Shown piece after piece: positions 1-64,000 of a stretch of 64,000 nucleotides of DNA. A model generated the notes under the pieces. The model did not search any database, had not been told where the DNA came from, and saw only the letters and a program-made list of their open reading frames with translations. The stretch comes from Prochlorococcus sp. scB243_495L20. GTDB lineage: Bacteria; Cyanobacteriota; Cyanobacteriia; PCC-6307; Cyanobiaceae. The stretch is from NCBI GenBank assembly GCA_000634215.1, contig JFLX01000091.1, forward strand, positions 1-64,000. Reading direction: 5' to 3'. The stretch's first letter is position 1; every line of letters begins with the position of its first letter. The position numbers and the translations under genes were made by a program.

Positions 1-150
1 TTCACTCTCTTCTGCTTCCTCTGATTTTACTGCTGGATCTACTTTTTTTTCTTTAACTTCACTCTCTTCTGCTTCCTCTGATTTTACTGCTGGATCTACT
101 TTTTCTTCTTTAACTTCACTCTCTTCTGCTTCCTCTGATTTTACTTTTGA
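1..150. repeat. 57-bp in-frame tandem repeat
   Basis: Units begin at 1, 58 and 115 with near-perfect 57-bp periodicity; the third copy diverges after about 149. The period is a multiple of three, so it encodes the 19-residue acidic repeat of the TatA-like protein. The array may continue beyond the left edge. It is coding and has no spacers, so it is not CRISPR. Confidence 0.9.
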
Positions 151-306
151 ATTTACTGAGCTTTGATCTTCATCTTTACTTAAGAGGAACTTTAATAGTT
201 TTTTAAATAATAAGAAACATTTTTCAATTCTTTTTGGACCTAAAATTGAAAGCAAAATTACTAATATTATGAATATTTCAGGTGAATTTAAACCTAATAG
301 TTTCAT
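1..306 (-). CDS. TatA-like membrane protein with acidic tandem-repeat tail (partial)
   Basis: The reading frame starts at an ATG at 306 and runs off the left edge without a stop, so the C-terminus is missing. The first ~30 residues resemble a TatA/Hcf106 N-terminus: a short hydrophobic helix after SPEIFIILVI, then LGPKRIEK, comparable to the FGPKRLPQ turn of the true TatA encoded at 26373-26564. After an amphipathic basic stretch comes a charged tail built from tandem 19-residue units (VKSEEAEESEVKEEKVDPA). Such a tail is not usual for TatA or TatB. It could be a TatB-like component or an unrelated anchored protein that kept only the TatA-type anchor. The family assignment rests on the N-terminus only. 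Confidence 0.6.
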   Translation of the reverse strand, partial: MKLLGLNSPEIFIILVILLSILGPKRIEKCFLLFKKLLKFLLSKDEDQSSVNSKVKSEEAEESEVKEEKVDPAVKSEEAEESEVKEKKVDPAVKSEEAEESE

Positions 307-353
307 AAAATTTCATTTTCTATTCACATTTTAGTACATGCTAAAAATTTAAA

Positions 354-746
354 CTAATTATTCTCAAAGGTTGGTAAATAGAGTTCCCTATTTGATGCAA
401 TTAAACCTTCTTCTTTAAAAAAAATCTCTAGGTCTTTTAGATCATTAATATCTACAAATTCACCACAATTATCTAATATATTTTTATGGGTGAAATTCCA
501 TAAATCAGCCAAATATTCGTCATCATCTGGAAATGCTACAAATTTCAAATATGTATTATTCAAAGCATATTCACTAGCAAAATCAGAATCTAAACCTTCC
601 CTCTTAGCATCACAAAAAACTTTAGCAAATCTTTTGCCTACAGAAGTTTGAGCACTTGATAAATCTAAATTACCTTGCATAGCATTTAAATTTATTGGTG
701 CAATAAAAATAATTATTGGAAGAAAAATAGATACTATTATAAACAA
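354..746 (-). CDS. Hypothetical secreted protein
   Basis: A 130-residue protein with a hydrophobic N-terminus ending in LNA (signal peptide, probable cleavage near residue 22), followed by a soluble domain with two cysteines. The start is a TTG at 746: an AAGGA motif lies 9 bases upstream and a stop codon closes the frame just before it. No family recognised; probably periplasmic or lumenal. Confidence 0.6.
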   Translation of the reverse strand: MFIIVSIFLPIIIFIAPINLNAMQGNLDLSSAQTSVGKRFAKVFCDAKREGLDSDFASEYALNNTYLKFVAFPDDDEYLADLWNFTHKNILDNCGEFVDINDLKDLEIFFKEEGLIASNRELYLPTFENN

Positions 747-913
747 GAAAAAATTTCCTTTTTAAATTTCAACTCAACATAAACTAGCAAAAAAAGTAAT
801 CAATTAGGCCTATTTAAGAAAAAGCACTTATTATAAATTAAGAAATAGAAAACATAAAATCAGCTCCATATCTGAATTTATAATAAAGAAAGATTAAATA
901 AATTTAAAATTAT

Positions 914-1921
914 ATGTCTTCAAATATAAGTCTAAAAGGAAGGGGAGTTAACAGGATAATTACGAGTAAGGTCATGCTATCTCCATTAGCAGGTGTTACA
1001 GATAACATTTTTAGAAGACTTGTACGTAAATGGGCACCAAACTCTTTACTTTTTACAGAAATGATAAATGCCACAAGTCTTAAAAAAGGATATGGCACAC
1101 AAAAAATCAATCAAATAGATTTAGAAGAAGGTCCAATTGGAGTACAAATATTTGATAATAGGCCATATGCTGTTTCTGAAGCTGCGAAACAAGCTGAGGA
1201 CTCTGGAGCTTTCTTAATTGATATAAATATGGGATGTCCAGTAAAAAAAATTGCAAAGAAAGGTGGAGGGAGTGCTTTAATTAAAGACCGAAAACTTGCT
1301 ATAGAATTAGTAAAAAATGTTGTAAAAGCTGTTAGGGTTCCAGTAACAGTAAAAACACGACTCGGATGGGATAGTAAAGAAGAAAATATAGAGGATTTCT
1401 TATTTAAACTTCAAGATGCGGGAGCAACGATGATCACACTGCATGGAAGAACTAGAAAACAGGGTTTTTCAGGCAAGTCAGATTGGGAAATGATCGGGAA
1501 ACTTAAAAAGTTGTTGGAAATTCCAGTAATTGCTAATGGAGATATCAAAAATCCAGATGACGCTCTTAATTGTTTAAAAAAAACAAATGCTGATGGTGTA
1601 ATGATTGGACGAGGAATTTTAGGATCCCCATGGAAAATTGGAGAAATAGATTATGCTCTTAGAGATAATAAAAATTTTAAAGAACCAAACACAGAAGAAA
1701 AATTATATTTAATTATTGAGCATCTCGATGAATTAATAAAAGAAAAAGGAGATCACGGCTTGCTAATTGCAAGAAAACATATTTCATGGACATGCAAAGA
1801 CTTTAAAGGAGCATCAAATTTGAGAAATAACTTGGTTAGAGCTGTTGATAAAAATGAAGTTAAAAATTTAATAATTAAAATGATTAAAACTATGAATAAT
1901 AAAAAAAATAGATTAGCTTAA
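914..1921 (+). CDS. dus: tRNA-dihydrouridine synthase (DusB/NifR3 type)
   Basis: FMN- and NADPH-dependent reduction of specific uridines in the tRNA D-loop. The 335-residue length fits the family. An N-terminal MLSPLAGVTDNIFRRL (residues 21-36) begins the TIM barrel, DINMGCPVKK carries the catalytic Cys at residue 108, KTRLGWD follows, and NGDIKNPDDA with GVMIGRG forms the FMN phosphate-binding region. The ATG at 914 gives about 20 residues before the barrel, normal for the family. The DUF2470 gene follows 17 bp downstream on the same strand. Which D-loop uridine is modified cannot be read from the sequence. Confidence 0.93.
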   Translation: MSSNISLKGRGVNRIITSKVMLSPLAGVTDNIFRRLVRKWAPNSLLFTEMINATSLKKGYGTQKINQIDLEEGPIGVQIFDNRPYAVSEAAKQAEDSGAFLIDINMGCPVKKIAKKGGGSALIKDRKLAIELVKNVVKAVRVPVTVKTRLGWDSKEENIEDFLFKLQDAGATMITLHGRTRKQGFSGKSDWEMIGKLKKLLEIPVIANGDIKNPDDALNCLKKTNADGVMIGRGILGSPWKIGEIDYALRDNKNFKEPNTEEKLYLIIEHLDELIKEKGDHGLLIARKHISWTCKDFKGASNLRNNLVRAVDKNEVKNLIIKMIKTMNNKKNRLA

Positions 1922-1938
1922 AAAAAATTATTTTTTAA

Positions 1939-2196
1939 ATGAAAATTATTAGTAAAGAAACAAGTAAAAGAGTTTGTGATCACATGAACAATAATCACAT
2001 AGATTCAGTGCACAAATATCTTAGCCATTATGGGAAGATATCAACATTTGAGAATGCCTATATGGAAGAAATTAATAATAGTTATATAAAAATCAATTAC
2101 GATGGTCAATCAGCAATTATCAATTTCAAAAATGAAATATCTGAAGAAGAAATTCATTCAACTTTAGTATCAATGATTAAAGACATTAAAGAATAA
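1939..2196 (+). CDS. DUF2470 domain small protein
   Basis: An 85-residue protein with a DUF2470-like pattern: CDHMNNNHIDSVHKYL at the N-terminus, then a beta-rich half ending in an SEEEIHSTLV helix. DUF2470 is known as the C-terminal part of HugZ/pyridoxamine-oxidase-like heme-handling proteins and also occurs alone in cyanobacteria. Here it stands alone right after the dus gene, and the two are probably cotranscribed. The His residues of HMNNNH could bind heme or metal, but that is inference. Confidence 0.7.
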   Translation: MKIISKETSKRVCDHMNNNHIDSVHKYLSHYGKISTFENAYMEEINNSYIKINYDGQSAIINFKNEISEEEIHSTLVSMIKDIKE

Positions 2197-2214
2197 AATA
2201 ATTTATAAAAAATT

Positions 2215-2379
2215 CTAATTATTATTTTCATAGTAATCAGTTATCTTTTTACATTCTTCAAATGAAAGCATGCTTAATCTAGATGTGGCTTTTATTTTTA
2301 AAATTGCACAAACAGCTAATAAATCAGCGCTATCAACAGTAAGTGCTTCAGAAAGTTCTAGGACCCTAAGACCTTTCAT
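2215..2379 (-). CDS. Small IF2 N-terminal-domain-like protein
   Basis: A 54-residue frame from ATG 2379 to TAG 2215. The order of LRVLELSEAL, DSADLLAVCAIL, KIKATSRLSMLSFEE and CKKI resembles the IF2_N module that repeats at the N-terminus of bacterial translation initiation factor IF-2 (VRVYELAKEL / LLALCKELGI / KVKSHLS pattern). It is free-standing here. The resemblance is by eye and the function is unknown. Confidence 0.6.
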   Translation of the reverse strand: MKGLRVLELSEALTVDSADLLAVCAILKIKATSRLSMLSFEECKKITDYYENNN

Positions 2380-2421
2380 TAGTATTTAAAAATCTTTTCT
2401 ACATTATCAAGAACCTTAAAA

Positions 2422-2658
2422 TCAATGGGCTGCATTTTTCCCTAAACCTGCAACGAATGGAAAAGTTTGTTCATCACCAAATATATCTTCTACCGAAGAA
2501 TTAGAAATATTAGTTTTTTTATTATCAGGCTTAATTTCTTCAATTTCATCAGAAATATTATCTTTAATGTTATTTTCAATTTCTTTTGCTAATAAATTAT
2601 TCGTATTAGAAAATATTGAAAAAACTAATACACATAAAAACAAAACAATTTTTTTCAT
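2422..2658 (-). CDS. Hypothetical secreted acidic peptide
   Basis: A 78-residue protein: signal peptide (MKKIVLFLCVLVFSIF... ending LLAK, cleavage near residue 25), a low-complexity acidic/asparagine-rich middle, and a compact C-terminal motif FGDEQTFPFVAGLGKNAAH that looks constrained. No family recognised. The clear signal peptide supports a real periplasmic or thylakoid-lumen protein. Confidence 0.6.
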   Translation of the reverse strand: MKKIVLFLCVLVFSIFSNTNNLLAKEIENNIKDNISDEIEEIKPDNKKTNISNSSVEDIFGDEQTFPFVAGLGKNAAH

Positions 2659-2759
2659 AAAAAAAATTTATCTAATACTATTTTTATATGCCAATAGTGT
2701 TATTTAGAAAAACTAGGTAATTTTAAAACAAATCTATATAAATCAAAATCAAAAAATAT

Positions 2760-2996
2760 TCATCTTCCCAACTTATTTCTATTTTTAAATCTAATTAAAA
2801 AATAAAGACCTATTAACAAAAGAATTGCCAAGGAGTGCTGATTAAGAAAAACATAAACCATATAGACGAGAAAGGGGAATAAGCACGCCCTTTTGAAATT
2901 TAATTTCTGTTCCTTTGACATATTTTTCCAATTTAAATATTCTTCCCATTGAAAAATCTTCTTCATTTTTCTACTTTTATTTTTACGATTAAACAT
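2760..2996 (-). CDS. Hypothetical membrane protein
   Basis: A 78-residue protein with a basic, tryptophan-containing N-terminal half and two closely spaced hydrophobic segments (residues ~38-52 and 56-69), so probably a small membrane hairpin with a basic tail. An internal ATG at residue 11 is an alternative start. No family recognised. Confidence 0.5.
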   Translation of the reverse strand: MFNRKNKSRKMKKIFQWEEYLNWKNMSKEQKLNFKRACLFPFLVYMVYVFLNQHSLAILLLIGLYFLIRFKNRNKLGR

Positions 2997-3099
2997 AACT
3001 TTATAAATATAGTTTTGATGATTCTTATGTTAATAAATAAAATTAATCTACAATATCAAAATGTGTTTTTTCATTGAATTAAAATTTTCTAAATAAAAG

Positions 3100-3519
3100 A
3101 TGAACTCAAAACCAGTTTGGAAAATAGAAAAAATTGTTTTACCTCAACATGCAGATCATGCAGGGGTAATGTGGCACGGTAAATATTTTAATTGGCTTGA
3201 AGAAAGCCGAATAAATGCACTTTCAAAAGTAGGTATAAGTTATTTCGAACTAACTAAAAATGGCTTAGATTTACCTTTAATCAATACTTCTATACAATAT
3301 AAATCTCCTTTATTTCTTGGTGAAAAAATAACAATCGAGAGCGAATTCAATATTGATAAAAGTCCAAGGATTAATGTAATTTCAAAATTTCATAACAAGA
3401 AAAATGAAATCTTAACGATTGCTGAAGTCAATTTAGTCTTAATAAATAAACTGAATTTTTCTATAATAAGAAAAAGGCCAGATTTCCTATCGGAAGCCTT
3501 TAGTAAATTAAATGGTTGA
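3100..3519 (+). CDS. Hot-dog fold acyl-CoA thioesterase (4HBT/YbgC type)
   Basis: A 139-residue single hot-dog domain. The signature DHAGVMWHGKYFNWLEESR (residues ~20-38) matches the 4-hydroxybenzoyl-CoA thioesterase pattern, with the catalytic Asp preceding the glycine/His helix. In cyanobacteria a protein of this type hydrolyses 1,4-dihydroxy-2-naphthoyl-CoA in phylloquinone synthesis, so that is the leading role; a general acyl-CoA thioesterase cannot be excluded. The stop overlaps the next frame by 8 bases. Confidence 0.8.
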   Translation: MNSKPVWKIEKIVLPQHADHAGVMWHGKYFNWLEESRINALSKVGISYFELTKNGLDLPLINTSIQYKSPLFLGEKITIESEFNIDKSPRINVISKFHNKKNEILTIAEVNLVLINKLNFSIIRKRPDFLSEAFSKLNG

Positions 3520-3751
3520 AATTATTATCCGCCAATTCAACGATTTATTAATTATGAATATATTTCAAGTTATTGATTCTTATCAATATGAAATGGAATC
3601 AAGATATCAAGAAAAATCAATGCTCACAAATCTTTTTACAGAGCACAAATTTTTAGGATGGTTAGGATTGTTTATAGTATTTTTCTCTATCTTTGCAATT
3701 TTTGTTTTTCAATTTCTTGAGTGGGAAAGTAATGACAATAATAAAAGTTAA
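3512..3751 (+). CDS. Small hypothetical membrane protein
   Basis: Up to 79 residues, overlapping the thioesterase stop. An ATG at 3554 would give a shorter protein beginning MNIFQVIDSYQYEME. One transmembrane helix (FLGWLGLFIVFFSIFAIFVF) lies near the C-terminus with a short acidic tail. Which start is used is uncertain, and no family is recognised. Confidence 0.5.
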   Translation: MVEIIIRQFNDLLIMNIFQVIDSYQYEMESRYQEKSMLTNLFTEHKFLGWLGLFIVFFSIFAIFVFQFLEWESNDNNKS

Positions 3752-3779
3752 GAAGATTTAATGCTTATAATTCAACTGA

Positions 3780-4043
3780 ATGATTAAAAAAATGGCTATT
3801 TACATAAAAATAACTAACCCTACAGAGGTTGTAAAAAAAAAGACCTCAAAATGGCTTACAGATATTACCCCTGAAAGAATTGATAGAAAATTGGTCGAAG
3901 ATGAAGTAATAAAAGGTATTATCGAGCAATTAACATTAGAAGGCATAAAAGGAGAAATATCAGCAATTAATGGGTTTGAAGTAAATGAATCTTCAGTAAT
4001 AACAAAAAATAATTTTGTTATTAGAAAAACAAAAACTTTTTAG
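3780..4043 (+). CDS. Conserved-looking hypothetical protein
   Basis: An 87-residue soluble protein with mixed charge and no signal or membrane segment. A second ATG at 3792 (MAIYIKITNPTEVV) is an equally good start. It sits 20 bp upstream of the Mrr-type nuclease gene on the same strand and may be cotranscribed with it. Function unknown. Confidence 0.5.
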   Translation: MIKKMAIYIKITNPTEVVKKKTSKWLTDITPERIDRKLVEDEVIKGIIEQLTLEGIKGEISAINGFEVNESSVITKNNFVIRKTKTF

Positions 4044-4063
4044 ATAGAAAATAAAATTCTTTA

Positions 4064-4933
4064 ATGAAAAAATTTTTTATTTTAATTATTTTTATCATTT
4101 TGTTAATTTTAATAATTGTAAGAGATTATCAAATTAAGAAGAAAAAGTTAAAATTAAACAATGCCTTAAATTCCAATTTCTTTATTCAAACAATTAATAA
4201 ATTAATTGACGAGAACAAATACAATTTGTTAGAGGAGAGGATCAGATTAAGGGAAATAGATGCTTACGGTAACGAGGATTATAAAAAATGGATTGGCAAT
4301 CCACCTCTTGATGAAAAAGCCATTGAGAAAAATATATTTAATGGATCTAAGCGATTTAAAGAGGGTATACCATACTTCTATGAAAAAGTAATTTTAAAAG
4401 AATTTGGAAGTACGGAATTATTTTTCGAAAAGTGGAGATCCTACTGTAATGAAAATCCTACTATTGATGATGAGATAATTGGATCTATTAGAAAGCTTGA
4501 GACTGAAGATTGGTTTGTTTTCATAGCAAGTCAAATTGAGAAATCATGCTTTAACCTAATAGAAAAAAACTATTCAAGTAAAAAAAAGGGAAACTACAAA
4601 AAAGGTATTAGATTTGAAAATCATTGTATGGAAATTCTCAAACAAAATGGCTGGGAAGTAAAAGAAACCCCTATTACAGGAGATCAAGGGGTTGACTTAA
4701 TTGCGTCAATAAATGATTTGAGAATATGTATACAATGCAAAGATCATGAAAAAGCCATTGGAAATAAAGCAGTTCAGGAAATTTCAGCTGGTAAATTATT
4801 TTGGAAAGGTACACATGCAATAATAGTCTCAAAATCTGGCTTTACAAAGTCTGCTCATCAACTAGCAAAATCAAATAAAGTGGAACTAATCAATGAATAT
4901 CAATTAAAAAATTTAGAAAAGTTTATTGTTTAA
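4064..4933 (+). CDS. Membrane-anchored Mrr-type restriction endonuclease-like protein
   Basis: 289 residues. Residues 5-20 form a very hydrophobic N-terminal helix followed by a basic stretch, so the protein is probably anchored with its bulk in the cytoplasm. From ~174 to the end is an Mrr_cat domain (PD-(D/E)XK superfamily): RFENHCMEILKQNGW with the conserved Glu at ~185, then TGDQGVDLIA with the catalytic Asp at 211, then CIQCKDH with the QxK pair at 224/226. Residues 30-170 are unassigned. Mrr proteins act on modified DNA, but many Mrr_cat proteins have other DNA roles. No methyltransferase or specificity gene is adjacent. Confidence 0.8.
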   Translation: MKKFFILIIFIILLILIIVRDYQIKKKKLKLNNALNSNFFIQTINKLIDENKYNLLEERIRLREIDAYGNEDYKKWIGNPPLDEKAIEKNIFNGSKRFKEGIPYFYEKVILKEFGSTELFFEKWRSYCNENPTIDDEIIGSIRKLETEDWFVFIASQIEKSCFNLIEKNYSSKKKGNYKKGIRFENHCMEILKQNGWEVKETPITGDQGVDLIASINDLRICIQCKDHEKAIGNKAVQEISAGKLFWKGTHAIIVSKSGFTKSAHQLAKSNKVELINEYQLKNLEKFIV

Positions 4934-4937
4934 AAGT

Positions 4938-5342
4938 TTATATCAATTTAGTTAAGCCCTCTTTGTAAAGCAAAAGTGTTGTAAAAATTCCTGAGGCCCA
5001 CATTAAACCTCTAGCTGTGGGGATATTAAATATATATGCACCAATATATAAAAAACGAAAAATAGGATGAATCAATGCTGCAATTATTGCAATATTAGAG
5101 TCTGTTAAACTAATCAAACAAAGAAGACATGCGGGTGCATGTAGGGAAATACTTTCCCAACAATTTTGATGACACCAAACTGCTCTTTTTCCAAAAGAAG
5201 GTAATTCATCGAATAAAGCCCTTGGAGCAGACATATTTTCAACAGAATATCCCGCTTTAACTCTCCCTACAGTTAATGGAATAATTGAGAATAAAACAAC
5301 ACCAACTGATAGACAAAGACTCCAGGCAAAAGCTACTTGCAT
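4938..5342 (-). CDS. MAPEG family membrane protein
   Basis: A 134-residue protein with four hydrophobic segments and the MAPEG-type order: an N-terminal helix, a loop with RAVWCHQNCWES, then ALIHPIFRFLYIGAYIFNIPTARGLMW. MAPEG proteins include glutathione-dependent membrane transferases; the bacterial subgroup function is mostly unknown. It converges on the Mrr gene with 4 bp between the stops. Confidence 0.75.
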   Translation of the reverse strand: MQVAFAWSLCLSVGVVLFSIIPLTVGRVKAGYSVENMSAPRALFDELPSFGKRAVWCHQNCWESISLHAPACLLCLISLTDSNIAIIAALIHPIFRFLYIGAYIFNIPTARGLMWASGIFTTLLLYKEGLTKLI

Positions 5343-5459
5343 ATGATTTAAATAATATTATTAGCTTAATAATTGAAGCTAGTTATCGTGATAAATGAAA
5401 AATCATTACCATAGATAAAACTTTGCAAAAAATGTTGTAATTTATAAAAAAAATCATTT

Positions 5460-5585
5460 ATGGATATTTCAAAGTTAGTTTTAATTTTTGGCATAAGTTT
5501 ACTAATATATTCTACTTTTCTGTTTTTAGGATTTTTTCTTAAGAATAAAAATCTAAAGGCACAGAATCTAAAAAAAGAAGAATAG
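5460..5585 (+). CDS. One-helix small membrane protein
   Basis: A 41-residue frame starting ATG at 5460: a single hydrophobic helix (residues ~5-27) followed by a lysine/glutamate tail. This coding frame is more credible than the overlapping antisense frame because of its membrane-protein composition. No family recognised. Confidence 0.5.
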   Translation: MDISKLVLIFGISLLIYSTFLFLGFFLKNKNLKAQNLKKEE

Positions 5586-5716
5586 ATTATTAATGCCACG
5601 AAAATTTACTATTTTCTCAATATTTTTATATCTTTTTGAATATATTTAATGGAAATAAAATTTGGTCCAAATAATAATAAGGGATATTTGAAATTAAATA
5701 AGACAGTTGCTTGTAT

Positions 5717-6010
5717 ATGAAAAAATTTTATAAATTTCTTAAAAGTTTTCTATTTATATCAGTATGGCTTATTTTATCCTCATTTTTAACCCAATATTGG
5801 AATACCTTTCATTGGGAATATGTTTACTTAAACTTCAGAATTATATTTGATAAAGAATTTTGGTTTGTTGTAGAAAAAATTCTTTTAGGATTTGATATTG
5901 GTTACTGGTTAGAAGAAGCACTAAAATTCTTAAGTTATGAAATACCTAAAGAATCATTTAAATATTTACCAATTTACTTCGTATTAAAGTCTATTTGGAT
6001 AAAGAATTAA
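5717..6010 (+). CDS. Hypothetical membrane protein
   Basis: 97 residues from the ATG at 5717 (a TTG two codons earlier is less likely). A hydrophobic helix at residues ~8-25 is followed by a tryptophan- and phenylalanine-rich region with two weaker hydrophobic stretches. It converges on the PAP/fibrillin gene at 6020, with a short AT-rich inverted repeat (6012-6028) between or over the stops. Function unknown. Confidence 0.55.
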   Translation: MKKFYKFLKSFLFISVWLILSSFLTQYWNTFHWEYVYLNFRIIFDKEFWFVVEKILLGFDIGYWLEEALKFLSYEIPKESFKYLPIYFVLKSIWIKN

Positions 6011-6019
6011 TTTCTATTT

Positions 6020-6562
6020 TTAATAGAATTTAATAAATTCTTGGAAATTCTTGAATAAAGTCGGTGAATTTATTTTTCTTAAAACAAACAAAGTTCCTTT
6101 ATCACCTCTACAGATTCTAAGCTTATTGCTTAAATAAGTTATCTCTAACCACCCTAATTGTTCATTATTTATTTCTTTCATAGCCTTAATATTTTTTTTT
6201 CTAAATTTAGGACCAATAACACCAGCATGTGTAAATTTGACCCCAATTTTTTTTTCATTTATGTAATTAAGTCTTATTAAAATGCCAGTACCAATAATTG
6301 AATTTATTCCTCTAGGTTTAAGTAAATTAAGACCATTTAAATTTAAGGGATCAAGAATTTGAAGGTTATCAATAAAAGGAGAATATTTTAAAAAAGGACT
6401 ATTAGAACTACTCCACCTAAGCTCCCAAACACCCTGCAAATCATTTCTATCTTTGCTATAGGAAAAATTATGATCAATTTCAAGTTGTTCGGCAATATTA
6501 GTTATAATCTCTGAATTTGGAGATTTAATAAGTAAATTTAATAAATCATTTTCGGTTTCCAT
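6020..6562 (-). CDS. PAP/fibrillin family protein
   Basis: 180 residues. LQGVWELRWSSSN (residues ~43-55) and the C-terminal LRICRGDKGTLFVLRK are hallmarks of the plastid-lipid-associated protein/fibrillin family, lipocalin-like beta barrels that associate with thylakoids or lipid globules. Cyanobacterial members are thought to affect thylakoid lipids and photoprotection; the ligand is unknown. A second, longer member lies at 8992-9762. Confidence 0.85.
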   Translation of the reverse strand: METENDLLNLLIKSPNSEIITNIAEQLEIDHNFSYSKDRNDLQGVWELRWSSSNSPFLKYSPFIDNLQILDPLNLNGLNLLKPRGINSIIGTGILIRLNYINEKKIGVKFTHAGVIGPKFRKKNIKAMKEINNEQLGWLEITYLSNKLRICRGDKGTLFVLRKINSPTLFKNFQEFIKFY

Positions 6563-6641
6563 TTAATAATCGCTGGAGTACATAGCTAAGGATAAATACT
6601 TACCACCATGTGCTATATTCTACCCAGAATATGTTGATTTG

Positions 6642-6926
6642 ATGACAAAGAGCTATTGGCTTAAGAAAATTTCAATTCCAAATGCTGATTTATTTCTGGA
6701 ATATATAAGGACAGTATTGCCTTGGATTAAATCTGTGGGAGGAGTAATAGTAAAAAGAGATTTAATACAAGAATCAACCTCAAATGAATGGGATGGAGGG
6801 CAGCTTGGATTAGTAATTGAATTCGAATCAAAATTTGCTGCAAAAAAAGCATTTTATTCTGAAGTATTTCAAAAATATCTGCAGTCCAGAGATTTAATGG
6901 AACTAGTAACCATAAGTACTCTTTAA
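6642..6926 (+). CDS. DUF1330 family protein
   Basis: 94 residues from ATG 6642 (a TTG one codon upstream is also open). The pattern SYWLKKISIPNADLFLEYI ... GGVIVKRDL ... QLGLVIEFESKFAAKKAFYSE ... YLQSRD matches the dimeric ferredoxin-like alpha+beta barrel DUF1330. No catalytic role is established for this family. Confidence 0.75.
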   Translation: MTKSYWLKKISIPNADLFLEYIRTVLPWIKSVGGVIVKRDLIQESTSNEWDGGQLGLVIEFESKFAAKKAFYSEVFQKYLQSRDLMELVTISTL

Positions 6927-7063
6927 AAAAAATCAACCAATATCGACCTCACACAAACAACTTATAAGTATTTATTACTATTAAATTATTTATGTAATAT
7001 TTATAACTTCACTAGCAATAGCATATTTGCAAAATTTAACTATAAAAGTAATCCGTTAATCAA

Positions 7064-7243
7064 ATGAATTATTCAACAGAAAAAGATGATTATTTGATGA
7101 CAACTCCATATACAAAGAAAATTCAGCAAAAATTTGAAAAGGTTAAATCTTTTTTAGAGCAAAATGGATTTAATCCTTCATCAGAGAGCTTAATGCAAGA
7201 TATAGTTAGCTCAGAAGAATATATTGCTAAAAATGGCTTATAA
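7064..7243 (+). CDS. Small hypothetical soluble protein
   Basis: A 59-residue frame with an amphipathic helix (TKKIQQKFEKVKSFLEQNGF) and a polar C-terminus. It converges on the next gene with only 4 bp between stops, which supports both as real. Function not recognised. Confidence 0.55.
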   Translation: MNYSTEKDDYLMTTPYTKKIQQKFEKVKSFLEQNGFNPSSESLMQDIVSSEEYIAKNGL

Positions 7244-7247
7244 AATA

Positions 7248-7427
7248 TCAGAATATATTCAGAGTCCTTAAATAATAAAAACCGCCAATTAGAAAAGGTA
7301 ATAATATTCCAATAAATAAAAATATAGATTTCTTTGATTCGCCTTCTGATATGGGGTTAATTTCTGGTTCAATTGCAAAACCATTTTGTATACCACCGCT
7401 TTCGGTTGTATAACCTTTTTTATTCAT
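7248..7427 (-). CDS. Small membrane protein, possibly ssl1498-type light-harvesting-like
   Basis: 59 residues. The N-terminus GYTTESGGIQNGFAIEPE resembles the start of the cyanobacterial ssl1498 family (YTTVNEGG.LNNYA.EP), followed by one transmembrane helix (FLFIGILLPFLIGGFYYL). Those proteins are distant relatives of high-light-inducible proteins, but no chlorophyll-binding ExxNxR motif is visible here. The call is tentative. Confidence 0.5.
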   Translation of the reverse strand: MNKKGYTTESGGIQNGFAIEPEINPISEGESKKSIFLFIGILLPFLIGGFYYLRTLNIF

Positions 7428-7512
7428 AAGAAAAATAATCTATGCAGATTATCTCATGTAAAAACTTATTTAAAAAAATTTTTTACATTTAGAATTAAAC
7501 TAATTTTAAGAT

Positions 7513-7647
7513 CTAATAATTGATTTCAATCTGAGATTTCAATTTGGCAGCTTTTTTTAAAAGACCTACAACTTCCTTACGGCCAGTAGCAAACTCAGCC
7601 TTGTTAAGTAACTCGCTATATTTTTTTGTGATTTCTCTATGGTTCAT
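7513..7647 (-). CDS. Small basic hypothetical protein
   Basis: 44 residues, almost entirely one predicted helix, lysine-rich (EITKKYSELLNKAEF ... GLLKKAAKLKSQIE). Start ATG 7647, stop 7513. No family recognised. Confidence 0.5.
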   Translation of the reverse strand: MNHREITKKYSELLNKAEFATGRKEVVGLLKKAAKLKSQIEINY

Positions 7648-7733
7648 TTTGGTTATTATATTTTATAAATTATAAAGTTACTAAAAAAAGTTTTTGTATA
7701 AAAGGTATCAAAAAAGAGTTTAAGTACCTTTAC

Positions 7734-8036
7734 CTATTTAAACCAACCTTTTTTCTTTGGTTTAATCTCTTCTTTAATAACTTCTTTTTTTCTCCCAAAT
7801 AATCCCTTTTTTTGGACTGTTAAATTCTCTTCAACAGGTTTTGATTTTCTGTTAAATAAGCCTTTTTTAGGTTCTTTTTTAATTGATTCTTTTTTGTCGG
7901 AAATCTTTATTTTTTTAGGATTTGATTTTGAATTTTTGGGTTTGCTATCTGCAAATAAAGTTTGATATACAAAAAAACCAAAAACAGCAAAGAAGCCTAA
8001 TGCCTGTACTAGAGCAGTTCCAAGATTATCAAACAT
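7734..8036 (-). CDS. One-helix membrane protein with lysine-rich repeated tail
   Basis: 100 residues. An N-terminal hydrophobic helix (ALVQALGFFAVFGFFVYQTLF) is followed by a ~70-residue very basic tail in which a short motif recurs: KKGLFNRKSK, KKGLFGRKKE and a terminal KKKGWFK. A basic tail near a thylakoid or plasma membrane could bind nucleic acid, lipid or an acidic partner. It abuts the secreted peptide gene (8037) with no spacer, so the two are probably cotranscribed. Function unknown. Confidence 0.6.
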   Translation of the reverse strand: MFDNLGTALVQALGFFAVFGFFVYQTLFADSKPKNSKSNPKKIKISDKKESIKKEPKKGLFNRKSKPVEENLTVQKKGLFGRKKEVIKEEIKPKKKGWFK

Positions 8037-8222
8037 TTAGGCCTCAACTTTGTATAGTGATTCTTTTTCTTTCGCTTCTATACATTTTTTATCATCAGAC
8101 AAGCATTTAATTTCTGCCTTCTTCTCAGTATGAGAACTGCAGCCCCCTGCATTAGCAATAGATATTGGAAAAAAAGTTAGTGCCCCTAAAATTAAGGCGC
8201 ATGAGGTGTTAATCGGTTTCAT
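8037..8222 (-). CDS. Secreted cysteine-containing peptide
   Basis: 61 residues from ATG 8222: a signal peptide ending NANAG-type (IANA, cleavage near residue 25), then GGCSSHTEKKAEIKC and a second Cys in DDKKCIEA. The frame stays open upstream, but the signal peptide favours this start. The GGCxxH motif recurs in the secreted peptide at 28003-28236. It may bind metal or form a disulfide; this is inference. Confidence 0.6.
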   Translation of the reverse strand: MKPINTSCALILGALTFFPISIANAGGCSSHTEKKAEIKCLSDDKKCIEAKEKESLYKVEA

Positions 8223-8308
8223 AAGTTTTATTTGTATTATGGAAAAATAATTTCGCAATTGCGAAGATAATCTTCTCTTCTGCTAAAAGTATCCCCCATT
8301 TTATATAT

Positions 8309-8488
8309 CTATTTGTAGTAATTAACTAAATCGATAATTAATATTGCTAGTAATGAAAAACCTAAAATGAAAGGTAAATAAGGATATTTATTTAGAATTT
8401 TGTTAAGTTGATTTTTCGATGTTTGTTTTTCCTTTTTCTTTTCTCTAGGAGGTAAGCCTAACTCTTCCCTTCTCTTAGCTTCTCCCAT
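8309..8488 (-). CDS. Small membrane protein with MGEAKRR N-terminus
   Basis: 59 residues starting MGEAKRREELGLPPREKKK, a start seen in a widespread group of small cyanobacterial proteins (I believe the DUF2839-type group), then a single C-terminal helix (PYLPFILGFSLLAILIIDLV). Function unknown. Confidence 0.6.
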   Translation of the reverse strand: MGEAKRREELGLPPREKKKEKQTSKNQLNKILNKYPYLPFILGFSLLAILIIDLVNYYK

Positions 8489-8611
8489 AATTTTTAAACT
8501 ATTTATGACTATTCTATATACCTAGTAGTAGTGTATTGTTCTAGATTTAAATTATTAACGATTAATTTAATTTAAATTTTGGATATATTAAAAATATATA
8601 AAAAAAATTAC

Positions 8612-8719
8612 ATGATAGAAGTAGTTTGGTCAGTAAATATAATGATTGCAATTCTTATTATTGGTGTTGCCTGGGTTCTTTATTACATATTTACTTATGA
8701 TCAAAAATTTACTTCCTAG
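8612..8719 (+). CDS. 35-residue single-helix membrane peptide
   Basis: ATG 8612 to TAG 8719 encodes MIEVVWSVN followed by a strong transmembrane helix (IMIAILIIGVAWVLYYIFTY) and a short polar end. Size and topology are like small photosystem or cytochrome b6f subunits, but it does not match PetG, PetL, PetN, PsbM, PsbT or PsbX as I know them. It lies 4 bp upstream of the Nif11-like gene. Confidence 0.45.
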   Translation: MIEVVWSVNIMIAILIIGVAWVLYYIFTYDQKFTS

Positions 8720-8723
8720 ATAA

Positions 8724-8906
8724 ATGTCAGATAAAGATCTAAGCAATTTTCTAAAAAAAGTAGAACAACTTAATCAAATTGCTGAGCTAATAAAAAATAA
8801 TCCTAGTAAAAAGTTATCCCTTTCAAAATGCAAGAATCATGATGAAGTAATCAAATTAACCACTGAGTGGGGTTTTGATATTGGTAAAAGGTGGGGAGAA
8901 TATTAA
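8724..8906 (+). CDS. Nif11-like small protein
   Basis: 60 residues. The order LSNFLKKVEQLNQIAELIKN ... CKNHDEVIKLTTEWGFDIGKRWGEY follows the Nif11 pattern (helix, then ..a...GF.i). In this lineage Nif11-type leaders also precede lanthipeptide precursors, but no core peptide follows a GG site here, so it looks like a stand-alone Nif11 protein. No modification enzyme is nearby. Confidence 0.7.
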   Translation: MSDKDLSNFLKKVEQLNQIAELIKNNPSKKLSLSKCKNHDEVIKLTTEWGFDIGKRWGEY

Positions 8907-8991
8907 TTGATTTTATTACCAGCTTTATTAAAATTGCCATCAAAATCAAATTAAATTCCTAAGATAAATTATTATTTCTTGTATTGGAGTT

Positions 8992-9762
8992 ATGAAAGAA
9001 ATTGGAGAAATAAAGTCAAATATATATAAAATAGCTGCTGTTACAGATAGAGGGCAAAGATTAAATAAATTAATTTCGCCTATGTATGAGGAAAAAGCTA
9101 ATGAAATGGAAGAATTGATTGATGCTCTTAAAGACTTTAATTTTGACATATCAGAAAAATTATTGTCTGGAGAGTGGGAATTGATTTTTTCTAATGTTGA
9201 ATTATTTCGAAGTTCTCCTTTCTTTCTTGCTATTGAAAAGGCATTAAATGATGAATTTAAAAGTAATCTTTTTTTTAAATTACATCAATTGCAAGTAGCA
9301 TCCTTTGGCATATCAACTATTGGGAGAATTGCTCAAAAGATTGATTTTGAAAAAAAAGAATTTATATCCACTTTTGACACTACACTATTTGGGCTTACAA
9401 CTATTCCTATCTTAGGTTGGTTCAAACTATTACCTACTTTTGGTGGAAGAGTAATAACCCTAGCAAGTGATTTAGTTTTAAGAAATAATTTACTTAATAT
9501 GAACTTACAAAAGACAAAAGTTTCGAAAGTTGATGGACTTAATAAGATTCCATTTTTTAGTGAATTACTTATGGATAGATGGTATCCAGTTAAAGAGGTA
9601 TGGAATAAGTTACCTTGGAATAAAGAATCGCCAAATTGCCAGGTTTCAATTATATACTTAGACGATGAAATGAGAATTATGCAGGATATGTATGGGTCTA
9701 TTTTTATTTATATAAGGCCTTCAATTTCCTTGTTGAATTCAAATACAATCTCTAATGATTAA
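8992..9762 (+). CDS. PAP/fibrillin family protein
   Basis: 256 residues. LLSGEWELIFSNVELFRSSPFF (residues ~57-78) and the C-terminal IIYLDDEMRIMQDMYGSIFIY correspond to the first strand and closing strands of the fibrillin barrel. It is longer than the copy at 6020-6562 and has a central hydrophobic stretch (TTIPILGWFKLLPTFGGRV). Probably associated with the thylakoid membrane; ligand unknown. Confidence 0.8.
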   Translation: MKEIGEIKSNIYKIAAVTDRGQRLNKLISPMYEEKANEMEELIDALKDFNFDISEKLLSGEWELIFSNVELFRSSPFFLAIEKALNDEFKSNLFFKLHQLQVASFGISTIGRIAQKIDFEKKEFISTFDTTLFGLTTIPILGWFKLLPTFGGRVITLASDLVLRNNLLNMNLQKTKVSKVDGLNKIPFFSELLMDRWYPVKEVWNKLPWNKESPNCQVSIIYLDDEMRIMQDMYGSIFIYIRPSISLLNSNTISND

Positions 9763-9867
9763 TTAAAACACTGAATAATAGTTTTGTAATTTATAGAAAA
9801 AACCATTAAAAATTTATTTTAAAGATTAATTAATAAAAACATCTCACATCTTAAAAACAAATAGGTT

Positions 9868-9890
9868 ATGTTCATAATGAACATTTTTTT
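9868..9890 (+). terminator. Terminator-like hairpin just before TM2 gene
   Basis: A perfect 7-bp stem (ATGTTCA / TGAACAT, loop TAA) is followed by a run of seven T. It lies 106 bp after the PAP/fibrillin stop and ends 3 bp before the ATG of the TM2 gene, so it either ends the upstream transcript or acts in the TM2 leader. Confidence 0.6.
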
Positions 9891-9893
9891 ATT

Positions 9894-10208
9894 ATGCTTA
9901 GAAATCAAGAAAAAAATTCTGTTGTTAGAGGAATATTCCTAATAGGAGGTTGGGGCTTAGGTCTAGACAGATTCTACGAAGGTGATAAAAAAGGTGGCTT
10001 TTTATCAATCATTGGTTGGAGTATCACATTTTTTAGCTTTATCTTTCTTAAATGTTCAGGTTATGAATATGTTGAAGGTGTGAAAAATTATTCAAATTAT
10101 TCCCCTAACCCTTTAATAGTATTACCTTTACTGGCAGGAGCATATGGTGGCTTTCTAATAATTAAGAAGGCATTTAGATTAGCAAAACAATTTGAGAATG
10201 CTGAATAA
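9894..10208 (+). CDS. TM2 domain membrane protein
   Basis: 104 residues. IFLIGGWGLGLDRFYEGDKKGGFLSIIGW is the TM2 pattern: helix, a GxxRFY-type turn, helix. A third hydrophobic segment (PLIVLPLLAGAYGGFLII) and a basic C-terminus follow. TM2 proteins are small membrane proteins of mostly unknown role. Confidence 0.8.
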   Translation: MLRNQEKNSVVRGIFLIGGWGLGLDRFYEGDKKGGFLSIIGWSITFFSFIFLKCSGYEYVEGVKNYSNYSPNPLIVLPLLAGAYGGFLIIKKAFRLAKQFENAE

Positions 10209-10226
10209 TACTATCAGCAGTTAAAT

Positions 10227-10388
10227 TCAAGATAATAATCCAGATCCTTTCAAATAAAATTTAAATAAAAGAATCACTAAAAGGTTTACTATTGCTAAGG
10301 CTACTAAACCATTTCTGTTTCTTACATCTAATTTCTTGACTAAATTAGAAAGATAAACTACTGGATTTTCTGGCTCTTTATTATCCAA
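10227..10388 (-). CDS. Possible small membrane protein (start uncertain)
   Basis: A 53-residue frame: acidic N-terminus (DNKEPENPVVYLSN), basic middle, then one transmembrane helix (LVALAIVNLLVILLFKFYL). No ATG is in frame before the upstream stop; TTG 10388 is the best start. The composition is protein-like, but start or frame decay near an A-run cannot be excluded. Confidence 0.4.
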   Translation of the reverse strand: MDNKEPENPVVYLSNLVKKLDVRNRNGLVALAIVNLLVILLFKFYLKGSGLLS

Positions 10389-10484
10389 ATTTTTTTTAAA
10401 TATTAATTTGACAAGAAAATATCACAGTTTCATTTGAAGAATCAAAAATGTAAAGATGAATATCCAAAAAGAAATAAATAATTT

Positions 10485-10859
10485 TTAACCCATAATTCCT
10501 GCATTTCTTAAGAACGCTTTACCCATATTGCCAATTACAAAAAATAGAGAAAGATTAATTAAAAGGACTATTAATAATGCCAACATTTTATAGTTTGGAT
10601 TAGTTGAAATGCCATCAAATCCATTTTTAAGAAATCTTTTAAAAAGTGATTTGTCAATTTTTATTTTTTGTTGCTCAGAATCAAGTCTTACTTTTTCTTC
10701 TGAAGAATCTTGATTACTTGCTTTCTCTAGAAATTCTGTAAATGCCTTAACATTTTCTTCTTTTTTATTCCCCTCATTAAGATCTTTATTGTCTTCATTC
10801 AAATTGGGGGACGATTCGATTGAATTATTTTCCTCAGGATTAAGTTTTGAATCTTCCAA
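10485..10859 (-). CDS. C-terminally anchored hypothetical protein
   Basis: About 124 residues from TTG 10859. The frame is open further upstream (to 10913), but that extension runs through a terminator-like hairpin and reads like non-coding sequence. The N-terminal half is asparagine/glutamate-rich and disordered-looking (NLNEDNKDLNEGNKKEEN); a basic helix and one transmembrane helix (MLALLIVLLINLSLFFVIGN) end the protein. No family recognised. Confidence 0.5.
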   Translation of the reverse strand: MEDSKLNPEENNSIESSPNLNEDNKDLNEGNKKEENVKAFTEFLEKASNQDSSEEKVRLDSEQQKIKIDKSLFKRFLKNGFDGISTNPNYKMLALLIVLLINLSLFFVIGNMGKAFLRNAGIMG

Positions 10860-10891
10860 ATTAATAGTAAATGCTAGGAGTATATTACACC

Positions 10892-10927
10892 AAAAAAAAA
10901 CCCACTCGATCAATTGAAGAGAGGGTT
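10892..10927 (-). terminator. Rho-independent terminator on the minus strand
   Basis: Read leftwards: a 9-position stem (10919-10927 with 10899-10907, one mismatch) followed by nine T (10892-10900 complement). No coding gene reads into it from the right, since the next gene (11038) is on the other strand. It may end a short untranslated RNA. Confidence 0.6.
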
Positions 10928-11037
10928 AGCTAAGGTTAAAGTTCTTAATTTTATAATAATTTATTTAAATTAAATTTGCGGTTAGAGCATAATGAAGTTT
11001 TAGATTAGATTATATTCAAGGTGATTTTTTCGTACAT

Positions 11038-11244
11038 ATGTTAGATGCAAATACTAAAAAAGCATGTAAAGATGATCCCTTAACAAGAGAAATTAAAATT
11101 AGAAATATAGAATATGCTATTGAACAAGCAGAATTGATGATAAAAGAATCAAAAATGAGCCAAGAAGAATTAATCTTTTTAAAAAGAAAAATATCGGACT
11201 CAAGACAGGATTTAGAAATACTTTATTTAATGAAAATTCAATGA
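11038..11244 (+). CDS. Small hypothetical helical protein
   Basis: 68 residues, charged, predicted mostly helical (IRNIEYAIEQAELMIKES ... EELIFLKRKISDSRQDLEIL), likely a helical hairpin or coiled coil. No signal or membrane segment. Function unknown. Confidence 0.5.
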   Translation: MLDANTKKACKDDPLTREIKIRNIEYAIEQAELMIKESKMSQEELIFLKRKISDSRQDLEILYLMKIQ

Positions 11245-11360
11245 ATATAAATTTGTTAATCTTTTAAAAGAATTGAATTTTTGCAAAGAAAATTAATTTG
11301 TATATTTGAAGACTTATAAAGTTTAAAGGGAATGTAATTATTTGTATAAAGGTTCTAGTT

Positions 11361-11462
11361 ATGTCTAAAAATAATCTATATATTCCTTTAAAGGTTGTTC
11401 CATACATCTTCATTTCAATTACTGCCATAGCAATAACAGCAGCTACATATGTAATTACTTAG
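11361..11462 (+). CDS. 33-residue single-helix membrane peptide
   Basis: ATG 11361 to TAG 11462: MSKNNLYIPLKVVPYIF followed by SITAIAITAATYVIT. One transmembrane helix, size similar to photosynthetic small subunits, but no known subunit recognised. Supported only by composition and an AAAGG-like motif ~10 bases upstream. Confidence 0.4.
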   Translation: MSKNNLYIPLKVVPYIFISITAIAITAATYVIT

Positions 11463-11527
11463 TTCTATAAAGCTATGTAAAGTTTTTAGATATTAAATAA
11501 ATTAAAATATTTGTAATAATTAATTGT

Positions 11528-11770
11528 ATGCATAAATTCAAAATAGCAATTTTTACAATATCAATAATCATATTTTCCCTAATTGGGATTAAAAAATTAA
11601 TTTATATAAATCAAGTTAATGATATAAAAAATAAAGAAGAATCATTTTTAAATGAATCTATACGTGTTTTAAATGAATGTTTCGATCTAGAAAATAAAAA
11701 TAAAAGAACTCTTTATAAATCAATTGAATTAATTGAGTATTGCTTAGAGGAATATGGATATAAAAACTGA
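11528..11770 (+). CDS. Small anchored hypothetical protein
   Basis: 80 residues: an N-terminal signal anchor (KIAIFTISIIIFSLIGI) then a soluble helical region with cysteines at ~52 and ~72. No family recognised; probably exported or anchored facing the periplasm. Confidence 0.45.
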   Translation: MHKFKIAIFTISIIIFSLIGIKKLIYINQVNDIKNKEESFLNESIRVLNECFDLENKNKRTLYKSIELIEYCLEEYGYKN

Positions 11771-11895
11771 TTTCAAAACTTGAATGATGAATTTCCTTAA
11801 TACTCCACTAATATGCAAATAAAAATTTTTCATCAATAATCTTGTTATGTTCCATAATTTTTTATTAATAATATTTACCAAATTTTTTATTTAAA

Positions 11896-12303
11896 ATGAC
11901 TAAAGTTAAATGTTCCTATTTAGGAAATTTACATTGTGAGGCTATTCATCTACAATCTGGTAGTTTTATTAGAACTGATGCACCTTTAGATCACTGCGGT
12001 AAGGGTGAAAGTTTTTCCCCAACTGATTTATTAGCAACATCTCTAGGTACTTGCCTGCTAACAATTATGGCAATCAAAGCTAAATCGAAAGGATTTGATT
12101 TGAAAGGTATATATTTAAATATTGAAAAAGTAATGACACAAAATAGCGAAAGGAAGATAAAAGAACTAATAATAGATATTTTTATACCAGAAGGCACTTC
12201 TAATGAAACTATTGATTATTTGAAAAAAGCTTCCAAAGAATGTCCAGTTACAAGAAATTTATCTAAAGAAATAGATATTAAAATAAGTTGGCATAATGAA
12301 TAA
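11896..12303 (+). CDS. OsmC family protein
   Basis: 135 residues. DHCGKGESFSPTDLLATSLGTCLLTIM carries the first conserved Cys of OsmC/Ohr-type peroxidases, and KASKECPVTRNLSKEI carries the second in the CPV motif. Members reduce organic hydroperoxides or have related thiol functions. The KGESFSPTDLLATSLGTC form is closest to the YhfA/OsmC-like subgroup rather than Ohr, so the substrate is uncertain. Confidence 0.85.
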   Translation: MTKVKCSYLGNLHCEAIHLQSGSFIRTDAPLDHCGKGESFSPTDLLATSLGTCLLTIMAIKAKSKGFDLKGIYLNIEKVMTQNSERKIKELIIDIFIPEGTSNETIDYLKKASKECPVTRNLSKEIDIKISWHNE

Positions 12304-12333
12304 ATCTCTAACATAGAAATTACATAAAAAATA

Positions 12334-12444
12334 ATGAAATACTCTATTGGAATAGTCATTCTTTTATTTGGAATATATGTAATGACAGACTTGGCATTAA
12401 AGACTAGGTATACAAGAAAAAGACTTTCAAAAGGAAAAAAATAA
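12334..12444 (+). CDS. 36-residue single-helix membrane peptide
   Basis: ATG 12334 to TAA 12444: helix MKYSIGIVILLFGIYVMTDL and a basic tail RYTRKRLSKGKK. It follows the OsmC gene by 30 bp. Real coding is suggested by topology only. Confidence 0.4.
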   Translation: MKYSIGIVILLFGIYVMTDLALKTRYTRKRLSKGKK

Positions 12445-12519
12445 ATCTTATAAATTTTAATATTGCAGGTTAAGGAAATAGATTTATTTTTGTACTGACA
12501 ATTAAGGCATATTTTAGTT

Positions 12520-12804
12520 TTATTTTTTCACTATTTTTTGGTCAATCAAACTAATCAAAGGGATCATGCAATTTACATTTATTCCAACAGTGCACCATGT
12601 ATAAATAATAAGAAAAAATATTTTTATAAATAAATTAGGGGGTAAGGTGAAAAATATTTTGAAAAACCCACCAATGAATAATACCAATATTCCAATTTGA
12701 AAAAGACCTTTGATTATCCATTTAAGTCCATATTTTTTAATGTTTATATAAAACCAGAAAAAAACAAAACTAGATAACAATAAATATATAAAATTTATGA
12801 TCAT
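12520..12804 (-). CDS. Hypothetical membrane protein
   Basis: 94 residues with three hydrophobic segments (residues ~3-20, 31-50, 58-78) and little else. No family recognised. Confidence 0.5.
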   Translation of the reverse strand: MIINFIYLLLSSFVFFWFYINIKKYGLKWIIKGLFQIGILVLFIGGFFKIFFTLPPNLFIKIFFLIIYTWCTVGINVNCMIPLISLIDQKIVKK

Positions 12805-12945
12805 CTTTTCAGAGAAAATCTAATAAATTTGCCATTATCAAGGCATGATGACAATTATCACTTTTTTATCCGCTAATTTTTTTTTTAAATGCAAAAGTTA
12901 AACAAAAAACAATAAAAACAAATTATTTATTTATTACTTTTTATC

Positions 12946-13329
12946 TTAAAACATTTTCGATTTTAGTAAATCAACTCTTTTTTGATTCACGCCAAAATCA
13001 CCTTCTCCAACTCTTGATTCTGATCTTATTGATAAGATGTTTGATTCAGGTAGAAAGGATACTTCTAAGTCGTCTACATACTTCATCCATTTACTTGTTG
13101 CCTCAGCATGAAGATAATCGCCATCAATTTCTACAATCTCAGTTCTTGGAGTATTTTCGATAAAGGTTTTAATCTCTTCAAAAGGTTTCTCAATATTGTT
13201 TACCTCCCATTCTTCTCGTACACAATGAGCAATCTCTACACAAGGTTTTAGTTCTATATGTGAGGCAAATGATGAAGAAGGGAATATAAAGCTTGAACAA
13301 ATTAAAATTGCTAAAAGAAGTACTTGCAT
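12946..13329 (-). CDS. DUF1499 family secreted protein
   Basis: 127 residues. A signal peptide ends SSSFAS (cleavage near residue 22), then PCVEIAHCV and RTEIVEIDGDYLHAEATSKWMKYVDDLEVSF ... ILSIRSESRVGEGDFGVNQKRVDLLK. This is the typical DUF1499 order. Probably periplasmic or lumenal; function unknown. Confidence 0.8.
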   Translation of the reverse strand: MQVLLLAILICSSFIFPSSSFASHIELKPCVEIAHCVREEWEVNNIEKPFEEIKTFIENTPRTEIVEIDGDYLHAEATSKWMKYVDDLEVSFLPESNILSIRSESRVGEGDFGVNQKRVDLLKSKMF

Positions 13330-13457
13330 TAACAGAAGAATTTAATGAATCATAATCTAACGAATTCAATTACTAATTTGTATTGACGACCTAGATCTTC
13401 GGAAGAAAGCATATATTTTTTTATATTCAGAATTTAATATTTATTTGAAATAATCCC

Positions 13458-13550
13458 AAAAAAAAAGATCTCTCTATGAGAGATCTTTTTAAAATTGATT
13501 TAAATCAAGTGTTTCCTTGTTTCCACTGATATAAATCAATTCCTCCTACA
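13458..13550 (-). ncRNA. yfr2: Yfr2-family small RNA
   Basis: On the minus strand the loop sequence GGAAACAAGGAAACA (complement of 13510-13524) is held by a long stem (complement of ~13498-13508 with 13526-13538) and followed by a strong terminator (stem 13462-13474 with 13478-13490, then a U-run). A doubled GGAAACA in a loop is the hallmark of the Yfr2-5 family of marine cyanobacteria. The ~93-nt size fits. The 5' end is estimated from a TATTAA-like -10 near 13560. Confidence 0.85.
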
Positions 13551-13632
13551 CACAAACTTAATATCACACCAAAATTCAAAATATGTAATGCTTAATAGAC
13601 CTCTATCTTAACTGTCACATGGCAAAAAATAC

Positions 13633-13710
13633 AAAAAGTACTCAAACATTTCGATCGAGTACTTTTAAAGTTATCAGAAAAAAGTGTGTGAGGAGTTTCT
13701 GATGTATTTA
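13633..13710 (-). ncRNA. yfr10: Yfr1-motif small RNA, probably Yfr10
   Basis: The minus strand shows ACTCCTCACACACTTT (complement of 13681-13696), the same core as Yfr1 at 47.7 kb. It sits in the loop of a perfect 8-bp hairpin (ATCAGAAA/TTTCTGAT, 13673-13680 with 13696-13703), followed by a terminator stem AAAAGTACTC/GAGTACTTTT (13634-13643 with 13657-13666) and a U-run. Its position directly upstream of the Yfr2-family RNA fits the Yfr10-Yfr2 tandem I recall from marine picocyanobacteria; the name is from memory. The 5' end is estimated. Confidence 0.75.
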
Positions 13711-13818
13711 ATCTACTCCGTAGGTAATTTAAAAGGCTACAGTATAAATTACTAATTATTTAAATCTTTCAGAAAATTGGGCGTTGATGAAAAAAATAAT
13801 CAAAAACATAAAAAATTC

Positions 13819-13953
13819 ATGAAAAGCATTTACAAAAAAATTATTTTTATTATTTCGGCAATTGCTCTTTTTTCAGTAATAGTCGGTATTGTCAAATATT
13901 CGCTTACTTATATTGAAAATAATCCCGAAAAATACTTACCTACACAAAAGTAA
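13819..13953 (+). CDS. 44-residue single-helix membrane protein
   Basis: MKSIYKK followed by a strong helix (IIFIISAIALFSVIVGIVKY) and a short tail ENNPEKYLPTQK. ATG 13819, TAA 13953. No family recognised. Confidence 0.45.
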   Translation: MKSIYKKIIFIISAIALFSVIVGIVKYSLTYIENNPEKYLPTQK

Positions 13954-14029
13954 GACAAAATTAAGTATAAATTCACTTCAAAAAATCTATAAAGTGTCTT
14001 AAATATGTTCTACAAAGACGGCTTGAGTC

Positions 14030-14173
14030 ATGAAAATCAAAAATACTTCGGTTCTCAATCAGAATAATATTAATTTAAGTCAATTTAAAAATAAGCATAA
14101 ATATCAAATACTTGAGAATTACTGGAAGAAAAGAAAGAAGGAATGTGAAAAAAATCTTTCAAAATTTTGCTAA
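14030..14173 (+). CDS. Small basic hypothetical protein
   Basis: 47 residues, asparagine- and lysine-rich, with KHKYQILENYWKKRKKECEK as a likely helix and two cysteines near the end. It lies 9 bp upstream of the next gene. Function unknown. Confidence 0.4.
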   Translation: MKIKNTSVLNQNNINLSQFKNKHKYQILENYWKKRKKECEKNLSKFC

Positions 14174-14182
14174 TCGATAATT

Positions 14183-14431
14183 ATGAATTTTATATTTTCT
14201 TTCTTTTTAGCATCTGTAATGTGGGTACAAGTTCCACAGTGGGAAGCTGACTGGTCAAAATGTGCTGTAGATGTTCCCGATTCGTCATGTCACTGGTACG
14301 TAGCTGCTCCCGATAATACTTTTGGGGAAGGATTTAATTGGGAAAACGCTCCTTGGTTTGATGCTAATGGATTACAAGATGTAGCTAAGATTGAGAAAGA
14401 ATCTGTAGTAGAAAAACTTCAGAATAACTAA
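14183..14431 (+). CDS. Hypothetical tryptophan-rich exported protein
   Basis: 82 residues. A short hydrophobic N-terminus (MNFIFSFFLASVMWV) precedes VPQWEADWSKCAVDVPDSSCHWYVAAPDN and FGEGFNWENAPWFDANG. Two Cys residues eleven apart may form a disulfide outside the cytoplasm. The conserved-looking W/C pattern suggests a real gene, but no family is recognised. Confidence 0.55.
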   Translation: MNFIFSFFLASVMWVQVPQWEADWSKCAVDVPDSSCHWYVAAPDNTFGEGFNWENAPWFDANGLQDVAKIEKESVVEKLQNN

Positions 14432-14516
14432 AGTTTCTATTTCATCAATTAACTTTTAAAAGTATTTAAATCTAGTTGCTTAGTGGTTAACTTTTGATTA
14501 ATTAAATAATTTTTTT

Positions 14517-14663
14517 ATGCGTTTCAAAGTAAGTCTTAAAAAAAATGGAAAGGAATTTGATGAAGTTGTTATAGCTAATAATAAAAAAGAAGCTATGGAA
14601 GTAGCTTTAAAAAACAATCCAGAAGCTCAAGCATTAAATTCTGATTGGACATTTAAGATTTAA
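14517..14663 (+). CDS. Small hypothetical protein
   Basis: 48 residues: RFKVSLKKNGKEFDEVVIANNKKEAMEVALKNNPEAQALN gives a beta-strand then helix. The stop at 14663 abuts the znuB stop (14664) with no spacer, a tail-to-tail arrangement that supports it as real. Function unknown. Confidence 0.6.
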   Translation: MRFKVSLKKNGKEFDEVVIANNKKEAMEVALKNNPEAQALNSDWTFKI

Positions 14664-15449
14664 TTATTTGCGAAGATTAGGAATTAAAAGGGACGCAACA
14701 CAAATAACGCTAATTGCAGGTCCAGGCGAAAGATTAAAGACTATAGAGAGAATAAATCCAAGAAGTGAGATACATAATCCAAAAAATGAAGACCTCATCA
14801 TTGCAATTCTTAAACTATGAGCCTTATTTAGCCCTAACAAAGTTGGTGTAGAAAGAAGAGCAATTACAAGAATTACTCCCACCGCTGACATTGAACTAAC
14901 AATTACTAATGCCGTCGTAAAACTCAAAACAAGATTTAATAAAGAAACATTTATACCACTAGCGGATGCACCTTCTGGATCCAATCCCACATAAACAACC
15001 TTTTCATATCCAAAAGTCATTAAAAGTATAAATACTAAAAAAGCAATTATTGTTCTAAGTAAATCTCCAAAATTTGCTGTCAATAAATCGCCGAACAATA
15101 CTGCCTCCAAATCAATCCTTATTCCGAGTAAAGGAATAATAAGTACTCCAAACCCAAGCATTCCAGCGAGAATAGTGTTCATAACTGCTTCATAATTTTC
15201 ACTTTTTCTATTAGTTAAACTTTCCGCAATTACTGAGCCCAGAAGACCACTTATAACACCACCAATTGAGGGGTGAATTCCAAGCGCTAATGCGAGAGCA
15301 AGTCCAGGCAACACACAATGAGAGATTAAATTAACTTGTAATAATCTCTTATGAGTGATTAATACAGTTCCCATAGCTGGGCATAAAATCCCGGAGAATA
15401 TAGTTATTATTAATGGAACCAGCCACCAGTTGTTATTAATAAAAGACAT
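14664..15449 (-). CDS. znuB: Zinc ABC transporter permease
   Basis: 261 residues, polytopic, ABC-3 (ZnuB/MntB) family. Eight or so hydrophobic segments are visible with the conserved GTVLITHKRLLQVNLISHCVLPGLALA near the N-terminus and SAVGVILVIALLSTP in the second half. Together with ZnuA and ZnuC it would import Zn(II) across the plasma membrane. The gene lies head-to-head with zur, with 17 bp between the outermost start codons, and is separated from znuC by zur on the opposite strand, so it needs its own promoter overlapping the zur start. Confidence 0.9.
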   Translation of the reverse strand: MSFINNNWWLVPLIITIFSGILCPAMGTVLITHKRLLQVNLISHCVLPGLALALALGIHPSIGGVISGLLGSVIAESLTNRKSENYEAVMNTILAGMLGFGVLIIPLLGIRIDLEAVLFGDLLTANFGDLLRTIIAFLVFILLMTFGYEKVVYVGLDPEGASASGINVSLLNLVLSFTTALVIVSSMSAVGVILVIALLSTPTLLGLNKAHSLRIAMMRSSFFGLCISLLGFILSIVFNLSPGPAISVICVASLLIPNLRK

Positions 15450-15466
15450 TATTCGAATGATTCGGT

Positions 15467-15901
15467 ATGATCAAAAATACGGGACAAAAAAAGATTTCGG
15501 AAACAATGGTAACTAAGTCTGACATTACCAAAAGACAAGAACAACTTCTTGAAGAACTTAATAAATGCGAGGATGAATTGACTGGTCAAGAGTTGCATAG
15601 ACAATTGATAGAAAGCGGAAAGGCTATGGGTCTGACGACTGTTTACAGGAATCTCCAAGTTCTGATAAAGCATGGATTAATACGTTCTAGACATCTACCA
15701 ACTGGAGAGGTTCTTTACACTCCCGTAGATAGAGATATTCATCATTTGACCTGTGTTCAATGTGGTGAGACATCAAAAATGGAAGGATGCCCGGTAAAAG
15801 ATATTCATACACCCAAAACAAATCCAAAGAAATTCCAATTGTTGTTTCATACCCTCGAGTATTTCGGGCTTTGCCAAAACTGTTATCAAGCTCAGAATTG
15901 A
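15467..15901 (+). CDS. zur: Zinc uptake regulator (Fur family)
   Basis: 144 residues from ATG 15467, or 131 from ATG 15506 (MVTKSDITKRQ), which fits Fur-family length better and leaves room for a znuB promoter. A winged helix covers TGQELHRQL ... LTTVYRNLQVLIKHGLI; the regulatory domain has RDIHHLTCVQCGE and LCQNC, giving a structural CxxC/CxxC zinc site plus sensor His residues. The znu context makes Zur much likelier than Fur or PerR. It probably binds the ATGATNATCAT boxes described here. Confidence 0.88.
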   Translation: MIKNTGQKKISETMVTKSDITKRQEQLLEELNKCEDELTGQELHRQLIESGKAMGLTTVYRNLQVLIKHGLIRSRHLPTGEVLYTPVDRDIHHLTCVQCGETSKMEGCPVKDIHTPKTNPKKFQLLFHTLEYFGLCQNCYQAQN

Positions 15902-15914
15902 AAAGGAACATTCT

Positions 15915-16685
15915 CTAATCACAGAAATTATTTTCGTTTATAGAGCTAATGTTTATAGCCTCTAATTGATCTTTTATTTGGTCAGGACTACCAACTGCCA
16001 AAACACTTTTATCAAGAACGATTACTTGATCATAGTTATTTAAAGAATCGCCCCAATCATGGCTACTTACGAGCAAAGAAAGTCCCGCATCCGCAAGTTG
16101 ACGAACAATTTTAAGAAAATCCTCTTTTGCAGGTGGGTCCAAAGCTGCACAAGGTTCATCTAAAAGAAATATTTTTGCCGGGGACATAAGAGTTTTTGCT
16201 AAAAGAGCTCTTTGCTGCTGTCCTCCCGAAAGAGAATCGAGTCTTCTATTAGCCAAACTTGCAATGCCTACTCTCTGCATTGTCGCCTCTAATTCACAGC
16301 ATTTATTAATCCAAGAATTAGGATATGCTAGAAGAGTCTTAATTTGAAATGGGTTATTACTTCTTGATTTTGAATACTTTATTTGACCAAGAGATACCAA
16401 TTTTTCAACTGTAATGGGGAACTTCCAATTCATAGAACTTCTTTGAGGCATAAGTGCCACAAGAGCTCTAGATCTATATAAATTTTCACCGTCAATTTTT
16501 ATTTCGCCTTTATCAGGAGTATTTTGTCCTTGCAAAATTCTCAAAAGAGTTGATTTACCTGCGCCGTTTGGGCCAACTAACGCTGTTAGAGTTCCAGGTT
16601 TAATCTCAACCGATACCTTATTCAAAACTGGCTTACTTTTTTTTGCGTATGCAAAGGTTAAATTTTCAGCGACTAAAGTAGCCAT
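15915..16685 (-). CDS. znuC: Zinc ABC transporter ATP-binding protein
   Basis: 256 residues. Walker A GPNGAGKST (residues ~37-45), Q-loop LMPQRS, signature LSGGQQQR, Walker B IFLLDEPCAALD and an H-loop Ser-Ser-His (LLVSSHDWGD) are all present. It energises the ZnuB permease. It is divergent from znuA across a 135-bp region holding a Zur-type box, so the two are probably co-repressed. Its stop converges on the zur stop with 13 bp between. Confidence 0.92.
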   Translation of the reverse strand: MATLVAENLTFAYAKKSKPVLNKVSVEIKPGTLTALVGPNGAGKSTLLRILQGQNTPDKGEIKIDGENLYRSRALVALMPQRSSMNWKFPITVEKLVSLGQIKYSKSRSNNPFQIKTLLAYPNSWINKCCELEATMQRVGIASLANRRLDSLSGGQQQRALLAKTLMSPAKIFLLDEPCAALDPPAKEDFLKIVRQLADAGLSLLVSSHDWGDSLNNYDQVIVLDKSVLAVGSPDQIKDQLEAINISSINENNFCD

Positions 16686-16781
16686 TAATTAATCTTTTAA
16701 AAAGTCACTTTACAAGCTTACCAATAATACAAGTTGCGTATTATTTTCATAACATTTGATACCTTTACTTGTCAGACATTA

Positions 16782-16803
16782 TGAAAATGATTATCATTTT
16801 TAA
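16782..16803. promoter_or_regulatory. Zur-type operator in znuC/znuA intergenic region
   Basis: TGAAAATGATTATCATTTTTA-like sequence centred at 16792 with the palindromic core ATGATTATCAT (16787-16797). It lies 18 bp upstream of znuA and ~97 bp upstream of znuC, suited to repress both when zinc is plentiful. The core resembles Fur and Zur boxes alike; the context favours Zur. Confidence 0.8.
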
Positions 16804-16820
16804 GTATTTTATTATTTTTC

Positions 16821-18662
16821 ATGTCAATTTTTAAAAGACTTTTAACAAATAAAAAAGGTTCGAGTAAGTCAATTATTAAAAATTCCGTAATCGCTGGAAC
16901 GATTATATTTTCTGGTTTTGGGAATGATGTATTGGCTAAAGGCAAATCATATGTTGCAGTAGAACCACTAGTTTGTGATTTAGTTAAATCAATAGCACTA
17001 CCCTCTGACAAAGTTACATGCTTAGTAGATAGAAAACAGGATGTTCATGACTTAAAGATTAATCCAAGGCAAGCTCAATTATTAAATAGCGCAGACAAAG
17101 TTTTCACTTTAGGTAAAGAAATGACTCCCACTATGAAAAACTGGGAAGACAAGTCAAATACTGTTGTGGTTGGTGTTAGTGCCATCGAAGTGGAGAATCC
17201 TTCTAGCGAAGAGGGAGGAGCTTTTGAATGGGCTGGTCTCTTCGAACTTACAGCAGGAAACTATAAATGGTCATTTGCGAAGGTTGATGGTGAATATGCA
17301 GACCCCGCCATGAAAATGGTCATTCTTGAATCAGACGACATTGAATTATCTGAAGAATTAGCAGAAGAGCTATTGGGATCTGATCAAAATATTGAAAAAA
17401 GCAATAATGGTATTCTTTCTGCAAGTGACAAAGCCTTCGTTTTAAATTTTGATCAAAAGAAAGATATCACGGAATTTAATGTAGAAATCAAAAAAGATGG
17501 TAAGTATGCTTTCTTTACAGAACATATGCCTTTTGAATTTGAAGCAGATGAACACTTCTTCAAAGATCTAGCTAAAAATGATATCGAACCAGTCGCTCAA
17601 GAACCTGATATGGGAGGCCATAGTGAACATGGCGCAGAAGGCTTTGAATGGGCAGGAACTTTTGATCTTAAGGAAGGATCATATAAATGGTCATTTGCAA
17701 AAGTCGATGGTGAATATGCAGATCCTGCTATGAAAATGGTTATCCTCAAATCTGGCGATATTGAAGAATCTGAAGAACTTGCAAAGGAACTTTTAGAATC
17801 CGATGACTCTATCTACAAGGCTGATAATGATGTTTTATTAGCAAGTTCAAAAGCAATATCACTTAATTTTGATCAAGGTAAAGAAAGTACAGTATTTAAT
17901 GTAGAAATTAAAAAAAGTGGTAAATATACATTCTTTACAGAACATATGCCTTTTGAATTTGAGGCAGATGAACACTTTTTTAAAGATGTATCCAACAATG
18001 ATGTAGAGCCTATCGCGCAAGTTCCAGATGAGGGAGATGGGCATCACCACCACCATCATCATGGACATGGAAGTTTAGACCCTCATGTATGGCATGATCC
18101 AGCCAACATTATAAAAATGAGTAAAGTAATCTCAAAAAACTTAAAAAAGGATATCTCTATTTTTAACAGAAAAGATAGAAAATCCATCAATGAAAGAATT
18201 GATTCAACTGAATCTTTACTCAGTGGCCTAAATGAATGGATTCTTGACCAGGTAACAACAATACCTGAGCAAGATAGGGTGCTTGTCTCAAAACATAAAG
18301 CTATGGATTATTATGGTGCTGCATTCGGATTTGAGACTGTTAGTTTACTAGACTTCCTTGGCGATTCATCAAGCTTAAGACCTGAAAACATTAGTTCAAC
18401 TTTGAATATGCTAAAGGAAGAAAATGTTAAGGCAATATTTCCAGAACAAATACCAGCGTCTAAGTTATTAAAAAACTTAAGTAGGCAAAGTTCTGTACCT
18501 TTTGCTTCTAATCAAATATTTGTTGATGGTTTAATGATGAAAGGAAATACTATAAGCGTTGCAGTTCACAACACTTGTACTATTGTTGATTCATTAGGTG
18601 GAAGCTGCGATAAAGAATCTGGCTCCAATCTTGAGTCTGAATGGTACAAACTTTCAGATTAA
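16821..18662 (+). CDS. znuA: Zinc-binding protein ZnuA with two inserted repeat domains
   Basis: 613 residues, about twice the usual ~300. A signal-like helix ends near residue 39. The first ZnuA lobe carries DVHDLKINPRQ (zinc ligand His76). Two near-identical copies of an extra domain follow: residues 135-~260 and 275-~400, exactly 140 apart. Then come a His-rich loop (GDGHHHHHHHGHG, ~405-417), LDPHVWHDP (ligand His422) and VSKHKAMDYYG (ligand His492). The canonical fold is therefore intact, with the insert placed where the His-rich loop normally sits. Each inserted copy contains FEWAG, DPAMKM and FFTEHMPFEFEADEH, rich in Met, His and Glu. The insert's family is not recognised; a homologous copy is in the next gene. 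Confidence 0.92.
   Translation: MSIFKRLLTNKKGSSKSIIKNSVIAGTIIFSGFGNDVLAKGKSYVAVEPLVCDLVKSIALPSDKVTCLVDRKQDVHDLKINPRQAQLLNSADKVFTLGKEMTPTMKNWEDKSNTVVVGVSAIEVENPSSEEGGAFEWAGLFELTAGNYKWSFAKVDGEYADPAMKMVILESDDIELSEELAEELLGSDQNIEKSNNGILSASDKAFVLNFDQKKDITEFNVEIKKDGKYAFFTEHMPFEFEADEHFFKDLAKNDIEPVAQEPDMGGHSEHGAEGFEWAGTFDLKEGSYKWSFAKVDGEYADPAMKMVILKSGDIEESEELAKELLESDDSIYKADNDVLLASSKAISLNFDQGKESTVFNVEIKKSGKYTFFTEHMPFEFEADEHFFKDVSNNDVEPIAQVPDEGDGHHHHHHHGHGSLDPHVWHDPANIIKMSKVISKNLKKDISIFNRKDRKSINERIDSTESLLSGLNEWILDQVTTIPEQDRVLVSKHKAMDYYGAAFGFETVSLLDFLGDSSSLRPENISSTLNMLKEENVKAIFPEQIPASKLLKNLSRQSSVPFASNQIFVDGLMMKGNTISVAVHNTCTIVDSLGGSCDKESGSNLESEWYKLSD
17223..18042 (+). repeat. 420-bp coding tandem repeat inside znuA
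   Basis: Copies begin at 17223 and 17643 (period 420 bp = 140 codons); the second copy ends at about 18042, before the His-rich loop. Core stretches such as YKWSFAKVDGEYADPAMKMV and FFTEHMPFEFEADEHFFKD are identical between copies, whereas the middle helix regions have diverged. This is a duplication retained under constraint. Confidence 0.9.
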
Positions 18663-18739
18663 TTTTTTCTAATAAAAACGGTTTTCATTTCTTATTATTA
18701 CTATTATTAAGCTATTGTTTATTTAGTAAAAATCAGTAA

Positions 18740-20089
18740 ATGAGCATCAAAGATAAAGTTCCCGTAACCATCCTCACTGGATTCTTAGGTTCAGGGAAGA
18801 CTACTTTGCTTAATAGAATTTTAAGTGAAGAGCACGGGAAAAGAATAGCCGTAATTGAGAATGAATACGGTGAAGTAGGTATAGATCAAGGTCTCGTAAT
18901 TAATGCCGATGAAGAAGTATTTGAGATGTCAAACGGGTGCATTTGTTGTACTGTTCGCGGTGATTTAATAAGAGTCCTTGGCAACCTTATGAAAAGAAGA
19001 GATAAGTTTGACTATGTTTTAGTAGAAACTACAGGATTAGCAGATCCAGGTCCAGTTGCTCAGACTTTTTTCATGGATGAAGAGATTAGTTCTGAATTTA
19101 CTCTTGATGGAATTGTGACTTTAGTTGATGCTGCACATATTGATCAACAGCTAGGCAGGAGTGACGAAAGTTCAGAACAAGTGGCATTTGCAGATGTTCT
19201 TGTCCTAAATAAAACTGATTTAGTCTCTGATGATGCATTAGATACCCTTGAATCAAGATTGAGAGATATGAATCGAATGACTCGCATTATTAGAGCCGAG
19301 AATGCCAAAGTACCAATTGAAACAGTCTTAAATCTAAGTGCATTTGATCTCGATCAGATCCTTAAACGCAGACCAACATTTCTTGAACCAGAATATCCTT
19401 TTGAATGGACGGGTGTTTACGATCTAGATCCAGGTAAATATGAATTAATGCTAGAAGAAGGACCCGATCCAGAAATGTCCCTAGTAGCTCTCGTTAACCA
19501 AGGTGAGAGTGAGGAAGAACTTAAAGATGGTGCTGAATCCTCCGTAAGACTTTATGCAGAAAATGCTAATACTTTGGAGCCTGGAAATACTGTCCCATAT
19601 GGAGAACATGTAAATCTAAAATTGGAGAATAAAGGAAATAAATCCTTCATCCTTAACATAGAAAAGCCATCAAAAATAGGTTTGTTTACACAGCACACTG
19701 CTGAAGAATTTAATATGAAAGTCATTAAAAGTGACGAAAATAAAGAGATTCCATTTAATACTGAAAGGTTCTGGCAAGCAGAGCATGAACATGATGATGA
19801 AGTAGGCTCAATTGCTATAGAGCGTTTTGGAGATGTTGACCCAGAAAAACTAAATACTTGGATGGGAAGGCTTCTCTCAGAAAAAGGGGTGGATATATTC
19901 AGAACTAAAGGTTTCATAAGTTACTCAGGCAACCCAAGGCGAATAGTTTTCCAGGGGGTACACATGTTATTTACTGCACAACCTGACAAAGAATGGGGTA
20001 ACGAACCTCGTAGAAATCAACTTGTTTTTATCGGTAGAAATTTAAATGAGAAAGAGATGCAAGAAGGCTTTGATAAATGCCTGATATAG
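18740..20089 (+). CDS. COG0523 (CobW-type) GTPase, predicted zinc chaperone, with inserted domain
   Basis: 449 residues, ~115 longer than typical members. GTPase domain: Walker A GFLGSGKTT (14-22), ENEYGEVG, metal motif GCICC (66-70), ETTGLADPGP, NKTD (157-160). Residues 221-~330 are an insert: FEWTGVYDLDPGKYEL ... GPDPEMSLVAL ... GLFTQHTAEEFNMKVI. It matches, by eye, the domain duplicated in ZnuA. The C-terminal CobW_C domain follows (HEHDDEVGS, RTKGFISYSGNPRRIVFQG). COG0523 proteins use GTP to deliver metals to client enzymes. The zinc locus suggests a Zn chaperone rather than cobalamin synthesis. Confidence 0.9.
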   Translation: MSIKDKVPVTILTGFLGSGKTTLLNRILSEEHGKRIAVIENEYGEVGIDQGLVINADEEVFEMSNGCICCTVRGDLIRVLGNLMKRRDKFDYVLVETTGLADPGPVAQTFFMDEEISSEFTLDGIVTLVDAAHIDQQLGRSDESSEQVAFADVLVLNKTDLVSDDALDTLESRLRDMNRMTRIIRAENAKVPIETVLNLSAFDLDQILKRRPTFLEPEYPFEWTGVYDLDPGKYELMLEEGPDPEMSLVALVNQGESEEELKDGAESSVRLYAENANTLEPGNTVPYGEHVNLKLENKGNKSFILNIEKPSKIGLFTQHTAEEFNMKVIKSDENKEIPFNTERFWQAEHEHDDEVGSIAIERFGDVDPEKLNTWMGRLLSEKGVDIFRTKGFISYSGNPRRIVFQGVHMLFTAQPDKEWGNEPRRNQLVFIGRNLNEKEMQEGFDKCLI

Positions 20090-21150
20090 AACCATTTAGC
20101 CCAAGAGGCATGTTCCATGAAGGATGGACTGCTGAAGTTAGCGATTATGCCATAGCATGTGGCTGGGCTCTTAAAGGGAAACAATTTATTGTTGGCGACG
20201 TTGCGGGTGGTATTTTTGCATTCGAAGGAGATACTGGAAAAATTATTTGGAAAAAAGAAAATACTCACTCTGGTGGTCTACTAGCAATGGCAATTCATCC
20301 AGAGGGTGAAATTTTTGCAACATCAGGTCAGGATGGAAATGTTCAAATTTGTAATTGCCATGAAGGTAAAGTTATTAAAACACTTGATCTTGGCAAAGGT
20401 TGGGTAGAACACCTCAAGTGGTCTAATGACGGTTTATTTCTAGCGATAGCTACCTCAAAAAAAGTATATGTTTTTAATGAAATTGGTGAAGAGAAATGGA
20501 TCTCAGAAGACCATCCAAGCACAGTAAGTGCAATAACATGGGCAAATAAAAATGAGCTAGCAACTGCTTGCTATGGAAGAGTGACATTCTTTGACATAGT
20601 TAATAATAAAACGAACCAAAAACTTGAATGGCAAGGATCATTGGTATCTATGGAATTAAGTCCTGATGGAGATATAGTTGCCTGCGGTAGTCAAGACAAT
20701 TCAGTTCATTTTTGGAGAAGATCAACAGGAATGGATGCTGAAATGACTGGATACCCTGGTAAACCAAGTCATCTTTCTTTTGATGACAGCGGAAAATTAT
20801 TAGCAACAAGTGGCAGTGAAAGAATTACAGTTTGGAGCTTTATAGGAAATGGTCCAGAAGGGACTATGCCAGGAGAGCTATGTCACCATACAGAACCCAT
20901 TTCCAGCCTAGCATTTTCAAATAAAGGTATGCTCGTAGCCTCAGGATCTAGGGATGGTTCTGTTGTCGCAAGTTTCCTAAAGAATGACGGCAATGGAGAC
21001 CCAGTTGGGGCTGCATTCGCTGGAGATTTAGTAGGGGCAATATCCTGGAGACCTGATGATTGTGCACTTGCAGCAGTTAATGCAAAAGGTGTTGTAAATG
21101 TATGGAAATTTAAAGTTCGTACTAACCTTTTTTCTAAGGGATTTAAGTAA
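20077..21150 (+). CDS. WD40-repeat beta-propeller protein
   Basis: 357 residues starting 13 bp inside the cobW-type gene, so translation is probably coupled. About seven blades are visible through recurring units such as LLAMAIHPEGEIFATSGQDG, VEHLKWSNDGLFLAIATS, VSMELSPDGDIVACGSQDN and ISSLAFSNKGMLVASGSRDG. No signal peptide. It has no enzyme signature and is likely a protein-interaction platform. The coupling suggests it works with the GTPase, perhaps as a client or scaffold; this is inference. Confidence 0.85.
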   Translation: MPDIEPFSPRGMFHEGWTAEVSDYAIACGWALKGKQFIVGDVAGGIFAFEGDTGKIIWKKENTHSGGLLAMAIHPEGEIFATSGQDGNVQICNCHEGKVIKTLDLGKGWVEHLKWSNDGLFLAIATSKKVYVFNEIGEEKWISEDHPSTVSAITWANKNELATACYGRVTFFDIVNNKTNQKLEWQGSLVSMELSPDGDIVACGSQDNSVHFWRRSTGMDAEMTGYPGKPSHLSFDDSGKLLATSGSERITVWSFIGNGPEGTMPGELCHHTEPISSLAFSNKGMLVASGSRDGSVVASFLKNDGNGDPVGAAFAGDLVGAISWRPDDCALAAVNAKGVVNVWKFKVRTNLFSKGFK

Positions 21151-21167
21151 AAAATAGAAATTTATAA

Positions 21168-21323
21168 TTACCAATAGTTAGCTTTTAAATGTCTTTCCAT
21201 ACATATGACCTCACAATCATTATCTATTCCTTTTGGGTGAATATCGCAATATGAGAGACATTGAAAATATTCGTCTATAGGATTAGATTGATCAGTTTTA
21301 CTAACTTCTTTCGAATGATTCAT
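21168..21323 (-). CDS. Small four-cysteine protein
   Basis: 51 residues: cysteines at 22, 26, 37 and 41 in FQCLSYCDIHPKG and DNDCEVICMERHLK, a CxxxC...CxxxC arrangement like a helical hairpin with two disulfides or a metal site. No signal peptide. It faces the WD40 gene tail-to-tail with 17 bp between stops. Confidence 0.6.
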   Translation of the reverse strand: MNHSKEVSKTDQSNPIDEYFQCLSYCDIHPKGIDNDCEVICMERHLKANYW

Positions 21324-21477
21324 AAAAAAGTTCCTCAATTATTTAAAATCAAGATAGTCGAATTAAATATCAAAAGAAATAAGCAAAACTTACTAAAAAA
21401 TTCCCAAAAAATTTAACGCAATTATTACCACTCTCGGACATTTTTAATAAAAAAGCAATGCGTATAAAAACGGATTG

Positions 21478-21825
21478 TCTTTAGAGAAATATTTTCCTAA
21501 TTTTATATTGTTGAGTTCTAGGAGGTCTTTCAAAATGATCGATAGCCTGCCTGAAATTTCGGAATAAACCGAACTAATTTAATTAACTGCTCCAATTATT
21601 TTTTATTAATGTCTAAGCTTCCTTCTTCTGCATCGTTTAGGTGCCCTTAAAGAAACAAGCTTAATTCTAGAGTTTTTGCCCCAGTTAAAGACAATTAGTT
21701 AATTTTGGTGAGCATTAGCTTAAAAGAAGTTAGCAACAAGAATCCATGATTTAGGTACGTTATTAACTTCAGTAAAAAATATAAGTAAGAGATAAAAGAG
21801 GGCTTTAAATTAGCCCTCTTTTTTT
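21478..21825 (+). ncRNA. Candidate ~350-nt RNA with mini-ORFs and terminator
   Basis: The stretch 21324-21882 has no long reading frame. A TATAAA box at ~21460-21475, internal hairpins (TTCGG/CCGAA around 21562-21578; AAGCTT/AAGCTT around 21614-21662) and a strong terminator at 21797-21825 suggest one transcript. It holds two mini-ORFs: 21535-21567, preceded by a canonical AGGAGG 9 bases upstream and encoding MIDSLPEISE, and 21609-21650, encoding MSKLPSSASFRCP. It lacks the landmarks I know for RNase P RNA, SRP RNA or a tmRNA tag. 6S RNA is possible but not shown. Confidence 0.45.
21797..21825 (+). terminator. Rho-independent terminator
   Basis: Perfect 8-bp GC-rich stem AGAGGGCT/AGCCCTCT (21797-21804 with 21812-21819), 7-nt loop, then T-run. 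It ends plus-strand transcription before the zinc-ribbon gene at 21883. Confidence 0.9.
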
Positions 21826-21882
21826 AGTAAGATGACTTTCTTCTAGTTTTATAGATAATGATTAAAACAATTAAATTTAAAA

Positions 21883-22167
21883 ATGGTTCGATATTATTGC
21901 CCATATTGCAATCCTAAATATCAATTTCAAAAACAATCCACAAAAGGTAAATTTATTTGTGGCTTGTGCGGAGAGGATCTTGTAAAAAAACCATTTATTA
22001 GATTAAACCAGATAATTGCTTTAGTTGCTGCTTCATCATTACTTTTACCGTTGATATATACTTTTATTTTTTTAATTAAAAATCAATTAAATCCTCCCAA
22101 TAAAAATTATCAAGCAAATAGTAGTTTGATGATAGTTATCAAAGATAAATTTTTAAAATTAAATTAA
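21883..22167 (+). CDS. Zinc-ribbon membrane protein
   Basis: 94 residues. YYCPYCNPKYQFQ and KFICGLCGEDL give a four-Cys zinc ribbon (CxxC...CxxC) at residues ~6-32. A transmembrane helix (IIALVAASSLLLPLIYTFIFLI) and a polar tail follow, so the ribbon is probably cytoplasmic. Zur-type boxes lie downstream, not upstream, so regulation by them is doubtful. Function unknown. Confidence 0.65.
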   Translation: MVRYYCPYCNPKYQFQKQSTKGKFICGLCGEDLVKKPFIRLNQIIALVAASSLLLPLIYTFIFLIKNQLNPPNKNYQANSSLMIVIKDKFLKLN

Positions 22168-22196
22168 AAGATAATGTATAACAGTATTATCAAAAT

Positions 22197-22215
22197 AAAA
22201 ATGATTATCATTTTT
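22197..22215. promoter_or_regulatory. Zur-type box 1 (orphan pair)
   Basis: AAAATGATTATCATTTTTA with the core ATGATTATCAT at 22201-22211, identical over 17 bases to the znuA/znuC box. It forms a pair with the box at 22241, centres 44 bp apart. No obvious zinc gene starts immediately downstream. Confidence 0.65.
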
Positions 22216-22240
22216 ATATCAGAAGAACGCTAAGCATAAT

Positions 22241-22260
22241 GAAAATGATAATCATTTTTA
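22241..22260. promoter_or_regulatory. Zur-type box 2 (orphan pair)
   Basis: GAAAATGATAATCATTTTTA with core ATGATAATCAT (22245-22255), the reverse complement of box 1's core. It is 180 bp upstream of cynA, with the NtcA site in between. Confidence 0.65.
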
Positions 22261-22290
22261 TAATTAAATAATTTTTAACCTAATTAATAT

Positions 22291-22316
22291 GATTGGTTTC
22301 ATAAGCTATTTTTTTA
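22291..22316 (+). promoter_or_regulatory. Element shared with the metallothionein leader
   Basis: GATTG, a variable base, TTT, then ATAAGCTAT matches 22 of 26 positions of 27136-27161. Both copies lie downstream of Zur-type boxes (41 and 58 bp from box centre). It may be a duplicated promoter or transcribed leader. Confidence 0.4.
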
Positions 22317-22369
22317 TAGTTTGTGATATATCTTTATTCAAAAATATTTATACTTATTGTTTGTAAATA

Positions 22370-22383
22370 GTATTTATTTATAC
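22370..22383 (+). promoter_or_regulatory. NtcA-type site upstream of cynA
   Basis: GTA-TTTATTTA-TAC, an exact GTA-N8-TAC nitrogen-control motif, followed 20 bp later by a TAAATA -10-like hexamer (22404-22409). This is the class-II NtcA promoter geometry. It predicts induction of the cyanate operon under nitrogen limitation, consistent with cyanate use as nitrogen source. Confidence 0.75.
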
Positions 22384-22435
22384 ATCTCAAAAATAGCTCT
22401 AGATAAATAATTTAAACAATGAAAAAAATTATTAA

Positions 22436-24121
22436 ATGATTATTCCAGCTAGTAATTTCACTCAAAAATATAACTTTGAATGTAAAACTTCAGATCAAAT
22501 TTCAGATATTAATACATCAAGTAATAAAACATTTCTTAAAAATAACTTTTTAAATCCATCAAACGATCATGGTTATTTCTGTGCATGCATAGAATGTAGG
22601 CCTATAGGAAATGATCATGAAAATTTTATGGCAGACATGCCAGATGACCCTGCTGAAATAATTTCAGATTTTTCTAGGATGGGCCTCATCAAAAATGAAG
22701 CTTATGAAATTGCTGATGCTATTTCAACTGCAGAAATGAGAGATCTTCTATTTTATAAAAATGCTTCTAATGGTGACCCTTATAAAGAGCAATTGCTTAG
22801 AGAATTAGCTAAAGAAGCAGGTGGATTAGATCAAGCCTTTCAAGCAGCATTTGGACCTCAAGCAGGTAAGTTTTTTGCTAAAACAAAAGCCTCTTCGCCA
22901 ATGGGTAGAAGACAATTTTTATCTAGCTTGGCTGCAGGTGCAGCACTAATTACAGTTGCTTGTTCCAACCAAAATAAACCTACTAAACAACCAATTGATG
23001 ACACCCCTATCAATGTAAATAATTTAGAGAAACAAACCTTAAGAGTTGGTTTCATACCTATAACTTGTGCTTCTCCCATCATTATGGCCGAACCAATGGG
23101 TTTCTATAACAAGTTTGGTATGGATGTAAAAGTTGTCAAAATGCCAAGTTGGGGAGCAGTAAGAGATTCAGCAATTGCTGGCGAATTAGATGCTTACCAT
23201 ATGCTAGCTCCAATGCCAATTTCCATGACACTTGGATTAGGAACTGCACCATTTAGTGTAAAACTAGCAAGCATTGAAAATATAAATGGACAAGCTATTA
23301 CTGTTGCTAACCGTCATAAAGGAAAAGTTAATGGTCCTGCAGACATGAAAGGATTCGTTTTTGGGGTTCCATTCCCATATTCAATGCATAATCTTTTATT
23401 AAGATATTATCTAGCCAAAGGTGGAGTTGATCCAGATAAAGACGTTCAGATTCGTCCTGTTCCACCACCAGATAGTATTGCACAGTTAGTTGCTGGAGAT
23501 ATTGACGCATACTTAATGCCTGATCCGTTTAATCAAAGGGCGGTTTATGAAGATGCAGGTTTTATACATCTTCTTACTAAAGAACTATGGCCAGGTCATC
23601 CATGTTGTGCTTTTGCAGCAGGGGAACCATGGATAAAGGAACATCCTGAAACTTTCAGAGCTCTAAATAAATCTATTATTGATGCTGCTGCTTATGTTTC
23701 AACTCCTTCTAATAGAAAAGAAGTTGCTAAAGCTATCTCTGGAAGAGGATTTTTAAACCAACCTACAGAAGTTGTTGAAGCTGTTCTTACAGGCAAATTT
23801 GATGATGGATTAGGTAAAAAACAAAATGTACCCGACAGAATTGACTTTAAGCCTTATCCTTGGCAAAGCTTCTCACATTGGATCCAATCTCAATTAATTC
23901 GTTGGGATTTAGGAGGTGCAGTTGCTGCAATTCAAGCAGGCGATTTTAATCCTAATAGTGCTTCAATATTTTTGACGGACGAAGCTCAAGCTTTAGAAAG
24001 AGAAATGGGGGGCAATCCACCAACTGCGAGATTTAGAAAAGAAATCTTAGCTTATGATGAATTTGATCCAAGTAACCCAATGAAATACATTAAAGATCAA
24101 ATTAAAAGGGACGGTTTTTAA
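22436..24121 (+). CDS. cynA: Cyanate ABC transporter substrate-binding protein with cysteine-rich N-terminal extension
   Basis: 561 residues. From ~200 on it is an NrtA/CmpA/SsuA-type binding protein (LRVGFIPITCASPIIMAEPMGFY ...). cynB, cynD and cynS downstream identify cyanate as the likely substrate. A Tat-type motif GRRQFLSSLAAGAALITVAC lies internally at 157-176 with a lipobox-like Cys, after a ~155-residue polar domain containing HGYFCACIECRP (Cys 49, 51, 54). Translation could instead start at ATG 22901 right before the Tat motif. Even so, the extension is open, cysteine-patterned and directly after the NtcA promoter, so the long form is preferred. Confidence 0.85.
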   Translation: MIIPASNFTQKYNFECKTSDQISDINTSSNKTFLKNNFLNPSNDHGYFCACIECRPIGNDHENFMADMPDDPAEIISDFSRMGLIKNEAYEIADAISTAEMRDLLFYKNASNGDPYKEQLLRELAKEAGGLDQAFQAAFGPQAGKFFAKTKASSPMGRRQFLSSLAAGAALITVACSNQNKPTKQPIDDTPINVNNLEKQTLRVGFIPITCASPIIMAEPMGFYNKFGMDVKVVKMPSWGAVRDSAIAGELDAYHMLAPMPISMTLGLGTAPFSVKLASIENINGQAITVANRHKGKVNGPADMKGFVFGVPFPYSMHNLLLRYYLAKGGVDPDKDVQIRPVPPPDSIAQLVAGDIDAYLMPDPFNQRAVYEDAGFIHLLTKELWPGHPCCAFAAGEPWIKEHPETFRALNKSIIDAAAYVSTPSNRKEVAKAISGRGFLNQPTEVVEAVLTGKFDDGLGKKQNVPDRIDFKPYPWQSFSHWIQSQLIRWDLGGAVAAIQAGDFNPNSASIFLTDEAQALEREMGGNPPTARFRKEILAYDEFDPSNPMKYIKDQIKRDGF

Positions 24122-24189
24122 TTTATAAAAATTGTTTTTATTAGTATTTATTAATACAACAATTCTGAATTTCTAGTTAAATAATCTAG

Positions 24190-24975
24190 GTGATGAACAA
24201 AGCTATTTCTACACGGCTTACTTTTGCAGTAGCATTTTTGAGCCTTTTAATTTTTATTATTCTTTGGCAAGTAATTGCTCAACAAGGTTTATTAGTCAAG
24301 AATTTTCCAGGCTCATTTAAAACAATAGGATCATTAATTTGGTGGGTATCAGATCCATTTTTTGATAATGGTCCAAATGATTTAGGAATTGGAACTAACT
24401 TACTTATAAGCTTAAGAAGAGTACTAATCGGATATAGCTTAGCTGTTTTAGTCGCTATTCCTTTGGGGGTTCTAATGGGGATGTCGAAGTTAGCCCAGTC
24501 CTCTTTAAATCCATATGTGCAACTTTTAAAACCTGTTTCCCCTTTAGCATGGCTACCTGTAGGACTTTTTGTTTTTAGAAACTCAGAGATCACAGGCATT
24601 TTCGTTATTTTCATAACAAGTATTTGGCCAACATTAATTAATACTGCTTTTGGTGTAGCTAGTATTAATCCTGATTATTTGAGAGTTTCTAAATCTTTAG
24701 GAGCAAGTAAATCAACAACTATTAGGAGGGTTATTTTGCCAGCAATCATGCCAAACATTCTTGCAGGGATGAGAATATCAATGGGAACAGCTTGGCTTGT
24801 GATTGTTGCTGCAGAAATGCTATTGGGTACAGGAATTGGTTATTTTATTTGGAATGAATGGAATAATTTATCCCTTGAAAATATATTTGTTGCGATAATA
24901 ATAATTGGATTTACAGGATTTATTTTGGATCAATTTTTTGGATTTCTTCAAGATAAATTCGACTACAGTATCTAA
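24190..24975 (+). CDS. cynB: Cyanate ABC transporter permease
   Basis: 261 residues, polytopic BPD_transp_1 permease of the nitrate/sulfonate/cyanate type. The EAA loop is visible as YLRVSKSLGASKSTTIRRVILPAIMPNILAGMRISMG. First residues MNKAISTR precede the first helix; a preceding in-frame ATG one codon earlier is equivalent. Operon partner of cynA and cynD (13 bp upstream of cynD). Confidence 0.88.
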   Translation: MMNKAISTRLTFAVAFLSLLIFIILWQVIAQQGLLVKNFPGSFKTIGSLIWWVSDPFFDNGPNDLGIGTNLLISLRRVLIGYSLAVLVAIPLGVLMGMSKLAQSSLNPYVQLLKPVSPLAWLPVGLFVFRNSEITGIFVIFITSIWPTLINTAFGVASINPDYLRVSKSLGASKSTTIRRVILPAIMPNILAGMRISMGTAWLVIVAAEMLLGTGIGYFIWNEWNNLSLENIFVAIIIIGFTGFILDQFFGFLQDKFDYSI

Positions 24976-24988
24976 ACTTATTGATTAA

Positions 24989-25855
24989 ATGAATAAAAAA
25001 TCATCAAAAATATCTACCTCTAATGAAAATTATTCTCACCTTGAATTATCCAATTTAGGTAAGATTTTTTTTAAAGAAAAGAAGTTTATTGATTTTCGTT
25101 CCAAAGGAAATAGAAGTGGATTTGAAGCTATCAAAGATATTAACCTAAAGATAGAGAAGAACACATTTGTATCAATAATAGGTCCTTCTGGTTGTGGCAA
25201 ATCAACATTACTAAATTTAATAGCAGGCTTACAAGCTCCAACATCTGGGAAAATTGTTATTGACGGACAAGCCATAAAAGGTCCAGGTCCCGATAGAGGT
25301 GTAATTTTTCAAAATTACGCTTTGATGCCGTGGTTAACAACTATTCAAAATATTGAGTTTGCCTTAAATACTGTTTTCCCAGCGAAAACAAAAGCTGATG
25401 TTAAAGAAAGAGCTAGAAAATATTTAAGAATGGTTGGTTTAGAAAAAGCTTCAAATAAATTCCCAAAAGAATTATCTGGAGGAATGAAACAAAGAGTTGC
25501 AATTGCCAGAGCCTTATCTATTAATCCAAATATGTTGTTGATGGATGAACCCTTTGGGGCTCTGGATGCATTAACCAGATCCTATTTACAAGATGAATTA
25601 TTATCCATTTGGAGAAAAAATAAAGTAACTGTTGTTTTAATTACTCATAGTATTGAAGAAGCATTGCTTTTATCTGACAAGATAGTTTTGATGTCAAGCG
25701 GTCCTTCTGCCATAATTTCTGAGGAAATTTCAGTTGATTTAGAAAGACCAAGAGATCGAGAAAAAATAGAACAAGACCCTAATTATTTAAAAATAAAAAT
25801 GCGTTTGGAAAAACATCTATTAAGAGAAACAAGAGCTGTAGAAGAGGTTACCTAG
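24989..25855 (+). CDS. cynD: Cyanate ABC transporter ATP-binding protein
   Basis: 288 residues. Walker A GPSGCGKST, Q-loop IFQNYALMPW, signature LSGGMKQR, Walker B LLMDEPFGALD and the H-loop LITHSIEEAL are intact. It belongs to the NrtD/SsuB/TauB group. A ~35-residue polar N-terminal stretch precedes the ATPase core. It energises CynB. Confidence 0.9.
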   Translation: MNKKSSKISTSNENYSHLELSNLGKIFFKEKKFIDFRSKGNRSGFEAIKDINLKIEKNTFVSIIGPSGCGKSTLLNLIAGLQAPTSGKIVIDGQAIKGPGPDRGVIFQNYALMPWLTTIQNIEFALNTVFPAKTKADVKERARKYLRMVGLEKASNKFPKELSGGMKQRVAIARALSINPNMLLMDEPFGALDALTRSYLQDELLSIWRKNKVTVVLITHSIEEALLLSDKIVLMSSGPSAIISEEISVDLERPRDREKIEQDPNYLKIKMRLEKHLLRETRAVEEVT

Positions 25856-25889
25856 ACTTCTTCTGCACTAAAAAAAACAACAATTAATT

Positions 25890-26333
25890 ATGACTTTACC
25901 CTCATTTACACAAATACTATTAAAAGCAAAAAAAGAAAAAAAATTATCCTTTGAAGATTTAGGTAAATTGATTAATAGAGATGAAGTATGGGTTGCAAGC
26001 TTATTTTATGGGCAAGCTACAGCTTCTGAAGGAGAAGCTAATATTTTAATTAATACTCTTGATTTGCAATCAGAACTAGAAGATCAATTAACAACACCGC
26101 CAGTAAAAGGCTGCCTAGATCCTGTTATTCCTACAGATCCTCTTATTTACAGATTCTATGAAATAATGCAAGTATACGGGCTGCCAATGAAGGATGTAAT
26201 ACAAGAGAAATTTGGTGATGGAATTATGAGTGCAATTGACTTTTCAATCGAAGTCGATAAGGTTGAAGACCCAAAAGGGGATAGGGTTTTAGTAAAAATG
26301 TGTGGTAAATTCTTGCCCTATAAAAAGTGGTAG
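25890..26333 (+). CDS. cynS: Cyanate hydratase (cyanase)
   Basis: 147 residues, close to the usual ~150. Converts cyanate and bicarbonate to ammonia and CO2, giving the cell nitrogen. The catalytic triad spacing is kept: Arg88 and Glu91 in YRFYEIM and Ser114 in IMSAIDFS, matching the 96/99/122 spacing of the E. coli enzyme. It is the last gene of the cyn operon, 34 bp after cynD, and its stop faces tatA. Confidence 0.96.
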
Positions 26334-26343
26334 AAAACTTTTT

Positions 26344-26363
26344 CGTTTTTTAACCATAAAAAA
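26344..26363. terminator. Weak bidirectional hairpin between cynS and tatA
   Basis: GTTTTTTA-ACCA-TAAAAAAC type inverted repeat between the convergent stops; AT-only stem with T-tract on either strand. Could terminate both transcripts weakly. Confidence 0.4.
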
Positions 26364-26372
26364 CAGAAATTA

Positions 26373-26564
26373 TTAGTCATCATTTTCATTAAGTTTGAGA
26401 GTCTTATTTATTTCATTCTCGAATTCTTTAGAAGCAGTTTGTAATCCTTTTAAGGTCTTACCTATAGTTTTCCCGAGTTGAGGCAAACGTTTTGGGCCAA
26501 AAATTAGCAATGCAAGAATAACAATTACTGCAATTTCTGGTATTCCGATTCCAAAAATGTTCAT
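26373..26564 (-). CDS. tatA: Twin-arginine translocase subunit TatA
   Basis: 63 residues: one helix (PEIAVIVILALLIFG), the FGPKRLPQLGKTIGKTLKG amphipathic turn and a short charged tail. It forms the Tat pore for folded proteins in thylakoid or plasma membrane. It lies next to the cyn operon, whose binding protein carries a Tat motif. Start ATG 26564. Confidence 0.93.
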   Translation of the reverse strand: MNIFGIGIPEIAVIVILALLIFGPKRLPQLGKTIGKTLKGLQTASKEFENEINKTLKLNENDD

Positions 26565-26657
26565 TAAAAATTTAGTATTGACTTATTTTAAAAAATTTTT
26601 CTTCTTCTAAAGGTAATTAAAGTCACACATTTATTTTTATTAATCAACCAATTAACA

Positions 26658-26981
26658 ATGGAAAGAAGCTGGGATCCCTATTATAAATTTTTCAAAGAAT
26701 TTGAATTTAATCTTTTTGAGATTTTTATATTTTTAGAATTTCAACAAGAAATTATTGATTTAGGATATATCGGACAAAGTCAAATTAACCAAAATGTTCT
26801 TAATCCTGGACAGTTTTGTGTTGTTGATGGATTAATAAAGGTAGTTCATGATTTACCAAAATTTTTACATGATGAAAAATTTAAAAATAATTTGGATATA
26901 GAAAAATGGAAAAAAGATTCTTATAAATTACTTTCGTTAGATATAAAGTGGATAAAAAAATCATCAATAAAAATAATTTAA
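26658..26981 (+). CDS. Hypothetical protein
   Basis: 107 residues, aromatic-rich (SWDPYYKFFKEFEFNLFEIFIFLEFQ) N-terminal half and a helical basic C-terminus. No signal or clear membrane span and no family recognised. The next ~200 bp up to the metallothionein contain a Zur-type box and otherwise nothing identified. Confidence 0.5.
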   Translation: MERSWDPYYKFFKEFEFNLFEIFIFLEFQQEIIDLGYIGQSQINQNVLNPGQFCVVDGLIKVVHDLPKFLHDEKFKNNLDIEKWKKDSYKLLSLDIKWIKKSSIKII

Positions 26982-27069
26982 TACTTAAGGAATATTCATT
27001 TTAAATTATAGTTTTAGAATATAATTTTTAATTTCTAAATATTACTTTAGAACTAGTATTTACCTTACA

Positions 27070-27088
27070 ATAATGATAATCATTTTCA
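27070..27088. promoter_or_regulatory. Zur-type box upstream of metallothionein-like gene
   Basis: ATAATGATAATCATTTTCA with core ATGATAATCAT (27073-27083), ~105 bp upstream of the metallothionein-like start. Same core as the znu operator. Confidence 0.65.
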
Positions 27089-27135
27089 AAATATAGTTAT
27101 TAATTTTTTTTTTAAAATGATTAAATTACTACCAC

Positions 27136-27161
27136 GATTGATTTTATAAGCTATATTGTTA
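27136..27161 (+). promoter_or_regulatory. Element shared with 22291-22316
   Basis: Second copy of the GATTG..TTT..ATAAGCTAT element, 26 bp upstream of the metallothionein-like ATG; probably core promoter or 5' leader. Confidence 0.4.
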
Positions 27162-27186
27162 ATAATTAATCATCAAATTCATTATC

Positions 27187-27324
27187 ATGATTACTAATAA
27201 ACCAAATATATTACTAACAAACATTTCTATTTCTAATGAGAAAAATAACTGCCCCAGTTGCGGTTGCACTTGTCCTTGTGAATGTACAGATTGTGAAGAA
27301 TGTTCACCTTGTAAAGATAATTAA
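27187..27324 (+). CDS. Metallothionein-like cysteine-rich peptide
   Basis: 45 residues with nine cysteines (22, 25, 27, 29, 31, 33, 36, 39, 42) in NCPSCGCTCPCECTDCEECS-type clusters after a Cys-free, asparagine-rich N-terminus. The count equals that of cyanobacterial SmtA-type metallothioneins, but the spacing is different and no histidines are present. It would bind Zn or other thiophilic metals in the cytoplasm. The Zur-type box upstream links it to zinc status. Confidence 0.75.
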   Translation: MITNKPNILLTNISISNEKNNCPSCGCTCPCECTDCEECSPCKDN

Positions 27325-27435
27325 TCCTCTAAATTAAATCAAATAAATAATAAGTTTAAATTTCAGTAAATTTTTCAAAATTTGAACTATCAACTGATAT
27401 TAAAGATTTTCTATTTCAATTGATATTCATTAATT

Positions 27436-27903
27436 TTAAAGACCAAGTTCTGTAAGGCCAGGAAAATCATCCGGTCGAGGACCCTCTCCCCATGTAAAAA
27501 GACAATCTTTTTTATCTATTGGAATATCATTTATACTTGCTTCTCTTCTCCGCATTAAACCAGTTTCAGAAAATTCCCAATTTTCATTGCCGTGTGCTCG
27601 AAAATAATTATATTCTTCGTCATGCCATTCATATTGAAATCGAACAGAAATTCGATTTGAATCATATGCCCATAATTCTTTAATAAGTTTATAGCCAATT
27701 TCTTTATTCCATTTTCTTTTCAAAAATTCTACAATTTCTTCTCTTCCTCTTAAAAATTCGCTCCTGTTTCTCCAAAAACTATTTTCTGTATATGCAAGTG
27801 ATACAGTCACGGGATCTTTAGTGTTCCAAGCATTTTCAGCTAATCTCACTTTTTTAATTGCTGTTTCTGCGCTAAAAGGAGGCAAAGGTGGTTTTGTTGA
27901 CAT
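27436..27903 (-). CDS. DUF1348 (NTF2-like) family protein
   Basis: 155 residues from ATG 27903 ([20 protein letters not shown]); the frame is open 16 codons further, but that part overlaps a Zur-type box. The order [53 protein letters not shown] and [13 protein letters not shown] is typical of this SnoaL/NTF2-like family. Function is not established. A box 48 bp upstream suggests metal regulation. Confidence 0.82.
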
Positions 27904-27950
27904 TTTTCTAATTAAATTAATTGGTTTTTTAATACAAAAAAACTTACTCA

Positions 27951-27961
27951 ATGATAATCAT
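27951..27961. promoter_or_regulatory. Zur/Fur-type box upstream of DUF1348 gene
   Basis: Core ATGATAATCAT with CA before it; the flanks are less AT-symmetric than the other boxes. It is 48 bp upstream of the DUF1348 start and downstream of the secreted peptide gene. Confidence 0.5.
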
Positions 27962-28002
27962 CTAAGATCCAATTTAAAAAAATTTGGAAATTTTTTAGGT
28001 TA

Positions 28003-28236
28003 TCATCCTCTGCAAAGAGATTTATTTAAACAAGAATTTTTACTCTCAATATTTATTTGATCATCAATATTTTTTAATTTGTTGTTATTATTTTTTACTT
28101 TAACTTTTTGCCCACAATGTTCTTTGCAACCTCCATTAAATAAATTATGTGCATACAAATTGGAAATATTCGTAAGTAATAAAAGAAAAACTATTTTATA
28201 AATTTGGTAAAAATAAGATTTAGTTTTTAGTATCAT
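28003..28236 (-). CDS. Secreted small protein with GGCxxHC motif
   Basis: 77 residues: signal peptide ending NLYA (cleavage near residue 29), then HNLFNGGCKEHCGQKVKV, an asparagine/lysine spacer and C-terminal NSCLNKSLC. His and Cys clusters suggest metal or disulfide chemistry in the periplasm. It shares GGCxxH with the peptide at 8037-8222. Confidence 0.6.
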   Translation of the reverse strand: MILKTKSYFYQIYKIVFLLLLTNISNLYAHNLFNGGCKEHCGQKVKVKNNNNKLKNIDDQINIESKNSCLNKSLCRG

Positions 28237-28267
28237 TTTCCCAGAATTTGTAAATAAATAATATCAA

Positions 28268-28504
28268 TTAATTCCAAGGAGTGTTTATAAGTCCCCAAAT
28301 ATCGAAGAAGAAAAATAAAACTGCAATAACAACAAGATCCCATGCTCTTTCCCTAAAAGCCCAAGGCGCAATAAAAACTTCTCCAAGTCCGTGAAGTGCA
28401 GCTCCTACTGGAAGATGATCAAGAACCAGCAAGCTGTGAGAGAGGATAAAAAGAAAGCTTGCGAAATATCTAAAAAAAACAAATTGCCAATTACTAGAAC
28501 TCAT
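28268..28504 (-). CDS. Hypothetical conserved-looking membrane protein
   Basis: 78 residues: helix FFRYFASFLFILSHSLLVL, a polar middle with PVGAALHGLGEVFIAPWAFRERAWD, and helix LVVIAVLFFFFDIWGLI. The patterned loop suggests a conserved family, but I do not recognise it. Confidence 0.55.
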   Translation of the reverse strand: MSSSNWQFVFFRYFASFLFILSHSLLVLDHLPVGAALHGLGEVFIAPWAFRERAWDLVVIAVLFFFFDIWGLINTPWN

Positions 28505-28632
28505 GCCTTTTAGATTTTTAAGAAATATACTTCAATGATCAAAATAATGATATAGATCGAGTCAAGAGATATTATTTTTGGTAGCTATAAATACGAATAA
28601 AGATATAAAGCTAAAGTAAAAGTTACTAAACG

Positions 28633-30075
28633 ATGAAATATATGTTTTCAAGTTATCAGCCTAAAAATAGTTTTGATGAATACTTTAAGGATAATGTTAA
28701 CTCTGCCAGAGAAATATTGATTCCACTTCTTTCCTCTTTAGATAGTATGGGTCTTGAAGAATTAAACAGGAATCATTCTGCTGCAAAAAAATTATTACTA
28801 AGACATGGTGCAACCTTTAGATTAAACGATACTGGTTTAAAAGGTACCGAAAGAATATTACCTTTTGATCCACTTCCAAGAATAATTAGTAAAGATGATT
28901 GGGTAACGTTAGAAAAAGGCCTAAAACAAAGGCTTGAGGCAATTGATTTATTCCTAGATGATATTTATAATTCTCAAAAAATAATTAATGATGGAATAAT
29001 TCCAAGAGAATTAATAGAGAGTTCCGAAGGTTGGAGACCTCAGATGATAGGTTTCAAACCTCCACTAAACAAATGGTGTCAAATTTCAGGACTTGATTTA
29101 ATAAGAGACAGAAAAGGAGATTGGCATGTTTTAGAAGATAATTTAAGATGCCCTTCTGGGGTTGCTTATTTTTTAGAAAATAGATTAGTTATGAAAAATA
29201 TTTTTCCTAATCTTTTCTCTGGCAGAATAGTAAAACCGATTGATGAATATCCATCATATCTTTTAAAAACTCTTCAAGAACTTGCAGTTTGGACAGATAC
29301 TCCCAAGATAGTTCTACTTACTCCAGGAATTTTTAATAGTGCTTACTTTGAACACAGTTATTTAGCTCAAGAAATGGGTATCCAACTAGTTCAGGGTCAT
29401 GACTTAGTTTGTAATGATAATTATGTATACTTAAAAACTACTTCTGGATTAAAAAGAGTAGATGTCATTTATAGACGAATTGATGATGATTTCTTAGATC
29501 CTCTTAATTTCAGAAAAGACTCCTGCCTTGGTGTTAGGGGATTACTTGATGTTTTTAAGGCAGGTCATGTTGCCATAGCAAATGCACCTGGGACTGGAAT
29601 AGCAGATGACAAAATGATTTATTCTTTTGTTCCAAAAATGATTAAATATTATCTTGATGAAGAAATAATTATTAAAAATGTAGAAACGTATATTTGTCAT
29701 TATCAAAAGGATCGAGAATATGTTCTAGAAAATTTATCAAAACTTGTTGTTAAGTCTGTCGCAGAAGCTGGGGGTTATGGAATGTTAATTGGACCTCATT
29801 CAACAACTAGTGAGGTAGAAGAATTCGCTAATAAAATTAAAAATAATCCCAGAAATTTTATAGCACAACCAACATTAGAATTATCTACTGTGCCATCGTT
29901 ATGTGATGGAGAACTATATCCATGTCATGTTGATTTAAGACCATATATCTTAAGAGGAAAAGATTCATGGGTTAGCCCAGGCGGACTTACGAGAGTAGCA
30001 TTAAAAAAAGGATCATTAGTCGTTAATTCTTCTCAAGGTGGAGGATGCAAAGATACATGGGTTGTAGGTAAATAA
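28633..30075 (+). CDS. Circularly permuted ATP-grasp protein (COG2308 type)
   Basis: 480 residues. RHGATFRLND ... GTERILPFDPLPRIISKDDW ... LKQRLEAIDLFLDDIY opens the fold, WHVLEDNLRCPSGVAYFLENR and KSVAEAGGYGMLIGP give the ATP-grasp core, and RPYILRGKDSWVSPGGLTRVAL closes it. The family is predicted to form peptide-like amide bonds and is typically encoded with an alpha-E protein and a transglutaminase, as here. The product is unknown. One base separates its stop from the next ATG. Confidence 0.88.
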   Translation: MKYMFSSYQPKNSFDEYFKDNVNSAREILIPLLSSLDSMGLEELNRNHSAAKKLLLRHGATFRLNDTGLKGTERILPFDPLPRIISKDDWVTLEKGLKQRLEAIDLFLDDIYNSQKIINDGIIPRELIESSEGWRPQMIGFKPPLNKWCQISGLDLIRDRKGDWHVLEDNLRCPSGVAYFLENRLVMKNIFPNLFSGRIVKPIDEYPSYLLKTLQELAVWTDTPKIVLLTPGIFNSAYFEHSYLAQEMGIQLVQGHDLVCNDNYVYLKTTSGLKRVDVIYRRIDDDFLDPLNFRKDSCLGVRGLLDVFKAGHVAIANAPGTGIADDKMIYSFVPKMIKYYLDEEIIIKNVETYICHYQKDREYVLENLSKLVVKSVAEAGGYGMLIGPHSTTSEVEEFANKIKNNPRNFIAQPTLELSTVPSLCDGELYPCHVDLRPYILRGKDSWVSPGGLTRVALKKGSLVVNSSQGGGCKDTWVVGK

Positions 30076-30076
30076 T

Positions 30077-31018
30077 ATGCTTTTAAGTCGTGTAGCTGAA
30101 TCTCTTTATTGGATCAATCGCTATTTAGAACGTGCAGAAAACATATCTCGTTTCGTGGAAGTAAGCGAAGCGATGTCATTAGATTGTCCACCAGGAAGTG
30201 CAGAACCTTGGCTCCCATTAATTGATGCCTCTAGTGACAGAGAGTCTTTTGATAAAAGATTCCCTGAGAAAAAGCCTGAAGACGTTATTAATTTTTTAAT
30301 AAGAGATCGTTTAAACCCAAATAGCATAATTTCCTGCATTCAAATGGCGAGAGAAAATGCAAGACAAATCAGAGATGTCATGACCACAGAAATGTGGGAA
30401 CAGATTAATATTTTATATTGGAATATGCAAGAAGGAGAGGCAATATGGAATAAACCAAGACAAGAACAATTAAGTGAAATAAGGAGGGAATGTCAGCTTT
30501 TTTATGGAATTACAGATGCGACTCTAAGCAAAGATCTTGCCTGGAGATTTAGTATTCTTGGAAGATTAATTGAAAGAGCTGACAAAACATCAAGAATTTT
30601 AGATGTTAAATATTATTTACTCCTACCAAGCTTAGATGAACTTGGAGGAGTTCTTGATGAGCTGCAATGGATTGCACTTTTACGTTCAGCTGGAGCTTAT
30701 CAAATGTTTAGGAAAGCAGTGCAAAATTCTATAAAGCCTAATTCAGTTGCGAGATTTCTTTTACTTGATCCAATTTTCCCTAGATCTGTAAGATACTGTC
30801 TTGATGGGATAAGCAATACTCTTAAAACTATAGATACCTCACCATCTACTGAAAATCCTTCAGAATTAGAATGCATGAGAGGTTTGCTTAAAGCAAAGTG
30901 GAGTTATATCAGAATTGAAGATATAATCAATGATGGTTTACATGAGGCAATCGATTCATTGCAAATGGATTTAAATAAATTAAATGATCTCATTCAAGAA
31001 AAATATTTTATTAATTAA
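30077..31018 (+). CDS. Alpha-E domain protein (COG2307 type)
   Basis: 313 residues, all-helical. LLSRVAESLYWINRYLERAENISRFVEV at the start is the alpha-E signature; DLAWRFSILGRLIERADKTSRILD repeats a similar motif in the middle. Always linked genomically with the ATP-grasp partner; proposed to act together in a peptide ligase or modification system. Follows the ATP-grasp gene by 1 bp, so translation is probably coupled. Confidence 0.88.
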   Translation: MLLSRVAESLYWINRYLERAENISRFVEVSEAMSLDCPPGSAEPWLPLIDASSDRESFDKRFPEKKPEDVINFLIRDRLNPNSIISCIQMARENARQIRDVMTTEMWEQINILYWNMQEGEAIWNKPRQEQLSEIRRECQLFYGITDATLSKDLAWRFSILGRLIERADKTSRILDVKYYLLLPSLDELGGVLDELQWIALLRSAGAYQMFRKAVQNSIKPNSVARFLLLDPIFPRSVRYCLDGISNTLKTIDTSPSTENPSELECMRGLLKAKWSYIRIEDIINDGLHEAIDSLQMDLNKLNDLIQEKYFIN

Positions 31019-31029
31019 TAAGTTTATTA

Positions 31030-31887
31030 ATGAGAATTAAATACATTCACAAACTTGAATATAAATACGAAGACCCTGTTCAATTAGGCGAGCATAGATT
31101 ATGTATAAAGCCAAGATCAAATGGATTTCAAAATCTAAAGAATTTTGAATTAAAAATAACTCCAGAACCAGAAATTATTTATCCATTACTTGCTGCCAGC
31201 GGAGAAGAGATAAATAGAATAAGATTCAATGGATTAACAGATAATTTAACTATTGAATCAATCAGCGAAGTTGAAACTATTAAACATCCAAACATTATTG
31301 ATGGAGTTAAAAATAGAGATTTAACATTGCCTTTTTGTAGAAGCATTATTAACAGAGATTTACAGGGTGCATTAGAGGGATGGATGCCAAATGGACAACA
31401 CGACCCGTCTGCAGTAGAACTTGCCCAAGAAGCCTTAGCAGGAAGCATTAATAACGCATTATCATTTACTTACCAACTAATAGAGATTATTCAAGATCGG
31501 GTTAAATATACCAAAAGACATACTGGTCCAGCATGGCCGGCTAGCAGAACGCTAAGAGAACGTATAGGTTCATGCAGAGATTTAGCAATGCTAATGGTTG
31601 AAGCTTGCAGGTCTATAGGTATCCCAAGTAGGTTTGTAAGTGGTTATCATTTTGAAGATCCCTTACCCTCTGAGTTGGATTTACACGCTTGGGCTGAATT
31701 ATATATTCCAGGTGCTGGTTGGAGAGGTTTTGATCCAAGCGGAAAAGGTTTAATAGATGATAGATATTTAACTTTAGTATCCTCTTCAAAATCTAATTTA
31801 ACCTCAGTAATTACAGGAAACTTTATAGGAAAAAATAATTTAGAAAATACTTTATCCTGGGAAATCAAACCTCTTGAAATTAAATAA
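31030..31887 (+). CDS. Transglutaminase-like protease family protein
   Basis: 285 residues. N-terminal beta domain (KYIHKLEYKYEDPVQLGEHRLCIKPR) then the transglutaminase core with intact triad: Cys182 in RIGSCRDLAM, His219 in DLHAWAE, Asp235 in GFDPS. Such proteins in the ATP-grasp/alpha-E operon are predicted peptidases or amide-transfer enzymes. Third gene of the operon, 11 bp after the alpha-E gene. Confidence 0.9.
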   Translation: MRIKYIHKLEYKYEDPVQLGEHRLCIKPRSNGFQNLKNFELKITPEPEIIYPLLAASGEEINRIRFNGLTDNLTIESISEVETIKHPNIIDGVKNRDLTLPFCRSIINRDLQGALEGWMPNGQHDPSAVELAQEALAGSINNALSFTYQLIEIIQDRVKYTKRHTGPAWPASRTLRERIGSCRDLAMLMVEACRSIGIPSRFVSGYHFEDPLPSELDLHAWAELYIPGAGWRGFDPSGKGLIDDRYLTLVSSSKSNLTSVITGNFIGKNNLENTLSWEIKPLEIK

Positions 31888-32011
31888 ACACTAAATTTTT
31901 AATTTTTTAAAATTATAAAAACCTAAATAATAATATGTTTCTTTTTTAGTGTTAATTGATACGTTCTTGGATATATATATCTGTTTTCATTTGTTTAATC
32001 TTTAAATAAAA

Positions 32012-32533
32012 TTGAACTCAAGTTTAGAAATTCCAGTTATCAAATCAAACAAATCGAAAATGTTTGAATTGATAAGTTATGAAAAATTTCGCGATACAAA
32101 AGATGTAAGATTTTTTGATATCAGTGTTAATAAATCAAACTATAGAGATCTAGTTATTCACAGTGGTCCTGCAGTTAGTCCGCCAAATGATGAAGGATTT
32201 AATAACTGGCAATTTTATATACATCACAATCAAGAAGATAATCTACTGGCTATCTCTGGAGGAAGAACATTCTTCCTTGTCAATTTTGGCTGGGATTACC
32301 CTTTTTATAAAGTTAGATTAGAATCTTGCGGATATATTTTAAGAATACCTAGAGGAACATTTCATAGATCAGTTTCTGACGAAAACGGTTCCATAGTTTT
32401 AAATCAAGCTATTAGGGATGAAGGCGGTACAGTTGAATCTGAATTCAAGGTTACTAATAGCAAAGATAACAAAAAACTTCTTGATTGTATAACCAATCTA
32501 GAACCTAGATTTAAAATTTACAGTGTTAAATAA
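32012..32533 (+). CDS. Cupin-like hypothetical protein
   Basis: Up to 173 residues from TTG 32012; ATG 32060 ([10 protein letters not shown]) is an alternative. Sequence such as [42 protein letters not shown] ... [20 protein letters not shown] suggests a double-stranded beta-helix with a His after the PRGTFH turn. Metal ligands are incomplete by eye, so enzyme function is uncertain. Confidence 0.55.
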
Positions 32534-32616
32534 TCTTAAAAAGGAGTTCCAAATTTACACATCAATTTAAAAAATTATCTAATTGTTATAAAATAAAAAT
32601 ATTGGAATTTTTGGGT

Positions 32617-33135
32617 ATGAAATTTTTTAGTTTTTTAAAATATTTTTTATGTATAACTTTTTCCTTCTTAGTTTTATCCTCTCCAGTTTTTGCTGGGGCA
32701 AATGTAGCTGTTAAGGGGGAGGGAGATGAAGTTCCAAGTTATGTTAGAGCTAATATTACAGGATTTGATTTCCATGGAGAGGATCTTCATTTGTCTTCTA
32801 TAGCTGGAGCTGTTGCGAGAGATGCAGATTTTAGTGATGTTGATTTACATGGAACTACGCTAACCCTATCTGATTTAAAAGGTTCTAATTTAAATGGAAT
32901 CGACCTGACCGATACTCTTTCTGATCGAGTTAATTTCCAAAAAACAGATCTTAGAAATGCTGTTTTAATAAATATGATCGCATCAGGCAGCAGTTTTGCA
33001 GGGGCTCAAATAGAAGGAGCAGATTTTTCTTACGCTATTCTTGACAGCGAAGACCAAAGAAATCTTTGTGAAATTGCGGATGGAATAAATCCAACCACAG
33101 GCGTTTCAACTAGAGAAAGTCTTGAATGTAATTAG
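32617..33135 (+). CDS. Lumenal pentapeptide-repeat protein
   Basis: 172 residues from ATG 32617. The signal peptide ends PVFA (cleavage near residue 28). Pentapeptide repeats A(D/N)LXX follow: [59 protein letters not shown]. The C-terminus has [13 protein letters not shown] with two Cys. It resembles thylakoid-lumen pentapeptide proteins of plants (TL17 type). Role unknown. Confidence 0.82.
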
Positions 33136-33143
33136 CATTAAAA

Positions 33144-33497
33144 TTATAAGTAAAATTTCTTACCATTATTAAATTTATAAATCCTTTGTTCTTCGTCTTG
33201 AAATATCATCTCACCATTTAATTTGGATTTTTTAAATTTTGAAAGTCTTGCTCTGTGTATATTGGATTTTCTATTGATATTTTCTTCGTTATCATAAACT
33301 CCAATATAAATATTTATATTAGGATTTGAAAAGGTTTTTTCTTCCTCTCTTAAAAAAATTCTGTCAATATTTGTTTGCGTGCTCTGGAGTTTATTTTTAA
33401 ATTTATCTAATTTTAGATTCTTTGGTTTTTTAGAATTAATTTTTTTGAAGCCCAAAAAGACAACTCCTAAAATTAGAAAAACTAAAAATATTTTCAT
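33144..33497 (-). CDS. Hypothetical anchored basic protein
   Basis: 117 residues: N-terminal membrane helix (IFLVFLILGVVFLGF) followed by a lysine-rich soluble region. The start ATG shares its A with the stop of the upstream gene (TAATG), so translation is coupled. No family recognised. Confidence 0.5.
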   Translation of the reverse strand: MKIFLVFLILGVVFLGFKKINSKKPKNLKLDKFKNKLQSTQTNIDRIFLREEEKTFSNPNINIYIGVYDNEENINRKSNIHRARLSKFKKSKLNGEMIFQDEEQRIYKFNNGKKFYL

Positions 33498-33688
33498 TAC
33501 TTAATTTTTATTTTAATATCTACGCCTAAGTCACTTTTAGTAGTTAATATCTCTTTTTTTATGATTCCGTAGGTAAAAATTTTAGATAAAGTTTTTAAAG
33601 ATTTAAAAATCAAAAAAACAGTAAATAAAAAGAAAAGAATAATATTTTCTACAAGTAGATTTTTATTTTTTTTATCTAAATTACTCAT
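33497..33688 (-). CDS. Small hypothetical membrane protein
   Basis: 63 residues with one helix (NIILFFLFTVFLIFKSL) and a basic C-terminus. It overlaps the downstream gene by one base, and the pair is probably a two-gene unit. Function unknown. Confidence 0.5.
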   Translation of the reverse strand: MSNLDKKNKNLLVENIILFFLFTVFLIFKSLKTLSKIFTYGIIKKEILTTKSDLGVDIKIKIK

Positions 33689-33712
33689 ATAAGTCTTAAA
33701 TCAATAATTATA

Positions 33713-34573
33713 TTAACTATTTGCATATGGGCCGAAAAATTCACTGGCGTCTCTTCCCATTACTTTAGCAAGATTTAAACTTTTATCTATATCCCATTTT
33801 GATGCCATTCCATAAAGAATACCCGCAGCAAAAGAATCGCCACATCCATAAGAATCAACCTTTAATTTTTTGTTTTTAAGAGCCTTATATCTTCCCCCAG
33901 GGAATAGTATGCCGCCCTTCTCTCCCTCGGTTTTTATAGTATATTTGGGTTTTAAAGATAAATCAGAAAAAGAAAAAACTTCCCCGGGATCAAGATTACT
34001 GCCTATTAATCCATCTAAAAGAACATTTGATTTATTAATTGTGTTTAATCCTACCCTTGGTGTCGTACAAAGTATTGAAGCTGATCTAGCCATTTTAAAA
34101 ATCTCTGAATCAGATGCCGTAATAAAAATTCCATCCATTTTTTTTAAAATATTCCATTCCAACTTGTCTTTGTGAGTTGGAGCCAACCTTTCGCCAATAA
34201 CTGTTATTGCTCTTTCACCTTGAGAGTCAATTAAACTAAATCCTCTTCTAGTTGGTTTATTACGCCAAGCTACATGCATTTTAATTCCCATATTTGAGAG
34301 AATCTTGAAACACTTATCTCCATATTCATCATTACCTAATGACGTAAAAAAATGAATTTGGTTTAAAGATAAATCAGAGAGTATTTTTGCGATAATGGAG
34401 CCACCACCAGCTGGATACTCAATGGACTTTTCAGAATGAGAAATGACTCCGGTTTTTGGTAATTGATCAACCTTTAAGAAACTTATCCACTCAACATGAC
34501 CAACAACAGCAAAATTTAAATTTCCTTTTTTAAATTTATAGTCTTCAACTTTATTATTCTTTTCAACAACCAT
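33713..34573 (-). CDS. PfkB-family carbohydrate kinase
   Basis: 286 residues. AGGGSIIAKILSDL near residue 55 corresponds to the first ribokinase motif, FTSLGNDEYGDKC to the second, and SYGCGDSFAAGILYGMAS to the DTxGAGD motif holding the catalytic Asp. Phosphorylates a sugar or nucleoside hydroxyl; substrate not predictable. Ser-Tyr-Gly-Cys replaces the usual Thr-Gly-Ala before Gly-Asp. Confidence 0.85.
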   Translation of the reverse strand: MVVEKNNKVEDYKFKKGNLNFAVVGHVEWISFLKVDQLPKTGVISHSEKSIEYPAGGGSIIAKILSDLSLNQIHFFTSLGNDEYGDKCFKILSNMGIKMHVAWRNKPTRRGFSLIDSQGERAITVIGERLAPTHKDKLEWNILKKMDGIFITASDSEIFKMARSASILCTTPRVGLNTINKSNVLLDGLIGSNLDPGEVFSFSDLSLKPKYTIKTEGEKGGILFPGGRYKALKNKKLKVDSYGCGDSFAAGILYGMASKWDIDKSLNLAKVMGRDASEFFGPYANS

Positions 34574-34614
34574 AAGCTTTTAAATACTATTATTAAAAGA
34601 AATATTTTTGACAA

Positions 34615-34986
34615 GTGAATTCATTTAACATTTTAAAAGATAATAAACAGATACTATCTTATCTTTACCTTTTTCTATCAATTTTGGGTGCGGTCCTGCC
34701 AATGATGGCAAATTTTGAATTTGCTAGGGAATATGGAAACAGCTTTGATATAAATAACTTCATTTCTTTAGCGAATGCAAACCCAGCAGCTCAGTCAATT
34801 TCTAGAGACCTACTAGTAGGTGCAAGCGCTATTTTTATATGGATAGTAAATGAATCGAAAAAACTAAACATGAAGAATATGTGGGTTGTATACATTGGAA
34901 CTTTTCTTATAGCATTCGCATTCTCTGCACCTTTTTTCTTATTTTTAAGAGAGAGAAGAATTATTGAATTAGAAAAGATTAATTAA
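34615..34986 (+). CDS. DUF2834 family membrane protein
   Basis: 123 residues from GTG 34615. Three helices (ILSYLYLFLSILGAVLPMM, RDLLVGASAIFIWIV, MWVVYIGTFLIAFAFSAPFFLFLRE) with the FAREYGNSFDINNFISLANANPAAQSISRDL loop typical of DUF2834. Its stop overlaps the MFS gene's stop by 4 bases. Function unknown. Confidence 0.75.
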   Translation: MNSFNILKDNKQILSYLYLFLSILGAVLPMMANFEFAREYGNSFDINNFISLANANPAAQSISRDLLVGASAIFIWIVNESKKLNMKNMWVVYIGTFLIAFAFSAPFFLFLRERRIIELEKIN

Positions 34987-36212
34987 AATAATCTTTTAAA
35001 TAGGATTGCAAAAATCATAAGGCAGGCAAATGAAATAGATATCCAGATTACTGCAGCATAACCAAATAGATCTAATATACGTCCCGAAATAAATGGTCCA
35101 ATAAAATAACCCATAGCGAAACATTGTGATAATAGAGCAAGTGCAAAACCTTTTTTATTTGAAGGAGCTATTCTGAAAACGATATCTGTTGATGTTGGGA
35201 GAAATGAAGCAGTTCCTAAACTTACTAATATTAATGATAAAGAAATTAAATAAAAAGCTAGGATATTTAAATAACTAGAAATAAATAATAAAAATGAAGC
35301 TAAAGAGAAATTTATCAAACTAAATTTTATCCCAAATAATCTCCCTTTTTTTGATATCCAAGATCCAATAGGCCATTGTAAAAACAACAATAAAATTAAC
35401 TGAATAGAAATTATAAGACTAATAATTTCTTTGCTTAATGCATTGCGATATACTCCACCTTTTACTAGATCCAGAGGCAAAGTTACTTGAATCAAAGCTA
35501 AAGAGGTAGTTATCAATAAAATAGATAAAATTATAATTGTTGAATTTTTATTCCATTTCAATTGTCCCTGATTAATTGGATCTACAAATTTTTTTTGGAA
35601 ATTTTCTAAGTTTCTTTTAATAGAAAAACTATTTCTAGATATTAAATATGTGATAACTAACATGCAAAATATATCATTAATAAAAATTGATTTAGAATAC
35701 AAAAAATTTGTCATATAGCCACCTAAAAATACCCCCAGAAATATTCCTAAAGCCTCCGAACTTCTTACAAGAGCATAAGCTTTGCGTGTTTCAATCGGAT
35801 GACAAAAATAGGGCACCCCAAATTCGGCAGCAGGCCAATATATTCCTGCAGCAGCCCCAACAAGTGATTGTCCAATTATGTACAAAAAAGTATCTCTTGA
35901 AAAAATGAGGCATAAGCTAGCGGCAATACTTAGTATTGAAGAAGTAATTATCGGAAATTGTATTTTTCCCGTTTCATTAAGATAATTACCTGTAAAGATT
36001 CTTGTTACGGTTCCAATTATTGCTGAGATAGTAAATCCCAGGCCAATATCTGTCGCCGATAATCCTAGGTTATTAAAAATAAGTGATGTTAAATAAATAA
36101 CACCTCCTGCTCCAAATGCGGCGAAAAATCTTATCTTGGTAATTAACCTCAAAAGATATGGAAATTGAATCCACCAATTTTTGCTAATTTGTAAACTATT
36201 TGGACTAATCAC
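34983..36212 (-). CDS. Major facilitator superfamily transporter
   Basis: 409 residues with about twelve hydrophobic segments and the MFS loop pattern (GLGFTISAIIGTVTRIFTGNYL; PTSTDIVFRIAPSNKKGFALALLSQCFAMGYFIGPFISG). Start is GTG 36212, only 2 bp from the divergent GTG of the next gene. Probably an exporter of a small molecule; substrate unknown. Confidence 0.85.
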   Translation of the reverse strand: MISPNSLQISKNWWIQFPYLLRLITKIRFFAAFGAGGVIYLTSLIFNNLGLSATDIGLGFTISAIIGTVTRIFTGNYLNETGKIQFPIITSSILSIAASLCLIFSRDTFLYIIGQSLVGAAAGIYWPAAEFGVPYFCHPIETRKAYALVRSSEALGIFLGVFLGGYMTNFLYSKSIFINDIFCMLVITYLISRNSFSIKRNLENFQKKFVDPINQGQLKWNKNSTIIILSILLITTSLALIQVTLPLDLVKGGVYRNALSKEIISLIISIQLILLLFLQWPIGSWISKKGRLFGIKFSLINFSLASFLLFISSYLNILAFYLISLSLILVSLGTASFLPTSTDIVFRIAPSNKKGFALALLSQCFAMGYFIGPFISGRILDLFGYAAVIWISISFACLMIFAILFKRLF

Positions 36213-36214
36213 AA

Positions 36215-37765
36215 GTGAAATACATTTTTATAATTTTTTTTAGTTTTTGTGGTTTATTTTTTAATAATGATTTAAAGGCTGCTGAAAAGATAAATATTAA
36301 GTTTGAAGAGATGGAAATCCCTCTTACTATAGAACAATTATCAAAATTAGAAAAATACAAAGATGATTCAACAGAATTAATAGATTGGTTAAAAAAAAAT
36401 GGATTTATGAGAGTTTTTGGATTATCAAAATTTTTAGAATTTCCAATTTTCAACGAAGAGGGATTAAATAGAGAAATATTAAGAAGTTGGACAGGGCGTA
36501 AAATACTTACAGAATTAAGCAAAAGCATTAAAGTTCCAAATGACAATAATGGAACAGAGATATATAACACTATAGAAAATTTATTAGATCAAAAAAAAGA
36601 GGTTTCAACTTTAGACATCATAAAGGCATTACCATCAGATGAAATTTCACTAGATATTGATAATCTAATTTTAATAATTTCATCTTGGAAAAATGAATTA
36701 TCAATGCAACAAGAACTGTTGTCCAAATTAAATAAACTTGAAAGAACTAAACAAAATACCTTTAAAAATAATGAAAAAAAATCAACTAAAGATCTAATAA
36801 AAATTGATAAAAAAATTTATGCTCCTCATCGAGTGAAACCTTTTGAAATTGAAATATGGAAAAGCAATAAAACAAATGTTGAAAAAGAATTGATAATATT
36901 TATGCCAGGACTTGGAGGCGAAATTAATAATTTCAAATGGATAGGTAACGAATTGGCTAGAAGAGGCTGGCCAATATTATTCATAGATCATAGAGGGAGT
37001 AATTTAGAATCATTAATAGAAGTACTCGATGGTAAGGAAACCATACCAGGAAGTGCAGACTTTTTCTTATACAGAATTAAAGATTTAGATGCTGTATTGA
37101 AAGCTCATGAAAATGGAGAATTTGGTTTAACTAATAATTCTTATATTTTAATGGGGCATTCACTTGGTGCTTTAATAGCACTTTTATATGAAGGCAAGAA
37201 ACCTACTGATCATCTAGAGAAAAAATGTGATTCGGCATTAAAAGACTTTGCGGTAACAAATTTATCAAAATTACTTCAATGTCAGTTGAGCGAAATACCA
37301 TTTCCTAAGAAAAATAACCCTAATAAAGCCAGTGCTATAGTAGGTTTTAATTCGTTTGGAAGTTTAGTATGGCCAAAAGAAAACAGTGCAGGCATTAAAG
37401 CACCAACTCTTCTAATAGGTGGTACTTATGACCTTATTACACCGTTAATCAATGAACAATTTAGAGTTTTTTATGCTTTAGATAATCCATCAAATAGATT
37501 TCTAATTATTGAAGGAGCAAGTCATTTCTCTCCAATAAGAATTAATAAAAGCTATGAAGAAAATAATGACCTCTTCAAAATAAGTGAATCTTTTATTGGT
37601 TCAGAGCCAATATTAGTACAAGATTTATCTACTAAATTTATAGTTGAATTTTTAAAAAATATTAAAGACCAAAAAATCCCCAATATAGTTAAAAACCAAA
37701 GAGATTTGGGACTTGATTTCCATTTTTTAGATCTTGAAACGATAAAAGAAATTTCCGAAAATTAG
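36215..37765 (+). CDS. Secreted alpha/beta hydrolase with DUF1400-like N-terminus
   Basis: 516 residues from GTG 36215. Signal peptide ends DLKA (cleavage near residue 22). Residues ~24-130 resemble the DUF1400 region of cyanobacterial hydrolases (INIKFEEMEIPLTIEQLSKL). The hydrolase core has LIIFMPGLGGEINNFKWIG (oxyanion loop), LMGHSLGALIAL (nucleophile Ser), GTYDLITP (Asp) and GASHFSP (His). Esterase or lipase-like; substrate unknown. Its stop overlaps the downstream permease gene by 4 bases, tail-to-tail. Confidence 0.82.
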   Translation: MKYIFIIFFSFCGLFFNNDLKAAEKINIKFEEMEIPLTIEQLSKLEKYKDDSTELIDWLKKNGFMRVFGLSKFLEFPIFNEEGLNREILRSWTGRKILTELSKSIKVPNDNNGTEIYNTIENLLDQKKEVSTLDIIKALPSDEISLDIDNLILIISSWKNELSMQQELLSKLNKLERTKQNTFKNNEKKSTKDLIKIDKKIYAPHRVKPFEIEIWKSNKTNVEKELIIFMPGLGGEINNFKWIGNELARRGWPILFIDHRGSNLESLIEVLDGKETIPGSADFFLYRIKDLDAVLKAHENGEFGLTNNSYILMGHSLGALIALLYEGKKPTDHLEKKCDSALKDFAVTNLSKLLQCQLSEIPFPKKNNPNKASAIVGFNSFGSLVWPKENSAGIKAPTLLIGGTYDLITPLINEQFRVFYALDNPSNRFLIIEGASHFSPIRINKSYEENNDLFKISESFIGSEPILVQDLSTKFIVEFLKNIKDQKIPNIVKNQRDLGLDFHFLDLETIKEISEN

Positions 37766-38787
37766 TACTCTATTCGTGGATCTAAATATGCGATTAAAAT
37801 ATCCACGAAGAGATTTAGAGAGACTATAAGCATAGAGGTAAAAATTACAATTCCTTGAACCAAGGTATAGTCTCTTTGAGAAATAGCTTCATGTAATCTT
37901 AAAGCAATACCTGGCCATGAAAAAGTCACCTCGAACAACAGAGCACCTCCTGCTAATGAGGCCATAGTCAAGCCAGAAATAGTGACAATTGGCAATAGAG
38001 CATTAGGCAATGCATGGTTTAAAAATATTTTTTTCCTCGATATTCCTCTACACATAGCAGCATTTACATAATCACTTTTTAATGTTTTATCCAAATTTAC
38101 TCTTAATGAGCGGCTGAAAATACCACTTAGCAAAAAACCAAGGGTAATTGAAGGGAGTGCGAGATGATAAATACTATCTTTCAAAGCAATAATATTATTT
38201 GAAAGAATACTATCTAAAACTAGAAAACCTGTAATTTGAGGTTGTTGCTGAAATATAGGAAATCTACCTCCAATTGGGGAAATATTAAAGAATACAGAAA
38301 AGATTAATTGAGCTAACATTGCACCCCAAAAAGGAGGGATCGCATATGTAGCAATTCCTAATATTCTCGCAATATAATCAGTCCTTTTACTTCTATTTCT
38401 TAAGCCAATTAATCCCAATGGGAAGCCTATTAGTGTGGCACTTAATATTGAAAAGAATCCAAGCTCAAGACTTGCAGGCAATGACTTAATAATAATATTT
38501 AGGACTGGCTCCTGGGTACTAAGTGATTGGCCAAAATCAAAGTGCAATATATTTTTAATGTATGAAAAATATTGACTTATTAAAGGTTCATTTAACCCCA
38601 ATTTATTTCTTAGAAATTCCCTTGAAACCTCATCTGCACCAGATCCAAGTATGGCATCGACAGGATCCCCGGGGGCAACTCTCAATAAAATAAATACTAA
38701 TGAAGAAATTATCCATAGCATTATAGGTATTAATGAGATTTTCAATAAGGAATAATTTAGTAGTTTATTTAAATTTCTACTCATCAA
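37762..38787 (-). CDS. Peptide-type ABC transporter permease (DppB-like)
   Basis: 341 residues. BPD_transp_1 permease of the dipeptide/nickel family: RVAPGDPVDAILG near the N-terminus, YFSYIKNILHFDFGQSLST, and an EAA loop (YVNAAMCRGISRKKIFLNHALPNALLPIV). It starts 11 bases inside the binding-protein gene. No second permease or ATPase gene is adjacent in this window; they would have to be encoded elsewhere. Confidence 0.87.
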   Translation of the reverse strand: MMSRNLNKLLNYSLLKISLIPIMLWIISSLVFILLRVAPGDPVDAILGSGADEVSREFLRNKLGLNEPLISQYFSYIKNILHFDFGQSLSTQEPVLNIIIKSLPASLELGFFSILSATLIGFPLGLIGLRNRSKRTDYIARILGIATYAIPPFWGAMLAQLIFSVFFNISPIGGRFPIFQQQPQITGFLVLDSILSNNIIALKDSIYHLALPSITLGFLLSGIFSRSLRVNLDKTLKSDYVNAAMCRGISRKKIFLNHALPNALLPIVTISGLTMASLAGGALLFEVTFSWPGIALRLHEAISQRDYTLVQGIVIFTSMLIVSLNLFVDILIAYLDPRIEY

Positions 38788-40348
38788 TGAACTCTAGATC
38801 ACTCAATGAAATTATTCCTGCTCCATTAAAAATAGGTTTGGATATTTTATTTTGAGACCATGCTTTTTGCGAGGATATCCAAATAGGAATATAAGGGATT
38901 GAATTTGCTGCTATTTCTTCAATTTCAACAAGTTTTTCTAATCTTTTAATTCCACTTATTTTTTCACTCTCAATAAATAAACTTTCCACTTTGTTAGAAC
39001 CCCAAAAACTACCGCTGTAAACTGATTCTCCTTTTTTACATTTGCCATCAACTATTTCATTACAACTTAAGAGAGGGGTGAGATATGCTTCTGGATCTGA
39101 ATAAGCTCCAGTCCAATCGAGAATAACTGCTGTATAAACTCCTAAACTTAGATTCTTATAAACAGTTGTAGATTCAACGCCATTAAGTTCGATATCAATA
39201 CAATCTTTCAAAGAGTTTTTAATTTCTTCCTGCCATGTCAGAGCAATAAGCTTGTCAGCTGGTACATTTGATCTATAAGTAAGGGGTATTTTTAGGATAT
39301 TTCCATTGCAATAATTTTCTTTTTGCAATAACCTTCTCGCTTCTAAATAATCATATTTAGGCCACAGTTCTTGATTATCTTTTTTTAATATTGGAGGAAT
39401 AATTGATCTGGATGGCTTCCTTAATCCATAACTTACTTTCTCACTAATCAATTTTCTATTAAGACTTTTTGCTAAAGCCAGTCTTAAATTAAGATTATTT
39501 AAGGGATAAGAACTAGTTTTAAGGCTTATAAAACTTAATTCAGTGAAAGGACTATTACCTTCATTAAACTGTTTATTTTTACTTAAATTATTTAAACTTT
39601 TTCTCTGACTATCATCAATTGAATTTGATAAAAGTACGTCAATTTGTTTACTTTTTAAAGCCCCAAAAAGAGAAGATGAATTTGAATATCCCACAAAATT
39701 AACACCCTTATTTAAGGGCTTTTCACCCCAATAATTCAAATAAGGATCAATTGATTGAAGTTCATTAGAAAAACTAGTCAGCACATACTTGCCAGTACCA
39801 ACAAATTTTTCATTTAGAAACTTATCAGAATATTGTTTATAAAAGGTAGGAGATATTGGGGTTAAATTTACCGATGTGAGTAAACCATTTAAAGAACTTG
39901 ATGGTTTATTCAAATTTATTATGACTGAATATTCACTTGGCGTTTCTATTGATTTAATCTTATTTCCTAAAATATAATTCATAGTTCCAATTCTTTTGAA
40001 TCTATCAAAGGTAAACTTTATAGCATTTGAGTTAAATGAAGTTCCATCGTGAAAAAAAACATTCTTTCTTAAATTGATAGTTATCTGAAGCCTATCCTTT
40101 GAAATAATTGGCATTCCCGAGGCCAATTCAGGGATTAATTTACCATCAGAATTCAATTCATATAATGTGTCTCCCAGAGAACTGATTAATTGAATTGCTT
40201 TAAGCGTATTTGCTCTAGCTGGATCTAAAGATTCAATTTTTCCAGAACTTGCTACTATGATTTTTTTAGATATTCTTTTTGAGCCGCAAGAATTCTGTAA
40301 AAAAGAAATTAAAATAATAAATATTGATAGAAAAACTTTTTTTTTCAT
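38777..40348 (-). CDS. Peptide-type ABC substrate-binding lipoprotein
   Basis: 523 residues. A lipoprotein signal (IFIILISFLQNSCGS, Cys ~21) then the SBP_bac_5 pattern: IESLDPARANTLKAIQLISSLGDTLYELN ... LPELASGMPIISKDRLQITINLRKNVFFHDGTSFNSNAIKFTFDR. Binds peptides, nickel or similar solutes in the periplasm. Coupled to the DppB-like permease by an 11-bp overlap. Confidence 0.88.
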   Translation of the reverse strand: MKKKVFLSIFIILISFLQNSCGSKRISKKIIVASSGKIESLDPARANTLKAIQLISSLGDTLYELNSDGKLIPELASGMPIISKDRLQITINLRKNVFFHDGTSFNSNAIKFTFDRFKRIGTMNYILGNKIKSIETPSEYSVIINLNKPSSSLNGLLTSVNLTPISPTFYKQYSDKFLNEKFVGTGKYVLTSFSNELQSIDPYLNYWGEKPLNKGVNFVGYSNSSSLFGALKSKQIDVLLSNSIDDSQRKSLNNLSKNKQFNEGNSPFTELSFISLKTSSYPLNNLNLRLALAKSLNRKLISEKVSYGLRKPSRSIIPPILKKDNQELWPKYDYLEARRLLQKENYCNGNILKIPLTYRSNVPADKLIALTWQEEIKNSLKDCIDIELNGVESTTVYKNLSLGVYTAVILDWTGAYSDPEAYLTPLLSCNEIVDGKCKKGESVYSGSFWGSNKVESLFIESEKISGIKRLEKLVEIEEIAANSIPYIPIWISSQKAWSQNKISKPIFNGAGIISLSDLEFIDE

Positions 40349-40351
40349 AAT

Positions 40352-40618
40352 TTAATTATTATTAAATTTTTCTGAAGAATTATTTGAGCAAAAAATTTGT
40401 AAGGTTATTTGACTAATTTCTAAAGCAAATGTTTTTTTAGAATTAAAGGCAAAAGGCCACTCTCTAACCCAACAAATTTCTTTACCTATATTTAGACCAA
40501 TTACTTGAAAAGTCTTATTGCTATTTTTAATTTTTACACAAGCACCTTTGTAAAGGTTTTTAGAAAAAATTAAATTTTTATTTTCATTATTATTATCTAA
40601 TAGTTTTGAATGAATCAT
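40352..40618 (-). CDS. Hypothetical protein
   Basis: 88 residues from ATG 40618; GTG 40639 is an alternative start. KNLYKGACVKIKNSNKTFQVIGLNIGKEICWVREWPF looks like a small beta-barrel. It is 3 bp upstream of the binding-protein gene. No family recognised. Confidence 0.5.
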   Translation of the reverse strand: MIHSKLLDNNNENKNLIFSKNLYKGACVKIKNSNKTFQVIGLNIGKEICWVREWPFAFNSKKTFALEISQITLQIFCSNNSSEKFNNN

Positions 40619-40688
40619 TAAGGTTTTAAAACCAAACACTTACTTTCTTTGGTTTACCAAGCTATAAAGAAATTTGCAAACTTATTTT

Positions 40689-41990
40689 TTAAATACAACT
40701 TAATTGGCTTGCAATAATTTTGACTTCATTCAGCGAATTTATTTCATCTTTCGATCTCTCAAAATCTCCATTATTTACCTCATGAGTAATAACGACAATT
40801 TCAGCTTTATCCTCACTTGCATCAAGTTGGACAATTGATTCGATTGAAACATTATTCTTTCCAAAAATATCTCCAATCTTTCCTATGACACCTGGACTAT
40901 CAAGACAAATAATTCTAAGGTAATTTTTTTTATTTATTTGCGAAGATTCGATGATATGACAGTTTCTCCAGAAATAAAAAGATAATAATGGATCGATTGA
41001 ATTATTATTTTTTACTGAGGCGGCATGCAGATTTAATATATCTGATACCACTGATGCAGCAGTTGGGCCACTCCCTGCACCTGGACCGTACAACATTATC
41101 TCTCCAAGAGGATCAGCCTCAATCAATAAGGCATTATTAACTCCCTTAACTGTTGCCAATGGATGAGATTTTGGGATCAAAGAAGGTCCTACCCAAATAT
41201 TCAAAGCTAGTGAATCATTACTATTAATTTGTCCCCTTTCGGATAGCGCTAAAAGTTTTATTTCAAAGCCTAATTTATTGGCATATTCGATATCCTTTAG
41301 ATTAATTTTACTAATGCCCTCAGAATGAATATCCTTTCTTGTTATTTTCCCTCCAAATGCAAGTTCACTAAGAATTGAAATCTTATCAGCAGCATCATGG
41401 CCCTCAACATCTGCAGTTGGATCAAATTCTGCATATCCAAGACTTTGGGCCAATCTTAAGGTCTCCTTGTAATCAGCTTTTTCATTTGTCATCTTTGAAA
41501 GAATAAAATTTGTTGTGCCATTTATTATCCCAACCATTTTTTTTATGCTGTTACTTTTTAATGATCTTTTTAAGGGTTCAATAATAGGAATCCCCCCGCA
41601 AACTGCCGCCTCTGACAATATATAAACTCCCTCTTTAGATGCAGTTTTGTATATTTCTTCACCATATCTTGCAATGACTGCTTTATTTGCTGTAACAACA
41701 GATTTACCTAATTTTAATGATTGCAGAATGATATCTTTCGCTAAATCAACCCCACCCATTACTTCAACAATTACATCTATAGAGGGGTCATTAATTAGTT
41801 TAAATGGGTCATCAGTTAATAAATTATTATCTAGCTCAATATCCCTTTTTTTATTTAGATCTTTAACTGCTATTTTTGCAATTTCTATTTCTTTAAGAAT
41901 TGGATGTGAATCAATTTCAGAACTTAATATTTTATAAATCCCTGAACCTACAGTTCCAAAACCAACAATCCCAATTTTGCATTTTCTCAT
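40689..41990 (-). CDS. hom: Homoserine dehydrogenase
   Basis: 433 residues. NAD(P)-binding GIVGFGTVGSGIYKIL, VTANKAVIARYG, catalytic region GGIPIIEPLKRSL ... GTTNFILSKM ... DPTADVEGHDAADKISILSELAFG, and a C-terminal ACT domain (SPGVIGKIGDIFGKNNVSIESIVQLD). Reduces aspartate semialdehyde to homoserine for threonine, methionine and isoleucine. First gene of a leftward group at the start of the transporter region. The ACT domain implies feedback control, probably by threonine. Confidence 0.95.
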   Translation of the reverse strand: MRKCKIGIVGFGTVGSGIYKILSSEIDSHPILKEIEIAKIAVKDLNKKRDIELDNNLLTDDPFKLINDPSIDVIVEVMGGVDLAKDIILQSLKLGKSVVTANKAVIARYGEEIYKTASKEGVYILSEAAVCGGIPIIEPLKRSLKSNSIKKMVGIINGTTNFILSKMTNEKADYKETLRLAQSLGYAEFDPTADVEGHDAADKISILSELAFGGKITRKDIHSEGISKINLKDIEYANKLGFEIKLLALSERGQINSNDSLALNIWVGPSLIPKSHPLATVKGVNNALLIEADPLGEIMLYGPGAGSGPTAASVVSDILNLHAASVKNNNSIDPLLSFYFWRNCHIIESSQINKKNYLRIICLDSPGVIGKIGDIFGKNNVSIESIVQLDASEDKAEIVVITHEVNNGDFERSKDEINSLNEVKIIASQLSCI

Positions 41991-42034
41991 TTTTTATTTC
42001 TTTTAACTTTGAATTTAATTTTATATTATTAGGC

Positions 42035-42454
42035 CTACAAAAATTCATTTGCTTGAGACTGCATTTTCAATAGAATATTTAAAAACCCATTTGATCGTGA
42101 AGGGGTTAAGCTTGCTTTCAAGCCAGTATCTTCAATAAATTTCTTATCTATTTCAACAACTTCATTTGGTGTTAACTCACTTAATCCACTTATTAGAAAA
42201 GCCAACAAACCCTTTGTTATGAGAGCATCAGAATATCCTTCCCAAAATAATTTACCAGCTTTAATAGTTGCCTTAACAAAAACTTCTGAAACGCATCCCT
42301 TAACTTTATTTTCTTCAACAAGGATTTTACTATCTGGTTCTTTCAATTTTTTGCCTAACCACAAAATGTATTCATATTTCCTTTTGGGATCTTCTGATTT
42401 CTTCAACTTTTGTACTAATTTTGATAAATTATTGTATTTTTCCTGATTGTCCAT
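42035..42454 (-). CDS. sufE: Fe-S assembly sulfur-transfer protein SufE
   Basis: 139 residues. The sulfur-accepting Cys54 lies in KVKGCVSEV; GLLAFLISGLSELTPNEV and LKASLTPSRSNGFLNIL are family landmarks. Accepts persulfide sulfur from the SufS cysteine desulfurase and passes it to the SufBCD scaffold. The suf cluster itself is not in this window. Confidence 0.93.
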   Translation of the reverse strand: MDNQEKYNNLSKLVQKLKKSEDPKRKYEYILWLGKKLKEPDSKILVEENKVKGCVSEVFVKATIKAGKLFWEGYSDALITKGLLAFLISGLSELTPNEVVEIDKKFIEDTGLKASLTPSRSNGFLNILLKMQSQANEFL

Positions 42455-42491
42455 TTTTTAAAAATAAATTAATCATTTTATGAATCTTCTA

Positions 42492-43049
42492 TTATACAAA
42501 TATTTCTTTTTCTGTGATAAAGCCCGATAAAGGAATATCCCACTCAGCTCTTGTTAATGGAATCGTACTTACACAATTAGAAGTCAATACTCCAATGCAT
42601 GGAACATTTCTCCAGTCATTATCTCTCCTTAATTTATCAAAATAACCTCCTCCATAACCTAATCTTGTTAAATTTTTATCAACGGAAAGACATGGTACAA
42701 ATATCATACTTATTTCCAAATAACTTAATGGGGAAGAGTTATTTGGACTTAGTATCCCCTCGGAATCTTTGGTAAGAGGTTTTTCTTCCCATGGATAAAA
42801 TAACAACTCTTTTTTATCTTTACATCTAGGCAAAGCTAACCTAAATTTTTTTTTAAGACTTCTTATATCAACTTCATTTTTGAGAGGCCAATATATGCCT
42901 ATATAACCAATATTTTTATACCCCTTAACATATGAATCAATATATAATCTTACATTCTTTTCTACATTTTCTCTTTGATTAAGAGAAATCCCATCTCTTA
43001 GTTTTCTAAAAGTATTCCTCTCCAATTTCTTATTTTCAAAGATCGTCAT
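42492..43049 (-). CDS. 5-formyltetrahydrofolate cyclo-ligase
   Basis: 185 residues. Converts 5-formyl-THF to 5,10-methenyl-THF with ATP. FRKLRDGISLNQRENV, IGIYWPLKNEVDIRSL and the ATP-binding LGYGGGYFDKLR are characteristic. Nine bp downstream of ruvC on the same strand. Confidence 0.9.
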   Translation of the reverse strand: MTIFENKKLERNTFRKLRDGISLNQRENVEKNVRLYIDSYVKGYKNIGYIGIYWPLKNEVDIRSLKKKFRLALPRCKDKKELLFYPWEEKPLTKDSEGILSPNNSSPLSYLEISMIFVPCLSVDKNLTRLGYGGGYFDKLRRDNDWRNVPCIGVLTSNCVSTIPLTRAEWDIPLSGFITEKEIFV

Positions 43050-43058
43050 ATTAAATTT

Positions 43059-43532
43059 TCAGTTAAAGCCATCCTCATTTAGTTTGGTGAGTGCTATAGC
43101 CAATGCATCTGCTGAATCATCAGGTTTTGGAGGTTTGTCAAGATCTAAGTTATACATAACAGCATCAAGAATATCTTTCTTAGATGCTTTTCCAGATCCA
43201 GCAATTGTTAATTTTATCTGAGCAGGTGAATACTCACTAACATGAATTTTTTTAGAAGCCAATACCATCATAATCACGCCTCTGGCCTGCACCACACTAA
43301 TGGTAGTGCTTGATCTGTAAAAGAAAAATTTCTCTACTGCTGCTACAGTTGGGTTCCAATGATTTATTAATTCATTAAGATCTTGGAATATCTCAAAAAG
43401 TCTATCTTCTTCTTTCTTATCTTTACCTGTCTCAATAACGCCACAATCTAATAATATCTTCTTTTCATTTTCTATCTCAATTATTCCATAACCAACTCTG
43501 GCTAATCCAGGGTCAATCCCAATTATTCTCAC
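43059..43532 (-). CDS. ruvC: Holliday junction resolvase RuvC
   Basis: 157 residues. Acidic catalytic residues Asp7 ([13 protein letters not shown]), Glu67 (AAVEKFFFY) and the C-terminal pair in [14 protein letters not shown] are present. Cleaves Holliday junctions in recombination repair. Five bp after chlI. Confidence 0.95.
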
Positions 43533-43537
43533 TGTTT

Positions 43538-44626
43538 TTAAGATTCAGCAGATAATTGAAATTTTGATATATTTTCTTTTTCATCTAAGTCAAATACTTT
43601 ACAAAAAGCTTGTATAACTCTTTCACCGGAATCAACTTGTTCTAAGGGATCCTTTCTAAGTCTATGTCTTAAAGAACAAGAAATAACTCTTGCTATGTCA
43701 TCTTCCTGCACTTCAGTTCTGCCCTCAAATGCTGCAATTGCCCTTGCTGATCGATTGGTAACAATATCTCCACGTAAACCATCTACATCTAGTTCTCCGC
43801 AAATTGCAGAAATATTCAATCTTAAGTCATCATCCATTTGAACAGAATTTAATATTTCTTGTGCTTTGATAACTTTTTGTTGAAGTTCATCCTGTTGTTT
43901 TTCAACACTCAATGAAAACTCATCAGGATTATCATCAAAAGAAGTTCTTTGATCAACCACTTGAACTCTTAATTCAGCATCTCTAACTGTTTTGACTTCT
44001 ACACTCATTCCAAACCTGTCCAATAATTGAGGCCTTAATTCACCTTCTTCTGGATTTCCTGAACCAATAAGGACAAACCTCGCAGGATGACGAACTGAGA
44101 CTCCCTCCCTTTCAACTGTATTCCATCCGGAAGCGGCCGAATCTAAAAGTACATCAACTAAATGATCATCAAGTAAATTCACTTCGTCAACGTATAGTAA
44201 ACCCCTATTAGCTTTTGCTAATAGACCTGGTTCGAATGCCTTAACACCTTCGCTCAAAGCCTTCTCTATATCAATGGTGCCACAAAGCCTGTCTTCAGTA
44301 GCCCCTAAAGGTAAGTCAATCATAGGTACTTGTTTTTGAATAATCTCTAGATTTTCTCCTTGAGTAATTTTTTCCAAAACTTCTTTGCTTTGTAAATCAG
44401 GATCAACTAGGGAACTATTATATGGATCGTCTTTAACAACATCGATTGCAGGCAACAAATCAGCTAATGCTCTGATTGTAGTAGACTTTCCAGTCCCTCT
44501 ATCACCCATTATCATCACTCCTCCAATTCTTGGATCAATAACATTTAACAAGAGAGCCAATTTCATTTCTTCTTGGCCAATTACTGCTGTAAAAGGAAAA
44601 ACTCTTCTTTTCTTTGTTGTAGGCAC
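43538..44626 (-). CDS. chlI: Magnesium chelatase ATPase subunit I
   Basis: 362 residues. AAA+ protein: Walker [20 protein letters not shown], Walker [18 protein letters not shown], sensor [21 protein letters not shown]. With ChlD and ChlH it inserts Mg into protoporphyrin IX for chlorophyll synthesis. chlI, ruvC and the folate gene run leftwards with tight spacing and are probably one operon. Confidence 0.97.
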
Positions 44627-44699
44627 AGTTTTAGTTTTCTTAAGTATTCAAATAATCAATAGATGCTACTTCAGAAAATGTTTTTAGTAAATATCCCTA

Positions 44700-45497
44700 T
44701 CAAATTAAAACAAGAAGTAAATAATAACTAATCAAATTTATACTTACCTTATTTTTTTTTGAATTGTTCAAGAACCAGTTTATTTGATGGACAATTCCTC
44801 TTAAAACATTTATTTCGTGCATTGATGTATTTGTCCTCAAAATAAAATTCTTAAATTTTCTGATTTTTGCCTTGGAGGTATGTTTTAAGAGATATCCAAC
44901 TCGTAAAAGAATTTCCTCTATCTCCACAAATGTGTCATGTACTTCTTTTGATGATGCCAAGTTAAAAACTTTTAATTCATTATTTAAATTCTTCTTAGAA
45001 GACTTATTTAATTCATACAAAACTATTGAAACAGCGTGAGAAAGATTTAATGAAGGATTATTCTGAGAAGTTGGAATATTAAAAGTTTTATTTGCTAGAA
45101 GTAATTCACTGTTTGTTAAACCTCTATCTTCTCTTCCAAATATAATTGCTAAATTATTTATCTTCTTAAAGGAAAAAGTCCAATCAAATATATCTTCAGA
45201 AGATACAAAAAATGAATCTTTATTTACATCAATCCTTCCACAAGATGCAAGAACCAAATCACAGTCAAAAATAGCATTTTCAAGATTGCAAAAAATCTTA
45301 CAATTATCAAGAAATTTTTGACCTTTAAGGGCCATTTTTTTTGCATCTAAAGAGAATATATCGCATTTTGGAGAAACAATTCTTAATTCATCAACTTCAA
45401 AGTTGGAGCATAATCTAGCAACGCTCCCTACATTTAAAGGGCCATTTGGTTCAACTAATATTACCTTTAAATTAGAAAAATTTTTCCCCAAAATCAT
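44700..45497 (-). CDS. TrmJ-like SpoU-family RNA 2'-O-methyltransferase
   Basis: 265 residues. KVILVEPNGPLNVGSVARLCSNF (motif 1), IIFGREDRGLTNSELLLAN (motif 2) and NLSHAVSIVLYEL (motif 3) form the SPOUT trefoil knot, in TrmJ-like order. Likely methylates tRNA position 32 using SAM; the exact target is not visible. It starts 4 bases inside the cytochrome gene's stop (ATGA overlap). Confidence 0.88.
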   Translation of the reverse strand: MILGKNFSNLKVILVEPNGPLNVGSVARLCSNFEVDELRIVSPKCDIFSLDAKKMALKGQKFLDNCKIFCNLENAIFDCDLVLASCGRIDVNKDSFFVSSEDIFDWTFSFKKINNLAIIFGREDRGLTNSELLLANKTFNIPTSQNNPSLNLSHAVSIVLYELNKSSKKNLNNELKVFNLASSKEVHDTFVEIEEILLRVGYLLKHTSKAKIRKFKNFILRTNTSMHEINVLRGIVHQINWFLNNSKKNKVSINLISYYLLLVLI

Positions 45498-45880
45498 TCA
45501 AGGCTATGAAGATATTTTAATAAATTGGACATATTTACAGGATCAATTTCAAAACTTGGCATAGGAGGAGTTAGGCCTCCAGTAACTTGTTTTATTATCT
45601 CTTTATCATTCAAACGTTGAGTTATTGAGTGTAAGTCTGGCCCAACTAATCCTCTCGCTGTAATTCCATGACATCCGACACAATTCATCTTAAAAAGAGC
45701 ATCTCCTTCCTCAGCAGAGCCATTAAGCTCAAGAGTTTCAATAATGTATTTATTATTTTCTTGATGATTAACGAAAAATATTGAAAAACAAATCAATAAA
45801 ACTCCTAATAAAATAAAAACAATTTTTAAGAATACTCTTTTAAAGTCTCTTTCTGCTGCAGTTGATGAAGATGTTGACAC
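45494..45880 (-). CDS. cytM: Membrane-anchored c-type cytochrome (cytochrome cM-like)
   Basis: 128 residues. N-terminal helix ([22 protein letters not shown]) uncleaved, then the heme motif CVGCH (Cys67, Cys70, His71), [14 protein letters not shown] and the distal Met107 in [10 protein letters not shown]. The size and anchor match cytochrome cM of cyanobacteria, reported to divert electrons between photosynthetic and respiratory chains. Adjacent to petG, divergently. Confidence 0.85.
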
Positions 45881-45935
45881 AAAAAATAGTCTCTATGTAA
45901 CAATTGTGGATAAGAAATTCAAAAAAGGCAAAAAA

Positions 45936-46055
45936 ATGATCGAGCCTCTTCTATGTGGAATTGTTTTAGGTTTAGTTCCAATAACTCTTCTTGGATTATT
46001 CGTAAGTGCATGGAATCAGTACAGAAGAGGTTCAGGAATGCTGGACATTGATTAA
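45936..46055 (+). CDS. petG: Cytochrome b6f complex subunit PetG
   Basis: 39 residues from ATG 45936: [15 protein letters not shown] followed by a helix and the conserved tail [14 protein letters not shown]. Near-identical to known PetG. Small subunit needed for b6f assembly or stability. Its last 24 bp overlap, antisense, the 3' end of rsmD. Confidence 0.97.
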
Positions 46056-46631
46056 AAATGTTAATCTTGACTGCCCATAATTTCTTACATCTATAGTTTC
46101 CCACAAAGTACTTTTTTTAATGAAAAGGTTTGGAGAATGTTCACAAATAACTGTTGAATCTTTTTTTAAAAAATTACAATTGAATAATTGATTTAAAACT
46201 AATTCATGGAAATCCACATCGTAGGGAGGATCTAGATAAACAAAATCAAATTTTAATTTATTTAAATCCATATTTCTAGATGATAAATTTCTATCATAAT
46301 TTGGTTTTGTCCATTTCAAAACGTCTTTACAAATAACTTCGATATCATTTCTCCTATTCTCTATGTTCTCCATCGAGAGTAAATTTTCTGAACAAATTTT
46401 TGAGTTGATTTTGTTTTTTTCAATTGCAAGTATTTTGCTTGCCCCGTGATTATAGGCTTCACAAGATATGGCCCCTGTGCCACTAAATAAATCTAACCAG
46501 TTACTATTTTCAACTCTATTGTTCAATATATTAAATATTGCCTCTCTTACTCTTAAAGTTGTAGGTCTGGTATAAGAATTATTTGGACTTTGGAGTTTTT
46601 TACCACCTATTAATCTTAAGTTAGTCTTCAT
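46032..46631 (-). CDS. rsmD: 16S rRNA (guanine-N2)-methyltransferase RsmD
   Basis: 199 residues. [11 protein letters not shown] and [15 protein letters not shown] at the N-terminus, SAM-binding [20 protein letters not shown], and the catalytic YLDPPYD. Methylates G966 of 16S rRNA (E. coli numbering) during 30S assembly. Follows hisH by 13 bp and overlaps petG tail-to-tail. Confidence 0.93.
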
Positions 46632-46644
46632 TCCTAAGCATCTG

Positions 46645-47262
46645 TTATTGAATCTTACTAAGCCATCTTCTCAAAAGTTTTTCCCCGGTTTTTCCGGATT
46701 TTTCCGGATGAAACTGACAGGCCAATAAATTATCATTCTCAATCATTGCTGTTAATTTTTCAGAGCCATAATTAACCTGAGCAGCAATAATATTTAGGTC
46801 ATCTGGGATTGCATGATAGGAATGTACAAAATAGACCCAATTATTTAATTCTTCAAGCCCAAATAAAGTATTTTTTTTTGTTGGTAAAAGTTGACACCAA
46901 CCCATGTGTGGGATTCTTTGGTTAACAATATTGGGTATTTTTTCTATTTTTCCTTTTAAAATTCCCAGCCCTTGAACTTTTCCTTCATCGCTAGATTCAA
47001 AAAGGAGTTGAAGACCTAAACATATCCCAAAAAAGGACTTCCCACTTTTAATCCAATTTTTCAAATCTGTTATCAAATCAGTATTTATAAGATTATTCAT
47101 CGCTGGATCAAATGATCCAACCCCAGGAAGTATTATCGCCTTACAATGCCTGGAATCATTAAAGTTTTTAATTAATATAATTTCTTCTCCAAGACTTTCT
47201 AGAGATTTTGTTACAGAATGAATATTACCCATTCCATAGTCTATTAGTCCAATTTTATGCAA
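46645..47262 (-). CDS. hisH: Imidazole glycerol phosphate synthase glutaminase subunit
   Basis: 205 residues. Class I glutaminase: IDYGMGNIHSVTKSL, LPGVGSFDPAM, nucleophile Cys81 in FFGICLGLQLLFESS, and His-x-Glu in ACQFHPEKSG. Supplies ammonia to HisF in histidine synthesis. Follows trxA by 11 bp. Confidence 0.95.
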   Translation of the reverse strand: MHKIGLIDYGMGNIHSVTKSLESLGEEIILIKNFNDSRHCKAIILPGVGSFDPAMNNLINTDLITDLKNWIKSGKSFFGICLGLQLLFESSDEGKVQGLGILKGKIEKIPNIVNQRIPHMGWCQLLPTKKNTLFGLEELNNWVYFVHSYHAIPDDLNIIAAQVNYGSEKLTAMIENDNLLACQFHPEKSGKTGEKLLRRWLSKIQ

Positions 47263-47273
47263 AGCCTTTAAAT

Positions 47274-47597
47274 TTATAAATGCTTAGTTAAAGTGCTCGA
47301 AAGAGTTGCTTTTGGCACAGCTCCAACAACGGTATCAACCTTTTGACCTCCTTTAAAGATCATTAATGTAGGAATGCTTCTAATTCCGTATTGACTAGCT
47401 ACATTTGGATTCTCATCTGTGTTTAATTTAAAAACTTTAATTTTACCTTCAAAGTCTTTTGAGATTTCTTCTACAACTGGAGCGACCATCCTACATGGAC
47501 CGCACCATGGTGCCCAAAAATCAACCAATACTGGTAGATCACTTTGCAGTACATCCTTGTCAAATGAAGAATCAGTTACGGCTGGAGCTGATGACAT
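47274..47597 (-). CDS. trxA: Thioredoxin (m-type)
   Basis: 107 residues with the active site WCGPC (Cys32, Cys35), [29 protein letters not shown] and the cis-Pro76 loop. Redox regulation of photosynthetic and metabolic enzymes. It lies downstream of Yfr1 and guaB3, the conserved cyanobacterial order. Confidence 0.96.
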
Positions 47598-47688
47598 AAT
47601 TTAAGTATTCCTTTTTGAAAATTTAGCAGGCAATTCTTTTAAGTGATGATTTCATTACAGATAAAATAATATAAGTAACAAAATATCT

Positions 47689-47743
47689 AAAAAAGCCCGA
47701 TTAATCGGGCGATTTAGTGTGTGAGGAGTATGGAGTTTCCCCC
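47689..47743 (-). ncRNA. yfr1: Small RNA Yfr1
   Basis: ~54 nt on the minus strand: a 5' hairpin GGGGAAACTCC (complement of ~47732-47743), the single-stranded core ACTCCTCACACACT (complement of 47716-47729) and a terminator GCCCGATTAATCGGGC (47695-47710) with U-run. Sequence, length and the guaB-trxA location are those of the pan-cyanobacterial Yfr1, known to repress outer-membrane porin-like mRNAs by base-pairing with its CU-rich core. Confidence 0.96.
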
Positions 47744-47827
47744 ATCATTTCATAATAACTCTTAATTAGAAATTTTTTCAATTTAATACTTAATTCACTA
47801 AGGTTTGATAATTTTGCTCTAAATGAA

Positions 47828-48991
47828 TTACTTCCCCATCCCAAGCTGCTGAGCTTTTTGATAAACCTTACCTTCTGTGAGAAGAGATGGTGCTATAACT
47901 ATTTCAACTTCTTGCATTTCTTTAATATTTTTTGCCCCAAGTGTGCTCATTGAGGTTCTAATGGCTCCTAATAAATTATGTGTCCCATCATCAAGTAAGG
48001 CAGGGCCTTTAATTATTCTTTCTAAGGATCCGGTAGAACCAACTTCAATTCTTGTGCCCCTTGGCAATACTGGACTTGGAGTAGCCATACCCCAGTGAAA
48101 TCCCCTACCTGGAGCGTTTGAGGATTTAGCTATTGGGGATCCAATCATTACAGCATCTGCTCCACATGCCAAACATTTACAGATATCTCCACCCGTTACA
48201 ATTCCCCCATCACCAATAATAGGAATGTAACGACCACTTTCTTTAAAGTAATCATTTCTTGCCGCACTACAATTAGCAATTGCAGTTGCTTGAGGTATTC
48301 CAATTCCTAATACTCCTCTTGATGTACATGCCGCTCCAGGTCCTATCCCAACCATTAGTCCTGCAACTCCAGCATCCATGAGAAGCTTTGCAACTTCGTA
48401 AGTAACACAATTTCCCGCTACAACTGGGACATTCATAGATTGGCAGAGATCTTTAATATTTAAGGATTCCTTACCTTCCATACCAAGATGTTCAGTTGAA
48501 ACAACTGTTCCTTGAAGAAAAAATAAATCTATATTGGAATTATTAAGTGTTTCTTTAAACTTTATAGCAGCCTGAGGAGTCCCACTAAAAGCAGCTATAC
48601 CTCCTCCTTCTTTGACCTCATTTATTCTTTGTAAAATCAATTCCTCCTTGACGGGTTCACTGTATATCTCCTGCATTAACGGAACGAAATCATTCTTCCC
48701 GACTGATGCTATTTGATTCAATATTTTATCAGGATTTTCATATCTTGTTTGTATGCCTTCCATATTAATAACCCCTATGGAACCTAATTTTGTGAGTTCT
48801 ACAGCCGTATTGACATCTACAACACTGTCCATGGCGCTAGCTACGATAGGAACTTCTCTTTTGAAATCACCTATTGACCAAGAAGGATCAGTCAAATCGT
48901 AATCAAGTGTCCTATTACCAGGGACTAAAGCTATTTCATCAATACCATAAGCCCTTTTGACTTTTTTATTTAAACCAAGTTCAATATTCAC
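47828..48991 (-). CDS. guaB: GuaB3-family IMP dehydrogenase-like protein
   Basis: 387 residues, with no CBS domains, as in GuaB3-type proteins rather than the ~490-residue canonical enzyme. AYGIDEIALVPGNRTLD starts the TIM barrel; GIGPGAACTSRGVLGIGIPQ carries the catalytic Cys loop and GDGGIVTGGDICKCLACGADAVMIGSP the phosphate-binding part. Likely IMP to XMP in guanine nucleotide synthesis. Often named guaB in cyanobacterial genomes; a separate canonical guaB may exist. Confidence 0.92.
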   Translation of the reverse strand: MNIELGLNKKVKRAYGIDEIALVPGNRTLDYDLTDPSWSIGDFKREVPIVASAMDSVVDVNTAVELTKLGSIGVINMEGIQTRYENPDKILNQIASVGKNDFVPLMQEIYSEPVKEELILQRINEVKEGGGIAAFSGTPQAAIKFKETLNNSNIDLFFLQGTVVSTEHLGMEGKESLNIKDLCQSMNVPVVAGNCVTYEVAKLLMDAGVAGLMVGIGPGAACTSRGVLGIGIPQATAIANCSAARNDYFKESGRYIPIIGDGGIVTGGDICKCLACGADAVMIGSPIAKSSNAPGRGFHWGMATPSPVLPRGTRIEVGSTGSLERIIKGPALLDDGTHNLLGAIRTSMSTLGAKNIKEMQEVEIVIAPSLLTEGKVYQKAQQLGMGK

Positions 48992-49171
48992 GGAAATTTT
49001 CTCTTTATTTTGAATAAATTAACAACTAAAGGGGTAATAAGCCAAGGTTTATTTAAAAACAAAAGGTTTTATTTTGATTTGTGTGTAAATGTGAGTATTT
49101 GGGAATTAAATAAATATTTTTTTTTATTCATTATGACAATCAGCGATTATTATTAAAAAAAGGATTTTTAC

Positions 49172-51769
49172 ATGTCTGATATTTTAGATTCTGATAACTC
49201 AGGATTAAGTGAAGATAATGACCGAATTATTCAGACTGACCTAAGAAACGAGATGTCTCGCTCGTATCTTGAGTATGCAATGAGCGTTATCGTCGGTCGT
49301 GCACTTCCAGATGCAAGAGATGGATTAAAACCTGTTCATAGAAGAATTCTTTATGCAATGTATGAACTTGGTTTAACTAGCGGTAGACCATACAGAAAAT
49401 GTGCAAGAGTTGTTGGAGAAGTACTAGGCAAATACCACCCCCATGGCGATACTGCTGTTTATGATGCTTTGGTTAGGATGGCTCAGGATTTCTCTATGAG
49501 GATGCCACTCATAGATGGCCATGGAAACTTTGGTTCTGTTGATAACGACCCTCCAGCAGCAATGAGATATACAGAATCTCGTTTAAAGTCTCTTACAGAT
49601 GAAAGTTTATTAGAGGATATTGAATCTGAAACTGTGGATTTCGCCGATAATTTTGACGGTTCTCAGCAAGAACCAACAGTTTTACCTGCTAGGATTCCTC
49701 AACTACTACTAAATGGATCATCTGGAATAGCAGTAGGAATGGCAACTAATATTCCACCTCATAACTTAGGGGAATTAATTAATGGTCTTAAATCAATCAT
49801 CAATAACCCTTCGATAGAAGATAGAGAACTTTTTGAAATAATTAAGGGTCCTGATTTCCCCACAGGTGGTCAAATCTTAGGGAGAGATGGTATCAGAGAA
49901 ACTTTCAAGACTGGGAGGGGTTCAATAACCATGAGAGGTGTAGCAAATATTGAGCAAATTAAATCCAGTGGTAGAGCAGAAAAAGATGCAGTAATAATTA
50001 CAGAGCTCCCATTTCAAACTAATAAAGCGGCATTGATAGAAAGAATTGCTGACTTGGTTAATGAAAAAAAATTAGAGGGTATTTCTGATATTAGAGATGA
50101 AAGTGATCGAGAAGGCATGAGGATTGTTATTGAACTAAAAAGGGACGCCTACCCACAAGTAGTTTTAAATAATTTATTTAAGTTAACACCTCTACAAAAT
50201 AATTTTAGTGCAAATATCCTTGCTTTAGTAAAAGGAGAGCCCACAACACTTTCACTCAGGAAAATGTTAGATGTATTTCTAGACTTCAGAGTGGAGACAA
50301 TAAGGCGAAGAACAGGATTTTTATTAAAAAAGGCTGAAGAGAGGGATCACATTGTAAAAGGTCTTTTATTAGCATTGGGTGCTATGGATGAGATTATTAA
50401 TCTCATAAGATCAGCAAAAGATACAGTTTCAGCCAAAGAAAAATTACAAACTGATCATGAGTTATCTGCCACACAGGCAGAAGCTATATTACAAATGCAA
50501 TTAAGAAGATTAACAGCACTAGAGGCAGATAAAATCAAAGGGGAACATCATGAGTTAACTAGAAAAATCAACTTATATCAGGAAATATTGAATAGTAAAG
50601 AAAGAATTTTTGAAATTATTCTTGAAGAACTTAATAAAATCGATGAAAGATTTTCTTCTCCAAGAAAAACAGAAATCCTTGATTTAGGTGGTGGTCTAGA
50701 TGATATTGATCTTATCGCTAATGACAGATCTGTAGTTTTATTAACTGAAACAGGATATTTAAAAAGAATGCCTGTTAATGAATTCGAATCTACAAGTCGT
50801 GGGTCTAGAGGGAAAGCTGGAACAAAGACACAAGAAGATGATGAAGTAAAACTATTTATAAGCTGTAATGATCATGATACTCTTTTGCTTTTTAGTGATA
50901 GAGGGGTATCTTATGCTCTGCCAGCATATAGAGTTCCCATGAGTAGCCGAACAGCTAAAGGTACACCATCAGTTCAACTTCTCCCAATACCAAGAGAAGA
51001 AAAGATAACCTCGCTAGTTGCTGTAGATTCTTTTGATAACGATTGTTATCTACTAATGCTAACCAAGGCTGGATTTATAAAAAGAACTTCACTTTCTGCT
51101 TTCTCAAAAATTCGATCAAATGGTTTAATAGCAATAAATCTTGAGGATGGAGACGCTTTAACTTGGGTTAGATTATCAAAAGAAGGTGACAGTGTTTTGA
51201 TTGGGTCAAGAGCAGGCATGGCGATTCATTTCAGACTAGATATTAACGAGTTAAGGCCATTAGGCAGGACGGCAAGGGGGGTTAAATCAATGAATCTTAG
51301 AAAAGGAGACAATCTTGTATCTATGGATGTTTTAACATCTGATTTGGTTGATCAATTAGCTAAAAGTGAAGATCTCACGAAAGAGTCTGATGAAAATCTT
51401 GAAGTTAACTCTTCAGAGGGACCTTGGGTACTAATAGCCAGTGCATTTGGACTAGGCAAAAGAGTACCTGTAACCCAATTTAGATTACAAAAAAGAGCAG
51501 GCATGGGTTTGAGAGCGATAAAATTCAGAATTAAAGATGATGTATTAGTCTGTTTGAAGGTCCTTGGAGAAGGGGAAGAATTACTTTTTGTGTCCGAAAA
51601 AGGCGTGATAGTAAGAACAAACGCAGATAAAATATCGCAGCAATCAAGAGCCGCTACTGGAGTAAAATTACAAAGATTAGATGAGGGTGATCATTTATCA
51701 GAAGTTGTATTAGTCCCACATGAACAAAGACAAGAAACTGACCAATTCAACCAAGGCAAAGAAAATTAA
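49172..51769 (+). CDS. gyrA: DNA gyrase subunit A
   Basis: 865 residues. N-terminal breakage-reunion domain: [51 protein letters not shown], catalytic Tyr133 in AAMRYTE. The C-terminal beta-pinwheel contains the GyrA box-like [12 protein letters not shown] plus repeats such as [11 protein letters not shown] and [11 protein letters not shown]. The GyrA box supports gyrase over topoisomerase IV. Divergent from guaB. Confidence 0.96.
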
Positions 51770-51792
51770 AAAAAAATAACTTATTATAATAT

Positions 51793-53004
51793 ATGGAAAT
51801 ACTTGATATTCTAATTTTAGGATCCGGGCCTGCAGCATTATGCTTGGCCTCAGAATTAGCCAAGCAAGACCTAAATATTAAGGGCATATCAACTAAATCT
51901 CCAAATAAAAAATGGGAGAATACATATGGTATTTGGGCTTCTGAATTAGAGGAATTAGGTTTAGATTCTTTGTTATCTCATCGGTGGTGCAAAACGGTAA
52001 GTTTTTTTGGAAATGGAGAAAATAAAAAGGGAGACAATCCTACAAAACATAATTACGATTATGGTTTGATAAATCAAGAAGCTTTTCAAAATGAACTTTT
52101 AAAAAAGTGTAACGGGATTGAATGGTTGAATGAAACAGCAATAGATATTAAAGAGGAAAATAAACTATCTGAAGTAATTTGTTTTTCAGGTCTAAGAATA
52201 AAGGCGAGGTTAGTCATTGACGCAAGTGGTCATAAAAGTAATTTCATAAAAAGACCATTCCAAAATGAAATCGCACAACAAGCTGCGTATGGGATTGTCG
52301 GTAAATTTTCATCACCACCAGTTAAAAAGGATCAATTTGTTTTAATGGATTTTCGTCCAAATCATTTAAATAATGAAGAAAAGTTATCATCTCCTTCCTT
52401 TCTTTATGCAATGGATCTTGGGAATGAAACTTTTTTTGTTGAAGAAACATCATTAGCAAGTTATCCTGCTTTGTCCCAAGAGAATCTCAAAAAAAGACTT
52501 TTTAAAAGATTGAATAGCAAGGGTATTCAGGTCAGTGAAATTTTTCATGAAGAGAATTGTCTTTTCCCAATGAATTTACCCCTCCCATTTAAAAAACAAT
52601 TTGTACTCGGTTTTGGAGGGTCTGCAAGCATGGTGCATCCTGCATCAGGATACATGATCGGATCTTTATTAAGAAGAGCTCCACTCCTCGCAAAAAAATT
52701 AGCAATTTTTTTAAAAGAACCTAATCTCAGTTCGCTCGAACTAGCAACAAAAGGTTGGGAGATCCTATGGCCTAACGAGTTAATCCAAAGGCATAAACTG
52801 TACCAATACGGTTTAAGAAGACTGATGAGTTTTGACGAAAGTAGATTAAGAAGCTTTTTCTCAAATTTCTTTAGATTATCGACCAATGAATGGGTAGGTT
52901 TTCTTACTAATACACTTCCACTTCCAAAACTAATTTATGTGATGAGTAAGATGTTTATAAATTCACCTCTAAAAGTAAAACTAGGAATGCTTAAGTTAAA
53001 TTAG
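51793..53004 (+). CDS. crtL: Lycopene cyclase (CrtL type)
   Basis: 403 residues. FAD-binding ILGSGPAALCLASELA (residues ~7-22), the NTYGIWASELEELGL motif of plant-type cyclases, and FGGSASMVHPASGYMIGSLLRRAP. Forms the rings of carotenes. High-light Prochlorococcus carry a beta- and an epsilon-cyclase; the position next to gyrA makes the epsilon or dual-function enzyme plausible, but sequence reading cannot separate them. Confidence 0.9.
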   Translation: MEILDILILGSGPAALCLASELAKQDLNIKGISTKSPNKKWENTYGIWASELEELGLDSLLSHRWCKTVSFFGNGENKKGDNPTKHNYDYGLINQEAFQNELLKKCNGIEWLNETAIDIKEENKLSEVICFSGLRIKARLVIDASGHKSNFIKRPFQNEIAQQAAYGIVGKFSSPPVKKDQFVLMDFRPNHLNNEEKLSSPSFLYAMDLGNETFFVEETSLASYPALSQENLKKRLFKRLNSKGIQVSEIFHEENCLFPMNLPLPFKKQFVLGFGGSASMVHPASGYMIGSLLRRAPLLAKKLAIFLKEPNLSSLELATKGWEILWPNELIQRHKLYQYGLRRLMSFDESRLRSFFSNFFRLSTNEWVGFLTNTLPLPKLIYVMSKMFINSPLKVKLGMLKLN

Positions 53005-53009
53005 TTTTT

Positions 53010-54593
53010 TTATTTTCGCCAATCATCAATATTAATATCTGGGAAAACTTTATCTTCTTCCTCAATATCTTCAAGAAATTTTAAATTAATATTGGAATGA
53101 TTTTTTATCATTTCAACTATTTTCCAGAACCTGAACAAATGTCTCTCTATCCTCTCTTTTGCAAGATCAGTTGTAGTTCCAGCTCTTAGTATAAAACTCC
53201 AATCAGAGGACTCAGAGAGAAGTAATTCTCTTGCTGCTTGCTTGAAAAGTCTTGGAGATAAATCATTATTAAAATTTTTCGAGCATAAATCAACAAAAGT
53301 TGAGCCTGCTTTAGTTATTTCTGGAACAATCCACGCATTTGCATCATTAATCCAGTAGTTATGGTAACCTCCTTGTCCCCAGCTTGATGGTGATGGATCA
53401 CAAATCTGAAGATTTGGCTTTTGAATTAAGAATTCTTTTAAATTAGTAAGCTTAATTGAATATTTATTAGAGTTTTTTAAAATATTTTCAATAAAAAAAG
53501 GTCCCTCATACCACCAATGACCAAATAACTCTGCATCAAATGGAGCTACCAATAAGGGCTTAAAGGAAGAGGATAATGTTAATTTTTCTAATTGTTTGGA
53601 TCTAGAGCGAAGATAAGAATCAGCATGTTCTGCAACCTTCTTTTTAGCTTCATTTTCTAGGTAAAAAGCCTTTTCCCCTAACGGTACCTTATCATCTGTA
53701 ATCTTATGAAACTTCAAACCTAGAGGTCTTTTAGTTGAGATACCTTTCTTTTGGAGTCTGGAAATAGGTAGTTCCCATCCCAAATCTTTATGAAATTCCC
53801 TATAAACTTTGTCTCCCGGGAACCCGTCCTTTGCAGACCAAACAGGTAAAGTTGACTCACTATCTCTTCCAAAGAAGGCTACTCCTTTTTTCGAGCATAT
53901 TGGAGCGTACACTCCATATCTAGGCCTTGGTGTAGCGTTTAGAATACCGTGACCATCTAAAATTGCATATCTAATTCCGGAATTAAATAATATTTCATCT
54001 AAATTCTCATAATATGCACATTCAGGTAACCAAATACCATAAGGCTTAGTTCCAAAAATATTTTCATGGTTCCTAATGGCTGTATTGATTTGTCCTTTAA
54101 CAGTTTCTGGATTCTCCCTTAAAATTGGCAAATATCCGTGAGTAGCAGCACAAGTAAGAATATCCAAATTTCCAGAGTCATTTAAAACTCTAAACTTCTC
54201 AATTAAATTTCCAGAACATTTTTGCCAATACAAATATTTTTCATTAAGATTATTCATTAAAAATGCAGAGGCATTTTTTTCGTCTTTTGGCAGTTCGTTC
54301 AAGAAATAATTTCTTGTTTCAATCCAGCTTGGGAATGTTTCTTTAGTTTTTTTATTATTTAGAAGTGATAATAATGTTGGAGACAAACTAATAGTAAGTT
54401 TGGTATTTGAAGGGTTTTCATTTTTGGAAGATTCTATTGATTGAAGTAGTGGTATATAACATTCCAAAATCGCCTGAAATAGCCAATCCTCTTCTAATGA
54501 GTTTTTTTCATTTTTTCTGACATAAGGTAAATGAGCATGTAAAACTATCGCTAACTGTCCTAAAACATTATTTTCAGAGTATTGCCCATTCAT
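53010..54593 (-). CDS. GH57 family 1,4-alpha-glucan branching enzyme-like protein
   Basis: 527 residues. LAIVLHAHLPYVRK starts the (beta/alpha)7 barrel; the catalytic nucleophile is Glu191 (WLPECAYY) and the acid Asp353 (PFDAELFGHWWYEGP), at the spacing of TK1436-type branching enzymes. It then has the DUF1957 C-terminal helices. Probably introduces alpha-1,6 branches into glycogen; hydrolase activity is an alternative. Confidence 0.87.
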   Translation of the reverse strand: MNGQYSENNVLGQLAIVLHAHLPYVRKNEKNSLEEDWLFQAILECYIPLLQSIESSKNENPSNTKLTISLSPTLLSLLNNKKTKETFPSWIETRNYFLNELPKDEKNASAFLMNNLNEKYLYWQKCSGNLIEKFRVLNDSGNLDILTCAATHGYLPILRENPETVKGQINTAIRNHENIFGTKPYGIWLPECAYYENLDEILFNSGIRYAILDGHGILNATPRPRYGVYAPICSKKGVAFFGRDSESTLPVWSAKDGFPGDKVYREFHKDLGWELPISRLQKKGISTKRPLGLKFHKITDDKVPLGEKAFYLENEAKKKVAEHADSYLRSRSKQLEKLTLSSSFKPLLVAPFDAELFGHWWYEGPFFIENILKNSNKYSIKLTNLKEFLIQKPNLQICDPSPSSWGQGGYHNYWINDANAWIVPEITKAGSTFVDLCSKNFNNDLSPRLFKQAARELLLSESSDWSFILRAGTTTDLAKERIERHLFRFWKIVEMIKNHSNINLKFLEDIEEEDKVFPDINIDDWRK

Positions 54594-54814
54594 ACTTTTT
54601 AAATTTATGCCTATATTTCTATAAAAAATCTAAATTTTTTTTTATAAAAAAAGCTTTAATCTTAAAACAATACTTTAAAAATTAAATATTTGATTTTTTT
54701 TTTCAGAATTTTAACCAATATTATTTAAGTTGTAAACTTCAGCAAATTTTTATAGAACTAAATCTAGTCAAATTTTTTTAATTAGCTTAATATAAGTTTA
54801 GATTATTCCCTCTA

Positions 54815-56455
54815 ATGTCAAAAGATCCTGGAAGAATTTTGATATTTGATACAACTCTTCGAGATGGAGAGCAATCTCCTGGTGCCAGTTTAAATCTTGA
54901 AGAAAAACTTGCTATCGCCCATCAACTAGCAAGATTAGGGGTAGATGTGATTGAAGCTGGATTCCCTTTCGCAAGTACAGGAGATTTTAAAGCTGTTAAT
55001 AAAATTGCTAATGTCGTAGGGAAAGAAAATGGCCCTATAATATGCGGCTTAGCTAGAGCATCTAAAGGAGATATAAAAGCATGTTACGAAGCGGTAAGTC
55101 CAGCTCCCAAAAGAAGAATACATACTTTTATTGCGACAAGTGATATTCATCTTAAACATAAACTTAAAAAATCCAGAAAAGATGTTCTTCAAATAGTTCC
55201 AGAAATGGTTAATTATGCGAAATCCTTAGTTGATGATATTGAGTTTTCTTGTGAAGATGCCTCAAGGAGTGATCCTGAATTTTTATACGAAGTGATTCAA
55301 CTAGCAATTGCTGCAGGAGCTACAACTATAAATATTCCTGATACTGTGGGATTTACAACTCCCAGTGAATTTGGCACCCTAATTGCCGATATAAATAAAA
55401 ATGTTCCAAATATTGATGAGGCAGTAATCTCGGTTCATGGTCATAATGATTTGGGTTTAGCAGTAGCCAATTTTCTTGAGGCAGTAAAAAATGGAGCAAG
55501 ACAACTAGAATGTACCATTAATGGAATTGGAGAAAGAGCCGGGAATGCATCTCTAGAAGAATTAGTAATGGCACTTCATGTTAGGAAAAGTTTTTTTAAT
55601 AGTTTTTTCAAAAGAAATCCAGATTCCCCAACTCCTCTTACAGCTATAAGAACAGAAGAGATAACAAAAACCTCTAGACTTGTTTCTAACCTAACTGGAA
55701 TGACTGTACAACCTAATAAAGCAATTGTGGGGGCAAACGCTTTTTCACATGAGTCAGGTATTCATCAGGATGGTGTTTTAAAAAATAGACTAACCTACGA
55801 AATTATCGATGCAAAAACTGTTGGGTTGAGTGACAACAAAATATCGTTAGGAAAACTTAGTGGAAGAAGTGCAGTAAGAGCAAGATTAGAAGAAATGGGA
55901 TATGACTTGAGCCGAGAAGATTTAAATGATGCTTTTGCTCGTTTTAAGGATTTAGCTGACAGGAAAAGAGAAATTACTGATAGAGACTTAGAAGCAATTG
56001 TTAGTGAACAAGTACAGCTACCAGAAGCTAAATTTCAATTAAGTCTTGTACAAGTAAGTTGTGGGAACGCCTCTAAACCTACTGCCACCATTTCGCTTCT
56101 AAATACGGAAGATAATAGTGAGGATACTGCTGTATCAATAGGGACTGGACCAGTGGATGCTGTATGCGAGGCTTTAAATAAATTAGCTAAAGTTCCTAAT
56201 GAATTAATTGAATTTTCTGTTAAGTCGGTAACAGAAGGAATTGATGCTTTGGGCGAAGTAACAATAAGAATAAGAAGGGATAATAAAATTTATTCTGGTC
56301 ATTCTGCTGATACAGACGTTGTAGTTGCTGCAGCGAATGCTTACGTTAATGCTTTAAATAGACTTGTATTTTCTGAGAAAAAAAATTCAATTCATCCACA
56401 ATTTGATGATTTAGAGAATTCTGATAATAAATTTCTATCTAATCCTGCGAATTAA
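54815..56455 (+). CDS. leuA: 2-isopropylmalate synthase
   Basis: 546 residues. [15 protein letters not shown] (catalytic and metal-binding start), [30 protein letters not shown] (metal ligands) and the regulatory LeuA dimer domain at the C-terminus ([18 protein letters not shown]). First committed step in leucine synthesis, feedback-inhibited by leucine through that domain. The 220 bp upstream are AT-rich with no other feature recognised. Confidence 0.95.
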
Positions 56456-56538
56456 ATTATTTTCATTTGATTATTAAGTAGCATTAAGAAATAGTCTCTC
56501 AATAATGTAGATTAAATTAATAGTTAAAGCAGTAAATA

Positions 56539-56931
56539 ATGAGAGAAAGGGTACTTGGATATTGGGCACTTTCGTGGGTTGGCTTAATCGGCAACATAAT
56601 TGCACTTCCAATAATTGCATTAATAATAAGTTATGGACCTCCACTAAAAGTTGCGAATATAACTCTTGCCATAAGTCTTGGATGGCCTGCTGCAATTGTT
56701 GGAATAGTTTCTTCAGCAGCTCTTTTAGCAGAAAGAAAATGGGGAGTAACTTTAACACTGGTATCCTTATCAATGGTAATTTCTGGTATGGGTCCTTATT
56801 CAGTGGTAAGGCTAATAACTCTTCAAGACATTTACGGAGTTGGTGGGTTTACTCTTTTAACAACATTATTAAGCACTCTAGCTCTTCTTTATTGGTGCAA
56901 TCCGAAACATCGAAGAAGTATTAGGTTGTAA
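56539..56931 (+). CDS. Hypothetical membrane protein
   Basis: 130 residues, four hydrophobic segments, with conserved-looking loops (MRERVLGYWALSWVG, ISYGPPLKVANI, LLAERKWG). No family recognised. Two other-frame readings over this stretch look like shadows. Confidence 0.6.
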   Translation: MRERVLGYWALSWVGLIGNIIALPIIALIISYGPPLKVANITLAISLGWPAAIVGIVSSAALLAERKWGVTLTLVSLSMVISGMGPYSVVRLITLQDIYGVGGFTLLTTLLSTLALLYWCNPKHRRSIRL

Positions 56932-56940
56932 AATTGAAAA

Positions 56941-58413
56941 TTAAGAAAAAGTATTATTCTTACTTGTTGGATACTGAATTCTTCTGTGTCTAATTCTTTT
57001 CCACACATTCAAGAATGCCCTTTTTATCAGAAAAATTTCTCCTCTCGATAAATTACTATCATTTAATTGACCATCTTTTTTACGCGAGTAGATAATATTA
57101 GAAATTGTTTCCAAAGCTTCTTTATCAGAGGCATTAATATTCATAGCTCTTAGTGCTGCTTCACATCCATCGGCAAGCATTAAAATGGCTGTTTCTTTAG
57201 ACTGAGGAATAGGGCCTTTATATCTAAAATAATATTCATTAATGTCGAGATTTTTTTCTTTAGCTTTTTGAAAAAAATATCCCATTTTAAGTGTACCTTG
57301 ATGTTCAGGAATAAAATTAGCTATCAGTTTAGGTAATCTATTTTTTCTTGCAAACTTCAATCCTTCATCAACGTGAGCCTGTAATACTTCTGCACTTTTA
57401 ATCGGATCATCTAATTCGTCGTGCGGATTTTTTGAACCATCCTGATTTTCAATAAACCAATTAGGTGCATGTAATTTACCAACATCATGATATAGTGCAC
57501 CAGTTTTTATAAGATCAATATCACCACCAATCATTCTTGTTGCTTCCTCTGCTAAACCACATATAAGTAAGGTATGTTCAAAAGTACCTGGAGCTTCTAG
57601 GGACAATCTTCTTATTAGAGGTTTCTCCTTATCAGCCAATTCGAGCAATCTTGCTTTAGTTAACAATCCGAATATCGATTCAAAAATAGGAATAAATAAA
57701 ATTGTAAAAAGCATAGCTATTGCCAATAGCAAGGAATCAGAAAATATATCCCCATTAGGTAAAACAAAATCTTGCCTATTAATAAGAGATATTTTATCTT
57801 TACCTATCAATATCCATTGACTCAAAAATGATCCTATGGGGACAAAAATTGAAAGTTGAAGCAGCTGAGCTCTACTTCTTATTCTTCCTCCAAGAAGAGA
57901 TACTATTGAAGCACAAACTAATAAAACAAAAAATAAAGTGTTATTGATAATAATTTCTGGGTCAGGCCAAATAAGACTCGCTATTGATACCCAAGCCAAA
58001 GCTGTTATGCTTCCCATTCCTTGAGATATTATTAATGCCGGTGGAATTATCATAGATAATGGGCTTATGGTTGAACCAAAGACTAATTTCGTAACTTGTA
58101 CTGCTAAAAGAAGAGTAATGATTAAAAAGATCTGCCTTGAAGAAATTATGGGATTCTCTTTTTTTGCAACTAATGTCAAAACTCCACAACTAATAAGTAT
58201 TTCAGTAAAGGTCAAAAACCAAGAAAAAATATCCTCGATTTTTAAAGGTGAAATAAGAAGTAGTTTATAAGAAGAAATTATTGAAATTAAAATGCATACT
58301 AAAAAAATTATGAGATTATCTATTCTTGAAATTTTAATTGGTTGTTTTATTGGGACTTGAGTTCGCCTCCACAGATAAAACAATTTCTTTAAGGTAGTTA
58401 TGATGTTTTTCAC
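56941..58413 (-). CDS. 7TM-HD family phosphohydrolase (PgpH-like)
   Basis: 490 residues. About seven hydrophobic segments (residues ~28-210) precede an HD domain: GTFEHTLLICGLAEEA, TGALYHDVGKLHAPNWFIENQ, IPEHQGTLKMGYF and LMLADGCEAALRA, giving the expected metal ligands. PgpH of Listeria cleaves c-di-AMP. Here the large extracytoplasmic N-terminal domain of full-length family members (~700-850 aa) is absent. The specific nucleotide substrate is inference. Confidence 0.87.
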   Translation of the reverse strand: MKNIITTLKKLFYLWRRTQVPIKQPIKISRIDNLIIFLVCILISIISSYKLLLISPLKIEDIFSWFLTFTEILISCGVLTLVAKKENPIISSRQIFLIITLLLAVQVTKLVFGSTISPLSMIIPPALIISQGMGSITALAWVSIASLIWPDPEIIINNTLFFVLLVCASIVSLLGGRIRSRAQLLQLSIFVPIGSFLSQWILIGKDKISLINRQDFVLPNGDIFSDSLLLAIAMLFTILFIPIFESIFGLLTKARLLELADKEKPLIRRLSLEAPGTFEHTLLICGLAEEATRMIGGDIDLIKTGALYHDVGKLHAPNWFIENQDGSKNPHDELDDPIKSAEVLQAHVDEGLKFARKNRLPKLIANFIPEHQGTLKMGYFFQKAKEKNLDINEYYFRYKGPIPQSKETAILMLADGCEAALRAMNINASDKEALETISNIIYSRKKDGQLNDSNLSRGEIFLIKRAFLNVWKRIRHRRIQYPTSKNNTFS

Positions 58414-58487
58414 AGAATATAGATTAATCTATTTGAATAATTTAAAATTATAGGCATGCTAGATGTAAAAAGGAGATGTTTTTCTAA

Positions 58488-59384
58488 ATGTCAATAAAAT
58501 TAGACGGTAAAAAATTATCTCTCGAAATTGAAGAAAGATTAATTGACTATATCTCTAGTAATAAAAAAATTGCAAGAAGAGCTCCTGGTTTAGCTGTAAT
58601 AAGAATAGGTGAGGACCCCGCGAGTGGTGTTTACGTTAATAACAAGGAAAAAGCATGTTCAAGGATTGGGATAAAGAGCTTTATCTTTCATCTAAAAGAT
58701 AGTGTAGAGCAAAAGGAGGTTGAACAATTAATTATCAAACTTAATTCTGATAATGATATTGATGGAATGTTACTACAACTTCCCATCCCAAAGAAGTTTG
58801 ATGAGCAAAAACTGATCAGTCATATTAATCCAAGCAAAGATGTAGATGGACTAAATGAGATAAACATAGGCAAACTAGTAAAAAATGAGCCTGCTATGAG
58901 ATCATGCACTCCAGCAGGAATTATTAATTTATTAAGATCCCAAAATATTACAATTGAAGGTAAGAAAATTGTTGTCATAGGAAGAAGTTTGCTTGTTGGG
59001 AAACCCCTATCGCTTATGTTATTGAAACTAAATGGCACGGTAACAATTACTCACTCTAAAACATTAAATTTGAAAAAAGTTTGTAGAGAAGCCGACATTC
59101 TAATTGCAGCTGCAGGGAAACCCAATCTTATAGATTCGAGTTTTGTAAAAGAAGGAGCAGTAATTATTGATGTTGGAATACATAGATTAAAAAGTTCCGA
59201 TAAAAATCAAACCAGATTATGTGGCGATGTATTATTAGAAGATGTCATTTCTAAAGTATTTGCTTACACACCTGTACCAGGAGGTGTTGGACCAATGACA
59301 GTAACAATGTTACTTGTAAATACTATTTTTAGCTGGCAAAAACAATTTGGTTTATCATCAACTCTTAATGACCTTTTGCCATAA
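58488..59384 (+). CDS. folD: Methylene-THF dehydrogenase/cyclohydrolase
   Basis: 298 residues. [26 protein letters not shown] with catalytic Lys (~56), [43 protein letters not shown] and [15 protein letters not shown]. Interconverts 5,10-methylene- and 10-formyl-THF. An AAAGGAG motif ~8 bases before the ATG. Followed by crtE. Confidence 0.96.
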
Positions 59385-59420
59385 ACTCCAAGATGAATTT
59401 TTTTTTACTAAAGGTATAAA

Positions 59421-60323
59421 ATGACTGAAGTTATAAGTAGTATTTCTGATTTTGAAAAATATCTTAAAAACACAAAAAAGATTGTAGAAGAAGCACTCGA
59501 TTTCTCCTTGGGCCCTGAGAATCCAGAAATATTAAGAGAATCAATGAGATATTCCCTCTTAGCTGGAGGGAAAAGAATACGTCCAATTTTATGTTTAGCA
59601 TCTTGCTCACTGGCTGGAGGAGAACCCTCTCTTGCAGTTCCTACTGCGGTCGCAATAGAAATGATCCATACAATGTCCTTGATTCATGATGATCTGCCCG
59701 CCATGGACAATGATGACTTGAGGAGAGGTAGGCCGACAAATCATAAAGTATATGGAGATGCAATAGCTATACTTGCAGGCGATGCTTTATTAACGAGGGC
59801 CTTTGAAATGGTCTCTTTAAGAAGCCCTGGTGTCGATCCGAATAGATTATTAAATGTAGTTGGCGAATTATCTCTAGTTGCGGGCGCGCCAGGCCTAGTC
59901 GGGGGACAAGTTGTTGATTTGGAATGCGAAGGTAAAGAAGTCGACCTTCAAACTCTCGAATATATTCATCTACACAAGACTGGGGCATTATTAAAGGCCT
60001 GCGTAAGAACAGGCGCGATGATCGCAGGAGCTAACGAAAAACTATTACAAGCTCTGACAACATATGCAGAAGGAATTGGTTTAGCCTTCCAAATAATAGA
60101 TGATATTCTTGATTTAACTTCCAGCAGTGAAAAGCTTGGTAAAACAGCCGGCAAAGATCTTTTAGCTGACAAAACTACCTACCCTAAATTACTTGGAATG
60201 GAGGAGTCAAAGAAAAGAGCATTTGATTTAGTTGAGAACGCCAAAAAAGCAATTGAACCTTGGGGTGCAGATGCAAAGTATTTAATATCGTTAGCCGACT
60301 TTATTACAAACAGAGACAGATAA
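59421..60323 (+). CDS. crtE: Geranylgeranyl diphosphate synthase
   Basis: 300 residues. First Asp-rich motif [16 protein letters not shown] (Asp90 onward) and second [21 protein letters not shown] supplies the basic pocket. Makes GGPP for carotenoids, the chlorophyll phytyl tail and quinones. 36 bp after folD; the DUF212 gene follows by 13 bp, so folD-crtE-DUF212 may be cotranscribed. Confidence 0.95.
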
Positions 60324-60336
60324 TAATTTTTAATTT

Positions 60337-60816
60337 ATGTCTGAGTTTTTTTCCTTTTTTAATAATTCAGTTCTTTTCTGGAGTCTACTATCCTGTTTGC
60401 TAGCTCAATTTTTTAAAATTCTATTCAATTTCTTTTCAACTGGAGAGATAAGATTTGGAATAATATTTGAGACGGGTGGTATGCCCTCAAGTCATTCCGC
60501 CTTAATAACTGGCGCTACATCTGGTATAGGCTATGAATTAGGATTTGATAGTTCAATATTTGCATTATCAGTTGCTGTAGCACTAATAGTTATGTATGAC
60601 GCTAGTGGCGTTCGAAAATCAGCTGGGGTTCAGGCTGCAGAAATTAATAAACTATCAAAAAAAATAGACCCTCAATCTGAATTACTGTTAAAAGAAACCC
60701 TAGGTCATACAAAAATTGAGGTCATTGTGGGGAGTTTTTTAGGACCATTAATCACTTTGCCTGGAATGTATTTTTTAGGTTCTCCACTCAAAATATTTGA
60801 TTTGATAATAAATTAA
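60337..60816 (+). CDS. DUF212 / divergent PAP2 family membrane protein
   Basis: 159 residues. GGMPSSHSALITGATSGIGYELG and MYDASGVRKSAGVQAAEINKL are the family motifs, like the SxH and R motifs of acid phosphatase/haloperoxidase-type enzymes. Downstream of crtE it may act on polyprenyl phosphates; inference. Its stop overlaps the cobB stop by 4 bases. Confidence 0.85.
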   Translation: MSEFFSFFNNSVLFWSLLSCLLAQFFKILFNFFSTGEIRFGIIFETGGMPSSHSALITGATSGIGYELGFDSSIFALSVAVALIVMYDASGVRKSAGVQAAEINKLSKKIDPQSELLLKETLGHTKIEVIVGSFLGPLITLPGMYFLGSPLKIFDLIIN

Positions 60817-62204
60817 GAATGCTTTGAAAAAGTAATTTGGGTTGCATCTATAAAGTTTTTTGCGATTTCTGGACAACTTGGCAAATGTAAGTGTATCCAA
60901 CTTGCATGTAATTTTTCATCAAAAAAGCCTTCATTTTTGTATTCAGTTTCCCAAGATTTAATTTTCCATGGGGAAGAAAGTTTTTTCTGAGTCTCAGCTT
61001 TTCCAAAATCAAGTTCAGATAAATTATTTTCAATTTCCCAATAGTGAAATTCATGTCCTCTAATTAATTGATTTTGTTTAATGATCGGAGTATCTTTTAA
61101 ACCCTCAATGTATCTATAACCTACTGAAAGTTTACTTTTTTTTGATCTAAAAGGCAGGATACCACTCATTTTATGATTATTACCATTTGCATCTTTTATG
61201 AAATCTCCTAAAATCATCATCCCTCCGCACTCAGCATATATAAATCCATTTTTGCGGAAATTTCTTAACGAATTTAAGCTTTTTGTAGAGTTACTTATAT
61301 GATCAGCATATTTTTCAGGGAATCCCCCAGGAATAATTAAAGAAGAAGCCTCTTTAGGTATTTCTTCATCATCATAAATACTCCATGAAATTAATGGTAT
61401 GCCTATTTCACTCAAAAACTCCTTAGTTTCAGGGTATTGAAAATGGAAGATTTTATCTTCTGCAATTGCGATAGGTTTACTTTTGTCAATTTTTAAATCT
61501 CTAAAATTGACAGAATTAAATATTTTCTTTTGAGGAGATTTCAGGAATTTAATAAGAGAATATACATCAAGATTTCTTTCAGCGAAATTTGCAAAATACT
61601 CAACATCAATTTCTTTTCCGTTATCCATTGGAGATATCAAACCTAAATTAGCTTTGTTTAAAGTTATTTTTGAATCAGATGGTAAAAAACCAAGAATTTC
61701 GATGTCTTCATTTTTAAAAACTTCTTTGATTAATTTTTTATGTCTATCTGAATTAACGTTGTTAAATATAATTCCTACCATTGACAACTCACTATCGAAA
61801 TCTCTAAAACCTCGAATAGTCGCCAAAAGAGAAGCTACTTGACCTCTAGCATTAACAATAAAAATTATTGGGGCATTGAGAAGTTTAGAGATATTTGCTG
61901 TGCTGGAATAGGTTGTTGACCCTAATCCATCAAATAATCCCATCGCTCCTTCAATTAATGAGAATTCATATTTCAAAGAATGTTTAAAAAAACTTTCTTG
62001 AACCCATTCCTCACCACTTAAAAAAATATCTAAATTCCTACAAATAGGTTGGCCGATTGAACTAAGTTGTTGCTGGTCAAGATAATCTGGGCCAACCTTG
62101 AAAGTTTGTATCTTTATACCTTTTGAGAAAGCCCAACAAGAAAGCAAAAGTGATAATGTAGTTTTCCCACTATCAGTTGAAGGAGAAGATATTACACAAG
62201 GCAT
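60813..62204 (-). CDS. cobB: Cobyrinate a,c-diamide synthase
   Basis: 463 residues. ATP domain: SSPSTDSGKTTLSLLL (P-loop ~9-16), KVGPDYLDQ, EGAMGLFDG; C-terminal GATase domain with nucleophile Cys326 in IYAECGGMM and IPGGFPEKYAD. Amidates cobyrinic acid in B12 synthesis, in line with (pseudo)cobalamin production in Prochlorococcus. Downstream of opcA by 3 bp. Confidence 0.94.
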   Translation of the reverse strand: MPCVISSPSTDSGKTTLSLLLSCWAFSKGIKIQTFKVGPDYLDQQQLSSIGQPICRNLDIFLSGEEWVQESFFKHSLKYEFSLIEGAMGLFDGLGSTTYSSTANISKLLNAPIIFIVNARGQVASLLATIRGFRDFDSELSMVGIIFNNVNSDRHKKLIKEVFKNEDIEILGFLPSDSKITLNKANLGLISPMDNGKEIDVEYFANFAERNLDVYSLIKFLKSPQKKIFNSVNFRDLKIDKSKPIAIAEDKIFHFQYPETKEFLSEIGIPLISWSIYDDEEIPKEASSLIIPGGFPEKYADHISNSTKSLNSLRNFRKNGFIYAECGGMMILGDFIKDANGNNHKMSGILPFRSKKSKLSVGYRYIEGLKDTPIIKQNQLIRGHEFHYWEIENNLSELDFGKAETQKKLSSPWKIKSWETEYKNEGFFDEKLHASWIHLHLPSCPEIAKNFIDATQITFSKHS

Positions 62205-62207
62205 CTA

Positions 62208-63509
62208 TTAGTTATTAAAACCATTGAATATTTGAAGAGCAATTTTAATAGAATTTTCAAAAAGAGGACTAGTATTACCTCTACTACTTCCCAATAATTT
62301 ACTAACATCGAACTCTGATGTAGAAAAAGAATTTGGAACAACTTGTTCTATTAATTCCATATTAGCCATTCCCCCTGCTTCAAGTCTCATACATTCCACT
62401 GATTCACAGCCCAGTATTACACAAGTGTTATTTTTTTGAACCTCACTAATTTTTGAAATAAGCCTCAATCCAACAACTTGTCCTGAATGAACACTTGGAT
62501 TTCCCAAAGATAAGGGATTAATTGATGCAGAAATTATTTCGCCATTACTTCTTTCAAACTCTATTTTTGTTGATTCTCTATCCCTTTCAACTCTTAGAAA
62601 AGACCAATCAAGTTTATCGCTAATCCATGCAACCAAAAACAAAGCTTGAATTATATGATCTCCTGCAATATCAATATCAATATCAGTAATATGATCTAAA
62701 ATTGGTCTCCTCGAAGGGGGATCAAAAATCATTGCCAATGATTCCCTCCAATTTTTCAATCTAACCCAATTCAAATCATTAATGGCTTTATTTGAATTAT
62801 TTAATTGTTCTAAAACTTTTAAACATCTTACAGGGGATCCAAGAGCAGTATCGATTATTAACCTTAGACCATATTTAGTAAAATATTCGAAGATTTCTTG
62901 CGACTCATCCAAGCTTCCATTCCACCACAACCATGCAGGTAATTCATCAATAGATAATTCATCAATTATTTTTAATCCTTTATTAGATATTGAAGCCGAG
63001 CCGCCGCTAATAACAACTAAATCCCCACAAATTGGTTGCATAGCTGGGGTATCACTTAATGGACAGTAAGCGGATACAAAAGTTTTGATATCTGAATTTT
63101 TATTTAATGTTGGCGCTAGAGTTATTAATCTTCTCGGATTCAATGTACTTATCGTTGATTCAAAAAATTGTCCTCTAAGATCTTCAAATTCTTTATTAGA
63201 TAAATTTTCCTTCAACAAATTCAATAATTCTTCACTATTAAGTGAAGTAGTGATAGGAAGTCCTTGATCTAATATAAATTTTTTAGCAACTTCAATTATC
63301 TCTGGACTTAAATTTCCAGTAATTGGTCCATTTACTAATCCTTTTTGAACCAAACATTGCTCTAGCCAAGCAGGCTGCCAGACCATTAATGTGAAAGTAT
63401 TAGCTCCACTATTATCTTTATCTTCTGAAATCCATAATTTATTAAGGTAATTAGAAATTTCCTGATAAGGCAGCTCTAAAGGGGTTTGTAGTGTAAGTTG
63501 AGGTTTCAT
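62208..63509 (-). CDS. opcA: Glucose-6-phosphate dehydrogenase assembly protein OpcA
   Basis: 433 residues. Cyanobacterial OpcA layout: an N-terminal ~100-residue domain, then LITLAPTLN, LPAWLWWNGSLDESQEIFEYF and IIDTALGSP...LNWVRLKNWRESLAMIFDPPSRRP. Redox-responsive activator of G6PDH under thioredoxin control. Directly behind zwf (2 bp), as elsewhere in cyanobacteria. Confidence 0.93.
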   Translation of the reverse strand: MKPQLTLQTPLELPYQEISNYLNKLWISEDKDNSGANTFTLMVWQPAWLEQCLVQKGLVNGPITGNLSPEIIEVAKKFILDQGLPITTSLNSEELLNLLKENLSNKEFEDLRGQFFESTISTLNPRRLITLAPTLNKNSDIKTFVSAYCPLSDTPAMQPICGDLVVISGGSASISNKGLKIIDELSIDELPAWLWWNGSLDESQEIFEYFTKYGLRLIIDTALGSPVRCLKVLEQLNNSNKAINDLNWVRLKNWRESLAMIFDPPSRRPILDHITDIDIDIAGDHIIQALFLVAWISDKLDWSFLRVERDRESTKIEFERSNGEIISASINPLSLGNPSVHSGQVVGLRLISKISEVQKNNTCVILGCESVECMRLEAGGMANMELIEQVVPNSFSTSEFDVSKLLGSSRGNTSPLFENSIKIALQIFNGFNN

Positions 63510-63511
63510 TT

Positions 63512-64000
63512 TTAGGGTCTACGCCAGAAAATATTATCTTTTGAAATTAATTGATCTGACTCAGGAGGTCCCCATGTCATAGATTCATAATTATAAATAG
63601 GTAACTTCCAAGGAGAATTATCCATCAATTCTATTAATGGCGTATAAAGTTTCCAGGCTGCCTCTACCTCATCACTTCGAGTAAATAATGTTGGGTCAGA
63701 AAGCATTGCATCTGCTAATAATCTTACATAGCCTTCATCTGAGGGTTCTCCAAATGATTCATCATAAGAAAATTCCATCTCAACAGGTCTTGATTTCATT
63801 CCAGAACCAGGAGATTTTACCTCAAATTTGAAAGTAGCACCTTCATTTGGCTGAATTCTAAGGACAAGTTGATTTGGGGCAGGATTTATTATTGTTGATT
63901 CAAATAAATGAACAGGAACGTCTTTAAAAGTCAAGACTATTTCTCCAAGTCTTTTAGGTAGTCTTTTACCTGTTCTCAAATAAAAAGGAACCCCTTGCCA
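63512..64000 (-). CDS. zwf: Glucose-6-phosphate 1-dehydrogenase, C-terminal part
   Basis: The frame enters from the right edge; about 162 C-terminal residues are present, beginning WQGVPFYLRTGKRLPKRL, then LVLRIQPNEGATFKFEVKSPGSG and EGYVRLLADAMLSDPTLFTRSDEVEAAWKL, all typical of G6PDH. Oxidises glucose-6-phosphate with NADP in the oxidative pentose phosphate pathway. The N-terminus lies outside the window. Confidence 0.96.
   Translation of the reverse strand, partial: WQGVPFYLRTGKRLPKRLGEIVLTFKDVPVHLFESTIINPAPNQLVLRIQPNEGATFKFEVKSPGSGMKSRPVEMEFSYDESFGEPSDEGYVRLLADAMLSDPTLFTRSDEVEAAWKLYTPLIELMDNSPWKLPIYNYESMTWGPPESDQLISKDNIFWRRP

Follow-up and report, generated by a model that had tools for sequence, protein, structure and literature searches.

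Gene organization around the inserted domain

The window (i.e., the whole 64,000-nucleotide stretch of Prochlorococcus DNA analyzed) carries adjoining genes for a ZnuA-type zinc-binding protein and a COG0523 (CobW-type) GTPase, together with genes for ZnuB- and ZnuC-type proteins, a Fur-family regulator, and a WD40 protein (Table 1). Both host proteins scored above the Pfam cut-offs, ZnuA with 140.1 bits against 29 (PF01297) and the GTPase with 206.9 and 85.9 bits against 20.7 and 22 (cobW and CobW_C, respectively). An Rfam search over positions 14000 to 22000 gave no match.

Table 1. Features of the window at and around the domain copies
Feature	Position	Strand	Remarks
ZnuB-type permease	14664..15449	-	Named from sequence and position; homologues near some domain genes
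Fur-family regulator, presumably Zur	15467..15901	+	Pfam FUR E 3.9e-19
ZnuC-type ABC ATPase	15915..16685	-	Named from sequence and position; homologues near some domain genes
Perfect inverted repeat AAAATGAT-T-ATCATTTT, Zur-box-like	16784..16800	.	Between znuC and znuA
ZnuA-type zinc-binding protein, host of two domain copies	16821..18662	+	613 aa; Pfam ZnuA PF01297 E 1.2e-40, best stretch residues 384-589
ZnuA domain copy 1	17211..17606	+	Residues 131-262
ZnuA domain copy 2	17631..18026	+	Residues 271-402; AlphaFold pLDDT 90.6
ZnuA poly-His loop	18042..18071	+	HHHHHHHGHG, residues 408-417, directly after copy 2
COG0523 (CobW-type) GTPase, host of one domain copy	18740..20089	+	449 aa; Pfam cobW E 2.5e-61, CobW_C E 1.7e-24
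GTPase GCICC metal motif	18935..18949	+	Starts at residue 66; invariant in 43 aligned GTPases
GTPase domain copy	19385..19744	+	Residues 216-335, between G domain and CobW_C
HEHDD in GTPase	19784..19798	+	After the domain, at CobW_C start; both His invariant in 43 GTPases
WD40 protein, half of a conserved gene pair	20077..21150	+	Overlaps GTPase stop; Pfam WD40 E 3.8e-25

The GCICC motif of the GTPase is complete, and His-76, His-422, His-492, and Glu-542 of ZnuA occupy the positions expected for ligands and would make up the putative set of three His and one acidic residue. This supports, at the level of sequence, the original prediction that the domain is an addition to both hosts that leaves their motifs intact. 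Besides, sequence and family knowledge support an exported ZnuA and a cytoplasmic GTPase, in line with the proposal of two compartments in one zinc pathway, and the poly-His loop said to adjoin the domain in ZnuA was found right after copy 2.

The inverted repeat between znuC and znuA resembles a Zur box. A Zur-like site was found 5' of znuA in 15 of 27 distinct picocyanobacterial stretches, compared with 34 of 1350 shuffles, and was absent from the remaining 12, one of which is just 120 bases long. The znu locus of the window looks as if it is under Zur control. For Prochlorococcus marinus and other organisms, a putative Zur site has been described 5' of COG0523 genes (PMC2770081), and Zur represses a znu cluster that includes the uncharacterized genes synw0972-0973 in Synechococcus WH8102 (PMC9337993).

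Homology and predicted fold of the three copies

The domain is about 115 to 130 residues long; as originally predicted, ZnuA contains two copies and the adjoining GTPase a single one. The two ZnuA copies share 74% identity over 129 positions, and BLASTP of full-length ZnuA against the full-length GTPase gave E values of 2e-8 over copy 2 and 1e-5 over copy 1. The sequence motifs that had been listed for the ZnuA and GTPase copies were all present. Furthermore, a profile alignment, which had been named beforehand as a check, was significant: hhalign with separately built ZnuA-only (27 sequences) and GTPase-only (3 sequences) profiles yielded a probability of 97 and an E value of 8.8e-11. AlphaFold models of the isolated ZnuA copy 2 (pLDDT 90.6, pTM 0.84) and of the whole GTPase, built from GTPase rows only (pLDDT 89.0, pTM 0.81), showed the same order of elements, namely, three strands, a helix, strands, an H-x3-E turn, and end strands. 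We confirmed that the ZnuA and GTPase insertions are one homologous domain.

The absence of a named family also held: in the Pfam scans that display cut-offs, none of the models above threshold covered the domain, none exceeded the cut-off in NCBIfam, and a PDB sequence search with the domain returned no match at E values up to 10. Fold searches gave only weak beta-sandwich rows (Foldseek best E, 0.068), and the best VIA-align row was a carbohydrate-binding module (CBM) (Z 4.5, rmsd 3.9, 96 aligned), with which many unrelated beta-sandwich rows tied. Three Pfam candidates were rejected. CBM_35 (PF16990) reached 16.3 bits in ZnuA against a cut-off of 28 (E 0.012) and did not figure in the 12-family list obtained with 40 domain copies; Cupredoxin_1 (PF13473) matched 2 of the 40 members (best E, 0.019), and the copies of the window have no Cys; DUF7055 (PF23157) matched 5 of the 40 (best E, 0.0013) in a Pfam scan without a displayed cut-off. 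The domain is, as modeled, a beta-sandwich without a name in the libraries searched, and no description of it was found in the largely open-access literature searched.

Composition and conserved residues

The domain had been described as rich in Met, His, and Glu, and this stood for Glu only, which makes up 13 to 16% of each copy compared with 6.6% in the long open reading frames of the window. The corresponding values for Met (2.3 to 2.6% versus 2.0%) and His (1.5 to 1.8% versus 1.5%) were near background. Each copy in the window has no Cys and just two His, and the His-rich stretch of ZnuA falls outside the domain.

Conservation was counted over 178 distinct near-full copies (145 from GTPases, 30 from ZnuA proteins, and 3 others), which remained after identical rows and rows covering fewer than 95 of 118 positions were removed from 238 aligned rows; partial matches, including most of the diverged verrucomicrobial copies, are omitted from this count. 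Near-invariant residues were E6 (177), W7 (175), G9 (177), D27 (175), H103 (175), and E107 (174), and M30 was kept in 158; all seven were present in 30 of 30 ZnuA copies. The near-invariant polar residues are common to the host types, and E6, D27, H103, and E107 are retained in stand-alone proteins too (two such copies in the count). A coevolution analysis of the 178 copies (effective number, 92) ranked neighboring or gap-related pairs highest and did not recover the hairpins. The conservation of E-W-G and GPDP may reflect a structural and not a functional requirement.

The surroundings of the domain differed among hosts. In ZnuA, the mean His content of the 40-residue flanks was 20.8% versus 2.3% in the rest of the host, and in three other hosts (Alicyclobacillus, Natrinema, and Halomontanus) it was 12.6% versus 3.2%, whereas GTPase flanks were weakly enriched (3.6% versus 2.0%).

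Distribution and phylogeny

The domain is not special to the gene pair of the window; it belongs to a widespread COG0523 GTPase group with a WD40 gene just downstream, to which the original prediction made no reference. We scanned for relatives with one pattern, including P[WF]EW, and examined the best 80 of at least 567 confirmed stretches, ranked against the Alicyclobacillus copy, so that the sample is biased. Within these best 80, the host was a COG0523 GTPase in 80 of 80 named loci, a WD40 gene lay just downstream of the GTPase gene, as in the window, in 68, and a ZnuA-like or Fur-like frame was present in 24 and 13 stretches, respectively. For 60 of 69 pairs, the WD40 start, estimated by alignment to the WD40 protein of the window, fell within -34 to +8 relative to the GTPase stop, which suggests coupled translation.

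Overall, many bacteria and several archaea carry the domain next to machinery for handling metals. The other ZnuA hosts are from picocyanobacteria, a verrucomicrobium, and haloarchaea, and the insertion in ZnuA hosts sits within or just before the His-rich loop; tandem copies occur in the ZnuA of the window and that of G067. Stand-alone copies with His-rich ends were found in Natrinema (beside a urease operon), Halomontanus, and Halosolutus, and an Alicyclobacillus plasmid, which also bears metal-related genes, encodes a membrane protein with a copy between His motifs. The verrucomicrobial copies (L201-L219) are strongly diverged and were matched mostly in two pieces. No phage match to the ZnuA pair or to one GTPase copy was obtained among 50,697 records, and one scan of viral contigs gave 15 pattern stretches, none of which was confirmed.

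In the domain tree, which has long branches, picocyanobacterial ZnuA copies appeared to branch apart from picocyanobacterial GTPase copies, and therefore copying within the operon is not favored. ZnuA copies fell in two places with starred branches, but an AU test did not reject a single ZnuA clade (p 0.358), so that ZnuA may have captured the domain once or more than once.

Comparison with known systems

The link among GTPase, WD40, and znuABC genes is already in print: Haas et al. 2009 (PMC2770081) describe a COG0523 subfamily 5 whose genes cluster with znuABC and WD40-repeat genes and have predicted Zur sites. The GTPase of the window has the WD40 and znuABC neighborhood of this subfamily and is likened to it on that basis, whereas the available part of that account does not mention an additional domain separating the G domain from CobW_C. 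Escherichia coli YjiA (1nij and 4ixm) gave the top rows for the whole-GTPase model (36 to 37% identity, Z 17.8 to 18.8, 263 to 271 aligned), but YjiA has 317 to 318 residues against 449 and thus no room for the inserted domain; the two halves are probably placed differently in the model, as the rmsd for the complete alignment is about 19.

ZnuA of the window resembles cluster A-I metal-binding proteins (PF01297) in host family, His-rich loop, and expected ligands but differs by an insertion of about 120 to 270 residues, which lies in that loop or immediately ahead of it. AdcA-type proteins likewise combine a zinc-binding protein with an added domain, which in AdcA is C-terminal and ZinT-like. 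The AdcA row in the NCBIfam search was below the cut-off, and the 12-family list obtained with 40 domain copies contained no ZinT-named model. The zinc chaperone AztD is a propeller protein encoded near ZnuA-type, Fur, and CobW genes (PMC6689063). It is periplasmic, whereas inspection by eye revealed no evident signal peptide in the WD40 protein of the window. The inserted domain itself is no propeller.

Other candidates were set aside: diatom ZCRP-A/ZCRP-B, dropped because ZCRP-B is described as NikA-like (PMC9010474); cyanobacterial ZepA, a different exoprotein to which no link was found (PMC10957091); and green-alga CobW, in which the extra part is a C-terminal WW domain (PMC13368412 and PMC12891040).

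Possible roles of the domain

In the searches made, the domain was hosted most often by COG0523 GTPases whose genes accompany a WD40 gene, in many cases with znu and Fur-family genes nearby. The domain may be an add-on module of proteins that handle zinc (and probably nickel or cobalt), and of the roles considered we favor the holding or transfer of metal, although we rate it as slightly less than evenly probable. The E-W, GPD-x-M, and F-T-x-H-x-P-x-E-F residues would come together at one end of the sandwich in a single site, which would bind metal or the adjoining His-rich stretch. The domain would keep metal near the host's own site and aid its loading, i.e., the periplasmic site in ZnuA and the CxCC site in the GTPase. 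Since each copy in the window lacks Cys and has two His, a strong zinc site would need Glu or Asp ligands.

Alternatively, the domain might be a docking module, its shared residues being a common binding edge by which the GTPase copy binds the adjacently encoded WD40 propeller or a client enzyme and the ZnuA copies bind a different partner, for example, another ZnuA molecule, a periplasmic chaperone, or a receptor in the outer membrane. The WD40 gene downstream of most GTPases in the sample, the closeness of its start to the GTPase stop, and the fact that the domain replaces nothing of its host all accord with docking. However, ZnuA, the exported stand-alone proteins, and the cytoplasmic GTPase have no possible common partner and still keep the residues, so that something intrinsic to the domain, such as metal binding, accounts for them more simply than a common docking partner; besides, three haloarchaeal ZnuA loci have no WD40 gene in the annotated 3- to 4-kb flanks (the plasmid gene tables are incomplete). 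We consider docking possible but doubtful. It is quite unlikely that the domain merely fixes the length and stiffness of a linker, with the conserved residues in its core and turns: it does lie between two host parts in the GTPase and ZnuA, many conserved positions (W, G, P, and F) are typically structural, and tandem copies exist, yet the stand-alone proteins, which have nothing to space, also keep the four polar residues. A CBM-like sandwich that tethers exported forms to carbohydrates or surfaces, to which the subthreshold CBM_35 match and the top VIA-align row would point, is highly improbable, given that the commonest host is a cytoplasmic-type GTPase and that the CBM row ties with those of many unrelated proteins.

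A more specific form of the metal-holding reading, speculative and on balance rather doubtful, is a metal-relay domain family with an E/D/H/E (plus Met) site, active in both compartments of one zinc pathway. The ZnuA copies would hand zinc held by the His-rich loop over to the import site, and the copy in the WD40-linked GTPase would load or read out CxCC. If this is true, an ancient GTPase-WD40 zinc-delivery complex could be tested via one shared module. The module is shared with the periplasmic zinc-binding protein, its fold is predicted with confidence, and six of its residues (E, W, G, D, H, and E) are nearly invariant; it thus gives a small handle on zinc acquisition and client choice by COG0523 GTPases. 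Marine picocyanobacteria live at very low zinc. A named domain profile would also improve the annotation of GTPases, ZnuA, and stand-alone proteins in bacteria and archaea. The conserved neighbors of the GTPase copies would fit a docking role as well.

A domain common to ZnuA and a COG0523 GTPase

We confirmed that the module of about 115 to 130 residues carried twice by ZnuA and once by the adjoining COG0523 GTPase is a homologous domain, as the original prediction had held. The two ZnuA copies were 74% identical, and the GTPase copy matched copy 1 and copy 2 at E values of 1e-5 and 2e-8, respectively (BLASTP). Separately built profiles of 27 ZnuA copies and 3 GTPase copies aligned at an E value of 8.8e-11 (hhalign), and five plasmid-borne copies scored better still with the ZnuA-only and GTPase-only profiles (4.1e-16 and 1.5e-20). 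A search of the window's own genome with copy 1 at E values up to 10 returned nothing beyond the three known places. AlphaFold folded copy 2 in isolation with a pLDDT of 90.6, and the whole GTPase, modeled from GTPase rows only, showed the same order of elements, with the domain between the G domain and the C-terminal CobW_C domain; these two predictions are independent only in part, because 37 of the 40 alignment rows behind the ZnuA fold are GTPase copies.

Features of the znu locus (about 14.6 to 21.2 kb of the window, genes in order) and of related loci
Feature	Location	Strand	Remarks
znuB		-
Fur-family gene		+
znuC		-
Inverted repeat	16784-16800		AAAATGAT-T-ATCATTTT; perfect 8-1-8, between znuC and znuA
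znuA	16821-18662	+	613 aa
Copy 1	ZnuA residues 131-262		Conserved E136, W137, D161, M164, H235, E239
Copy 2	ZnuA residues 271-402		Conserved E276, W277, D301, M304, H375, E379
COG0523 GTPase gene	18740-20089	+	449 aa; stop at 20087-20089
GTPase copy	GTPase residues ~216-335		Conserved E222, W223, D243, M246, H319, E323
WD40 gene	20077-21150	+	ATG at 20077 overlaps GTPase stop
Alicyclobacillus membrane protein	L009 3779-4690		Plasmid
Chloroflexi znuA	L098 2401-4080		Adjoins domain-bearing GTPase
Chloroflexi znuA	L111 6285-7841		Adjoins domain-bearing GTPase

The original note knew of no named family, and this agrees with the searches: over the inserted part, no Pfam or NCBIfam model scored above its cut-off in any protein whose scan displayed cut-offs, and PDB sequences gave no match to the domain profile at E values up to 10. 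When 40 copies were scanned one by one, the best hit was DUF7055 (E value of 0.0013, in 5 of the 40). Foldseek gave no row at an E value of ≤0.001 (best, 0.068) with the domain model, and VIA-align reached a top Z of 4.5, at which many unrelated beta-sandwich rows tied, so that it shows at most a common arrangement. The domain is real, widespread, and unnamed in the libraries searched, and its hosts are known kinds of zinc proteins.

Distribution and host proteins

The observation of a shared domain holds, but the ZnuA/GTPase pairing turned out to be one case of a wider pattern. A GTPase-type query found the domain in 11 of 72,556 plasmid records, whose hosts, assigned from annotation and reading of the sequences, were four haloarchaeal ZnuA proteins (Halorubrum, Halorientalis, and two Haloarcula), three haloarchaeal stand-alone proteins with His-rich ends (Natrinema, Halomontanus, and Halosolutus), an Alicyclobacillus membrane protein with His motifs flanking the domain, two annotated GTP-binding proteins (Paraburkholderia and Pantoea agglomerans), and one unannotated place in Pantoea soli. 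At least 567 stretches of named genomes were confirmed, and the host was a COG0523 GTPase in all of the best 80, which include Poribacteria, Acidobacteria, Chloroflexi, Planctomycetota, Verrucomicrobia, Actinomycetota, Myxococcus, and a thaumarchaeal MAG, among others; many of the 80 are MAGs, so single taxon placements could be binning errors.

Occurrence across whole-genome samples is patchy: 34/121 genomes in the family sample (profile from the window copies), 23/292 in the phylum sample, and 2/349, 19/251, 7/246, 26/288, 2/151, and 12/199 around six centers picked for carrying the domain and counted in their samples. Loci L141 to L234, some of which duplicate one another, held 95 domain-bearing frames: 82 GTPases, 10 ZnuA proteins, and 3 others (the Alicyclobacillus and Natrinema proteins already listed plus a broken fragment resembling a GTPase). 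In one locus (L169, genome G398), a partial copy with an in-frame stop precedes sequence resembling a GTPase, which suggests that a second GTPase has decayed there. In the Verrucomicrobia sample (L199 to L219), long COG0523 GTPases (frames of about 490 to 700 aa) carry a strongly diverged domain, and a WD40 neighbor was undetected in most. The Alicyclobacillus protein, for which Pfam and NCBIfam gave no family, has the domain between hydrophobic parts and H-x4-D-H near its start, which we take to be a nickel/cobalt transporter signature.

In the family sample, a ZnuA copy occurred in 26 of the 121 genomes, all of which also had a GTPase copy (≤5 kb away in 24), and a GTPase copy occurred alone in 8; shared descent accounts for part of this co-occurrence. 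A verrucomicrobial MAG (L091) has consecutive genes for the GTPase, WD40 protein, domain-bearing ZnuA, ZnuC, and ZnuB. The domain in its ZnuA shares 44% identity with window copy 2, as well as an internal insertion and a C-terminal extension. In a 77-copy tree with long branches, the ZnuA copies of picocyanobacteria and Verrucomicrobia fell together with a single GTPase copy, from Rubrobacter, and away from the GTPase copies of picocyanobacteria, while ZnuA copies of haloarchaea clustered with haloarchaeal stand-alone proteins; a single clade of all ZnuA copies was not rejected (AU test, P = 0.358). A znuA-like frame of 840 to 873 aa in genome G078 (L021/L149) has two domain copies spaced 323 residues, as if much of ZnuA had been duplicated in tandem and in frame. 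By eye, the two Chloroflexi ZnuA proteins carry an insert of different appearance at this position in the His loop.

Conserved residues and possible function

E6, W7, G9, D27, H103, and E107 (domain alignment positions) were each kept in 174 to 177, and M30 in 158, of 178 distinct near-full copies, a count that leaves out partly matched copies, including most of the diverged verrucomicrobial ones. These residues lie at predicted strand ends and could converge at one end of the sandwich. The domain had been described as rich in Met and His; its own composition is neither. Mean His content in the 40-residue flanks was 20.8% for ZnuA copies (2.3% in the protein remainder), 12.6% for the Alicyclobacillus, Natrinema, and Halomontanus hosts (3.2%), and 3.6% for GTPase copies (2.0%). 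In the ZnuA sequences read, the insert sits before or within the His-rich loop, and in all 43 aligned GTPases CobW_C, which follows the domain, opens with an invariant HxH.

A WD40 homologue adjoined the GTPase (E value of <1e-25, same strand, ≤1.5 kb) in 68 of the best 80 named-genome loci; among the other 12, five stretches stop ≤500 bases from the GTPase, and seven continue for >3 kb. Of 69 pairs, 60 had a WD40 start, estimated by alignment to the window WD40, at -34 to +8 relative to the GTPase stop. The association of COG0523 subfamily 5 with WD40, znuABC, and Zur sites was described in 2009 (PMC2770081); it is the same GTPase-WD40-znu association. The sections of that article covered here say nothing of the additional domain.

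Copies in ZnuA and in stand-alone proteins, both of which appear to be exported, retain the same polar residues as GTPase copies of cytoplasmic type, a pattern that favors an intrinsic property of the domain over a single shared partner. Putative binding of metal or of His stretches would be the simplest such property. Given the strong GTPase-WD40 pairing, the GTPase copy may instead have a docking role, a somewhat less likely reading; intrinsic binding and docking could also both be true together.

The window GTPase model (m7df7a16ccd82) aligned well with Tetrahymena Shulin (6zyx) at a Z of 16.7 (rmsd, 4.3; 289 aligned), and Pfam DAAF9_2 matched the GTPase at an E value of 0.0033 (17.5 bits, below the cut-off of 27.5). 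Shulin, a dynein-arm protein, seems to contain a CobW-like GTPase part.

Candidate Zur control of the znu locus

A site similar to the inverted repeat (≤1 core mismatch and ≥6/8 arm pairs) was found 5' of znuA in 15 of 27 distinct picocyanobacterial stretches versus 34 of 1350 base-composition shuffles. These counts fit control by Zur, and the repeat is presumably a Zur box, judging from the consensus. If synw0972 and synw0973 of Synechococcus WH8102 were the GTPase and WD40 gene, this would fit the gene order of the window. In that strain, both are reported to be uncharacterized genes adjoining znuA, and the znu cluster synw0968-0973 to be repressed by Zur (PMC9337993). The 1.57-Mb genome containing the window, which we read as Prochlorococcus-like from its genes, has a second ZnuA-family gene close to a contig end (L001, contig C12), which gives the genome's strongest single PF01297 match.
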